Both the position numbers and the translations under genes were made by a program. Below, one piece after another: positions 1 to 37,763 of a stretch of 37,763 nt of DNA; position 1 is the stretch's first letter, and every line of letters begins with the position of its first letter. The notes beneath the pieces are model-generated. The model was not told the DNA's origin. It did no database searches and was given only the letters and a program-made list of their open reading frames with translations. Source of the stretch: a virus; IMG/VR virus record IMGVR_UViG_3300007276_000121, positions 1 through 37,763 of that record; one strand, 5' to 3'.

Positions 1-10
1 AGGGGCCAAC

Positions 11-42
11 AAAAAACCCCCCACCTTTCGGTGAGGGGTTTT
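11..42 (-). terminator. Rho-independent terminator for the leftmost leftward genes
   Basis: Read leftward, a 13-bp stem (13-25 with 30-42, one G-U wobble) closes a GAAA tetraloop of the stable GNRA class. It is followed by a run of six U residues (from the A run at 11-16). It lies just beyond the stop codon of the leftward gene ending at 54, so it should end transcription of the two small leftward genes. Confidence 0.8.
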
Positions 43-53
43 CTGCTGTTGGG

Positions 54-239
54 TTATACGCCTTCTCTGTACTCCGTGTTACAAGCCTCTTCCCACTTGT
101 CGTGATCGAAGCGCTCATTATCTGCGGCGAACAAGTTGCCTAGACTTATCACCATGTGCCTCCACTCGTTGCTAGGCATAACGTGGCGCGTGCTGGTGCT
201 AATCACCCTCGCTATTGCTTGATAGTGTTTCCGGTGCAT
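54..239 (-). CDS. Small hypothetical protein of actinophage type (61 aa)
   Basis: The 61-aa product is soluble, with a helical N-terminal half and an acidic C-terminal half around LFAADNERFDHDKWEEACN (residues 36-54). That layout resembles a family of tiny actinobacteriophage proteins that end in a LAADNPRFD-like motif; the match is from memory and no function is known to me. The start is supported by an AGGAG ribosome binding site about 6 bases upstream of the ATG at 239. It follows the leftward gene at 294-455, separated by a strong hairpin, and ends just before a terminator, so the two form a short leftward transcription unit. The coding call is fairly secure; the function is unknown. Confidence 0.75.
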   Translation of the reverse strand: MHRKHYQAIARVISTSTRHVMPSNEWRHMVISLGNLFAADNERFDHDKWEEACNTEYREGV

Positions 240-258
240 TTGTTTCTCCTTAGGTTGA

Positions 259-284
259 GAGTGGGGGACCGTAGTCCCCCACTC
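259..284 (-). promoter_or_regulatory. Perfect 11-bp hairpin with UACG tetraloop between two leftward genes
   Basis: Positions 259-269 and 274-284 are perfect reverse complements. In the leftward transcript the loop is UACG closed by a C-G pair, the exceptionally stable cUNCGg class. No U run follows, so it is probably an mRNA-stabilising or processing structure, or a translational insulator, rather than a terminator. Confidence 0.65.
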
Positions 285-293
285 AGTTAGTTG

Positions 294-455
294 CTAGTTA
301 CTTTCGCAATCGTGGCCGTAATAAAACTCAGCCGCATCTTGCTCGTCATACATATCGAATACGCGGTTACATTCAACGCACACTTGGTGCATTTCTTGAA
401 CTACCAATTTCAGTAGCTCATCGATGGCCGCGTTCTTGCTTACTAGCTTGCCCAT
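294..455 (-). CDS. Small Cys-containing protein, possible zinc binder (53 aa)
   Basis: A 53-aa leftward gene with a good AGGAGA site 8 bases upstream of its ATG at 455. A CVEC pair (residues 26-29) is followed about 20 residues later by YGHDCES at the C-terminus. Two Cys, then His and Cys, suggest one metal site of zinc-ribbon type. Similar tiny proteins with a C-x2-C...RVFD...GHDC pattern are, as I recall, common in actinobacteriophages; no role is known to me. It is the first clear gene of the short leftward unit, and its promoter should lie in 456-680. Confidence 0.7.
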   Translation of the reverse strand: MGKLVSKNAAIDELLKLVVQEMHQVCVECNRVFDMYDEQDAAEFYYGHDCESN

Positions 456-684
456 AGTTGATTCTCCTAATGGTTGAGTGTGTAAGTGCCTGTCACTGTG
501 GAGTTATCAACTTGCCTGCTGCTGCCGCTGATGCCTACTGTGGTCACCCGCTGCCAGTGATACCAATTTACCGTACCTACCGAAACCATGTTGTATCGGC
601 ACAAACGTTCTTCCATTTGATGCATGATCTGTGTCTTGGGTTGACCGAGCTTGTGGACGCTAACTGTTTAGTACGCTATGCATA
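456..684. other. Divergent intergenic control region
   Basis: About 230 bases separate the leftward gene starting at 455 from the rightward gene starting at 685. Open frames exist on both strands (75 codons rightward from 458; 52 codons leftward from 625), but neither has a ribosome binding site or a convincing protein composition. The region most likely holds back-to-back promoters. No tRNA or CRISPR structure is visible. Confidence 0.45.
672..679 (+). promoter_or_regulatory. Candidate -10 element (TACGCTAT) for the rightward arm
   Basis: TACGCTAT fits the actinobacterial TANNNT -10 pattern and lies immediately before the first long rightward gene. A start site 6-7 bases downstream would coincide with the ATG at 685, giving a leaderless mRNA. 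The same word precedes 1728 and 7872. A weak -35 (TTGTGG, 651-656) is 15 bases upstream. The word also occurs inside genes, so support is positional only. Confidence 0.3.
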
Positions 685-1677
685 ATGGGTTGTTTTGTTG
701 TTATGATTGTTGGCATGGTTGACGACAGAGCGATGCGTTTTAGACAGCAAGCTGCTGCCCCTGCGCCTAGGCCCGCTCCTAAGCCTGCTATTCGTCAGCC
801 CAGGCCTACACCTAAGCCAGTAGTTCCGGAGCCGACACCTACTAATCCTTTAAAGGGTATGGTTAACAACTATTTGCGCACAGCGCCAGCGGTGTACTCA
901 GAAGCAGCTGCTAATAACATTTTTAACCCGTTTCCTTCCGTTCATCAAGCGGTTAATCAGGGTAGGTTGCCTACTCGTGGCGAGGTTGGGTTGGATGCAG
1001 GGTTTTTGGCAGCAGGTGCGATCCCTTTTGGCAAGATTGGTACCACAGCATCGAGGTTAGGGGCTATAGGCCGTCGTGTTGCTCCCGCGGGTGGGCCAGA
1101 AGCTGTTTCAGAATTTTTGGGTGGTCCTATATCGGGTTACAAATCAACATTAAATAAAGATATTCTTCAGCAAACTTTGAATAGTGGCGAACAGATTATT
1201 CCGCGTGGCAGAGAATTAGTACGTATGCCTAGCTCGGGGCAGGTAGCACCTAAGTACGGATCTCAAAGCGTGCCTTTGCCCCGTGAGGTAGGGGCTGACT
1301 ATATAGCTGGTCGCCCGCAATCGTTTGGGCAAGCAGCTGATTTGCAGAGAATGGGTGCCATTATGCGTGGTCTAGACCCTGACACCGGAGGAAACATTTG
1401 GAGGGCCCCTGGGTTAATGTCAATCACGGCGATGGAAGATTTGCCTGGATTAATAGATTTGCCTGCTTTCTTAGCTAAGTACAGCGATGAAATTGCTGCT
1501 AGCCCTAGGAAACCTCTTGAAAGCGACTTTTTGAACGAGGGGTTGTTAAGTCCTGACGTGCGTTTGCAGTTGCGTGATTTCAATCCCGGAGATATTGACC
1601 GTTTTCCCTTAAGCGCACCTACGGGTAGAGGGCAGCTTAATTTTCCTACGTGGTACTTTGACGCATACGCACGTTAG
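685..1677 (+). CDS. Unassigned Pro-rich protein with hydrophobic central segment
   Basis: No family recognised. From the ATG at 685 it is 330 aa. The segment after residue 17 starts a Pro/Ala/Lys-rich stretch (about 22-55) that looks disordered. A helical region of alternating Gly and Ala follows (about 99-135, including GLDAGFLAAGAIPFGKIGTT), then a mostly soluble C-terminal half ending in aromatic residues. The start is uncertain: no Shine-Dalgarno sequence precedes 685, and the ATG at 733 would start directly before the Pro-rich tail (MRFRQQAAAP). The Pro-rich linker plus a small-residue helix recalls virion-delivered or polymorphic-toxin-like proteins, but no catalytic motif is visible. 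It is the first gene of the rightward arm, upstream of an HTH protein. Confidence 0.7.
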   Translation: MGCFVVMIVGMVDDRAMRFRQQAAAPAPRPAPKPAIRQPRPTPKPVVPEPTPTNPLKGMVNNYLRTAPAVYSEAAANNIFNPFPSVHQAVNQGRLPTRGEVGLDAGFLAAGAIPFGKIGTTASRLGAIGRRVAPAGGPEAVSEFLGGPISGYKSTLNKDILQQTLNSGEQIIPRGRELVRMPSSGQVAPKYGSQSVPLPREVGADYIAGRPQSFGQAADLQRMGAIMRGLDPDTGGNIWRAPGLMSITAMEDLPGLIDLPAFLAKYSDEIAASPRKPLESDFLNEGLLSPDVRLQLRDFNPGDIDRFPLSAPTGRGQLNFPTWYFDAYAR

Positions 1678-1698
1678 GTACCCACGCTAAACCTGTGC

Positions 1699-1706
1699 TA
1701 CGCTAT
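1699..1706 (+). promoter_or_regulatory. Candidate -10 element upstream of the HTH gene
   Basis: TACGCTAT lies in a 50-base gap before the gene at 1728. A start site near 1711 would leave a leader of about 17 bases with an AGGAG site (1718-1722) five bases from the ATG. The -35 is not clear (TTAGGT at 1674-1679, spacing 19). Confidence 0.35.
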
Positions 1707-1727
1707 CTGTCATAGATAGGAGTGGTT

Positions 1728-2252
1728 ATGGATAAGAATCCGTATGTGCGTCTTCGTGAGCTGTGTGGTGCATCCCAGAAAGGGTTTGCTACTAAACATG
1801 GTTTTGGGAAGATGACAATGGTGTATTTGGAGGCGGGGATGTATACCCGTGTTTCCGACAGACAGAGTATTGCTCTAGGACGGGAGTGTAATGAAAAAGG
1901 TGTCGATGCGCGCGAAGTTTTACGTACCGATTACAACGCGGATAGTCTTAATGAGGCGTATCTGGATTGGCGGAGCGCGGACCGTAGGATCAAAGCGCCA
2001 ACCATTTTGGAAAAGGCTTCACCACCTTTTGGGGGCGACGTTGAGACATCTCCTGTAGCCCAGTTCGTTAAAGACACGACTGGGAGCCTGCAAGGGTTCT
2101 GCAAACTACTAAAAATCCCTAGTATCACGATGACACGCTATATTAGGGGTGAGACAGTAACAGTGCCTGTCGCGTTAGTGTCAGCGTTGGAAGACGTTGG
2201 TTACCCGCACACGGCAGCGTTAATTAATGCCCAAGCAAACTGGTTCAGCTAG
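1728..2252 (+). CDS. Helix-turn-helix DNA-binding protein
   Basis: A 174-aa protein with two probable HTH segments. The first (about residues 4-55) contains LCGASQKGFATKHGFGKMTM, laid out like an XRE-type helix-turn-helix. The second (about 108-160) contains SLQGFCKLLKIPSITMTRYI, a second Cro-like pattern. The start at 1728 is favoured because AGGAG (1718-1722) sits five bases upstream; a GTG at 1722 overlaps that site. It has its own candidate promoter and is followed closely by three small genes. A regulatory role is likely: either a phage transcription factor or an autoregulator of the rightward arm. It lacks a repressor-type C-terminal domain, so it is not a typical CI-like repressor. Confidence 0.75.
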   Translation: MDKNPYVRLRELCGASQKGFATKHGFGKMTMVYLEAGMYTRVSDRQSIALGRECNEKGVDAREVLRTDYNADSLNEAYLDWRSADRRIKAPTILEKASPPFGGDVETSPVAQFVKDTTGSLQGFCKLLKIPSITMTRYIRGETVTVPVALVSALEDVGYPHTAALINAQANWFS

Positions 2253-2264
2253 AAAGGACGCAAC

Positions 2265-2375
2265 ATGTTAGTTGGCAAGAAGAAGAAGATACTAAAACTG
2301 GCACAACAGTACGCTAGCATGCGGGAGTTGGGTTGGGAAACTTACTACCGTGAAATGAGCGGGCTTCTGAAGTAA
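2265..2375 (+). CDS. Basic micro-protein (36 aa)
   Basis: A 36-codon frame with a clear AAAGGACG site (2253-2260) four bases before its ATG. Its stop codon overlaps the next start as TAATG at 2373-2377. The product begins with a run of four lysines (residues 5-8) and continues as an amphipathic helix with aromatic residues (GWETYYREM). The RBS and the stop-start coupling to the FmdB-like gene argue that it is translated. Function unknown; it may bind nucleic acid because it is so basic, but that is a guess. Confidence 0.6.
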   Translation: MLVGKKKKILKLAQQYASMRELGWETYYREMSGLLK

Positions 2376-2572
2376 TGCCTGTCTACGTTTTTCGATGTGC
2401 CGAGTGCCGGTCCCAGGAGGATCGGCACTTAGGTTTTGACCACCCAGTTGTGGATCCGTGTAAGTGTGGCGGGAAGATGACTAAAGTTTTCCAACTGTCC
2501 GGTGTACGCTTTAAAGGGACCGGATTCTACCGAAACGACAGCCAACCAAACAAACCGGCCAAGGAAGACTAA
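2375..2572 (+). CDS. FmdB-family zinc-ribbon protein
   Basis: A 65-aa protein matching the FmdB-type zinc ribbon. It starts with a short strand (MPVYVFRC) and has metal ligands Cys8-x2-Cys11 and Cys29-x-Cys31. The family hallmark KVFQLSGVRFKGTGFY follows at residues 37-52. Such proteins are widespread in bacteria and actinophages; the domain name comes from a formamidase operon, but the biochemical role is not settled. It is coupled to its neighbours by TAATG overlaps on both sides (2375 and 2572), so it is co-translated with the micro-protein and the probable small terminase. Confidence 0.85.
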   Translation: MPVYVFRCAECRSQEDRHLGFDHPVVDPCKCGGKMTKVFQLSGVRFKGTGFYRNDSQPNKPAKED

Positions 2573-3288
2573 TGGACGAATTTGAACAGTTCGAGGGCGG
2601 TGTCGCCGTCCACCTACCCGACGGGTCAACCCGCAACATTGCCACACCAGACGGTTTCACCGACACCGCGTTTCGCGGGACGCTCGCAGCGTTCCACACA
2701 GCCTACCTACGCAACGGTGTGATCCCTTCTGTCGGGGATGTGCATGAGCTGTGGCCGAAGCTGCCGAAGAAAACAATAAGCGGCGTAATGAGTACGCTAG
2801 AATTTCGAGAGGCTATACAACACAGAGGAATCCAATGGGACGCCAAAGACGGCCTCTCCATGGAACAACAAACCGTACTCCTTAAACTATCCGACCCATT
2901 CGACAGACGCGGCCTCGCATCCAAACTCAAAGACCTTACCGTCCCCATGGCACGATTCCAAGCCTGGCTCAAACAACCCCTCTTCAACAACCTCTACAAC
3001 CAACACACCAAAGCCAACTACGAAGAAGCACTCCCAGCGATCCGACAAAGACTCATCGGAAACGCAGAAGCCGGAGACCAACGAGCCATCGAACTCGTAT
3101 TCGCCATGACCGGAGAATGGAACCCCAACCAACAACACCTCGAAGACGCCCGCACTATTGTTTTGAAAGTAGTAGAGGCTATAATAAAACATGTCAAGGA
3201 CGTGAAGACGCGAGAAGCAATCCTATCGGACGTTTCAATGTATGCTGGTACTCTGGCGAGTATGAACCAGCAAAAGACCTTGGAGTAA
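2572..3288 (+). CDS. Probable terminase small subunit
   Basis: A 238-aa protein. The N-terminal part (about 28-110) is helical and could carry a DNA-binding HTH (residues 50-75, VIPSVGDVHELWPKLPKKTI). The central part (about 125-185) has the layout of phage small terminases or phBC6A51-like proteins: a long helix with FNNLYNQHTKANYEEALPAI, then a GDQRAIELVFAMTGEWNP segment. Small terminases bind the packaging site and load the large subunit. The assignment rests on this pattern alone, and the large terminase gene is over 6 kb downstream, which is unusual. Codon choice shifts strongly to C-ending codons between about 2820 and 3160 compared with both neighbours. Confidence 0.55.
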   Translation: MDEFEQFEGGVAVHLPDGSTRNIATPDGFTDTAFRGTLAAFHTAYLRNGVIPSVGDVHELWPKLPKKTISGVMSTLEFREAIQHRGIQWDAKDGLSMEQQTVLLKLSDPFDRRGLASKLKDLTVPMARFQAWLKQPLFNNLYNQHTKANYEEALPAIRQRLIGNAEAGDQRAIELVFAMTGEWNPNQQHLEDARTIVLKVVEAIIKHVKDVKTREAILSDVSMYAGTLASMNQQKTLE

Positions 3289-3291
3289 TAC

Positions 3292-4266
3292 ATGGCAACC
3301 AACACCACCAAACTCGGGCTAATCAAGCCGGATCTTACCGACGTTGTTGACGTAGGCAACCTCAACGACAACGCAGACGATATTGACGCTGCTGTCGGGT
3401 TTACTCTTTGTACTTCGGCAACCCGCCCGGCTACGCCCTGGGCTGGGCAAACAATTTTTGAGACGGATACGACAAGTAGTTTTGTGTGGGATGGTTCCGC
3501 ATGGCAATCTGCTGGCGGCGGTTCGGGTTCGATTACTGTTTCCGCTACAGCACCTGTGAGTCCTCCTCCAGCTAACGGGGATTTGTGGTGGGATTCTGAT
3601 AACGGAAACATGTACATCTATTACGATGATGGAGATAGCCAGCAGTGGGTTGCGGCTAATGGTCCTCAAGTGTTTGTTGGTGCTGCGGCTCCTGCCGGGT
3701 ATCAGGGTCAGATGTGGTTTGATTCGTCTACTGGCAAAATGTATGTTTTTTATGATGATGGGACTTCTTCGCAGTGGGTTTCTGCTATTGGTGGTTCTTT
3801 GGCGGGGAGTGTGTTGCAGGTTGTGTCTACAACTAAGACAGACACGTTTTCGACTACTAGCGGGACTTATGCCCAAGTGACTGACTTGGTTGTGAATATA
3901 ACACCTAGCTCAACAAGCAGTAAATTTTTGGTTATGGCCTCAGTGCCTAACTCCAGCGCTGGTGGCAGTTCGGGACAGCAGGCGATGCTGGCTGTTTATC
4001 GAGATTCTACTAATTTAATTGTTCCTGATTCTCCAGGTAGTCGCGCCCCCGCTTATGGCACTTTTGTGCGATTCGGAGATGTGGAACTCGAACCAGGTAG
4101 CTTTACTATTTTAGATTCTCCAGCTACGACTTCCACGCTTTCTTATTCGGTTTATTTTAAGTCCGGTGGTAGCACCGCTTACATTAATAGAAGCTCGGCA
4201 GATACTAATTCAAGCTCTTACCCTAGAGGTGTTGCGACTATTACAGTTATGGAGGTTGCAGGCTAA
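3292..4266 (+). CDS. Tail fibre / minor tail protein with tandem repeats
   Basis: A 324-aa protein. Its N-terminus (KLGLIKPDLTDVVDVGNLND, then a short helix) is the typical attachment segment of many phage fibres. Residues about 85-124 and 130-169 are two tandem copies of a module around GDLWWDSDNGNMYIYYDDG and GQMWFDSSTGKMYVFYDDG. The C-terminal 150 residues are Ser/Thr-rich, predicted beta-rich, and probably form the distal head. A GGAG site lies seven bases before the ATG. It opens the fibre block and shares a TAATG overlap with the assembly-chaperone gene at 4266. Confidence 0.75.
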   Translation: MATNTTKLGLIKPDLTDVVDVGNLNDNADDIDAAVGFTLCTSATRPATPWAGQTIFETDTTSSFVWDGSAWQSAGGGSGSITVSATAPVSPPPANGDLWWDSDNGNMYIYYDDGDSQQWVAANGPQVFVGAAAPAGYQGQMWFDSSTGKMYVFYDDGTSSQWVSAIGGSLAGSVLQVVSTTKTDTFSTTSGTYAQVTDLVVNITPSSTSSKFLVMASVPNSSAGGSSGQQAMLAVYRDSTNLIVPDSPGSRAPAYGTFVRFGDVELEPGSFTILDSPATTSTLSYSVYFKSGGSTAYINRSSADTNSSSYPRGVATITVMEVAG

Positions 4267-4529
4267 TGGATATTACACAAGTACTCACCCGCCGCTACGC
4301 AGGCGCAGAATGGACCCTCAACGGAGACAACTACACCGGACTCACCTGGCTATCTGACACACCCAAACCTAAGAAGGCAGAACTAGAAGCACTGTGGGAT
4401 GACGTACAAGCAGAAATCGCTGACGAAGCACAAGCCAAGATCGATGCTAAAGCTTCTGCGGTGGCTAAGTTGCAGGCTTTGGGTTTGACGGTTGATGAGG
4501 TGCAGGTTGCTTTTGGGTTGGGGGCGTAA
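4266..4529 (+). CDS. Tail fibre assembly chaperone-like protein
   Basis: An 87-aa protein whose N-terminus resembles small phage fibre assembly proteins: RRYAGAEWTLNGDNYTGLTW at residues 9-28. An acidic, Ala-rich helix follows (about 38-75) and then a LGLTVDEVQVAFG tail. Such proteins help fold or trimerise adjacent fibres, or form their tips. It sits between fibre genes and is translationally coupled to both (TAATG at 4266 and 4529). Codon style switches near 4445 from C-ending to T/G-ending codons. Confidence 0.65.
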   Translation: MDITQVLTRRYAGAEWTLNGDNYTGLTWLSDTPKPKKAELEALWDDVQAEIADEAQAKIDAKASAVAKLQALGLTVDEVQVAFGLGA

Positions 4530-5458
4530 TGACTGATATTGATTTTCCTGATAGTCCTACTGATGGGCAGTCTTTTGGTGCGTGGGCGTGGACGGCTGCC
4601 CGGTCTGTGTGGGATTGGAATGTTGTTGAGCTAATAAATATCCAGTACTTGGTTATTGCTGGCGGTGCTGGTGGTTCGTCAGGTGGTGGGGGTGCCGGTG
4701 GTTATCGTTCTAATGTTTCCGGTGAGTCGAGTGGTGGTGGCGCTTCCGCTGAGCCAGCCCTGAGTTTGCCTGTTGGCACTTACACGGTCACGATTGGCGC
4801 TGGTGGTGTTGGCGGCTCTGCAGATGTCGCTGGTGGGATTGTTGCCACGAGTGGTTCTTCGAGTCAATGTTCGGTGACTTCCATTGGTGGTGGTATCGGC
4901 TCAAGGGCTGGGGGTGGACCTTTCGCTGGGGTAGGTGGTTCTGGTGGTGGCGCTGCGGCTTCAACGAGTAACGAAAGCGGTGCGGCTGGTACAAGCGGTC
5001 AAGGTTACGCTGGTGGTGCGGCAAATGTTAACGGTGCGCCTTATTCGACTGGTGGTGGTGGTGGTGCTGGCGCTGTTGGTGAAACGCCAGTCACGGCTAA
5101 AGGCGGTAACGGTGGCGCTGGTGTCACTTCGTCCATTACGGGTTCGGCTGTAGGTCGCGCTGGCGGTGGTGGCGGTGGTGGTTATGTCAGCCCCGCTGTT
5201 GGTGGTACGGCTAGTGACGGTGGTGGGGGTGGTGGCACGGGGAATGGTACCGCTGGAACTGTTAACACTGGCGGTGGTGGCGGTGGTGGGCGTAGCGGTA
5301 ATACAGGCGGTGCTGGCGGTTCCGGTGTTGTCATACTCAAATATCCAGTCGCACGCAGCATTACGGCTGGTGTTGGTCTAACATCATCAACCACTACATC
5401 GGGTGACTTCAAAATAACCACGTTCACTGCTGGTACAGACACCATAACTTTCGCATAG
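4529..5458 (+). CDS. Glycine-rich tail fibre / adhesin, copy 1
   Basis: A 309-aa protein with a short N-terminal anchoring module (FPDSPTDGQSFGAWAWTAAR, residues 6-25), a YLVIAGGAGG strand and then about 200 residues dominated by Gly, Ser and Ala. The C-terminal module contains GGSGVVILKYP followed by GLTSSTTTSG and KITTFTAGTDTITF. Gly-rich adhesins of this sort, often built as polyglycine-II-like lattices, are the receptor-binding tips of several phages, so host recognition is likely. It is a clear paralogue of the next gene, sharing both end modules. Runs of GGT codons make it a good substrate for recombination. Confidence 0.75.
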   Translation: MTDIDFPDSPTDGQSFGAWAWTAARSVWDWNVVELINIQYLVIAGGAGGSSGGGGAGGYRSNVSGESSGGGASAEPALSLPVGTYTVTIGAGGVGGSADVAGGIVATSGSSSQCSVTSIGGGIGSRAGGGPFAGVGGSGGGAAASTSNESGAAGTSGQGYAGGAANVNGAPYSTGGGGGAGAVGETPVTAKGGNGGAGVTSSITGSAVGRAGGGGGGGYVSPAVGGTASDGGGGGGTGNGTAGTVNTGGGGGGGRSGNTGGAGGSGVVILKYPVARSITAGVGLTSSTTTSGDFKITTFTAGTDTITFA

Positions 5459-5468
5459 GAGACATAAC

Positions 5469-6389
5469 ATGCCATTAGATTTTCCTGCTGCCCCCACTGA
5501 TGGGGATATTTATAACCGGTATAAGTGGAATTCTACTGATACGGTATGGAATTTGAATTTGCCTGAGTATGTTCCGGTTTATTCTTTTGAGTATTTGGTT
5601 GTTGCTGGCGGTGGCGGGGGCTTGGGGTTTAGCCGTACTGACCGTGGTGCGGGTGGCGGCGGTGCAGGTGGCTACCGTTCAAGTGTCACTGGCGAGTCGT
5701 CTGGTGGTGGCGCTTCGGCTGAAACCGCATTGAGTTTATCGGCTGGTACTTATACGGTTACGGTTGGTGCTGGTGGTGCGGGCACTAGCGGTACTGGAGC
5801 TTCGGGGGTCAACGGCGCTGACAGTGTTTTTGGTTCTGTAACCTCTTTGGGTGGCGGTGCCTCAGAGTATCCGGACGGGCTGTCAGGTGGGTCAGGTGGT
5901 GGTGCAAACCACGCAGGCTCGGGCGGGGCAGGAACTTCGGGGCAGGGTTACGGTGCCGGTGACGGTTACGCCTCAGTTCCCTACAACGGGACGGGTGGTG
6001 GTGGTGCGGGTGCCGCATCAGCTAACGCAACATCCTCAACGGCAACGGATGGTGGTGTTGGCGTTCAATCTTCTATCACGGGCTCGGCAACGTATCGCGC
6101 TGGTGGCGGTGGCGGTTACGGCGGTTCGGGTGTTGCGTATGGTGGGCTTGGCGGTGGCGCGGATTCGTCTGCTTCTGCGGCCAACGACGGAACGGTAAAC
6201 ACGGGCGGCGGTGGCGGGGCTTCTGGCGGCTCGGCTGGTGGTGCTGGCGGTTCAGGTGTTGTCATCCTCAAATACCCTGCAGCAGCATCTCTCGACATTG
6301 GTGCAGGCTTAACCTCATCCACAACAACTTCCGGCGCATACAAAATAACCACATTCACCGCCGGTACCGATACAATTACAGTGATTTAG
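5469..6389 (+). CDS. Glycine-rich tail fibre / adhesin, copy 2
   Basis: A 306-aa paralogue of the preceding gene, started by an AGGAG site. It shares the N-terminal FPAAPTDGDIYNRYKWNS segment, a YLVVAGGGGG strand, the GGGGAGGYRSSVTGESSGGG region and the C-terminal GVVILKYP plus KITTFTAGTDTIT module. The Gly-rich middle differs in length and sequence between copies, as expected for diversifying receptor-binding tips. Both proteins could form hetero-oligomeric fibres or offer alternative specificities; the sequence does not decide. Confidence 0.75.
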   Translation: MPLDFPAAPTDGDIYNRYKWNSTDTVWNLNLPEYVPVYSFEYLVVAGGGGGLGFSRTDRGAGGGGAGGYRSSVTGESSGGGASAETALSLSAGTYTVTVGAGGAGTSGTGASGVNGADSVFGSVTSLGGGASEYPDGLSGGSGGGANHAGSGGAGTSGQGYGAGDGYASVPYNGTGGGGAGAASANATSSTATDGGVGVQSSITGSATYRAGGGGGYGGSGVAYGGLGGGADSSASAANDGTVNTGGGGGASGGSAGGAGGSGVVILKYPAAASLDIGAGLTSSTTTSGAYKITTFTAGTDTITVI

Positions 6390-6399
6390 GAGAAACACA

Positions 6400-6789
6400 A
6401 TGGCACACTACGCCTTCATTAACAGCAACAACATAGTCACCCAGGTAATTGTCGGACGCGACGAAGACGAAATCGTTGACGGTATTACCGACTGGGAAAC
6501 CTACTACGGTGAAAAAGTAGGCGAACGTTGCCTACGCACCTCATACAACACAGCAGGCAACCAACACACCAGTGGTGGAACACCCTACCGTGGAAACTAT
6601 GCAGGTATCGGCTTCAAATACGACGAAGAAAACGATGTATTCGTAGCCCCACAACCATTCCCCTCATGGACCCTCAACGACTCCTACCTATGGGAAGCAC
6701 CTGTCGCCTACCCAGAAGACGGTGAACAATACGTTTGGAACGAAAACCGTAAAGAGTGGGAAGCAGTTGTAATCGATGAAACTCTCTAA
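6400..6789 (+). CDS. Conserved phage tail-associated protein
   Basis: A 129-aa acidic, aromatic-rich protein with an AGGAG site. It has a layout common in marine and freshwater phages: an N-terminal AFINSNNIVTQVIVG segment, a YRGNYAGIGFKYDEENDVF centre and a PSWTLNDSYLWEAPVAYP segment, then a WNENRKEWE end. The family usually sits beside fibre genes and is thought to be a virion or fibre accessory protein; its exact role is unknown. It overlaps the endolysin gene by 14 bases. Codons are mostly C-ending here, continuing the patch that begins near 6290. Confidence 0.6.
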   Translation: MAHYAFINSNNIVTQVIVGRDEDEIVDGITDWETYYGEKVGERCLRTSYNTAGNQHTSGGTPYRGNYAGIGFKYDEENDVFVAPQPFPSWTLNDSYLWEAPVAYPEDGEQYVWNENRKEWEAVVIDETL

Positions 6790-7495
6790 CCCAGCCCCAA
6801 ACCGCTTCATCACCTCACCCTACGGGCCAAGACGACACCCCATCACAGGACAACTCGCCAAAATGCACCACGGTGTCGACTTCGGTGGAACCTTTGATGT
6901 ACTAGCCGCGGGCGACGGAATCGTTCACCACATCGGTTGGTCACCCCGAGGTGGCGGTCACGTTGTCATCATCAAACACGCACCCACCGTATACACCGTG
7001 TACTACCACGGCAAAGAACGCACCCTATACAACAAAAATGACCGTATTCGCCAAGGCGACAAAATATATCTATCTGGAGACACAGGTGCCTCCAACGGAA
7101 ACCACTTACATTTCGAGCTAAGAAAATCACCAAAATGGGGCGACACTCAAGATCCCATGGCTTTTATCGGGCGTGAAGTAAGTGTCACACCTAAACCTGG
7201 GCCATTAAAAGTTGATGGTCGTATGGGTAAAAACACGTGGGCTGTGTGGCAGGAAGCGTTGAAACGTGACTGGGGTTACGAAGGCATTGTTGACGGTAAA
7301 CCCGGTAAATTAACTTATCTTGCTATTCAACGATCTGTAAACGCAGCGTTGGATGGTATTATTGGTCCTCAGACGCGGAAACGTGTACAGAAGCGTTTGA
7401 AGGATAACAACTTTTATCTTGGCCCGTTGGACGGTGTTTGGGGTAAAGGAACATACACGGCTCTGCAAAGAGCTTTGAATCAGAACAATTACTAG
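6776..7495 (+). CDS. Endolysin: M23 (LytM) peptidase plus peptidoglycan-binding repeats
   Basis: A 239-aa lysis protein. Residues 1-130 form an M23/LytM zinc metallopeptidase with the ligand pair His31-x3-Asp35 (HHGVDFGG) and the HLH motif at 110-112 (GNHLHFEL), expected to cut peptide cross-links in the host wall. Residues about 145-190 and 192-236 are two peptidoglycan-binding-like repeats (DGRMGKNTWAVWQ; DGIIGPQTRKRVQ, then LDGVWGKGTYTALQRAL). No signal peptide is seen, so export would depend on the adjacent holin. The peptidase half uses mostly C-ending codons and the binding half mostly T/G-ending codons; the change falls in the linker, near 7190, suggesting a recombined modular gene. 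Confidence 0.9.
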   Translation: MKLSNPAPNRFITSPYGPRRHPITGQLAKMHHGVDFGGTFDVLAAGDGIVHHIGWSPRGGGHVVIIKHAPTVYTVYYHGKERTLYNKNDRIRQGDKIYLSGDTGASNGNHLHFELRKSPKWGDTQDPMAFIGREVSVTPKPGPLKVDGRMGKNTWAVWQEALKRDWGYEGIVDGKPGKLTYLAIQRSVNAALDGIIGPQTRKRVQKRLKDNNFYLGPLDGVWGKGTYTALQRALNQNNY

Positions 7496-7503
7496 GAGTT
7501 ATT

Positions 7504-7704
7504 ATGGTTGATTATTTAAAGTATTCGTTAGAACGTGCAGTGAAGACCATTGCTCAGACCGCTGTGTCGGTTCTTTTGGCTTCCGAGGTGGCTGGTCTTA
7601 TTGAGGTTTCGTGGCTTGATTTGGCTTCAGTGTCTGGTCTTGCTGGTGTTATTTCTTTGTTGACTTCGATTGCTAACTATAAGAAAGCTGCGGACGGTAA
7701 ATAA
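7504..7704 (+). CDS. Holin, r1t-type
   Basis: A 66-aa protein with two membrane segments (about residues 13-33 and 38-58) joined by a short acidic turn (EVSWLD) and ending in a positively charged tail (NYKKAADGK). This is the layout of the phage r1t holin family. Holins collect in the inner membrane and at a set time open lesions that let the endolysin reach the wall. It directly follows the endolysin, with an AGGAG site, and ends just before a strong terminator, so endolysin and holin form the lysis cassette at the end of the fibre operon. Confidence 0.85.
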   Translation: MVDYLKYSLERAVKTIAQTAVSVLLASEVAGLIEVSWLDLASVSGLAGVISLLTSIANYKKAADGK

Positions 7705-7715
7705 CTCGTCTAATG

Positions 7716-7742
7716 AAAAAGCCCCCATTTAGGGGGCTTTTT
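7716..7742. terminator. Bidirectional rho-independent terminator after the holin
   Basis: An 11-bp perfect stem, AAAAAGCCCCC (7716-7726) with GGGGGCTTTTT (7732-7742), closes a five-base loop and gives a U run in both directions. It should end rightward transcription of the lysis cassette and leftward transcription of the mini-gene at 7743-7823. Confidence 0.9.
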
Positions 7743-7823
7743 CTATTGGCAGCTATCGCAAAGTAATGCTTCTGCTGGATCCATCGGACACGCATAGCCG
7801 TCGATTACATCAATTTCGCTCAT
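7743..7823 (-). CDS. Leftward Cys-rich mini-protein (26 aa)
   Basis: A 26-codon frame on the leftward strand inside the rightward arm. An AAAGGA site is six bases from its ATG and its stop lies against the bidirectional terminator. The peptide has Cys12-Pro and a C-terminal CDSC pair (residues 22-25), a possible metal site. The architecture of promoter, RBS, frame and terminator is that of a complete single-gene unit. Similar CP-x-DPAEA...C-x2-CQ peptides occur, as I recall, in actinophages; function unknown. Confidence 0.55.
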   Translation of the reverse strand: MSEIDVIDGYACPMDPAEALLCDSCQ

Positions 7824-7836
7824 ATTTTTCCTTTTA

Positions 7837-7844
7837 TACGCTAA
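7837..7844 (+). promoter_or_regulatory. Candidate -10 element for the exonuclease-terminase operon
   Basis: TACGCTAA lies after the bidirectional terminator, so a new rightward promoter is needed here. A start near 7849 would leave a leader of about 23 bases with an AAAGGACG site (7859-7866) five bases before the ATG at 7872. On the other strand TATAAA-like bases overlap it, consistent with a divergent promoter for 7743-7823. Confidence 0.4.
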
Positions 7845-7871
7845 GCTATCCCTGACGAAAAGGACGCTTTC

Positions 7872-8606
7872 ATGAAGATACTTTTATTAGACCTTGAAAC
7901 ATCACCAAACATGGCTTATGTGTGGGGTCTATGGAATCAAAACATTTCTATAGGTCAAATGATTAGTTCCACTGAAGTTATCTGTTTTGGTGCTCGTTGG
8001 TACGGGCAACGTAAAGTACACTTTAGCTCAGTTCACCATGATGGCAAAACTGACATGCTTAAAGCTATACATGAGCTTTTAGATGAGGCTGATGCGGTGG
8101 TTGGTTGGAACAGTGCGGGCTTTGATGTGAAGCATTTGTACCGTGAATTTATTGAAAATGACATGCTTCCGCCGTCTCCGCATAAGGAGATTGATTTGAT
8201 GCGTGTCGCTAAGCAGCGGTTTCGTTTTCCTTCTAACAAGTTGGATTATGTTGCCCAAAAGTTGGGTATGGGTGCGAAGGTTAAGCACAGCGGGTTTGAG
8301 CTGTGGATTAAATGTCTTGCGGGTGAGGATAAAGCTTGGCGTGAGATGAAGAAATACCAGATTCAGGATGTGAACCTTCTTGTCGGCTTGTACGAAAAGT
8401 TTTTGCCTTGGGTTAAGAATCACCCAAACCGGGCCATTATTGATGGTAAACCTGAGGGGTGTGTCGCTTGCGGTTCTGAGCATTTACAGTCGAGGGGTAC
8501 AGAGACGACAGGTTCGGGTATGTTCCGTAGGTTCCAGTGTCAAGATTGTGGCAAATGGCAGCGTGGTTCTAAAAGTGAGGCTACTAGTACAATGAGAGCT
8601 ATTTAG
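7872..8606 (+). CDS. RNase H-like DEDDy 3'-5' exonuclease with C-terminal zinc ribbon
   Basis: A 244-aa protein. Residues 1-180 show the DnaQ/RNase H exonuclease layout: LLLDLETSPN with Asp7 and Glu9, GWNSAGFD with Asp85, then a Tyr162-x3-Asp166 pair (YQIQD) typical of the DEDDy type. A zinc ribbon follows with Cys197-x2-Cys200 and Cys223-x2-Cys226. Such proteins are expected to trim DNA or RNA 3' ends. It is the first gene after the lysis terminator and lies just before the terminase genes, far from the leftward replication module, so a role in packaging, repair of ends or host DNA turnover should be considered. Confidence 0.8.
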   Translation: MKILLLDLETSPNMAYVWGLWNQNISIGQMISSTEVICFGARWYGQRKVHFSSVHHDGKTDMLKAIHELLDEADAVVGWNSAGFDVKHLYREFIENDMLPPSPHKEIDLMRVAKQRFRFPSNKLDYVAQKLGMGAKVKHSGFELWIKCLAGEDKAWREMKKYQIQDVNLLVGLYEKFLPWVKNHPNRAIIDGKPEGCVACGSEHLQSRGTETTGSGMFRRFQCQDCGKWQRGSKSEATSTMRAI

Positions 8607-8615
8607 GAGATAACT

Positions 8616-8921
8616 ATGGCTATGTTGTCGGAGAATGAGTCTGGATCTTTTGGGGCTGACGAGAACCCGAAACCTCCTGCCCAAGCTGTGGAGGATTTTC
8701 ATACAAATAGTGATGTGGATGCTCGTGCAGAGGCGCAGCATCACACTTTGGGTCCTAACCCTAACCAGGCTTCTCCCGGCGATCATACGCATGATGGTGG
8801 TGACTCTGCTTTTATTCTTGAAGGGGAGGTTATTAGTGGTTCTAGGGCTTCGGATGCGTGGCGTTTGTCGGTTAATGCTATTCTTGTTCGTCTTGGGGCC
8901 ACGGATAACTCTACGGCCTGA
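8616..8921 (+). CDS. Hypothetical protein with HHTLG...DHTHDGGDS motif
   Basis: A 101-aa protein with an AGGAG site. Residues 1-40 are acidic and polar. A His-rich segment follows (HHTLGPNPNQASPGDHTHDG, about 42-61), which resembles the short His-Gly motifs of phage virion and fibre proteins that can bind metal. The last 35 residues could form a helix. The stop overlaps the large terminase start (TGATG at 8919-8923), so the two are translationally coupled. It could be a minor virion protein or a packaging partner; a small terminase role cannot be excluded from position alone. Confidence 0.6.
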   Translation: MAMLSENESGSFGADENPKPPAQAVEDFHTNSDVDARAEAQHHTLGPNPNQASPGDHTHDGGDSAFILEGEVISGSRASDAWRLSVNAILVRLGATDNSTA

Positions 8922-10504
8922 TGCCCGCTAAACAACGACAGCCTTCAGCGGCGGAGCTTTTGCAGCTTGCCGTTGCTGAGCTTGACCAGAGTATTCATCA
9001 GCCGAATATCCTTAATTATGGGGAGAAGGATTATCCGGAGCAGTTGCGGTTTCATAAATCTAATCAAAGAGGGCGTTTTATTTCTGGAGGTAACCGTGGA
9101 GGAAAAACCGACGCTGAAGTCGTTGAGTCTGTATGGTGGGCTACAAATAGCCATCCATTTCTTAAACGCCCACCTTCATGGGGGTCTGGACCTATCCAGC
9201 TTAGGTTTGTTGTTGTAGACGTTGCTAAGGGTATTGAGCAGATTATTTTGCCTAAAATGAAGAGGTGGATACCACGCTCATATCTGAAGGATGGTGATTG
9301 GTCTAAGAGTTGGGATGCAACCAACTACATTCTGACGTTCGATAACGGGTCAACGATTGATTTTGTTACCTGGGGTATGGACATGATGAAATTGGGTGGG
9401 GTTCCTCGTCACGGGATTTTCTTTGATGAGGAGCCTCCTCAGAACATTTTTAATGAGTCGATGATGCGTCTGATTGACTACAACGGTTTTTGGGTGATTG
9501 CGGCTACCCCAACTAAGGGTATGGGTTGGACGTTTGATTTGTTGTGGGAGCCTGCTCAGGAGGGCAAGGTTGATTGGATTGACACGTTTACCCTGTCGGC
9601 TGAGCAAAACCCGTACATTCAGGCGGATTCGGCTGACATGGATTTTTATATGGTGGGCATGAATAAGGAAGAGAGGGATATTCGTGAAAAAGGTAGCTTT
9701 GTTGCTCGCAGTGGTTTGGTGTTTCCTGATTTTAATCAAAATCTTGAACAGTATCTTGTAGATTTTGGTCCGGGGGACATCCCGAAAGGTTGGGCTATTT
9801 ATGCATCTGTCGATCATGGGTTGAATAACCCTACGGCGTGGTTGTGGCATGCAGTGTCACCTAGTGGGGATATTGTGACTTTTGCGGAGCATTACCAGTC
9901 AAACATGATTGTGTCGGAGCATGCGCAGCTTGTGAAGCAACGGGAGTTGTCCTGGGGCCGTAAACCTGACTCTATAGAGCGTATGGGCGACCCTGCGATG
10001 CGACAACGGTCTGGGATAACCGGAACATCCATTATTCAGGAATATGCCCTCCACGGGGTGTACGTGAACGTTGAGGGCATACCCCACGATGTGATGGTTG
10101 GTATTGAAAAAATGCAAGCCTATTTCAGATTGCGTGACGACACCCGTTGGGGCAAAAATCGGCCTAAGTGGGTTATTTCTCGTAACTGCGCCAACTTTAT
10201 TCGTGAGATGAAGAAACTACGTTGGGGTTCTTACAGTTCCGACAAGATGGCATATGAGATGAATAAGCAAGAAGTTGTCCACAAAAAAGACGACCACGCT
10301 TTCGACAGTGCCCGCTATTTTGCTACAACTCGACCAGATTTGAAACCTTTTGTTGAGGCAAAAGGTGACGAAGACCCTCCGACTACGCTAAGATACGAGG
10401 ACTTGCTTTTAAAAATGCGAGAAGACCCCAACGTCGAATTCGCAGAAGACAAAGCAGACAGTAACGGAACTACCGTTATTGCAGGATATGGAGATTACTA
10501 CTAA
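8921..10504 (+). CDS. terL: Terminase large subunit (ATPase and nuclease)
   Basis: A 527-aa packaging motor. The ATPase half has a Walker A-like SGGNRGGKTD (55-64), a Walker B with catalytic Glu HGIFFDEE (164-171) and a coupling motif AATPTKG (194-200). The RNase H-fold nuclease half has SVDHG with Asp298, MGDP with Asp357 and a C-terminal KKDDHAFDSARY (455-466) that supplies the last acidic ligands. The enzyme translocates DNA into the procapsid through the portal and cuts the concatemer. It is coupled to the gene before it (TGATG) and to the next (TAATG at 10502-10506). Length and motif order are normal for the family. Confidence 0.95.
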   Translation: MPAKQRQPSAAELLQLAVAELDQSIHQPNILNYGEKDYPEQLRFHKSNQRGRFISGGNRGGKTDAEVVESVWWATNSHPFLKRPPSWGSGPIQLRFVVVDVAKGIEQIILPKMKRWIPRSYLKDGDWSKSWDATNYILTFDNGSTIDFVTWGMDMMKLGGVPRHGIFFDEEPPQNIFNESMMRLIDYNGFWVIAATPTKGMGWTFDLLWEPAQEGKVDWIDTFTLSAEQNPYIQADSADMDFYMVGMNKEERDIREKGSFVARSGLVFPDFNQNLEQYLVDFGPGDIPKGWAIYASVDHGLNNPTAWLWHAVSPSGDIVTFAEHYQSNMIVSEHAQLVKQRELSWGRKPDSIERMGDPAMRQRSGITGTSIIQEYALHGVYVNVEGIPHDVMVGIEKMQAYFRLRDDTRWGKNRPKWVISRNCANFIREMKKLRWGSYSSDKMAYEMNKQEVVHKKDDHAFDSARYFATTRPDLKPFVEAKGDEDPPTTLRYEDLLLKMREDPNVEFAEDKADSNGTTVIAGYGDYY

Positions 10505-11031
10505 TGAGCAGATTCTTCCTGACCGACGCCCCCGCACTACAGCCAGGCGTCTGCTGGATCACTAAAACAGGTAAAGGACCATTCGTAGACACAGGAATTG
10601 ACCTGTCTAAGAATGTTGTAGACCGTGGACGCATGTATCTGTCGGTAGACGTAATTAGAGAAATGGCTCAGTTGGCTGGGCTATTTGACGAAAAGACACC
10701 CGTTTCTGTTGAACTACACGAAAAAGAAATATACGACAGAGGCTACAACGACGCAATTAAGGAGATTAACTCGGATGCTATCAACCATTTTGTTAGCCAC
10801 GTTAGTAGGAACACTGTTGGCGCTGCTGGTGTTGCAGCACTGGTGGAACCAGCAAGCACTCACACAGCTGCTGGAGCAGCAATCGCAGGTGTTGAAGACG
10901 CAACAGCAGGAACACCAGAAGTCGATAAAGACATTGACGGAGTTGAACGCAAAAGCGCAAGCACTGGTGGCGTCAAGCGACCCGCTAGTGTATCAACAAA
11001 TTCAAGCGATGAATCAAACTTTAGATTATAG
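10504..11031 (+). CDS. Conserved hypothetical protein whose 3' half overlaps the next gene
   Basis: From the ATG that shares TAATG with terL the frame runs 175 codons. Residues 1-90 look like a normal folded protein (CWITKTGKGPFVDTGIDLSK; RGRMYLSVDVIREMAQLAGL). Residues 91-175 are Ala/Thr/Ser/Val-rich and low-complexity, and they overlap in another frame the membrane/coiled-coil gene that starts at 10775. The C-terminal part is either a true overprinted extension, or the open frame is a by-product of the Gln-rich coding in the other frame. A single-base error in the assembly could also create this. Position between terL and portal suggests a packaging or head-morphogenesis role; function unknown. 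Confidence 0.65.
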   Translation: MSRFFLTDAPALQPGVCWITKTGKGPFVDTGIDLSKNVVDRGRMYLSVDVIREMAQLAGLFDEKTPVSVELHEKEIYDRGYNDAIKEINSDAINHFVSHVSRNTVGAAGVAALVEPASTHTAAGAAIAGVEDATAGTPEVDKDIDGVERKSASTGGVKRPASVSTNSSDESNFRL

Positions 11032-11188
11032 TGGTTACCAGGACTATGACCCTTCCGACGAGGCTGAATCTGAGAGAATTGCCACTAGGAACCCCAACCT
11101 TGCAGCAGGAGACGATTTAGATGGCCGAGATGCCCGACAGTTATTCGCAGAACTCACCGGGGTTGACCCAGAATTCTACGGTAATTAA
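10775..11188 (+). CDS. Membrane-anchored coiled-coil protein overlapping its neighbours
   Basis: A 137-aa protein: one N-terminal membrane helix (residues 3-21, STILLATLVGTLLALLVLQ), a WW pair, then a Gln/Leu-rich coiled coil (about 26-66) and an acidic tail (DYDPSDEAESE). AAGGAG (10759-10764) lies 10 bases before the ATG and is inside the upstream gene. An upstream ATG at 10685 in the same frame has no RBS and would add 30 residues that read as a shifted version of the upstream protein. It overlaps the portal gene by 68 bases at its end. The topology resembles Rz-like spanins or small inner-membrane phage proteins, but it is not in the lysis cassette; function unknown. Confidence 0.7.
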   Translation: MLSTILLATLVGTLLALLVLQHWWNQQALTQLLEQQSQVLKTQQQEHQKSIKTLTELNAKAQALVASSDPLVYQQIQAMNQTLDYSGYQDYDPSDEAESERIATRNPNLAAGDDLDGRDARQLFAELTGVDPEFYGN

Positions 11189-13292
11189 ATTACCTGAAGA
11201 CGGGTTAAACATTGAGAAATATCGTGAAAGCGAGGAAGCACGCAAGCTAGTTGCTTGGGTACAGTCTGAATGGACCAAAGCTAAAACTGCTCGTAGTCAA
11301 AAGCAGTTGCAGTGGTTCCATAACATGTCAATGTTTTACGGGCATCACTGGGTTGAGCAGACTCGTGGTAACTTCCCTGAAGATTATCGAGACAAACTGT
11401 TTACGCCCCGTAAACCGTATTATCACCAACGCAAAACCATTAACCGTATTCGGTCTTATGTGCGGTGGGAAATGTCGAAAATGCTTTCGTCGTTCCCCAC
11501 CGCTCAGGCCATCCCCGCTTCCAGTGAGGACCAGGACCAACGAGCTGCTTTTGCTGCGGAACAAGCATGGACTTCAATTAGTGATGCTAAAAAGTTGCGT
11601 CAGCATCTGTCGCGTACTACCTGGTGGACGATTGTTACCGGCAACGGGTTTCTTAAAACCCATTGGGATGATACTTGTGTTGATAAAGTCTCTGGACAAA
11701 AAGGTGACATCAAATATGGTCACGTGACACCTTTTCACCTTTTCGTTCCCGACATCCGCGAACAGGACATTGAAGATCAGCCGTTTGTTATTAACGCTTA
11801 CACGAAACCTGTCGCATGGGCGCAGTATTACTTTGCTAAAGAACTTGGTGATATTGAGTTGACTCCCAGTGTTTCAAGCGCCAACCAGATTCTTGACGAA
11901 GCTTACCTAAACTTGGGGCACAGTAAAGCGCCGGACAGCGTTATTGTGTACGAAACTTGGGTTAAACCAGGTGCTACCAAAATGATGCCGCAGGGTGGTG
12001 TCATTATTAGCATTGATGACATTCTTATCAACGTGTACCGTGACGGATTCCCTTACGGTCACGGAATGTACCCCTTCACCAAGTTTGAGCACATCCCCAC
12101 CGCCACGTTCTACGCGGATAGCCCCATTGTGGACCTGTCGCAACTGCAAAAAGAATACAACGGGTTGCGTTCAGAGATTGCTGAAGCTGGTCGCCGTATG
12201 GCTAAACCTCAACTGATTGCCCCAATGGGTTCTATTGTTCCATCTAAGCTGACGAACGAACCCGGTTTGGTCATCCAGTACAAGCCAGGTATGGCACCGC
12301 CTCAACCGTTGCCCCTGTCGCCACTGCCCCAGTATTACTTGGACCAGCAGGACCGTGTGTTGAATGACTGGATTGATATTTCTGGGGAACGTGAAGTGTC
12401 TCGCGGATCCACGCCTCCTGGAGTTACTTCGGGTACAGCTATCTCGTATTTGCAGGAAGCATCCAACCAATACTTGACTCCTCAGTTCCAAAGCATTGAG
12501 GCTGGTGTGGAAAAGATTGCTACACAAACTATCGAATTGTTTGTGCAGTATGTTGACTTGCCCCGCAAGATTCGTACTATTGGTGCCGATGGTGCTTTCG
12601 ACACAATGCTTTTGAAGGGTGCCGATGTTGCTTCGGGTACTGACATTCGCATCGAACCTGGTTCGTCTTACGCAAAATCTAAGGCCGCTCAGGAAGCCCG
12701 TGTAATGGACATGTTCTCTGTCGGTATCATTGACCAGCCAGCTGCGGCTCGTATGCTGGAAATTGGTGGCGTGCAAAAGATTATGGACACTTTGAATGTT
12801 GCGGAACGTAAAGCTCAGCGTGAAAACATTAAGATGAAGATGCTGACTGTAGAAGATATTGACACGGCTCGTATGGAAGCAATGGATCAGATTATGACCC
12901 AGCTACCTCCGGAGGCTATGCAGAACGAGCAGATTATGCAGGAAATTCAGAACATGCCAGCTCCGCTCATTGTCTCTGTCGATGATTTTGACGTTCACGA
13001 AGTACATGTGGAAACTCACAACAAGTTCCGCATGTCACAAGAATACGAAATTCTCCCTGATGAAATTAAAGCTCAGTTTGAAGAACACGTTGCTGCCCAC
13101 GAACAAGCTATTCAACAAAAACAGTTACAACAGTTCTTACAAATGATCCCCGGTGACGGCACAGAAGCTGGTGGTCCTCCTATGGGCGGGGACAGCATGG
13201 AGGTGCCTATCGGTGGTCCTGAAATGGGCCCAGGTGCTATGATGGCTCCTAATGGGGCTGTACCCGACATGGCCCCTGATCAAGGAGCATAA
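11121..13292 (+). CDS. Portal protein
   Basis: A 723-aa protein with the layout of P22-type portals: an N-terminal helical clip and wing (residues 15-120), an aromatic-rich core, then LSQLQKEYNGLRSEIAEAGR (about 338-357) and the segment SGEREVSRGSTPPGVTSGTA (about 425-444), which is typical of portals of short-tailed phages. The C-terminal 80 residues are Gln- then Met/Gly/Pro-rich and may form a barrel-like extension or a disordered tail. Twelve copies form the channel for packaging and ejection. AGGAG (11107-11111) sits nine bases before the ATG. The length is at the large end for portals and agrees with a podovirus. Confidence 0.9.
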   Translation: MAEMPDSYSQNSPGLTQNSTVIKLPEDGLNIEKYRESEEARKLVAWVQSEWTKAKTARSQKQLQWFHNMSMFYGHHWVEQTRGNFPEDYRDKLFTPRKPYYHQRKTINRIRSYVRWEMSKMLSSFPTAQAIPASSEDQDQRAAFAAEQAWTSISDAKKLRQHLSRTTWWTIVTGNGFLKTHWDDTCVDKVSGQKGDIKYGHVTPFHLFVPDIREQDIEDQPFVINAYTKPVAWAQYYFAKELGDIELTPSVSSANQILDEAYLNLGHSKAPDSVIVYETWVKPGATKMMPQGGVIISIDDILINVYRDGFPYGHGMYPFTKFEHIPTATFYADSPIVDLSQLQKEYNGLRSEIAEAGRRMAKPQLIAPMGSIVPSKLTNEPGLVIQYKPGMAPPQPLPLSPLPQYYLDQQDRVLNDWIDISGEREVSRGSTPPGVTSGTAISYLQEASNQYLTPQFQSIEAGVEKIATQTIELFVQYVDLPRKIRTIGADGAFDTMLLKGADVASGTDIRIEPGSSYAKSKAAQEARVMDMFSVGIIDQPAAARMLEIGGVQKIMDTLNVAERKAQRENIKMKMLTVEDIDTARMEAMDQIMTQLPPEAMQNEQIMQEIQNMPAPLIVSVDDFDVHEVHVETHNKFRMSQEYEILPDEIKAQFEEHVAAHEQAIQQKQLQQFLQMIPGDGTEAGGPPMGGDSMEVPIGGPEMGPGAMMAPNGAVPDMAPDQGA

Positions 13293-13294
13293 CC

Positions 13295-13486
13295 ATGGCA
13301 GATTTCGATGTAGTGGCGGATTCCACTCCTCAGATGGAGTACCGCCCGACAAGGAACTATGGACGTAAAACTATCGCTCAGCTGAAGGCGGAAATTCAAG
13401 CTATCGATGCAAGCACGTACACAAACGCTGAGGTCCTGAAAATGACCTACAACGATTTGACGTATGCAATTCACGCACTTTCCTAA
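13295..13486 (+). CDS. Small hypothetical protein between portal and scaffold (63 aa)
   Basis: A 63-aa soluble protein with an AAGGAG site, starting two bases after the portal stop. It has a polar N-terminus and a helical C-terminal half (KTIAQLKAEIQAID; NAEVLKMTYNDLTYAI). It is probably a head-assembly accessory by position only. No family recognised. Confidence 0.65.
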   Translation: MADFDVVADSTPQMEYRPTRNYGRKTIAQLKAEIQAIDASTYTNAEVLKMTYNDLTYAIHALS

Positions 13487-13509
13487 TAAGTGTGTGATTT
13501 ACAACTAAA

Positions 13510-13521
13510 TACAGTAAACTA
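13510..13521 (+). promoter_or_regulatory. Candidate promoter -10 region before scaffold and capsid genes
   Basis: The A/T-rich stretch TACAGTAAACTA contains two TANNNT words (TACAGT, TAAACT) in an 87-base gap. A start near 13527 would give a leader of about 47 bases ending at the AAGGAG site of the scaffold gene. TAAACTAA recurs before the gene at 16527. No clear -35. Confidence 0.3.
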
Positions 13522-13573
13522 AAATCCAAATGCTAGGGCCTCATTGGGAGGTACGGCGAATAAGGAGAACACG

Positions 13574-14419
13574 ATGGACGAAACTACAGGTACAGAGATT
13601 GGCACAGAACCGGAAGTGTCGGAATCTTCAGGGCCGGTAGAGGTAACAACTGAGCAGCAACCAACCGAGGAATCGGGGGGGAATCCTGCTTGGGATTCAT
13701 TGCGTTCAAAACTCGACCCTGTTAGCTTTCATAGTATTCAGGAAGACCTTAAGAACTTCGACAAAAATGCGGAATCCCGTATTTCTTCGTTGAACCAGCA
13801 ACTCAAAGAGTACAACGAGTTGGGCTCACCGGAGCAGTTGCAGAATTATGCAACTATTGCTCAAAGGCTCGATACGGAACCTGAAATTATCTATAATGCT
13901 TTAGGTGAATTCCTGAAGCAGAATGGTCGGATGCCGGAAACTGAAGCAGAACTTCAGGATGCGGTAGACGAAGAGGAAGCTTTCGGGACTGAGGAAGCAC
14001 CCGTTGATCCACGTCTTGCACAGCTTGAGCAACAGCAACAGCAAATGCAGGAGTTTCTTGCCCAGCAAGAACAGGTACGTGTTCAGCAGGAAGCTGACTC
14101 AGCTCTTGAACAGGAAATTGGCGAACTCAAGAAAGCACATCCAGACTTTACCGAGGATGATGTGCGGGAAGTTTTGATGCGGGCGGCGTTTCAACTTCAG
14201 AGCAGCGGCAAGGCAGGAAAACTGTCTGATGTTGCTCAAGAGTATGTCGACAAAACAGTAAACCGTATCCGCGCAGTACCGCGCCCAGGAGATTCCGCCC
14301 CAAGATTGCTTCCCACTTCGGGAGGCGTTCCCGCCGGACAGCAGGCAACACCCCTTGGAAAGATGTCGAGAAACGATGTGCAAAGTCTCATCGCCTCGTC
14401 ACTTGAACAAGGTCGGTAG
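13574..14419 (+). CDS. Capsid scaffolding protein
   Basis: A 281-aa, very acidic protein placed directly before the major capsid gene, as scaffolds are. The N-terminal 45 residues are Glu/Thr/Ser-rich and disordered. Helical and coiled-coil regions follow (about 60-85 and 140-205, including LEQQQQQMQEFLAQQEQ). The C-terminal basic end (RNDVQSLIASSLEQGR) would be the capsid-binding helix seen in scaffolds of P22/T7 type. The start at 13574 has AAGGAG six bases upstream; a TTG ten codons earlier lacks a site. No protease domain is visible. Confidence 0.8.
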   Translation: MDETTGTEIGTEPEVSESSGPVEVTTEQQPTEESGGNPAWDSLRSKLDPVSFHSIQEDLKNFDKNAESRISSLNQQLKEYNELGSPEQLQNYATIAQRLDTEPEIIYNALGEFLKQNGRMPETEAELQDAVDEEEAFGTEEAPVDPRLAQLEQQQQQMQEFLAQQEQVRVQQEADSALEQEIGELKKAHPDFTEDDVREVLMRAAFQLQSSGKAGKLSDVAQEYVDKTVNRIRAVPRPGDSAPRLLPTSGGVPAGQQATPLGKMSRNDVQSLIASSLEQGR

Positions 14420-14460
14420 TTTAAAGGCTTAATCTCCTTTCAATAACGAAAGGAAACACA

Positions 14461-15681
14461 ATGGCTGCAACACTCGCAACTATTGATTCATATCTCAAGG
14501 AGGTGTACCAGGGACGCATCCGCGAGCAGCTTAACGACGAAATCGTTGCGCTGAAGCGTATTACTCGCAGTGGCTCTGGTGTCACCAACGAAGTTGGCGG
14601 AAAGTACGTCACCTTCCCAATTCACACCCGCCGTAACAGTGGTATCGGTTCTCGTTTCGAGTCCGAAGCACTGCCTACGCCTGGTCAGCAGGGTCACGCC
14701 GCTGCCCGTGTGGGTCTGAAGTACGCATACGGTGGAGTTCAGCTCACCGGACAGGCAATCAGCCTTTCTGATTCCGACGCTAAGGCTTTTGCCAAGGCTT
14801 TGGACAACGAGGTTGAGGGTCTGAAGAACGACCTCAAGAAAGACATGAACCGTCAGGTGTACGGCTCGGGTAACGGTGCCATTGGTGTCGCTACTGGTGC
14901 TAACACTGGTGCTGTCGTTCCTGTCGCAGATGCACGTCTGTTCCAGGTTGGTATGGTCGTTGACACTCAGACGGGTACCACTGTTGACAACACCGGACTG
15001 GTTGTTGCTTCGGTGAGCCTCGCTACTGGCGCAAACACCGTTACGTTCACGACCACCCCAGGTACCGCACTTGCCTCTGCTGACATCATTGTCCGCAAGG
15101 GTTCTGGTGTTGCTGCTGCTGGTAACCGTGAACTCACTGGTCTCGCTGCAATTATCAGCGCTTCTGGCACCCTTTACAACATCGATCCTTCGGCGGAGCC
15201 TGAGTGGAAAGCTAACGTTGATTCCAACGGTGGCACCAACCGCGCACTGTCGGAAGCTTTGATGATTCAGATGACTGATGACATCCGCACCAAGGGTGGC
15301 TCCACGTCTCTGATTCTTCAGAGTCTCGGTGTTCGTCGTGCGTACTTCAACCTGTTGTCGCAGTTGCGTCAGACCGTTAACACCCAGGAATTTACTGGTG
15401 GTTTCTCTGGTCTTGCGTTCACCACTGACCGTGGCGAAATCCCTGTGGTTGCAGATGTTGACGCACCGCTGAACAAGCAGTGGTACATCAACGAAGACGC
15501 TCTCACGTATTACCGTGACGAGGACTGGCACTTCATTGACCGTGATGGGTCGATGTGGAAGCAGGTTCGTGACTCCAACGGTGACTACGACGCATACTAC
15601 GCTCGCATGGTTGAATACCACGAGCTTGGTACTGACCGTCGTAACACTCACGGTTTGGTGTCTGACATCACCGAGGCCTAA
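14461..15681 (+). CDS. Major capsid protein (HK97 fold)
   Basis: A 406-aa protein, first after the scaffold gene. Its codons are the most uniform and C/G-ending of the window, as in a highly expressed gene. It has an N-terminal helix (YLKEVYQGRIREQLNDEIVA), an E-loop-like region (VTFPIHTRRNSGIGSRFESE, about 50-69), a long spine helix (about 105-130, DNEVEGLKNDLKKDMNRQVY) and a beta-rich P domain to the C-terminus (YYARMVEYHELGTDRR). These fit HK97-fold capsid proteins of aquatic podoviruses. An AAAGGAAAC site precedes the ATG. A classical terminator follows, which would limit expression of downstream genes relative to this one. Confidence 0.9.
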   Translation: MAATLATIDSYLKEVYQGRIREQLNDEIVALKRITRSGSGVTNEVGGKYVTFPIHTRRNSGIGSRFESEALPTPGQQGHAAARVGLKYAYGGVQLTGQAISLSDSDAKAFAKALDNEVEGLKNDLKKDMNRQVYGSGNGAIGVATGANTGAVVPVADARLFQVGMVVDTQTGTTVDNTGLVVASVSLATGANTVTFTTTPGTALASADIIVRKGSGVAAAGNRELTGLAAIISASGTLYNIDPSAEPEWKANVDSNGGTNRALSEALMIQMTDDIRTKGGSTSLILQSLGVRRAYFNLLSQLRQTVNTQEFTGGFSGLAFTTDRGEIPVVADVDAPLNKQWYINEDALTYYRDEDWHFIDRDGSMWKQVRDSNGDYDAYYARMVEYHELGTDRRNTHGLVSDITEA

Positions 15682-15698
15682 ACAGTCTCGCCATAATA

Positions 15699-15738
15699 AT
15701 GGCCCGGCCCCTATAATGGGGTCGGGCCATTATTTTTT
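15699..15738 (+). terminator. Rho-independent terminator after the capsid gene
   Basis: A 13-bp stem (15699-15711 with 15718-15730, one G-U pair) closes the loop TATAAT and is followed by a run of seven T residues. It lies 17 bases beyond the capsid stop codon and directly abuts the RBS of the next gene, so read-through must supply the downstream virion genes unless they have another promoter. The loop itself spells a perfect -10 hexamer. Confidence 0.9.
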
Positions 15739-15749
15739 TGGAGAAAATT

Positions 15750-16511
15750 ATGCAATTTGAAGAAGAGTTTTATCAAAACGCTTTGGACGCGGAGGCTGGT
15801 CGTTCTCTTGCGGATTACAAGCACGAGTTTTTTCGCCGCAACATAAACGGTTACGAGGTTGTCCGGTTTAGTACAGACACGAATGGTGCAAATGATCCTG
15901 GTGAGTTGGGTTGGGATACCGAGTTTGAAACTTTGTCAATTGTTTTGGATGATGCTGTTACGTTGCAAGTGGGCCAAGAGCATTTAATTCGTGTAAAGAA
16001 CGCTTCTGGGTCTGTCGCTATTCCTAAGGGTCGGGCTGTAATATTTGCGGGCGCTACGGGGGACACTGTTACTGTTTCTCCTGCGGTGTCGGATGGTTCT
16101 GTAAACCACGAGTATTTGATTGGTATTACGGCAGAAGAAATCCCCTCTGACGGGTTTGGTTTTACAACCCAGTATGGTTTTGTGAGTCAGATTAAGACTA
16201 ATTATGCTGGCTGGGCTTTGGGTACTTTGTTGTATGTGGACCCTGCAAATCCTGGTCAATTAACTCATGTGGAGCCGACAGCTCCTGCGTGGCGTAAACC
16301 GATTGCGGCTGTGACTCGTTTGCAGGCTAATTCTGGGCGCATTTTGGTGCGTACTGCTACTGGTGAAACTTTAAACGAGTTACATAACATTGATATAACG
16401 ACACCTCTTGCGGGTCAGGTTTTGAAATATAACGCTGTGTCTGGGGTGTGGGAGAATGGTTCTGCGGCTGTTGAGGGTCCTGTGACATGGGGACAACTAG
16501 CGGGCGTATAA
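15750..16511 (+). CDS. Virion surface or head-fibre-like protein
   Basis: A 253-aa beta-rich protein just after the capsid gene. The middle part (about 85-185) has the layout ASGSVAIPKGRAVIFAGATG, DGSVNHEYLIGITAEEIPS, GFGFTTQYGFVSQIKT and GTLLYVDPANPG, a pattern common in virion fibre-like proteins of marine and freshwater phages. The C-terminus (LNELHNIDITTPLAGQVLKY, then GVWENGS) is a repeat unit found in fibres. A TTG at 15738 would overlap the GGAG ribosome site, so the ATG at 15750 is chosen. Likely a capsid decoration or head fibre; the exact role is inferred from position. Confidence 0.65.
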   Translation: MQFEEEFYQNALDAEAGRSLADYKHEFFRRNINGYEVVRFSTDTNGANDPGELGWDTEFETLSIVLDDAVTLQVGQEHLIRVKNASGSVAIPKGRAVIFAGATGDTVTVSPAVSDGSVNHEYLIGITAEEIPSDGFGFTTQYGFVSQIKTNYAGWALGTLLYVDPANPGQLTHVEPTAPAWRKPIAAVTRLQANSGRILVRTATGETLNELHNIDITTPLAGQVLKYNAVSGVWENGSAAVEGPVTWGQLAGV

Positions 16512-16519
16512 GCTAAACT
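16507..16519 (+). promoter_or_regulatory. Candidate leaderless promoter before 16527
   Basis: TATAAGCTAAACT contains TATAAG and TAAACT. A start 7 bases after TAAACT would fall at the ATG at 16527, and no ribosome binding site is seen there, consistent with leaderless expression, which is common in Actinobacteria. No strong -35 is visible (GTGACA at 16482-16487, spacing 19 to TATAAG). Confidence 0.3.
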
Positions 16520-16526
16520 AACAAAT

Positions 16527-16997
16527 ATGGAAACTTTTCTAGGACAATCAGCAAACGTATTCAACTCCGACCTTGGCGAGTTCGTCAATGACGATCATGT
16601 GCATTTCGCACAAGTTTTGCAGGATTTGAAACCAACTTATTCGTTGGTTTATATCCCGCAAAAAGATAGAACTACTCCTGAGGAGAAACAAAAACCTTGG
16701 GCTATTTTGGATAAGCCGGATAACATGCCCGAGTATATTGTGCGTTATATGTCGGAAGCTGACATGAAAGAACCCCACAAAGTCCTGGCATGGCTTTTCG
16801 ATGGCGATGTTGTACGTCACGGTGCAGATAACGTTTTGAAACGTATTGAGGCTGAAGAAAATGCTAAAAAACTATTAGACTATAAGAGACAAGAGGACGA
16901 TTTAGAGGATAGACTCGACCATATAGAATTTCTTGCGAGCGGGGGACGGAACAAGCTCCACACGGTTACCCACAACGGGAGAAAGTTTGAGCGATGA
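16527..16997 (+). CDS. Conserved hypothetical protein (156 aa)
   Basis: A 156-aa hydrophilic protein. The N-terminal two thirds look folded (FLGQSANVFNSDLGEFVNDD; KPWAILDKPDNMPEYIVRYM). The C-terminal third is a charged helix, probably a coiled coil (RIEAEENAKKLLDYKRQEDD), and then a basic end (GGRNKLHTVTHNGRKFER). I recall similar proteins next to head-tail genes in actinophages, without a known function. The stop overlaps the next start as ATGA (16994-16997). No clear RBS at its own start; a leaderless mRNA is possible. Confidence 0.7.
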   Translation: METFLGQSANVFNSDLGEFVNDDHVHFAQVLQDLKPTYSLVYIPQKDRTTPEEKQKPWAILDKPDNMPEYIVRYMSEADMKEPHKVLAWLFDGDVVRHGADNVLKRIEAEENAKKLLDYKRQEDDLEDRLDHIEFLASGGRNKLHTVTHNGRKFER

Positions 16998-17650
16998 GTT
17001 ATAGTTCCCCCACTAAAACTGTAGGTGACGTATACAACGTTGTTAAACGTATTTTCGGTGACGAATCTGGCGTCCAATTAACTAACGCTGATATTGTGCG
17101 TTGGATTAACGAAGCACAAGTTGACATTTCTAAACAAAACCAAGTTTTGCAGACGACAGCTACGGTGGCTGTTACTTCCGGTACCGCAACTTACGCCCTG
17201 ACTTCTGTTACCCCCAAAATCGATTCTATTGCTTCTCTTCTGCTCGATGGTCGCCGGGTAGGAAATATCCCCATTTCGCAAGCTGAAGAAAGCATCTCAC
17301 TTGCAGATCCTTTAGGTACCGAGACAGGCTCCCCACAGTTCTGGTATGCGTGGGGTGGGGACATCACATTCTGGCCTGTACCCAACAAAGACTACACAAT
17401 GCTCATCCGTTACATTGCGCAACCAGCAGATGTCACCGCTACCACCACAGATGTTCTGTCGTTGCCTGACGAAACCTTCACAGACATTGTGAACTTTGTG
17501 CTAATGAAAGCCTACGAAATGGACGAAAACCCTCAAATGATGGCTGTGAAACAAGCCGAATACAGCGCCAGTGTTGCAGAACGAGGCGAAACAGAACGAC
17601 TTGCTGCCACCATGACATACGAAACAAACATCACATTCGAGCTTAACTAG
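16994..17650 (+). CDS. Head-tail adaptor protein (gp4/tubular A-like)
   Basis: A 218-aa protein with the layout of podoviral adaptors: an N-terminal helical bundle (VYNVVKRIFGDESGVQLTNA and DIVRWINEAQVDISKQNQ), a beta-rich centre (SIASLLLDGRRVGNIPISQA; FWYAWGGDITFWPVPNKDYT), then DETFTDIVNFVLMKAYEMDE and a C-terminal helix. Twelve copies would bind beneath the portal and receive the nozzle. It is coupled to the gene before it by ATGA and followed after 8 bases by the nozzle gene, the usual order. Codons turn strongly C-ending from about 17440 onward. Confidence 0.8.
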   Translation: MSYSSPTKTVGDVYNVVKRIFGDESGVQLTNADIVRWINEAQVDISKQNQVLQTTATVAVTSGTATYALTSVTPKIDSIASLLLDGRRVGNIPISQAEESISLADPLGTETGSPQFWYAWGGDITFWPVPNKDYTMLIRYIAQPADVTATTTDVLSLPDETFTDIVNFVLMKAYEMDENPQMMAVKQAEYSASVAERGETERLAATMTYETNITFELN

Positions 17651-17658
17651 GAGCCACT

Positions 17659-19203
17659 ATGCCAGGTGAGCCGATACAGGTAGGCCCATTCGTTGGAGGG
17701 CTCAACACATTCAGTGACCCAACCGCCATCGCAGACAACGAACTAACAGTATGCGAAAACTTTGAACTAGACCTTGACGGGTCCCTAAAATCACGCCCAC
17801 CCATCGAAGATTTAGGCATCGATTTTCCACTTGGGACCACAGGGGACATGGAGTTCTTGGGGATTTTTCAGGTGTCCGAAACTGTGTCGTATTTGTTAGC
17901 CAGCGACAATGATTCTAAAACATATTATTTTAATGGTACTGCTTGGGTTTTGATTACAAATACTATTGCGGCTGCCGGATTTGTACAATTTGATGATAAG
18001 GCTTGGTTGACCGCCCATGTTGGTTCGGCTAACCCTGGCGGGTATTGGACGCCTTCTGGTGGTTTTGTTGCCGACAGTAACATGCCGGAGGGCGATGTTA
18101 TTGTGTCGTTTAAAGGTAGGTTGTGGGTTGCCGAGGGTAAAGACAGCACAAACCAGGGTACAAGACTGTACCGTTCCCGCACTGTAGCTGACCCTACGCT
18201 GTGGCAAGTAACTAACGACTTTGTTGATATTGGTACTGGTGACGGTCAAAACATTGTGCAACTTGTCGTGTACTTCAACTCTTTGCTTATTTTTCGTACA
18301 AATTCTGTGTACGGGCTGCAATACACATCAGATCCGGCAGCAGCCACCGTGTCACTGATTCTTCCGACAGTTGGTTTGAACTCGCGGTACGCGATTACCC
18401 AGTTCGAGTCCTACATTTATTTTATGTATGACGAGAAAGCTTACGAGTTTACTAACAGTAGGGCAGCTCAGATCAACGTTAAAACACCTTTTGAGGCTAC
18501 GACTACGACAGGTGTTCACAACAATTATTCTGTGTCTGAGTTTAATAAGCGCATCATTTTTACGTATTTTGACCAAATGTTTGTGTACAGTTTGCAGACT
18601 CGTTCGTGGACTAAATGGAACTCAACCACTTATGGAACTTTGTGCAAGATGGCTTACCGCAACAATACGGAAGATAAATCCATTGTTTTGACCCACTCCA
18701 ACATTGCTGTACCTTTGGGCGGTACCCGTGTGGCACCGTTGCTTCAGATTACTGACGAATACACGGATGTGGCGGAGACCATGGTGTGTAACATTCAGAC
18801 AAAGAACTTTAACTACCAGGCTAGTGGTATTTACAAACGCCTGTTTTGGTGGGGTTTGGATGCCCGGTTTAAGGGTACTGTCGTAGGAACTGCGGTGCCG
18901 ATTACTCAAACGTTTACTGTGTCGTGGCAGACACTTCTTGACACAAGTACGTGGGCCACAATGCTTGGGTTTACGTGGCAGAGTCCCACGGCAGGCAGTG
19001 GTGAAGTAGAAACCTCGGTTACGGAAACAGCTCTCACGTTCCGTCGCATCTTTGTTAAATTCTTGAAGAGCCTCCGGTTCCGACAGATTTATTACAAAGT
19101 GTCGTTTACTACTACCGGAGTTCAAGCTGATTCACCTGTTAGACTATTCTCATTAACAACTTACGTTAATGCTAAGCAAACAGTGTCTAAGGAAATTACG
19201 TAA
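17659..19203 (+). CDS. Tail nozzle / stabilisation protein
   Basis: A 514-aa beta-rich protein. The N-terminus (GPFVGGLNTFSDPTAIADNE, then LTVCENFELDLDGSLKSRPP) is typical of podoviral nozzle or tail-tube B-like proteins. Repeated blade-like segments follow (LGIFQVSETVSYLLASDNDS; VSFKGRLWVAEGKDS; VVYFNSLLIFRTNSVYGLQY; FESYIYFMYDEKAYEF), suggesting a beta-propeller. Six copies would extend the portal-adaptor channel and close it. Together with the adaptor it supports a short tail. It has an AGGAG site and is coupled to the next small gene by TAATG at 19203. Confidence 0.8.
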   Translation: MPGEPIQVGPFVGGLNTFSDPTAIADNELTVCENFELDLDGSLKSRPPIEDLGIDFPLGTTGDMEFLGIFQVSETVSYLLASDNDSKTYYFNGTAWVLITNTIAAAGFVQFDDKAWLTAHVGSANPGGYWTPSGGFVADSNMPEGDVIVSFKGRLWVAEGKDSTNQGTRLYRSRTVADPTLWQVTNDFVDIGTGDGQNIVQLVVYFNSLLIFRTNSVYGLQYTSDPAAATVSLILPTVGLNSRYAITQFESYIYFMYDEKAYEFTNSRAAQINVKTPFEATTTTGVHNNYSVSEFNKRIIFTYFDQMFVYSLQTRSWTKWNSTTYGTLCKMAYRNNTEDKSIVLTHSNIAVPLGGTRVAPLLQITDEYTDVAETMVCNIQTKNFNYQASGIYKRLFWWGLDARFKGTVVGTAVPITQTFTVSWQTLLDTSTWATMLGFTWQSPTAGSGEVETSVTETALTFRRIFVKFLKSLRFRQIYYKVSFTTTGVQADSPVRLFSLTTYVNAKQTVSKEIT

Positions 19204-19397
19204 TGCGTAATATGCGATCTCAGTTTAGTTCCGCCCCTAAAGCTGGTGGTGGTTTTAATCCGTATGCCGCGGGTAAGAAGCATTATGGGAGTGGACGTCC
19301 TATGCCCACTGTTGGTAGAGTATCTGATAGGGCGGGTTACAAGGAACGCGATGTTAAAGCTGCTGCTAGGCGGGATGCTTTAATGAGGAGAATTTAA
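19203..19397 (+). CDS. Small basic protein (64 aa)
   Basis: A 64-aa, Gly/Lys/Arg-rich protein (FNPYAAGKKHYGSGRPMPTV; KERDVKAAARRDALMRRI) coupled to the nozzle gene by TAATG. It is the first of three small basic genes before the ejection-protein block. The composition suggests a DNA-associated or internal virion peptide. No family recognised. Confidence 0.65.
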   Translation: MRNMRSQFSSAPKAGGGFNPYAAGKKHYGSGRPMPTVGRVSDRAGYKERDVKAAARRDALMRRI

Positions 19398-19399
19398 CC

Positions 19400-19543
19400 A
19401 TGTATAGAGACCAGTCGAGTATGGGTAACCGTCTTGCTCCGCAGAAGGATGCTAAGTTGGCTGACGAAGAAATGAAGCGTAAGGCTCGTGAGCGGGCTAT
19501 GATGAACCGTTTGTCCGGCAAGCCTGGTATGGCGTCTTCTTAG
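19400..19543 (+). CDS. Small charged protein (47 aa)
   Basis: A 47-codon frame with a GAGGAG site before the ATG, starting three bases after the previous stop and ending eight bases before the next start. It is rich in Lys, Arg, Glu and Met, and helical (KLADEEMKRKARERAMMNRL). Position and RBS make translation likely. It may be an internal virion or assembly peptide; function unknown. Confidence 0.6.
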   Translation: MYRDQSSMGNRLAPQKDAKLADEEMKRKARERAMMNRLSGKPGMASS

Positions 19544-19551
19544 GAGTTATT

Positions 19552-19884
19552 ATGCCTGGTCCTATGAGAAAAAATCCGCGTCCTACGCCTATTCCGGCTA
19601 AGATCGGTGGCGACATTCCTTCTCCACGACAGAAGGGGGACGGGAATGTTCGTAGACCTTCTAGTGCTGGTGGTGACCGCGATGCGATGATGCGTGCTTA
19701 CATGGTTGCTATGCAAAATGCTGTTCCCCAGGAGCCTACTTTTAGTGACATTCCTAATATGACGCCGGAACAAATTGCTCCCTATAATAAGCCTGCTATG
19801 GATATTAATGATGCGTTTTTTGGTCCTGACCGTAAACGTCTTGATATTGTGGAGATGCTTTCTAATTTGTTTGGGGGCAAATAA
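19552..19884 (+). CDS. Small hypothetical virion-region protein (110 aa)
   Basis: A 110-aa protein with an AGGAG site overlapping the previous stop. The N-terminal 45 residues are Pro/Lys/Gly-rich and disordered (MRKNPRPTPIPAKIGGDIPS). The middle has a Met-rich helix (DAMMRAYMVAMQNAV) and the C-terminus is a short helix (RLDIVEMLSNLFGGK). It is coupled by TAATG at 19884 to the first internal virion protein. It is probably a minor virion or assembly factor. Confidence 0.65.
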   Translation: MPGPMRKNPRPTPIPAKIGGDIPSPRQKGDGNVRRPSSAGGDRDAMMRAYMVAMQNAVPQEPTFSDIPNMTPEQIAPYNKPAMDINDAFFGPDRKRLDIVEMLSNLFGGK

Positions 19885-20723
19885 TGGCTACAGTGATGAA
19901 TCCTCGTCAAGCTGATGAAACTTACGCTAGGAGAGTAGCCTCCGGGTCAAAAATATCTAACCCCCGTCAAGCTGAATTAGCTCAGACTTATACAAATAGG
20001 GGAATTGGAAGCGTTCAGCAAGGAAGTTTTGTAAGAAACCCAGGCTACGAACTTAAAAAGCCTACGCCCCCTCCTAGCGGAGGAAACGGAGGAAACACTG
20101 GAAACACTGGAAACACTGGAAACACCACAGCCCCCACACGGCAAAGAGCAGCTGTCGGACCCTGGCAAGACGCAGCCTATAACGCACAAATTGCGTCCAT
20201 CGAACGAGCACTCCAAGACTACGAAACAGGTGCCACAACACGTGGAGAACGCTACGGAATCGACTACGGCACCGGCCTACAAAAACTAGGGTACCGCCCA
20301 CAAGAAGGCTTCAACGCTATCGACATACAATCAATCTTTGAGCCCGCCGCCGCAGCTAAAGCAGCGCCCATGGCACTGTCGTCAGGAGAAGCCCCAGCAG
20401 GCGTTGGAATACGAGGACAATTCGACATTGAAGGACAGTACGACCCTTACAGTGCCGCAGCTCAAGGTACCCGTTCCCGTCGTGACGATTTTGCGGCCCG
20501 TGGAACATTGCGTTCTTCAGACTTCGCTAAAAACTTCGGTGAGTTTCAGCAACGACTTAACGAGCAACTTCAGGCGATGGAAACTGGTCGCGGGAGGTTT
20601 GCGGAAGACTTAGCTACCGATGTTGCCCAGCAGAGAGCTTCCGCTAATGAACGTAGGCAGTCGGCTCAACGGGACGCTCAGAACCGAGCTATTATGCGTG
20701 CTATTCAAGAATCGGGGTTCTAA
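19884..20723 (+). CDS. Putative internal virion protein with Gly-Asn-Thr repeats
   Basis: A 279-aa protein. Residues 1-60 are polar; a Gly-Asn-Thr repeat follows (about 66-81) encoded by five near-identical 9-base units. A central region (about 85-170) includes YGIDYGTGLQKLGYRPQEGF, and the C-terminal 80 residues form a long charged helix (FGEFQQRLNEQLQAMETGRG to the end). It is upstream of two larger helical proteins in the place where podoviruses encode ejected proteins, so a role in DNA ejection is likely. Codon style is C/A-ending between about 20080 and 20470, unlike the flanks. Confidence 0.6.
   Translation: MATVMNPRQADETYARRVASGSKISNPRQAELAQTYTNRGIGSVQQGSFVRNPGYELKKPTPPPSGGNGGNTGNTGNTGNTTAPTRQRAAVGPWQDAAYNAQIASIERALQDYETGATTRGERYGIDYGTGLQKLGYRPQEGFNAIDIQSIFEPAAAAKAAPMALSSGEAPAGVGIRGQFDIEGQYDPYSAAAQGTRSRRDDFAARGTLRSSDFAKNFGEFQQRLNEQLQAMETGRGRFAEDLATDVAQQRASANERRQSAQRDAQNRAIMRAIQESGF
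20082..20126 (+). repeat. Five tandem 9-base repeats
   Basis: Units at 20082, 20091, 20100, 20109 and 20118 read GGAAACGGA, GGAAACACT three times and GGAAACACC. They encode a short Gly-Asn-Thr linker in frame, so copy number could change by slippage without breaking the gene. Confidence 0.9.
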
Positions 20724-22058
20724 ATGAGTGATCCTAACAACACTGTTAAAGTAACTAAAGACGACAAAAAAGACGATGGTTTTTGGAAAGCTCCCGGCAG
20801 TGACCTTCTTGCTATTGATAAATGGCTTACCGACAGGGGCCTAAAAAGTACTTCTAGAGCAGGTTTTGCTAAAGGTATTTCTAGTCTTTTTGCTGGCGAA
20901 CCAGCTCCTACCAGACCAGAGTCTGATTATCGTGCCTGGTCTCTTCCTTGGCTAGCCACCGAAGGTGCTAATAGGCTTTTTACTTCCAGTCCGCGAGCAT
21001 TACTTAATACAGCTGAGGACTTGGGCAGATTTGCCACGGGTGCTGACAGACTGCCCGAGCCATCTAAAAGACTCAGTTCTTACTTAATGCCTTTGCCCGC
21101 TTCAATCTCAGACACGAATAATTCTTTTGATCAATTTGATGATCAAAAAGATCGTAGGGGGATGGCAGATTTGCGTGGTCGGGCTGCTAATCAAGGTACG
21201 GGGTCTGTAACTCCATTAGCTGACCCAGCTGAAGAAACCCAGACACCTGTCGACTACCTAACAGAATATGCTTTGCAAGGCCCGGACTATGGCGCTTACC
21301 GAGATGCTATCACCGGCCAAGCTACGGACCTTAACGCTCAAATTCAGGCTATGTACAAACAGCTTGCGGCTAGTGCGGGCCAAAACGCTGAGCAAATTCA
21401 AGGAACTTACGACACCGCAATTCAAGGCATCGGCACCGGATACGACACAGCCGCTCAAAATGTCAACGATGCTTACCTGTCGGGCCAACAGCAAGCCGCA
21501 GATCAAATGGCTCGTCTCGGTATTGAAGCAGCAGCTCCCGCTATTTTGCCCACGCAGGCTTTGGCACAGGGCCAAGCTATTTCAAACCTTGAGCAAGGAC
21601 GTGGTTCTGGTCTTGCCGCAGCTAACCGTTACGGCGCTACAGCTGGTGGTTTTGGTCAGCAGATGGCTCAGGTTGCACAACAGCAGGGCGTAGAACAAAA
21701 CGCTTCCCTATTGAACTCTCTGCAGAATAGGTTGTCGGATTCATTCCTACGACAGGCCGAAGGAGACTACCAAGCACAGCTGGCAGCTCCTGGTTACGCC
21801 CAAGATATGTACTCGGCTAGTCAACTCGGTCAGCCAGACCCCAGACAGCAGCAAGCTCTTGCCGAATTTTATGCCGATCAACAACAACGAGCTATTGAAA
21901 ACGATCTTTCAATTAGCCAGCAAAATCAGTCGCTTTATCAAAGTCTGTTGGACGCTTACGCTCCTGCTGCTGGCCCTATTGATGCGGAAACACAAGCCAT
22001 TATTGACGCAGAATTTGCTAGACTAGCTCCTATAGTTATAGGTCAGCTAGAACAGTAA
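20724..22058 (+). CDS. Putative internal virion protein, helical (444 aa)
   Basis: A 444-aa protein. Residues 1-170 are mixed and polar (SDLLAIDKWLTDRGLKSTSR). From about 175 to 440 it is a nearly continuous Gln/Ala-rich helical region (TDLNAQIQAMYKQLAASAGQ; GQQMAQVAQQQGVEQNASLL), as in ejection proteins that rearrange from inside the capsid to form a trans-envelope channel. It starts directly at the stop of the gene before it and is followed by the 1797-aa gene. No enzymatic motif seen; assignment is by composition and place. Confidence 0.6.
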   Translation: MSDPNNTVKVTKDDKKDDGFWKAPGSDLLAIDKWLTDRGLKSTSRAGFAKGISSLFAGEPAPTRPESDYRAWSLPWLATEGANRLFTSSPRALLNTAEDLGRFATGADRLPEPSKRLSSYLMPLPASISDTNNSFDQFDDQKDRRGMADLRGRAANQGTGSVTPLADPAEETQTPVDYLTEYALQGPDYGAYRDAITGQATDLNAQIQAMYKQLAASAGQNAEQIQGTYDTAIQGIGTGYDTAAQNVNDAYLSGQQQAADQMARLGIEAAAPAILPTQALAQGQAISNLEQGRGSGLAAANRYGATAGGFGQQMAQVAQQQGVEQNASLLNSLQNRLSDSFLRQAEGDYQAQLAAPGYAQDMYSASQLGQPDPRQQQALAEFYADQQQRAIENDLSISQQNQSLYQSLLDAYAPAAGPIDAETQAIIDAEFARLAPIVIGQLEQ

Positions 22059-22067
22059 GGAGCTATT

Positions 22068-25000
22068 GTGGCGGAAAAACCACCTGCTTCTTTCAGCGAC
22101 TATATTAAACAATACGAAAGCGGCCAGACTACTAAATCAGGTCTTGTTCGTGCCGAACTTACGCCCAGCACAACAGGGTCGTATAAAGCAGCTCCTGCTA
22201 ACGAGGAAGATTTTCTTAGTGGTGCAATAGATTTTGTTAGTGGCCCTTTAAAAGCAATCACTAACACTGCATATAAAGCCCTTGAGATACCTGAGCAGTA
22301 CGACGCTTTAAGGGAACGTAGTGCGGCGGGAGAAGATGTCAGCGCTTTTGAACAAATAGCTCCTATAGCCCGTGTAGCCGCAGCTCCCGCCACAGGGTTG
22401 TTTTCTTTCTTCACTAAAAACGAGGAAGATAAACCTTGGGGTGCGGACCTTGTGGAAAAATTTACTGACGTTGATAACAGAAACAACCCCAATTACGTAA
22501 ATACTCCTAACAATGCCGACCCAATCACTAAGGGTGCCGTAGGTTTTGCTTTAGATGTAGCTCTTGACCCACTTACTTATATTCCAGGGGCTCAATACGT
22601 CAAAGCCGGTCAACTTGCTGCGCGTGCCGTAAAAGCTACTGGCAAGGTAGTTGGTCAAGGAGCCGGAAAAGTTACTGAAGCTGTAGCCAGAAAAATTGGT
22701 AACGTCCCCGATGTGACCCCCCCAGTTCAAGAACCCGTTGGTTACACACTTTCTACCCGAATTAATGGCAAACAAAAAATACAAAAATTTGCTACCCGCG
22801 AAGAAGCCGAAACAGCTTTAGGCGCTTTGAAAAAGAAGCACAACAAAGCTACTTGGAAAGAATCTGTTGCGGATCAAAAACTTGCCCCGAAAACTAACTA
22901 TTCCAGCATTGAGCCCGAGTACCCGACAGCTCAAACTATTAACGCTGCTGTCGAGGATGTACCTGCGATTAAACTTACCAAAGAATCTACTAAAGCTTTG
23001 CAGGAAGCTAGGGCTAAAGGTATTTCTGCTACTGACGCTATTGCGGAAAAAGTTTCTGCTCTCGTAGCTAAGAATCCGTCTTTCGGTGGCGACGTAACTA
23101 CTTTGATTAAGTCTTTGCGGAGCGCCCCAGCTAAGGTCAAAACGTCTAAGCCGATCAAGGCGTTGGCGGCAAAAGATTGGATTGCTAACCTGTCGGAGGC
23201 TGTGAAAAACGGACAGGTTGAAAACATTGCTTTGGGGACCATTAAAGTGGCAGGCCAACCACCTATTCCCATGAAGCAACTATCTTATGCACTTAGAGAA
23301 CGAGCAAAGTACGCGGCTGCGGGCAACAAGAGCATGGTTGCGGCTATTGACAACCAGTTGTTGAAAAAGCATTTTGATAGTTACAAAGCTTTGCTGGCTA
23401 ACGGTAACGAAGCTGATTTGTTAGGTAACCCGTTAACTAAGGGAACCCCAGAAGAAGTACTTAAAGAGGCCGCGGTAACAACTATGTTGGACAAGTTGCT
23501 TAAAAGTAAGTCTCAGGCTGCTGCTAGGGTTAGGTCTTTGTTTACCCCCGCAGTGTTTGAGGACCTTAAGAAAATGGATCCGGAAGAGTTTGATGTTTTC
23601 TTGGATTCTTTGCAGAGCATTATTAAATCCAACGGTATAGCTAGTGCTTTTGGTCCTATGTCTAGTAGCCCAGGGGCTAGAGCGGCACTGTCGGTGTTCG
23701 ACATTACCCCTGAAATGTACGATGACGCTATTCAGCTGACTAAACTTAATGTGGAAAGCACTGTAGCTAACGGTGTTACAAGCGTGTCCGAGAACATTAG
23801 AAGTATTCCTGAGAACGGTCTTTTAATTGAAACTTTGCGGGCAAACTTAGAGGCGGCTGGGTTCACGGCGGAAAACATAGATTTTGCAATTTTACGTGTA
23901 TCCGAGTCTTTGAACGAAGCTATTATTAAAAACTTTGACCCAGAATTTTTGGACGATATTTATAGGTTTATTAGCGACGACGGAACTTTAAGAACGGAAG
24001 AACTATTTGGTTCGGGTATCGGTAAACACCCTAATGCTTTCAACACGCATACTCAGTGGGATTTCTTTAACATTTTGTCGAAGAAACTTACAGAAGATTT
24101 TACTGGCGTTATTGCTCAGCGGGTAGGTAAGAATAAAGGATCTGTGTACTTGGGGGTAGAGTTAGCCCGGCAAAAAGAGTTGTTTATTATCCCTGCCATG
24201 AAAACTATGGAAGATTTCTTGGAGCTTAAGGGTGTGCCGCTTACGATGGACTGGAAGGGCGAAATCAGGCTTCTAAAGTTTACTGATGTTTACGATGCGC
24301 TTAGGTCAGTGTTTAGTGGGGCCAAAGAGTCTGACTGGTTACGTCTAGTCTTGTTTAATGGGAACACTGGTGCGGCTCCTACCAAAATTATGGACGCAGT
24401 AATGGAGGCTATGCGGGGAGCTGACGCCGACACAGTGTTTAAAGAACTCACTAGCAATAATCGTCGTAACATTTGGGTAGACTCCGGTGACGTAAAAATG
24501 GCTGAGCTTGCGGCTGTCCGAGAAGATGAAACTATTTTTAACTGGCTTTCTGGCGATCCGGTAGAAGGTATTTTTGGTTACCGAGCGGGTACGGGAGAAC
24601 CTAAATCTAGCCTTATGCCGGGTAAAAGGGCGGTTAAATATGATGACTTACCTGCTTATTTAAAAACTGGGTTTTCTCGGCCTAAAGACGACGCATATTA
24701 TTTTCTGTGGGACAACAAAGTTGCCGCAGCAAAACTTGCTGAAGCTTTACACGCAAGCGCTCCAGCATTAGCAAAACTGGACAACGCTAGGGCCACTGAG
24801 TGGGCGGCTAGGGGTGTGTCGGATTACAAGACCATGAGCCCTCTAGTAGCTGGTCAAATTATTGCAGCCGCTAAAACACCCGAACTTGCCGGACAAGCTA
24901 TTAGGTTGGCGGCTAACCCAGGCAAAATTGTGGCAGAGTTTTCAGCTGGGATGAACGCAACACAGCTAGGTTCGGGGCTAACCTCAGCTGCTATTACTCA

Positions 25001-27461
25001 GGGCATAACCCCGGCAGTGCAACGTACAGCTTCTCACATGATTAGCATTTCCAAAGCGGTGGAGACTGGAGATCCAGCTAAGGTTACTACTGCGTACAGA
25101 AGCTTTATTGAAGAGGCCCGTAAAACTGGTATTGAAGATTTGGAAAAAATTAAAGAATACATAAAAGGGTCTGACGAGTTTAACTATAGTTCTTTGGACG
25201 ACGCAACCAGGGCTGAGTTTGATGACATGGTTGACGAGCTGTATTACGACTTATCCAAAAGTTTAAATACTAAAACTCCTAACGGAGAAGCATCTATTAT
25301 GAGTACTCTTAGGGCTATTCTTGACCCCCTTCGACAGGCTTTTACTCCTGATTTTAAAATGCGTCCTGAGGAGTTTTTGTGGGCGGCCCGCGAAGAACGC
25401 AAATCTAACATGTTTGTGCGCCAATTTATGGCTAAGCGCATGCAGCCCCTTAATGCTTTGGCGGCTGACCCGCGATTTAAAGCATTGTTGGATGGTAAAA
25501 CTACTGTGTTCCAGCAGGCTATCCGTAACATTCAGGAAGGTGTTAAAGGAACAGGTGTTGTCGGAGAGGCTCAGGCGGCACTTGAGGGTCACTTAGCCTT
25601 CTTGGTTAACATCGGTAAAAGCGGTAATGATTCTATTCTTGCTAGTCCATTTGGCAGGGCGGGAATTGGCCTAAGGGACCTTAACGAAAAGTTTCGTAGT
25701 TATCAAGTGCTTGGCGGGCCGTCAGAAGATCTTATCGATATTGCGGATGCTATTGCTACAAGCCAAGCTTCCGGCGGTAAAATTAGTGTGTTCCAGGCTG
25801 GTATTGACCAGTGGAAAACGTGGGATATTCAAAACCCGTTGGAGTTTATTGGACGCATGAACGCGGCAGCTGTGCGTATAGCCGCCGACACAAGCTTTGT
25901 GCGTAACTTTACAGAAGAGGCTTCGGTTAAGGGCTTAGCATCAACCAAGCCTGGTAACGGGTTTGTAAAGGTTGTGTCCACTGGCGATTCTTATTTTGGC
26001 GACATGTTCCCTAAAGATACTTATTTTCACCCAGACGTAGCTGAGGTTTTACACGCTATTGATGTAAAGTCTCGCGCTAGTAAAAATCTACAGGGTGAAT
26101 TTGGGGCGTTTATTAATAAGACTTTGGACCCAATTCTCGGTGAGTGGAAGTACGCTATCACATTGATTCGTCCGGGCCACCACTTCCGTAACCTATTTGG
26201 GGACTTGTCGATGACATACTTTGCGGAAGGTGTCCGAAACTTCAGACGTTCTTCGACAGATGCTTTCCGTTTAATGAGTATGACAAACGATTACACAGAC
26301 GTAGACATTATCCGCACTTTAAATAATCTCGAAGTCACTATTCCCAAGGGTTCCGAAACAATGATCAGCGGAAAACTGGCTGGTAATAAGATTAAACTTA
26401 CGGCTAGTGATGTTCTTGTAGCCGCTAAGGAACGCGGTCTTATGCTTCCCGCTCAAGTTGTTGAGGATTTGTTTGATGCAGAAATTAAAAACAGTCCTAT
26501 AGCTAAACTTGCTCGTGGTGTAAGCACTGGGGCTACTTTAGGTATGGCAAAACGTGGTGGTGGCGCAGAACGATTCTTCTCCGGTATTTCTGAGTACCGG
26601 GAGCACACTGTAAAGCTTCAACATTTTGTTCAAATCATGCACAATGCTTCTGAGGGTAAAGGTATTATCACCGGGGTGGGCAAAATTGTTTACCCTAAAA
26701 CAGTCGACGAAATGCTAGACATTGCGGCCCGCCGAGTTATGAAATATCACCCCGACGTAACAACCTTGACAGCCTTTGAAACAAAATATATGCGTCGTAT
26801 TATTCCCTTCTATTCTTGGACTAAGCAAGCTGTTATTGCAATGGGTGAAGCTACTGTCATGGCTCCTGGCCGCGTACTGGCTATCCCCAAAGCAAGCTAC
26901 AACTTAGCTATAGCAATGGGAATAGATCCTTATTCTTTGAGCGAGCCATTTCCCGCAGACCAACTATTCCCCAGCTTCCTTACCGAAGAAATGCTTGGGC
27001 CCCAGTTTGAATACGACAACAAATACTACGGTTTTAATCCAGGTATTGCTTCTGTCGACATCTACAACATGTTAGCTCCCGATCCTATTCGAGGAATTTT
27101 AGGCTCAACAAACCCCCTACTAAAGGCCCCACTTGAGGCTATTTCTGGAACCAACTTAGGTACTGGTGCTCCCATTAGGGACTTTAGTGACTGGCTTGAT
27201 TCTCAAATACCTGGCGTCAACTACATTTCTAATGTCGGAGGCTACAGCGTCACAGGATCTATTGTCCGCGGCTTGAGAAGAGGAGAACTTGACCCTCAAT
27301 ACCAGGTAGCCGCAGGCAATAAGAGTTTCCTGGATCGTATGCTTAGCGGAGTTAACTGGTTTACAGGTGCTGGTATTCGTAGTTACAGCAGACCCAACTA
27401 TATAAACTATGCTGAGATAGAACTACGTAACCGCTTAGGCGGAGAGGAAAAGAACTTCTAA
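22068..27461 (+). CDS. Giant internal virion / large polyvalent-type protein (1797 aa)
   Basis: The longest gene of the window, one seventh of its length. It starts at a GTG with AAGGAG (22057-22062) five bases upstream. The sequence is mostly helical and Ala-rich, with no transmembrane array and no tape-measure-like repeat. Segments of note: a hydrophobic Gly-rich part near the N-terminus (AVGFALDVALDPLTYIPGAQ, about 155-174); ITLIRPGHHFRNLFGDLSMT (about 1365-1384); and RRIIPFYSWTKQAVIAMGEA (about 1577-1596), a pattern I recall in large ejected or polyvalent phage proteins. It probably enters the host with the DNA. Its size suggests several domains; no catalytic motif could be assigned by eye. 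Confidence 0.7.
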   Translation: MAEKPPASFSDYIKQYESGQTTKSGLVRAELTPSTTGSYKAAPANEEDFLSGAIDFVSGPLKAITNTAYKALEIPEQYDALRERSAAGEDVSAFEQIAPIARVAAAPATGLFSFFTKNEEDKPWGADLVEKFTDVDNRNNPNYVNTPNNADPITKGAVGFALDVALDPLTYIPGAQYVKAGQLAARAVKATGKVVGQGAGKVTEAVARKIGNVPDVTPPVQEPVGYTLSTRINGKQKIQKFATREEAETALGALKKKHNKATWKESVADQKLAPKTNYSSIEPEYPTAQTINAAVEDVPAIKLTKESTKALQEARAKGISATDAIAEKVSALVAKNPSFGGDVTTLIKSLRSAPAKVKTSKPIKALAAKDWIANLSEAVKNGQVENIALGTIKVAGQPPIPMKQLSYALRERAKYAAAGNKSMVAAIDNQLLKKHFDSYKALLANGNEADLLGNPLTKGTPEEVLKEAAVTTMLDKLLKSKSQAAARVRSLFTPAVFEDLKKMDPEEFDVFLDSLQSIIKSNGIASAFGPMSSSPGARAALSVFDITPEMYDDAIQLTKLNVESTVANGVTSVSENIRSIPENGLLIETLRANLEAAGFTAENIDFAILRVSESLNEAIIKNFDPEFLDDIYRFISDDGTLRTEELFGSGIGKHPNAFNTHTQWDFFNILSKKLTEDFTGVIAQRVGKNKGSVYLGVELARQKELFIIPAMKTMEDFLELKGVPLTMDWKGEIRLLKFTDVYDALRSVFSGAKESDWLRLVLFNGNTGAAPTKIMDAVMEAMRGADADTVFKELTSNNRRNIWVDSGDVKMAELAAVREDETIFNWLSGDPVEGIFGYRAGTGEPKSSLMPGKRAVKYDDLPAYLKTGFSRPKDDAYYFLWDNKVAAAKLAEALHASAPALAKLDNARATEWAARGVSDYKTMSPLVAGQIIAAAKTPELAGQAIRLAANPGKIVAEFSAGMNATQLGSGLTSAAITQGITPAVQRTASHMISISKAVETGDPAKVTTAYRSFIEEARKTGIEDLEKIKEYIKGSDEFNYSSLDDATRAEFDDMVDELYYDLSKSLNTKTPNGEASIMSTLRAILDPLRQAFTPDFKMRPEEFLWAAREERKSNMFVRQFMAKRMQPLNALAADPRFKALLDGKTTVFQQAIRNIQEGVKGTGVVGEAQAALEGHLAFLVNIGKSGNDSILASPFGRAGIGLRDLNEKFRSYQVLGGPSEDLIDIADAIATSQASGGKISVFQAGIDQWKTWDIQNPLEFIGRMNAAAVRIAADTSFVRNFTEEASVKGLASTKPGNGFVKVVSTGDSYFGDMFPKDTYFHPDVAEVLHAIDVKSRASKNLQGEFGAFINKTLDPILGEWKYAITLIRPGHHFRNLFGDLSMTYFAEGVRNFRRSSTDAFRLMSMTNDYTDVDIIRTLNNLEVTIPKGSETMISGKLAGNKIKLTASDVLVAAKERGLMLPAQVVEDLFDAEIKNSPIAKLARGVSTGATLGMAKRGGGAERFFSGISEYREHTVKLQHFVQIMHNASEGKGIITGVGKIVYPKTVDEMLDIAARRVMKYHPDVTTLTAFETKYMRRIIPFYSWTKQAVIAMGEATVMAPGRVLAIPKASYNLAIAMGIDPYSLSEPFPADQLFPSFLTEEMLGPQFEYDNKYYGFNPGIASVDIYNMLAPDPIRGILGSTNPLLKAPLEAISGTNLGTGAPIRDFSDWLDSQIPGVNYISNVGGYSVTGSIVRGLRRGELDPQYQVAAGNKSFLDRMLSGVNWFTGAGIRSYSRPNYINYAEIELRNRLGGEEKNF

Positions 27462-28165
27462 TGTCAATGATTGGCGACATCCAAGCACAGCAACGCAAAA
27501 ATCCGATTAAGTCGGCTGAGGACTTTGCACAGGCCCAAAGACAGCCAAACACTATGAGTGGTCAGTTCATGCCGTCTTACAGCCCGGACCAAGGAAACTT
27601 AAGTGCTTTGGAGCGTGGCGCTTTGCAGACCATGCAAGAAGTAGATTTGGAAGGTCAGAGAGCTAACGAACAAGAATCTCAAATAGCAGAATTGAAGCGG
27701 GAGCAAGCGGCTAGGGAACGTTACGCAGCTCAGCAGGAAGAGTCGAACCCTTATGGCGCAGTAGATGGTGCCGGAGATGCTTACCAGTCAGACGGAAGTT
27801 TGTCTCAATCCCGACAGCAACTACTTAGTAAGACAGCTTCTTACGAGGGTAGCCCTTACAGGTTAGGTGGCAGAACCGCTCAAGGTATTGACTGTTCTGG
27901 CCTTGTTATGTCGGTGTATAACCAGCTTGGGTTCAACATTCAAAGCCACTCGGTTAGTGGCCAGGCCAACTCAATTCCGGGTGTTAAAACTTCGGTTTCT
28001 AACCTTCGCCCAGGAGATCTTGTCGTGTGGGGAGACAACAGCCACATTGCTGTGTATGCTGGTAATGGACAGATTTGGGATGCATCCAGAAGTAAGGGTA
28101 CGTCTCTTAGACCGCTTTGGTCTAACCAAGTGTACGGTATTGCCGTCCGATTACCAGGAGAATAA
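27461..28165 (+). CDS. NlpC/P60 peptidase, virion-associated
   Basis: A 234-aa protein. Residues 1-115 are polar, with a coiled coil (about 55-92, ERGALQTMQEVDLEGQRANE). Residues 118-234 form an NlpC/P60 cysteine peptidase with catalytic Cys145 in GIDCSGLVMSVYNQLG and His195 in GDNSHIAVYAGNGQIWDAS. Such domains cut the D-Glu to diamino acid bond in peptidoglycan stems. Its place after the ejection-protein genes and far from the holin suggests a virion enzyme that locally opens the wall on entry, distinct from the lysis enzyme at 6776. Coupled to the giant gene by TAATG at 27461. Confidence 0.85.
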   Translation: MSMIGDIQAQQRKNPIKSAEDFAQAQRQPNTMSGQFMPSYSPDQGNLSALERGALQTMQEVDLEGQRANEQESQIAELKREQAARERYAAQQEESNPYGAVDGAGDAYQSDGSLSQSRQQLLSKTASYEGSPYRLGGRTAQGIDCSGLVMSVYNQLGFNIQSHSVSGQANSIPGVKTSVSNLRPGDLVVWGDNSHIAVYAGNGQIWDASRSKGTSLRPLWSNQVYGIAVRLPGE

Positions 28166-28170
28166 ATGAG

Positions 28171-28443
28171 ATGACTAGCGAACAGGCATCCCAATTTCTT
28201 CTGGATTACGGCCCAATTATTTGGACCGTTTTTCTTATTGTCGGTATTCTCGCAGCTGTCGTGAAAGTGTGGCCCATTATTTCTAAGCTTGTAAAAACCA
28301 TCGACATTATTGCGGAGCTGCCTGAGCGCCTCGACAGAATTGAATCACGTATGGCTAACGTGGAGCACGAAGTAAAAACAAACGGCGGGACCAGTATCAA
28401 AGACGCAGTGAAGCGTATCGAAGATCATTTAAGCAAAATATAA
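28171..28443 (+). CDS. Single-span membrane protein with coiled coil (90 aa)
   Basis: A 90-aa protein: polar N-terminus, one membrane helix (about 14-37, IIWTVFLIVGILAAVVKVWP), an amphipathic stretch and a C-terminal coiled coil (ERLDRIESRMANVEHEVKTN). The layout resembles DUF2746-like membrane proteins of actinophages, some of which sit in lysis cassettes. It is the last clear gene of the rightward arm, next to the NlpC/P60 gene and just before the convergent terminator. It could be a second holin-like or anchoring protein. Confidence 0.7.
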   Translation: MTSEQASQFLLDYGPIIWTVFLIVGILAAVVKVWPIISKLVKTIDIIAELPERLDRIESRMANVEHEVKTNGGTSIKDAVKRIEDHLSKI

Positions 28444-28477
28444 TGTCCCCACGGCTAGGACGGTAACCGTGAGGACA
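28444..28477. terminator. Hairpin between the convergent arms
   Basis: An 11-bp stem (28444-28454 with 28467-28477) closes a 12-base loop. In the leftward RNA the single mismatch becomes a G-U pair and the hairpin is followed by UUAUAUUUUG, a fair U-rich tail; rightward there is no U run. It directly follows the stop at 28443 and lies beyond the stop of the leftward resolvase gene, so it mainly ends the leftward arm and may slow rightward transcription too. Confidence 0.7.
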
Positions 28478-28487
28478 CTAAAGTTTA

Positions 28488-28898
28488 TCACAGGGGTTTA
28501 GGTTGAAGAAGCCCTTTAGTTTCGAAGAAATAGTAGCCATGGTTGTAGGCATCTATATCATGGCTTTTGGCGTGGTTGCTTGGGCGCTTCACGCCGCTAT
28601 GTAACGCAGCCACTGTCAGCACTTGGGCTGGTTGAAGCACAAACTTTGCCCCGACACGCCGAGCGTAGGCTTTGAGGGCCCCAATGATTTGTACAGCTAC
28701 AAACCGCGAACCCGTCTGCACCATTTGTTTACCCTGTCGAAGCCGGTAATCTTCGCACACAACAATGGTTACGTTGTCAAGTTGCTCTAACTTGTCAAAC
28801 AAAGCTTCCTGGTTTAGTGCCTCTCGTTCAATAGACTCACCTTGATCACTCCAGTAAGCAATACCTGTCGTTTCTCCGGGGTCTACGCTGATGACCAT
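28488..28898 (-). CDS. RuvC-like Holliday junction resolvase
   Basis: A 136-aa RNase H-fold nuclease of the RuvC type. The acidic residues appear in order: Asp6 in VISVDPGETTGIAYW, Glu49 in VVCEDYRL, and Asp114/Asp116 in SHDIDAYNHGYYFF. It is shorter than bacterial RuvC (about 170 aa), as usual for phage forms. It would resolve branched DNA before packaging. It is the last gene of the leftward replication arm and its start overlaps the zinc-finger mini-gene by 16 bases, with no separate RBS, so translation is probably coupled. Confidence 0.85.
   Translation of the reverse strand: MVISVDPGETTGIAYWSDQGESIEREALNQEALFDKLEQLDNVTIVVCEDYRLRQGKQMVQTGSRFVAVQIIGALKAYARRVGAKFVLQPAQVLTVAALHSGVKRPSNHAKSHDIDAYNHGYYFFETKGLLQPKPL
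28503..28604 (+). CDS. Possible antisense membrane micro-protein (33 aa)
   Basis: A rightward frame of 33 codons from a TTG start, with AGGGG (28492-28496) six bases upstream. The product is a classical single-span micro-protein: charged N-terminus (KKPFSFEE), then a hydrophobic helix (about 10-28, IVAMVVGIYIMAFGVVAWA) and a short tail. It lies entirely inside the 3' part of the leftward resolvase gene. It may be real (a late small holin-like protein) or a chance product of antisense reading. Confidence 0.3.
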   Translation: MKKPFSFEEIVAMVVGIYIMAFGVVAWALHAAM

Positions 28899-28990
28899 AA
28901 ACTTGTGCCGTTATCTAGGCAATGAGTTTCTGCCAGCTCAGGGTCACTATCCATGTACCCGCAATGCGGGCACTCATATACCAGTATCAT
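28883..28990 (-). CDS. Mini zinc-finger protein (35 aa)
   Basis: A 35-codon leftward gene with an ideal AGGAGGAC site before its ATG. The start overlaps the DNA polymerase stop as ATGA (28987-28990), and its 3' end overlaps the resolvase start. The peptide begins MILVYECPHCGYM, a CPHC zinc knuckle at residues 7-10, and has a His-Cys pair at residues 23-24 (ETHCL) that may complete one metal site. RBS and couplings on both sides make translation very likely. Function unknown. Confidence 0.65.
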   Translation of the reverse strand: MILVYECPHCGYMDSDPELAETHCLDNGTSLWSSA

Positions 28991-30768
28991 TTCCCGTCCT
29001 CCTGAGGAACCCAGTGATCTACCTCGACTGCAAATCGAACATCAAAGTCAATGTCACCTGTTACGGCATTTACATTTTCCATTGTTGTTCGTATCTTCTC
29101 CATGTATTGGGGTACTACTGATTCCTTAACCTCAAATGTAATGGAGTCGTGGACTTGAAGCAACATTCGACATTCAGGTCCTTCTAATTCCTGGAAACAC
29201 TTGACCATGATACGTTCCACAATGTCCGCTGCCCCACCTTGGATGAGGCTGTTCATGGCTTTGTATGCATCGTTGCGGTGTTCAAAATGTCGATCCCTGC
29301 CTGACCAAATACGTATTTTGCCGGTCTCTTCAACTTTGGCTGTGCAACGTTCGTTTAATCTACGAAAGTTTGGGTAAGTGCTGAAATAGTTTTGCCTAAT
29401 TTCTTTTGACTCTAACCTGTTAACCCCAAAAGCGTTCATTAGCCGCTGCTCGCCTGCACCGTATTGCATGGAGTAGACAAGTGTTTTTGTGTCGTGACGG
29501 GACATGCCTAATTGCTTGGACATTTCAGTGAAGATGTCACGTCCCTCGTTGAATACCTCTTTGAGTTCTTCTTCCCCAGCGTAGGCTGTTGCGAGGCGTA
29601 GTTCGAGCTGCGAGAAGTCGGCGTTGATAAGTACAAAGCCATCTTCCGCTATAAAACATTCTTTAACTTTACCGTTCCACGGTTTGTCGGATGACTTAGG
29701 AATTTGCTGCAAGTTGGGTTCGGCACACGAAAGACGCCCCGTAGCAGTCCCGTGGAGGCGATAACTACACCTTAGGCGACCATCTACATCAACCAGCTCA
29801 AGATAGGGCCTGTACGCGGCGCTGACGGCTTTCTGCCACCCCCTGAACTCTTTTATTTGCCGAGCAGCAGGGTTTTCAAGCTTTTCCAGCATCGAATCAT
29901 ACGCTAACATGGCCTCTTTGTCGAAACTAGGGGCACCAGTAAGTTTGCTATTCTTCACAACCGGCAACCCAAGATCATCAATAAGCAATTTTTTCATTTG
30001 CTTAGGACTTGCAGGATTAATTCCCAGCTCTTTCTGTAGTTTATCCATTTGAATTTCGCCCTTTTGTACATACTCCTGGGCAAGTTGTACATCAATACGT
30101 ACACCTGTACGTTTCATCGACAAAAGGACCCGAACCAAATTCTGCTTGTGAGGCCAAATTTCGTCCGGCAAATCTTCCCACTGGCGCGTGATGCGCAACA
30201 CGCCCCACAAACGCCACGTCAGCTCCGCATCCACGACAGCATAAGGCCACATCTGTTCCCACGTTGTCTCGGGCCACCCAATCTTTTTTTGTTTTTCTAA
30301 AAACGGATCTTTATGTTTTCCTGAATCTTTCAAGTAGTACTGTGCTAACGAATCTAATCCCTTGTTGTATGGTTTGTTTTCGTTGATGAGGTGAGCCACA
30401 GTAGGCACATCAATAAAGTTTGTGTGCTCAACAAAGATCCCAATAGTTTCTAACGAAAGAATGTCGTACTGTGCGTTGCAGAACACTAAAGTATGGTCAC
30501 CCTCCAACAAATCCTTTAGTAGTGTGTATACGTCATTCCCACAGTTTTCACCTGTCTGGTGATGGAAAGGAAAATAATGACTGTAAGGTGTTCCGTCTAC
30601 GACGGTAGCGATGCTGACACCGATACATTTGTCTTCGCCATTAGCAACACTGAGGCCGGTAGTTTCAGTGTCGACAGCGATAACTAGGTTAGGTTCCCCT
30701 AACTTAGTTAAGAGAGCCAGGCTGCCTTCGTTAATGTCGTTAAATTGCAAGGTCGTTGTCCTTTGCAA
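28987..30768 (-). CDS. polA: Family A DNA polymerase with 3'-5' exonuclease domain
   Basis: A 593-aa replicative polymerase of the Pol I/T7 type without a 5' nuclease domain. The exonuclease domain has DTETTG (33-38), NAQYD (98-102) and YAVVDA (176-181). The polymerase domain has the TATGRLSCAEPNLQQIP block (341-357), motif A ADFSQLELRLA (383-393, Asp384), motif B RHDTKTLVYSMQYG (424-437) and motif C QVHDS (538-542). At the position equivalent to E. coli Phe762 it has Tyr432, as in T7. Its N-terminus overlaps the helicase gene by 29 bases, indicating co-translation. It would copy the genome with the primase and helicase encoded just upstream. Confidence 0.95.
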   Translation of the reverse strand: MQRTTTLQFNDINEGSLALLTKLGEPNLVIAVDTETTGLSVANGEDKCIGVSIATVVDGTPYSHYFPFHHQTGENCGNDVYTLLKDLLEGDHTLVFCNAQYDILSLETIGIFVEHTNFIDVPTVAHLINENKPYNKGLDSLAQYYLKDSGKHKDPFLEKQKKIGWPETTWEQMWPYAVVDAELTWRLWGVLRITRQWEDLPDEIWPHKQNLVRVLLSMKRTGVRIDVQLAQEYVQKGEIQMDKLQKELGINPASPKQMKKLLIDDLGLPVVKNSKLTGAPSFDKEAMLAYDSMLEKLENPAARQIKEFRGWQKAVSAAYRPYLELVDVDGRLRCSYRLHGTATGRLSCAEPNLQQIPKSSDKPWNGKVKECFIAEDGFVLINADFSQLELRLATAYAGEEELKEVFNEGRDIFTEMSKQLGMSRHDTKTLVYSMQYGAGEQRLMNAFGVNRLESKEIRQNYFSTYPNFRRLNERCTAKVEETGKIRIWSGRDRHFEHRNDAYKAMNSLIQGGAADIVERIMVKCFQELEGPECRMLLQVHDSITFEVKESVVPQYMEKIRTTMENVNAVTGDIDFDVRFAVEVDHWVPQEDGK

Positions 30769-31978
30769 ACTGGTTAAAGACGTTGCCCAGATCAGTAGTA
30801 AAACTTAGGTTCTCTGGATTTCTGGTTATAGTAAACGGCTCGAACGTAGGCCCAAGCCTGTTCTTCAAGGTGTCTACTTGCAGCAGGTTTCCTTCAACAA
30901 CTTTGAGGGATAGCACAAAGTCAACGTCTGTCGTGATGTAAGTCGAGCCGTACACGTCCGACAGTTCAACACCCTTTTTCTGCCCATCGTTAGCCTTCTT
31001 GCGGTTGTGGTGGATCATCAGCATCGAACACGAGTACTTACTGCGTACCACCGACAGGTAATGAATAAGGTTTTTTACTGCCTGCTCGTCGGTCAGTTCT
31101 TTGGAGCTAATCTTTTGTAACGAATCGATAACGAGGATGTCTGGCATGTAATCATTCATTATCTGATCAAAGAAGATCTGACCCTCCGGGCTATCCAAGT
31201 TGATGGGAGTACCAAACGGTGCAACCAAAAAGTTGCGGTTCAGTGTGTTCTTGTCGGGGTAAGCCTGCCCAATCGTCGCCATAAAATGATTCAACGGAGC
31301 AGCTGACATCTCCAACGACAGAAACATAACCTTCTTACTACCGGCAACGTTGTCCCAGGTAAGAAACTTCTTCTCCCCTAAAGCCATGTGAGCGGCGAGG
31401 GCGATAGAAAGCTGTGTCTTACCTGTACCTGGGTAGCCTGTGATCAAACCGAAGCCCCCCTGGGCTAGGAGCCCGCTGAGTATCCACTCAATCTTAAACT
31501 CAGCCTCAACAAAATCCTGGTAACCATAAATAAGTTTCGACTCCCCCATCACAGGTGCCGTCTGGTTAGCAGAATTGATCATCTTAGTCAGATCGATGTT
31601 GTCTAAAGAGTTGTAACCATGCTTCTGTCGAGCCCTATTGACAAAATCTGTGACACGACGCTCACGGTCACGACGATTCTTATACTTACCCCAACGATCA
31701 TCAGCATCGTAAAGGACAGTACCTATCTGGGCATCCGTCCAACCCATCTCAGCCCCGAGATGCGCCAACTCCGACATAGCAGCCGAACGATCCCTTTTAG
31801 GTGGCCCCTGAAAGTATTTGGCATCCCTACCAAACTTCTCCATAATCTCGGGGGTCCACTTAGCTAATGTTCTAACATCCTCCAGCGAGGGTAAATCTCC
31901 TAGCAGTAAGTCAGTGCTAACAATCTTTCGAGCCGATGGTACTTGAGCAAAGTCTTCAATGCTATATTTTGCGGTCAC
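30740..31978 (-). CDS. RepA/DnaB-like AAA helicase
   Basis: A 412-aa protein from a GTG start that shares GTGA with the stop of the WhiB gene. Residues 45-120 form a small helical domain of the type found C-terminal to primases (KYFQGPPKRDRSAAMSELAH, then a basic DRERRVTDFVNRARQKHGY). The RecA-fold ATPase follows, with Walker A GYPGTGKTQ (181-189), Walker B DILVIDS (280-286) and a sensor-like LMIHHNRKK (320-328). This matches RepA-type hexameric helicases of phages and plasmids, often fused to an AEP primase; here the primase is a separate gene two positions upstream. It would unwind DNA for the polymerase. Confidence 0.85.
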   Translation of the reverse strand: MTAKYSIEDFAQVPSARKIVSTDLLLGDLPSLEDVRTLAKWTPEIMEKFGRDAKYFQGPPKRDRSAAMSELAHLGAEMGWTDAQIGTVLYDADDRWGKYKNRRDRERRVTDFVNRARQKHGYNSLDNIDLTKMINSANQTAPVMGESKLIYGYQDFVEAEFKIEWILSGLLAQGGFGLITGYPGTGKTQLSIALAAHMALGEKKFLTWDNVAGSKKVMFLSLEMSAAPLNHFMATIGQAYPDKNTLNRNFLVAPFGTPINLDSPEGQIFFDQIMNDYMPDILVIDSLQKISSKELTDEQAVKNLIHYLSVVRSKYSCSMLMIHHNRKKANDGQKKGVELSDVYGSTYITTDVDFVLSLKVVEGNLLQVDTLKNRLGPTFEPFTITRNPENLSFTTDLGNVFNQFAKDNDLAI

Positions 31979-32256
31979 CTTATCGCCTTCCTACTAAGCA
32001 GCTTGCGCTCGTTATAGGTAAGGCCGCCCCATATGCCTTGAGACTCATTAGCCTCCAACGCATACTCTAAACACTTAAATTTAATTGGGCAGTCATCGCA
32101 CAGTTTCTTTGAGTTTCTTATCTTCTCTCGGCCCAAAGTATCTTGCTCGTCAATAAAAAACATGTCAGGTGCGTTCTCGCAAGGAGAACCACCAATAGTT
32201 GATAAGTCTCTTGTTATCTCAGCGTATAGTTCAAATGATCTTTTTGTCTGTTGCAT
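31975..32256 (-). CDS. WhiB-family iron-sulphur transcriptional regulator
   Basis: A 93-aa protein with the four conserved cysteines Cys26, Cys53, Cys56 and Cys62 (SPCENAP; KKLCDDCPIKFKCLEYAL) that bind a 4Fe-4S cluster, and the GIWGG turn (74-78) before a basic C-terminus (NERKLLSRKAIR). The family acts with the principal sigma factor of Actinobacteria; in mycobacteriophage TM4 a phage WhiB represses a host whiB gene and affects superinfection. The ATG at 32256 is chosen (GAGGAC upstream); a GTG at 32274 would include that site. It lies between primase and helicase genes, overlapping both. Confidence 0.9.
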   Translation of the reverse strand: MQQTKRSFELYAEITRDLSTIGGSPCENAPDMFFIDEQDTLGREKIRNSKKLCDDCPIKFKCLEYALEANESQGIWGGLTYNERKLLSRKAIR

Positions 32257-32836
32257 AATCTTCTTCGTCCTCACGGTCCCAGTTTTTAATAATCACAGGC
32301 ATATTGCGTTTGTGATTAGTAGTACGAATTGGTCTGAGTATTTGATCCGCATCCCAGCCAGACGTATCCGCGTGCATTACATAAGCAATAGCCCTGTTTC
32401 TATCTTCCAGCACTTCAATGTTGTCAATAAACTTATCAAGCTTCCAATAGCAGTGCTCATGCTTTTCTATTGAAGACTGCACAATCAAAGTAGGAGGAGG
32501 CACCCAGATCTGTCCCTCTAAGGCCTCCTGAGGCCACTCCTCCGGCGCGTTACCGTCAAAGTCAACCCACAGCACATGGCTACCCAGCACGTTCTCTTTA
32601 GCAGGATTAGCCGCCTTGAATAACGCAGGAGAATAAAACACGTTCGCCTTAATAGCTGACCACTTAAGGGTGTGTCGTATCACACCTTCTCGCTGCCTCG
32701 GCCAAGCAAACATGTATGGTGTCCACTTACCTTCATGCTCGACAGGCAAATAAACAAACGTGGGATCGGATACTGTTTCGTCCTTACCCCACATGTAATT
32801 GTAAAAATCTCTTAGCTCTTTAGTCGCGTCTTCCAT
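32231..32836 (-). CDS. AEP-type DNA primase (RepB-like prim-pol)
   Basis: A 201-aa protein with the three marks of archaeo-eukaryotic primases: the metal-binding pair Asp92-x-Asp94 in HVLWVDFDGNAPEEW, His128 in EKHEHCYWKL, and the basic segment DQILRPIRTTNHKR (164-177). The N-terminal 80 residues carry a YMFAWPRQREGVIRHTLKW stretch of unknown role. It is shorter than fused primase-helicases because the ATPase lies in a separate gene. It has an AAGGACG site before the ATG and a long hairpin just upstream. It would make primers at the replication fork. Confidence 0.8.
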   Translation of the reverse strand: MEDATKELRDFYNYMWGKDETVSDPTFVYLPVEHEGKWTPYMFAWPRQREGVIRHTLKWSAIKANVFYSPALFKAANPAKENVLGSHVLWVDFDGNAPEEWPQEALEGQIWVPPPTLIVQSSIEKHEHCYWKLDKFIDNIEVLEDRNRAIAYVMHADTSGWDADQILRPIRTTNHKRNMPVIIKNWDREDEEDYATDKKII

Positions 32837-32855
32837 TGTCCGTCCTTGTTAGAGT

Positions 32856-32894
32856 GGTGGCCCCGGATAAAGAAGGGGAAACTCCGGGGCCACC
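32856..32894 (-). promoter_or_regulatory. GC-rich 11-bp hairpin upstream of the primase gene
   Basis: Positions 32856-32866 and 32884-32894 are perfect reverse complements separated by a 17-base A/G-rich loop. It occupies the gap between the SSB-like gene and the primase. No U run follows, so it may be a transcript-stabilising or polarity element, or a protein-binding operator, rather than a terminator. Confidence 0.6.
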
Positions 32895-32912
32895 TGTAGC
32901 TCGCAAAGCTAG

Positions 32913-33401
32913 TTATGCAAAAGGATTACTAGCTGCGGTCTTGCGAGCGGTCTTCTGGGCTGGCTGGGGAGCCTCAGAAGTCTTGGAAATTTTGACATTC
33001 TTGATGTTCTGGAACATTCTACCAGCGTTCTTTCCCTTGCCCGCACTGGAGTACAACTGCAATGTTCCGCGAAGTCCGATCAAATCGTCACGGTCTACGT
33101 CGTTGACTGCTGCGCGGTCAACACCAAGGTCCATGAGTCGTGCCACATAGTAGCCCAACTTCTGACGTTCACGGTCAGTCATGTTCTCTGGGTCCTGGGG
33201 TAGCTCGAACAACTCGCTCTGCTTCTTTCCCTCGTCCCCAATCAAGTACTCGACAATGACCCATGAACGGTCAGGGAAAGCCTGGCTACCCTGCTTCACG
33301 TACACGTCACCTAGTTCGTACTCGTAGATACCATCTTCGAGATCGTACGATGGTGTTTCAACTTCAGATGTGTCAATTCCGTACTCATCTAACAGTCCCA
33401 T
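32913..33401 (-). CDS. Single-stranded DNA-binding-like protein
   Basis: A 162-aa protein. Residues 20-130 look like an OB-fold: alternating strands DGIYEYELGDVYVKQGSQ, DRSWVIVEYLIGDEGKKQSE, then a helix (MTDRERQKLGYYVARLMDLG) and strands GLRGTLQLYSSAGKGKNA and MFQNIKNVKI. The C-terminal 30 residues are Lys/Ala/Pro-rich with a short end, unlike the acidic tip of bacterial SSB. Similar proteins neighbour Sak4-like ATPases in many actinophages and are taken as SSB or recombination partners. AAAGGTAAC precedes the ATG. The SSB function is inferred from fold-like pattern and neighbours. Confidence 0.6.
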   Translation of the reverse strand: MGLLDEYGIDTSEVETPSYDLEDGIYEYELGDVYVKQGSQAFPDRSWVIVEYLIGDEGKKQSELFELPQDPENMTDRERQKLGYYVARLMDLGVDRAAVNDVDRDDLIGLRGTLQLYSSAGKGKNAGRMFQNIKNVKISKTSEAPQPAQKTARKTAASNPFA

Positions 33402-33423
33402 TATTCTTGTTACCTTTCAGTTA

Positions 33424-34329
33424 TCAGTTAGTTTCGCCAACAAATGCGGGCTCATCATCTTCAACGTATGCTTCAGAGACGGGCACGCCTTCATCAGGCA
33501 GTTCATCCGAGGCCAGTTCTTTGGCTTCGGCTACCACACCACTGGATACGTCGTTCAACCAATCAGTGATTACTTGGACGAACTCTCCTGGTGTGGAGCT
33601 TAGTGGGAGACCACCGATGCGGCTTTTGGCATCAACCAAGGCGCTCGGGTGGGATTGTATAAGACGGTCATACGACACATTCTTACCGGCACCCTTGATC
33701 TCGTTGGTTAGGTGGGCAGTCAAGTGCATAAGCTTTTGTAGCCCATCGTTGTTCTTTGGGGTGAAGCCTGGCTTGATTACCTTGACCTTACGGTGGTCAA
33801 CAACTTCACGCTCATGTGCTACGAGTATGACGTGTACCCCCGGAAGGTTTTGGAACATCTCGACAGCTTTACGACACGCATCACCAAGCGGTTTGTACAA
33901 CCTGGCATCGAGTGCTTCTGTCGGGATTTCGTCACTACGGGCACCCACATCCTCGCGGTGCAGGTCGTCCAATAGCATGTCAGCTGCTGTGGAAAACTCG
34001 TCAATGACGACAGCTCCCACTTTGTCAAAGCCCTTCTCGCCCTTAGCAATCGCATTAGCAATCACCGCGAAGTCTGAAAAGTTCTGATAGTTCATACGCA
34101 CAACATCGTTGACCATTCCGTCGTGGTTCTCCAAAGAGACCCAGCCTTCTTTGGTATCGATGTATAGCACTTTTTGTTTTGGTTTGATTATGTTACGTGC
34201 AAGGCCGACAGCCAGAACGGTTTTGCCACTACCCGGCTTGCCATAAAGCATTGCCATTAGGTTTTTGTTGACTTTTTCCGTACCCAGGTCCGTCATCCGG
34301 CCCACTATTTCATCAAGGCGATTGTTCAT
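33424..34329 (-). CDS. Sak4-like RecA-fold ATPase (recombination)
   Basis: A 301-aa protein. Residues 20-190 form a P-loop ATPase with Walker A GKPGSGKT (30-37), a YIDTKEGW segment (56-63) and Walker B VVIDEFST (107-114). This order fits the AAA_24/Sak4 group, phage proteins with single-strand annealing activity, often paired with an SSB. Residues 265-301 form an acidic tail (ASDELPDEGVPVSEAYVEDD) that could bind a partner. Its start overlaps the nuclease stop (ATGA at 34326-34329), so Cas4-like nuclease, ATPase and SSB-like protein are made as a set, a likely recombination module. Confidence 0.85.
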   Translation of the reverse strand: MNNRLDEIVGRMTDLGTEKVNKNLMAMLYGKPGSGKTVLAVGLARNIIKPKQKVLYIDTKEGWVSLENHDGMVNDVVRMNYQNFSDFAVIANAIAKGEKGFDKVGAVVIDEFSTAADMLLDDLHREDVGARSDEIPTEALDARLYKPLGDACRKAVEMFQNLPGVHVILVAHEREVVDHRKVKVIKPGFTPKNNDGLQKLMHLTAHLTNEIKGAGKNVSYDRLIQSHPSALVDAKSRIGGLPLSSTPGEFVQVITDWLNDVSSGVVAEAKELASDELPDEGVPVSEAYVEDDEPAFVGETN

Positions 34330-35243
34330 TTTGTTTCCTTATCTGGCGACGCTACAAATTGTTTGCGTTCGCGTATCTTGTACTCAGTTTTCTTCATCAG
34401 TTCAACGTTGCCGCCAACTAACTCTGTGGAACAAATGTCCCGGAACGAGCAGGACTGGCACACCATCTTGTTGGCTGTGCGGTAGGCCCGCTTCTCTTGA
34501 TCTTCAATGCTTAGTTCTTTCAATGCTTGTATCTCAGCTGCCACCCCAAGCTGCTCCATGAACGTGTTTAGTACACGATCAGTGTTTGGCTTGAGGATCA
34601 TGTAGTAGCTCATCGAATCCGATGTGGGTTCTTTAAGCTTCCTTGTACGTAGCATGTTGTAGGCACCGTAACTTATTTCATACTTGAGTGCTCGCAACGC
34701 GCCGATGTACTTAGGAATCTGTGGTTGTAGGTCTGTTTGCTCTGGTGTGTAAAAGTCGTACACAAACTTGTGATCTACAACAACGAAAGCACCACTAGGG
34801 TCTTGGACAATGAGGTCCACAACAAACGGGTAAGCGCTTTCAGTTTCTTCGTCATACACCAAACTAAACTCTTGCTCTACAGCCATGATTCTCCATCCGT
34901 TACGGACAAGGAATTCGTTTTCAAAGTAACCCCAGTCTTCGTGGAAAAGAATGTCGTGCAGCGTAGCCCTACGATCAGCATCTTTGTAGCCTTCAGCAAT
35001 AATCTCTTCGTACCTAGCTTTGGCCGCATCTAACGCAGTATCAAAAGCTTGGAGTTGCTCTTGAGGAGTTTCACCGTTATTGATGATTGTTCCGTAAAAC
35101 GTCTCCAATACCGCGTGACCTGCTGTACCTGTCGCCAGGCTTGCGCTTTTGTTTACACGCTCCAGGCTAAGCCCGTAGCCATAGTAATGCTTCCTACGAC
35201 AGAGCAGGTAGTTGTCTACTTCTGAATGGCTGACACTAGGCAT
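34326..35243 (-). CDS. Cas4/RecB-like PD-(D/E)XK nuclease with four-cysteine cluster
   Basis: A 305-aa protein from the ATG at 35243. The N-terminal VSHSEVDNYLLCRRKHYYGY supplies Cys15. GTAGHAVLE (39-47) gives the first motif, FVVDLIVQD with Asp143 and VVVDHKF with Asp157-x-Lys159 form the PD-(D/E)XK centre, and QPQIPKY (173-179) the QxxxY motif. Three further cysteines (Cys262, Cys265, Cys271; VCQSCSFRDIC) would complete a 4Fe-4S cluster with Cys15, as in AddB and Cas4. It probably resects DNA ends for the Sak4-like ATPase. Alternative starts at 35252 or a TTG at 35279 are possible; a GGACGG site favours one of the two ATGs. No CRISPR array or other cas gene is present. Confidence 0.85.
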   Translation of the reverse strand: MPSVSHSEVDNYLLCRRKHYYGYGLSLERVNKSASLATGTAGHAVLETFYGTIINNGETPQEQLQAFDTALDAAKARYEEIIAEGYKDADRRATLHDILFHEDWGYFENEFLVRNGWRIMAVEQEFSLVYDEETESAYPFVVDLIVQDPSGAFVVVDHKFVYDFYTPEQTDLQPQIPKYIGALRALKYEISYGAYNMLRTRKLKEPTSDSMSYYMILKPNTDRVLNTFMEQLGVAAEIQALKELSIEDQEKRAYRTANKMVCQSCSFRDICSTELVGGNVELMKKTEYKIRERKQFVASPDKETK

Positions 35244-35814
35244 CGAGCGCATCCGTCCTGTTGCTGTAGCTGTACTCAAGTTCTTGCACTAGCTCGGCAT
35301 AACGACAGAACAAATCAAATGTGTCTGTTACATCATCCAAAGCTCTGTGTACTGTTGGGCGCTGCTTCTCTCCGTAAGAATAAAAACCTTGCGAATCAAA
35401 AAACATTTTTAATGTGCTGACGTCCATGTGCCTGTGGCTGAGCTTACGATCAAGGCGTGGCATCCAATTACGGATGAATCCGTGATCGAAGTGAACACTT
35501 GCCCCAGCTAGGGTAAGCAATCCCTCGGGGTAATGTTTGTTGATGTCTTCAAGTATTTGATCTTCAGCATCTTCAACCATTATTGTGCCAAAAGACTCCA
35601 TGTCTTTCAGCAAATCGTTTTCAGTGTGCATTGTCTGCACAAACAAATCCTGCTGCATCAGCTCCCAAGCAACTTTGTCAGGAGTAATGAGCACAGATTG
35701 TGCGTCAGTTACATGAACATGGTGCTCTGAAAGGAACCAGCCAACTTCAATAATGCGATCATTGTCTGGGTCTAATCCAGTTGTTTCAAGGTCAATCCAT
35801 AAATACATTTTCAT
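35236..35814 (-). CDS. Oligoribonuclease-like DEDDh exonuclease
   Basis: A 192-aa protein close in length and layout to bacterial oligoribonuclease. The DEDDh residues are visible: Asp8 and Glu10 in LWIDLETTGLDPDNDRIIEV, Asp110 in AGASVHFDHGFIRNWMPRLD, then His156 and Asp161 in TVHRALDDVTDTF. The family degrades two- to five-base RNA, the last step of mRNA turnover, which would recycle nucleotides; DNA proofreading is another option. ATG 35814 is used; ATG 35808 is equally compatible with the AAAGGACG site (35817-35824). A TTGACA promoter lies directly upstream, so it may start a new transcription unit. Confidence 0.85.
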   Translation of the reverse strand: MKMYLWIDLETTGLDPDNDRIIEVGWFLSEHHVHVTDAQSVLITPDKVAWELMQQDLFVQTMHTENDLLKDMESFGTIMVEDAEDQILEDINKHYPEGLLTLAGASVHFDHGFIRNWMPRLDRKLSHRHMDVSTLKMFFDSQGFYSYGEKQRPTVHRALDDVTDTFDLFCRYAELVQELEYSYSNRTDALDA

Positions 35815-35832
35815 ACCGTCCTTTCATCAGTG

Positions 35833-35861
35833 ATGGTAGCGTACCATTTATTCCGTGTCAA
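35833..35861 (-). promoter_or_regulatory. Sigma70-type promoter before the exonuclease gene
   Basis: In leftward reading TTGACA (35861-35856) is followed after exactly 17 bases by TACCAT (35838-35833), a TANNNT -10. The start would be near 35826, placing the AAAGGACG site at the very 5' end of the message. The -35 overlaps the last codons of the HNH gene. It is the best -35/-10 pair I see in the window. Confidence 0.55.
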
Positions 35862-36399
35862 CATTAACGAGCAACTTATTTTTAGTTGACCAATAATGTT
35901 CGTTTTCTTTTATTTCCTCGGCAGTTGCTTTAGTCTCACTGTCGTGATCTTTGTAATCTTGCAATGGTAAAAATGGTTCGTCGGCTGGTGGCCTCTCACC
36001 ATAATAAGGATTGTTTAGGGCGTGCCATCTGTTATGGCACTTAGAACAAATACGGTGTACGTTGTCGGGAGCATTGTTGATGACGTTCTTGTCAGGCCCA
36101 TGATGGCGGTCACCCTTGTCGGGGCCTTTGCTTGGCTGAATAATGTTGCCATCACAACCGATGATCGGCTCAACGCCACCCCCCGCATACTTTAGTCCGG
36201 CCCACTCACACTTCATATCTTTGAAAATAGGGTACATCATGGCAGCTCGCTTACGACCTGTCGACACAATGTCAGTGATCTCCGAGGGCTCAGACATGGG
36301 CCTTCCGACACCGCGCTTCTCTACCTCAACTATGGTGTAGTCGTCTTGGTGAGGCTCATACAACTTAAAGTTGATGTCGATCCACAGCTCGTCGCTCAC
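35848..36399 (-). CDS. HNH-family endonuclease
   Basis: A 183-aa protein. Residues 60-130 hold an HNH-type centre: a CEWAGLKYAGGG strand with Cys64, Cys82, then GDRHHGPDKNVINNAPDNVH (97-115) with the His-His pair, and a CSKCHNRWHALN zinc knuckle (Cys118, Cys121, His122, His126). The rest is acidic and unassigned. Phage HNH proteins serve in packaging, in homing or as nicking enzymes in replication. Because the gene is coupled to the SNF2 helicase gene (ATGA at 36396-36399), a joint DNA-processing role is more likely than a free-standing homing gene. Confidence 0.75.
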   Translation of the reverse strand: MSDELWIDINFKLYEPHQDDYTIVEVEKRGVGRPMSEPSEITDIVSTGRKRAAMMYPIFKDMKCEWAGLKYAGGGVEPIIGCDGNIIQPSKGPDKGDRHHGPDKNVINNAPDNVHRICSKCHNRWHALNNPYYGERPPADEPFLPLQDYKDHDSETKATAEEIKENEHYWSTKNKLLVNVDTE

Positions 36400-37763
36400 A
36401 GTATTTCTCCCGTCCTCATTGCTTCACCAAGGCTCTCAGCTGTCATCTCAGCCGACTCATCCACCATTGTATCCTGGAACGCCGACACCATCTGTTCCTT
36501 ACGATGAATAGTATTCGCCATCCACGTATCGATACTTGCAGGTATGCGATAAATGTATACGTCGTTCTCTAACGCCTGACCGATACGATCCGTTCTCGCG
36601 TAGGCTTGGTCGCGTTTCCCTGGATTCCACTCCTCGTCGATAATGTGCGTCGCACTTGCAGAAGTCAGATTCAAACCCGTCCCACCCGTCTTGTAGTTGC
36701 ATAAGATAATGTCCCATTTCGGTACTTCTCCCTTCGCTTCGTAAAAGTTATTCTTTATCTCATCTCGCAGCTTACGTGGTGTTGCACCCGTCAGCACAGC
36801 CACACGTAACCCGTTCTCCTCCAGTATGTCCTTGAACCCGTCAAGTGCCGTACTGAACTGGCTAAACACTACCTGTCGCCTACCCTCAGCGTGTATAGCA
36901 AGTATGTGCTCCAGCGCAACGTCGAGCTTCGCTGACTCCCGCACTTCATTCCCGACAGAGAATATAACGTTCCCCTCGGTATCCTTCAACTCAATACCAG
37001 CAGGCCACACATTAGCCTGTCGCTTGCGTGTAATCAGCGCAATCAGGTGCATGATCGTCATCGACTCGCCACTATCCAGCATGATTTGCGCACGTTCCGA
37101 CAGTTGCCGCACAATCTTGTATTGCTTCTTGTAAGCCTCTGGATCAAGGTCAACACGAACAATGTGTTTCCGCTGTGTCGGCAACACAATCCCCGCATCT
37201 TCCCGGCTACGAGCAATAAACCTACCCTCAATCAGAGGACGTAAGTTGTCCAGCTGACCATCACGAAACTCCATTTTCCCCGAATGATAATTTTGTATAC
37301 AAAATGTCTCCAAAAATTGTGTTTTCCGAGCAAACAACATCGGATCACACAGATGCAGCAACGCATAAATGTCAAGAGGACTATTCAAAATAGGTGTGCC
37401 AGTAGTAAAACAGACGTTCTTCATGCTTTTAGTCGACAGCCACTCATCGAGCTTGTAAGCGTACCTAACAGGGGTAAGTTCCCCTTTGGTCCAACCACAC
37501 CCAGGACATGGTTTTACCTTCTTGTCGGTCCCATACAAGCCCTTGATGTGGCCTTTGCAGCTAGGACACACGTTGTCCACCTTCGCCAACATGTCAACGT
37601 ACCTAAAATTGCTGCTGCTTGTGTTCTTCAGGTTATGCGCCTCGTCCACAATCATCGTGTCAATGCGCCAATCCATCAACTTCGCCAACAAATCCTTATC
37701 TTTACGCCAAATCTCAAAATTGAGCACGACAACAGCATCCTCGGCCTTCAGGATTTTATCCAT
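36396..37763 (-). CDS. SNF2-type helicase, 5' end outside the window
   Basis: 455 codons are seen, open to the window edge. The nucleotide-binding P-loop is missing, so the gene is truncated here. Present are the DEAH box VDEAHNLKN (39-47), a four-Cys zinc insertion (Cys66, Cys69, Cys86, Cys89), motif III FTTGTPILNS (119-128), motif IV-like QVVFSQFS (297-304), motif V TGGTGLNLTSA (359-369) and motif VI QAYARTDRIGQ (386-396). These define the SNF2/RapA-type superfamily 2 translocases. In phages such enzymes may remodel protein-DNA complexes or act in recombination. It leads the visible leftward arm. Confidence 0.9.
   Translation of the reverse strand: MDKILKAEDAVVVLNFEIWRKDKDLLAKLMDWRIDTMIVDEAHNLKNTSSSNFRYVDMLAKVDNVCPSCKGHIKGLYGTDKKVKPCPGCGWTKGELTPVRYAYKLDEWLSTKSMKNVCFTTGTPILNSPLDIYALLHLCDPMLFARKTQFLETFCIQNYHSGKMEFRDGQLDNLRPLIEGRFIARSREDAGIVLPTQRKHIVRVDLDPEAYKKQYKIVRQLSERAQIMLDSGESMTIMHLIALITRKRQANVWPAGIELKDTEGNVIFSVGNEVRESAKLDVALEHILAIHAEGRRQVVFSQFSTALDGFKDILEENGLRVAVLTGATPRKLRDEIKNNFYEAKGEVPKWDIILCNYKTGGTGLNLTSASATHIIDEEWNPGKRDQAYARTDRIGQALENDVYIYRIPASIDTWMANTIHRKEQMVSAFQDTMVDESAEMTAESLGEAMRTGEIL

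Follow-up and report, generated by a model that had tools for sequence, protein, structure and literature searches.

The window, meaning the whole 37,763-base virus record that was analysed, carries structural genes arranged much as in the Arthrobacter podovirus Jasmine. Between the genes for the large terminase subunit (TerL) and the portal protein are two open reading frames, designated A and B, which share 257 nt in different frames (Table 1). A first-pass annotation of the same DNA had read one frame as open from 10504 to 11031, and a second, with its own AAGGAG and an ATG at 10775, as running to 11188; the ORFs confirm both.

Table 1. Features of the TerL-portal region and of the structural genes that follow it. 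Positions are those of the window.
Feature	Position	Strand	Basis and remarks
TerL, terminase large subunit	8921..10504	+	PHROG_2, E=1.3e-20; 50% identity to Shocker terminase
TerL stop / gene A start			TAATG; 1 nt common to stop TAA and ATG
Gene A, 175 aa	10504..11031	+	ORF; ATG 10504 to TAG 11029-11031, open throughout; homologues in Shocker, DS1
Gene B RBS (AAGGAG), within gene A	10759..10764	+	Sequence; 10 nt before ATG
Gene B, 137 aa, probable small membrane protein, +1 frame of A	10775..11188	+	ORF; 80 related IMG/VR loci
A/B overlap, 257 nt, both frames very probably coding	10775..11031	+	Conserved offset, null simulations, stop avoidance
Predicted transmembrane helix of B, residues 2-20	10778..10834	+	Mean Kyte-Doolittle 2.49 over 19 residues
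Predicted coiled-coil-like helix of B, residues 21-68, Gln-rich	10835..10978	+	AlphaFold helix 2-68
Conserved motif of B, SSDPLVYQQIQAM, residues 67-79	10973..11011	+	Alignments
Gene A stop (TAG)	11029..11031	+	Last base of B Tyr85 (TAT) and first two of Ser86 (AGT); invariant
Portal RBS (AGGAG), within gene B	11107..11111	+	Sequence
Portal gene	11121..13292	+	PHROG_156, E=1.1e-37; ORF
Gene in scaffold position			3' of portal, before major capsid protein gene
Major capsid protein	14461-15681		

Gene B begins 271 nt after the start of gene A, and its last 68 nt are in turn the first 68 nt of the portal gene, again with a +1 shift: A, B, and portal use each of the three frames successively, which leaves 89 of the 414 nt of gene B single-coding. 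The B frame of the window extends, open, as far upstream as TTG 10685; most homologues, however, close it with a stop within a few codons 5' of the ATG, and ATG 10775 is therefore taken as the start. Scans for promoters and terminators gave no signal above chance.

Several other features of the window were recorded in passing. A primase/helicase gene on the minus strand is seemingly split, into 30740-31978 and 32231-32836 (PHROG_3123 positions 184-545 and 13-171), with a 99-aa ORF (31975-32274) between the parts; Jasmine has one 621-aa gene. Two adjacent genes (4529-5458 and 5469-6389) align to a common stretch of PHROG_2295 (about 572-879), and are likely a tandem duplication. There are two genes of the DNA polymerase exonuclease-subunit type (7872-8606, PHROG_403, and 35236-35814, PHROG_192). 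Antisense to the major capsid gene is a 387-codon open frame (14488-15651, minus strand), possibly a matter of composition.

For the gene A product, AlphaFold, with low confidence overall, gives an N-terminal strand/helix domain (approximately residues 1-60) and a helix at residues 67-103. The tail (104-175) is probably disordered; its very low model confidence fits this. It is low-complexity and lies opposite the coiled-coil-like helix of B (residues 21-68), much as the first reading had described. Conserved motifs are found in the N-terminal domain (GPFxDTG and REMA) and, by alignment, at the end of the protein (KRPxxVSxxSSDES); the N-terminus has no hydrophobic signal in its sequence. No convincing family was found for the window's gene A in Pfam or PHROGs, nor a convincing match among PDB sequences. 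An alignment of diverse A proteins contained no segment of sufficient conservation to search with. A fold search with the low-confidence model likewise yielded no PDB match, the only matches being a 175-aa protein of the length found in the Cellulosimicrobium phage DS1, the A protein of Microbacterium phage Shocker, and unnamed phage proteins. The A homologues of DS1, L170, and MW202795 contain two CxxC pairs that have been lost from the window's clade: when the window's gene A was checked for a zinc ribbon both pairs were absent, with a single Cys left. The MW202795 homologue (L101, Manatee Spring virus; 2725-3255) is itself unannotated, and is also located between TerL and portal. An ORF overlapping it (3107-3391) is in the right place for B, but has no homology to B and was not counted.

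For gene B, the proposed membrane helix plus coiled coil was borne out by prediction: AlphaFold models residues 2-68 as one long helix, the first part with high confidence. After the helix come the conserved motifs DPLxYQQIQAM and YDPSDExE, and the bases encoding residues 67-79 read, in frame A, as part of its conserved end. B probably crosses the membrane once, leaving its C-terminus and conserved motif in the cytoplasm. According to the positive-inside rule, the basic flank of a membrane segment stays cytoplasmic; in distant members of the family the N-terminus is acidic and the membrane segment is followed by basic residues, and by the rule this would put the motifs inside. In the window's own B, the flanks of the segment are nearly neutral. 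As for A, neither Pfam nor PHROGs provided a convincing family for the window's B, and a B profile matched no PDB chain at E<=1. A scan of a genome collection with the B alignment gave 76 pattern matches and no relatives, so that no prophage or bacterial copy of B was found. B seems to form a gene family that has yet to be named. In one subgroup (L039, with B at 3269-3655, and also L040 and L041), stops near the C-terminus, in the portal-overlapping part, shorten B to 128 aa.

Searches of IMG/VR yielded 44, 58, and 80 loci. Ninety copies were extracted, 38 of them distinct; 36 of these form the main group, which includes near-identical sequences. The offset between A and B is 271 nt in the extracted copies. 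Both frames are open through the overlap (and A throughout) in all 36 distinct sequences, among which the lowest identity is 54% for A and about 51% for B. The AGGAG, the ATG of B, and the TAG of A are invariant in 36/36, the last of these even though TAC would be silent in B. The Glu codon within the B ribosome-binding site is GAG in 36/36, though the phage prefers GAA (208 v 157). Tyr85 of B, at the A stop, is TAT in 36/36, while TAC encodes Tyr88 in 32/36 and Tyr91 in 21/36. In a comparison of Jasmine and Casserole, 36 of 117 A third positions have changed in single-coding DNA, and 0 of 109 in the overlap.

Constraint on the two frames is unequal. Codon phases were compared by counts of changes per site only; these are 2.3, 1.4, and 3.7 for B positions 1, 2, and 3 in the overlap, and in single-coding DNA 5.1 for A third positions and 4.1 for B third positions. 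By these counts B is the stricter frame in the overlap. Purifying selection on the A-tail amino acids is weak compared to that on B, so some of the conservation seen in the tail is passive. Simulations were run along the tree to the observed divergence, with the window's own sequence (255 nt) as the start and 200 runs for each setting. With constraint on B only, A was open in all 36 tips in 0/200 runs with either codon usage; the mean was 10.5 of 36 tips, or 20 when the overlap's own codon usage was applied. The observed A identity (0.543) was attained in 0 and 1 of 200 of these runs. With constraint on A only, B was open in all 36 in 0/200 runs. Both single-frame nulls are thus rejected: each frame is constrained beyond the demands of the other. 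Nor does the B protein force the A frame to be open, since lineages without the long tail have from one to four A-frame stops each in this part, A's own included.

For single sequences, the B amino acids were held fixed and synonymous codons redrawn from the phage's own usage. For the window, frame A came through open in 1.2% of draws, close to the chance of about 2% given in the first-pass annotation for an open frame; the figure was 0.02% for Jasmine and 0.5% for DS1, and 0.1-1.4% for other sequences of the window's clade, with 5.5% in the GC-rich L166. For frame A to acquire a stop, a B codon must have T as its last base and be followed by AA, AG, or GA. Within the overlap, such a T occurs in 0/272 B codons, compared to 335/1558 for third-position T at other sites of the overlap and, 3' of the A stop, 187/517 in front of these dinucleotides; the zero itself follows from A being open, and it is the contrast with the other positions that carries the weight. 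T is third in approximately 46% of T-permitting codons in this phage, whether or not such a dinucleotide follows. A weaker test, in which only the codons present in the overlap were permuted, left A open in 29% of cases for the window alone. This is not significant because the overlap is already T-poor, and T poverty is itself part of the signal. Codon-usage correlations are 0.54 for the A tail and 0.49 for B in the overlap, and favour neither frame as the older. It is the comparative evidence, rather than the single-sequence test, that is decisive for a real overlap.

In every related phage with a recognisable B, both genes are between TerL and portal, with B in the same relative +1 frame; the overlap is therefore old. 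This place and frame are found in eight further lineages known from metagenomes (L164, L166-L170, L172, and L173), in Shocker and DS1, and in the Jasmine group, with overlaps of 80-332 nt. By hhalign, B is homologous to that of Jasmine at E=3.7e-11 and that of DS1 at 7e-11, and A to that of Jasmine at E=1.4e-6 and that of MW202795 at 1.5e-7. In a tree of TerL plus portal, one clade unites the window's clade with L164 and L166, all with long overlaps (>=230 nt), and a sister clade of short overlaps (80-107 nt) includes Shocker, L167-L169, L172, and L173; the latter has one to three A-frame stops, its own included, where the long clade is open. The L170 overlap is short (116 nt), and Jasmine and DS1 return to long ones. 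On this tree the overlap length must have changed at least three times, or twice if MW202795 is left out; the deep branches of the tree are long and unsure. The first-pass annotation had considered that A homologues stopping near residue 90 would speak against a shared region, and none as short was found: the shortest end at residues 114-126, which is 80-116 nt inside B. The overlap is therefore general, and the long A tail clade-specific. As read from these sequences, the core overlap is old and the A tail variable in length between clades.

Among isolated phages, Jasmine, Brad, Adat, and Casserole (Jasminevirus, Arthrobacter podoviruses) resemble the window in having A and B between TerL and portal, in a similar gene order. 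The A protein of Jasmine (gp13) is 226 aa long and the unannotated B of the group about 151 aa, in the +1 frame, with 329-332 nt of overlap; they differ from the window in a portal identity of 35% and in an extra gene, gp12, after TerL. Shocker has its A and B (gp18/gp19) in the same place and frame, with A of 125 aa and B, from its own ATG, of 116 aa, overlapping by 95 nt. Its A tail is short, unlike that of the window, and gp19 as annotated begins 33 codons later, after the membrane helix of B. In DS1, A has 175 aa and an unannotated B 132 aa, overlapping by 254 nt in the same frame, and A differs from that of the window in its CxxC...CxxC zinc-ribbon-like pattern. Records for Jasmine, Brad, Adat, Casserole, and DS1 have no gene at B. 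Jasmine gene numbers run from 1 to 58 with only 14 missing, exactly at B (KU160650.1, L182, between 7333 and 7429); the record contains 57 genes, and the Jasmine paper tabulates 58 (PMC5513430). B may once have been called there as gene 14. The head-packaging gene lists of these five phages and of Shocker are thus incomplete.

The conservation, the selection on both frames, and the common architecture are computed results, and in all likelihood the A/B overlap is genuine, conserved dual coding, with both frames under purifying selection. The first-pass annotation had listed overprinting, a programmed shift joining the two frames, and a one-base assembly error as possible explanations, and only overprinting has held up, both frames being kept in independent assemblies and both departing from the single-frame nulls. 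An improbable variant is that within the overlap B alone is genuine, A ending functionally near residue 90-115 and its long tail being a passive by-product of Gln-rich, T-poor B codons. The phase pattern, with B as the stricter frame, would suit this, as would the low complexity and very low model confidence of the A tail, its absence from the sister clade, and the 29% obtained for the window by codon permutation within the overlap. However, no simulation with constraint on B only kept A open in all 36 sequences, whichever codon usage was applied, and the observed A identity exceeds that of 199-200 of 200 runs; the A stop is invariant despite the silent alternative; T is missing only where it would create a stop in A; and the same suppression is seen independently in the Jasmine group.

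A programmed +1 frameshift joining A and B into one fusion protein is very improbable. The frames do overlap and are collinear, but in every case B is equipped with a ribosome-binding site and start codon of its own, B-frame stops come directly before that start in most homologues, and the stop of A never varies. There is no common slippery site: AAAAAAC or AAAAAAT is present in one subclade only, and is of the -1 kind, where a +1 shift would be needed. A sequencing or assembly error, with a one-base indel splitting a single gene, can be practically dismissed: no support for it was found, and the same arrangement recurs in independent metagenome contigs and in the genomes of Jasmine, Brad, Adat, Casserole, DS1, and Shocker.

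If the overlap is indeed dual coding, A and B would be two distinct podovirus late genes sharing these 257 nt. A would be translated from its TAATG junction with TerL, and B initiated within A, on the same messenger, from its own AAGGAG and ATG; the portal would be initiated within B in like manner. In several lineages, that of the window included, the A frame closes at a later stop, which has given A, by gain or retention, a probably disordered tail over the membrane/coil region of B. That both proteins are made we infer from sequence, as we do the topology and function of B. Its position between TerL and portal suggests, tentatively, a tethering role at the membrane during head assembly or packaging. 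A role as a virion or ejection protein is conceivable but rather doubtful, and the remaining probability goes to other roles. It is also rather doubtful that B represents a new membrane family in the head-packaging operon of actinobacterial podoviruses, tethering the portal or packaging motor to the cell membrane, with the A tail coevolving as the other half of a functional pair.

Gene overlaps longer than 50 nt are frequent among annotated genomes of dsDNA viruses, 61% of which have at least one (PMC7017920), and disorder in one of the products is a recognised easing of the double constraint (PMC8227390). The kind of overlap described here is already known; what appears to be new, as far as the searches reach, is this particular pair, the depth of the overlap, and the hidden gene. 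Long out-of-frame overlaps in tailed phages have seldom been documented with selection tests on both frames and persistence across genera. The differences in A tail length between clades provide a natural series in which an overprinted extension has been gained, lost, and constrained.

Two known systems bear comparison. The Rz/Rz1 spanin pairs of tailed phages are same-strand, out-of-frame overlaps involving a small membrane/coiled-coil protein, and in this they are like A/B. That B is itself an Rz-like spanin, a lysis protein displaced into the head operon, is nonetheless highly unlikely. It does have the membrane helix and coiled coil, and a weak match to PHROG_89 (E=0.0048 in the window, with 3/26 family members below 0.01). 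Sequence does not place it in a spanin family, the best PHROG_89 E being about 0.005 and no Pfam match lying above its cut-off. The isolated relatives infect Gram-positive actinobacteria, which lack an outer membrane that a spanin could fuse; A/B is not beside lysis genes, the lysins and holin of Jasmine being elsewhere (genes 22, 30, and 31); and the charges of distant B members favour a coil on the inside, opposite to the spanin topology, with the window's own flanks nearly uncharged. Nor does the other frame provide the lipoprotein partner, with signal peptide and lipobox, that Rz has in Rz1, A having no N-terminal hydrophobic signal and being modelled as a strand/helix domain.

The p16.7 protein of phi29 has a membrane helix plus a coiled coil. 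It is like B in this and in being a small phage protein located at the membrane, and unlike B it is the product of an early replication gene; no homology was detected between them, p16.7 structures being in the PDB and no PDB chain matching B at E<=1. The role of p16.7 is to organise phage DNA processes at the membrane (PMC11476376).
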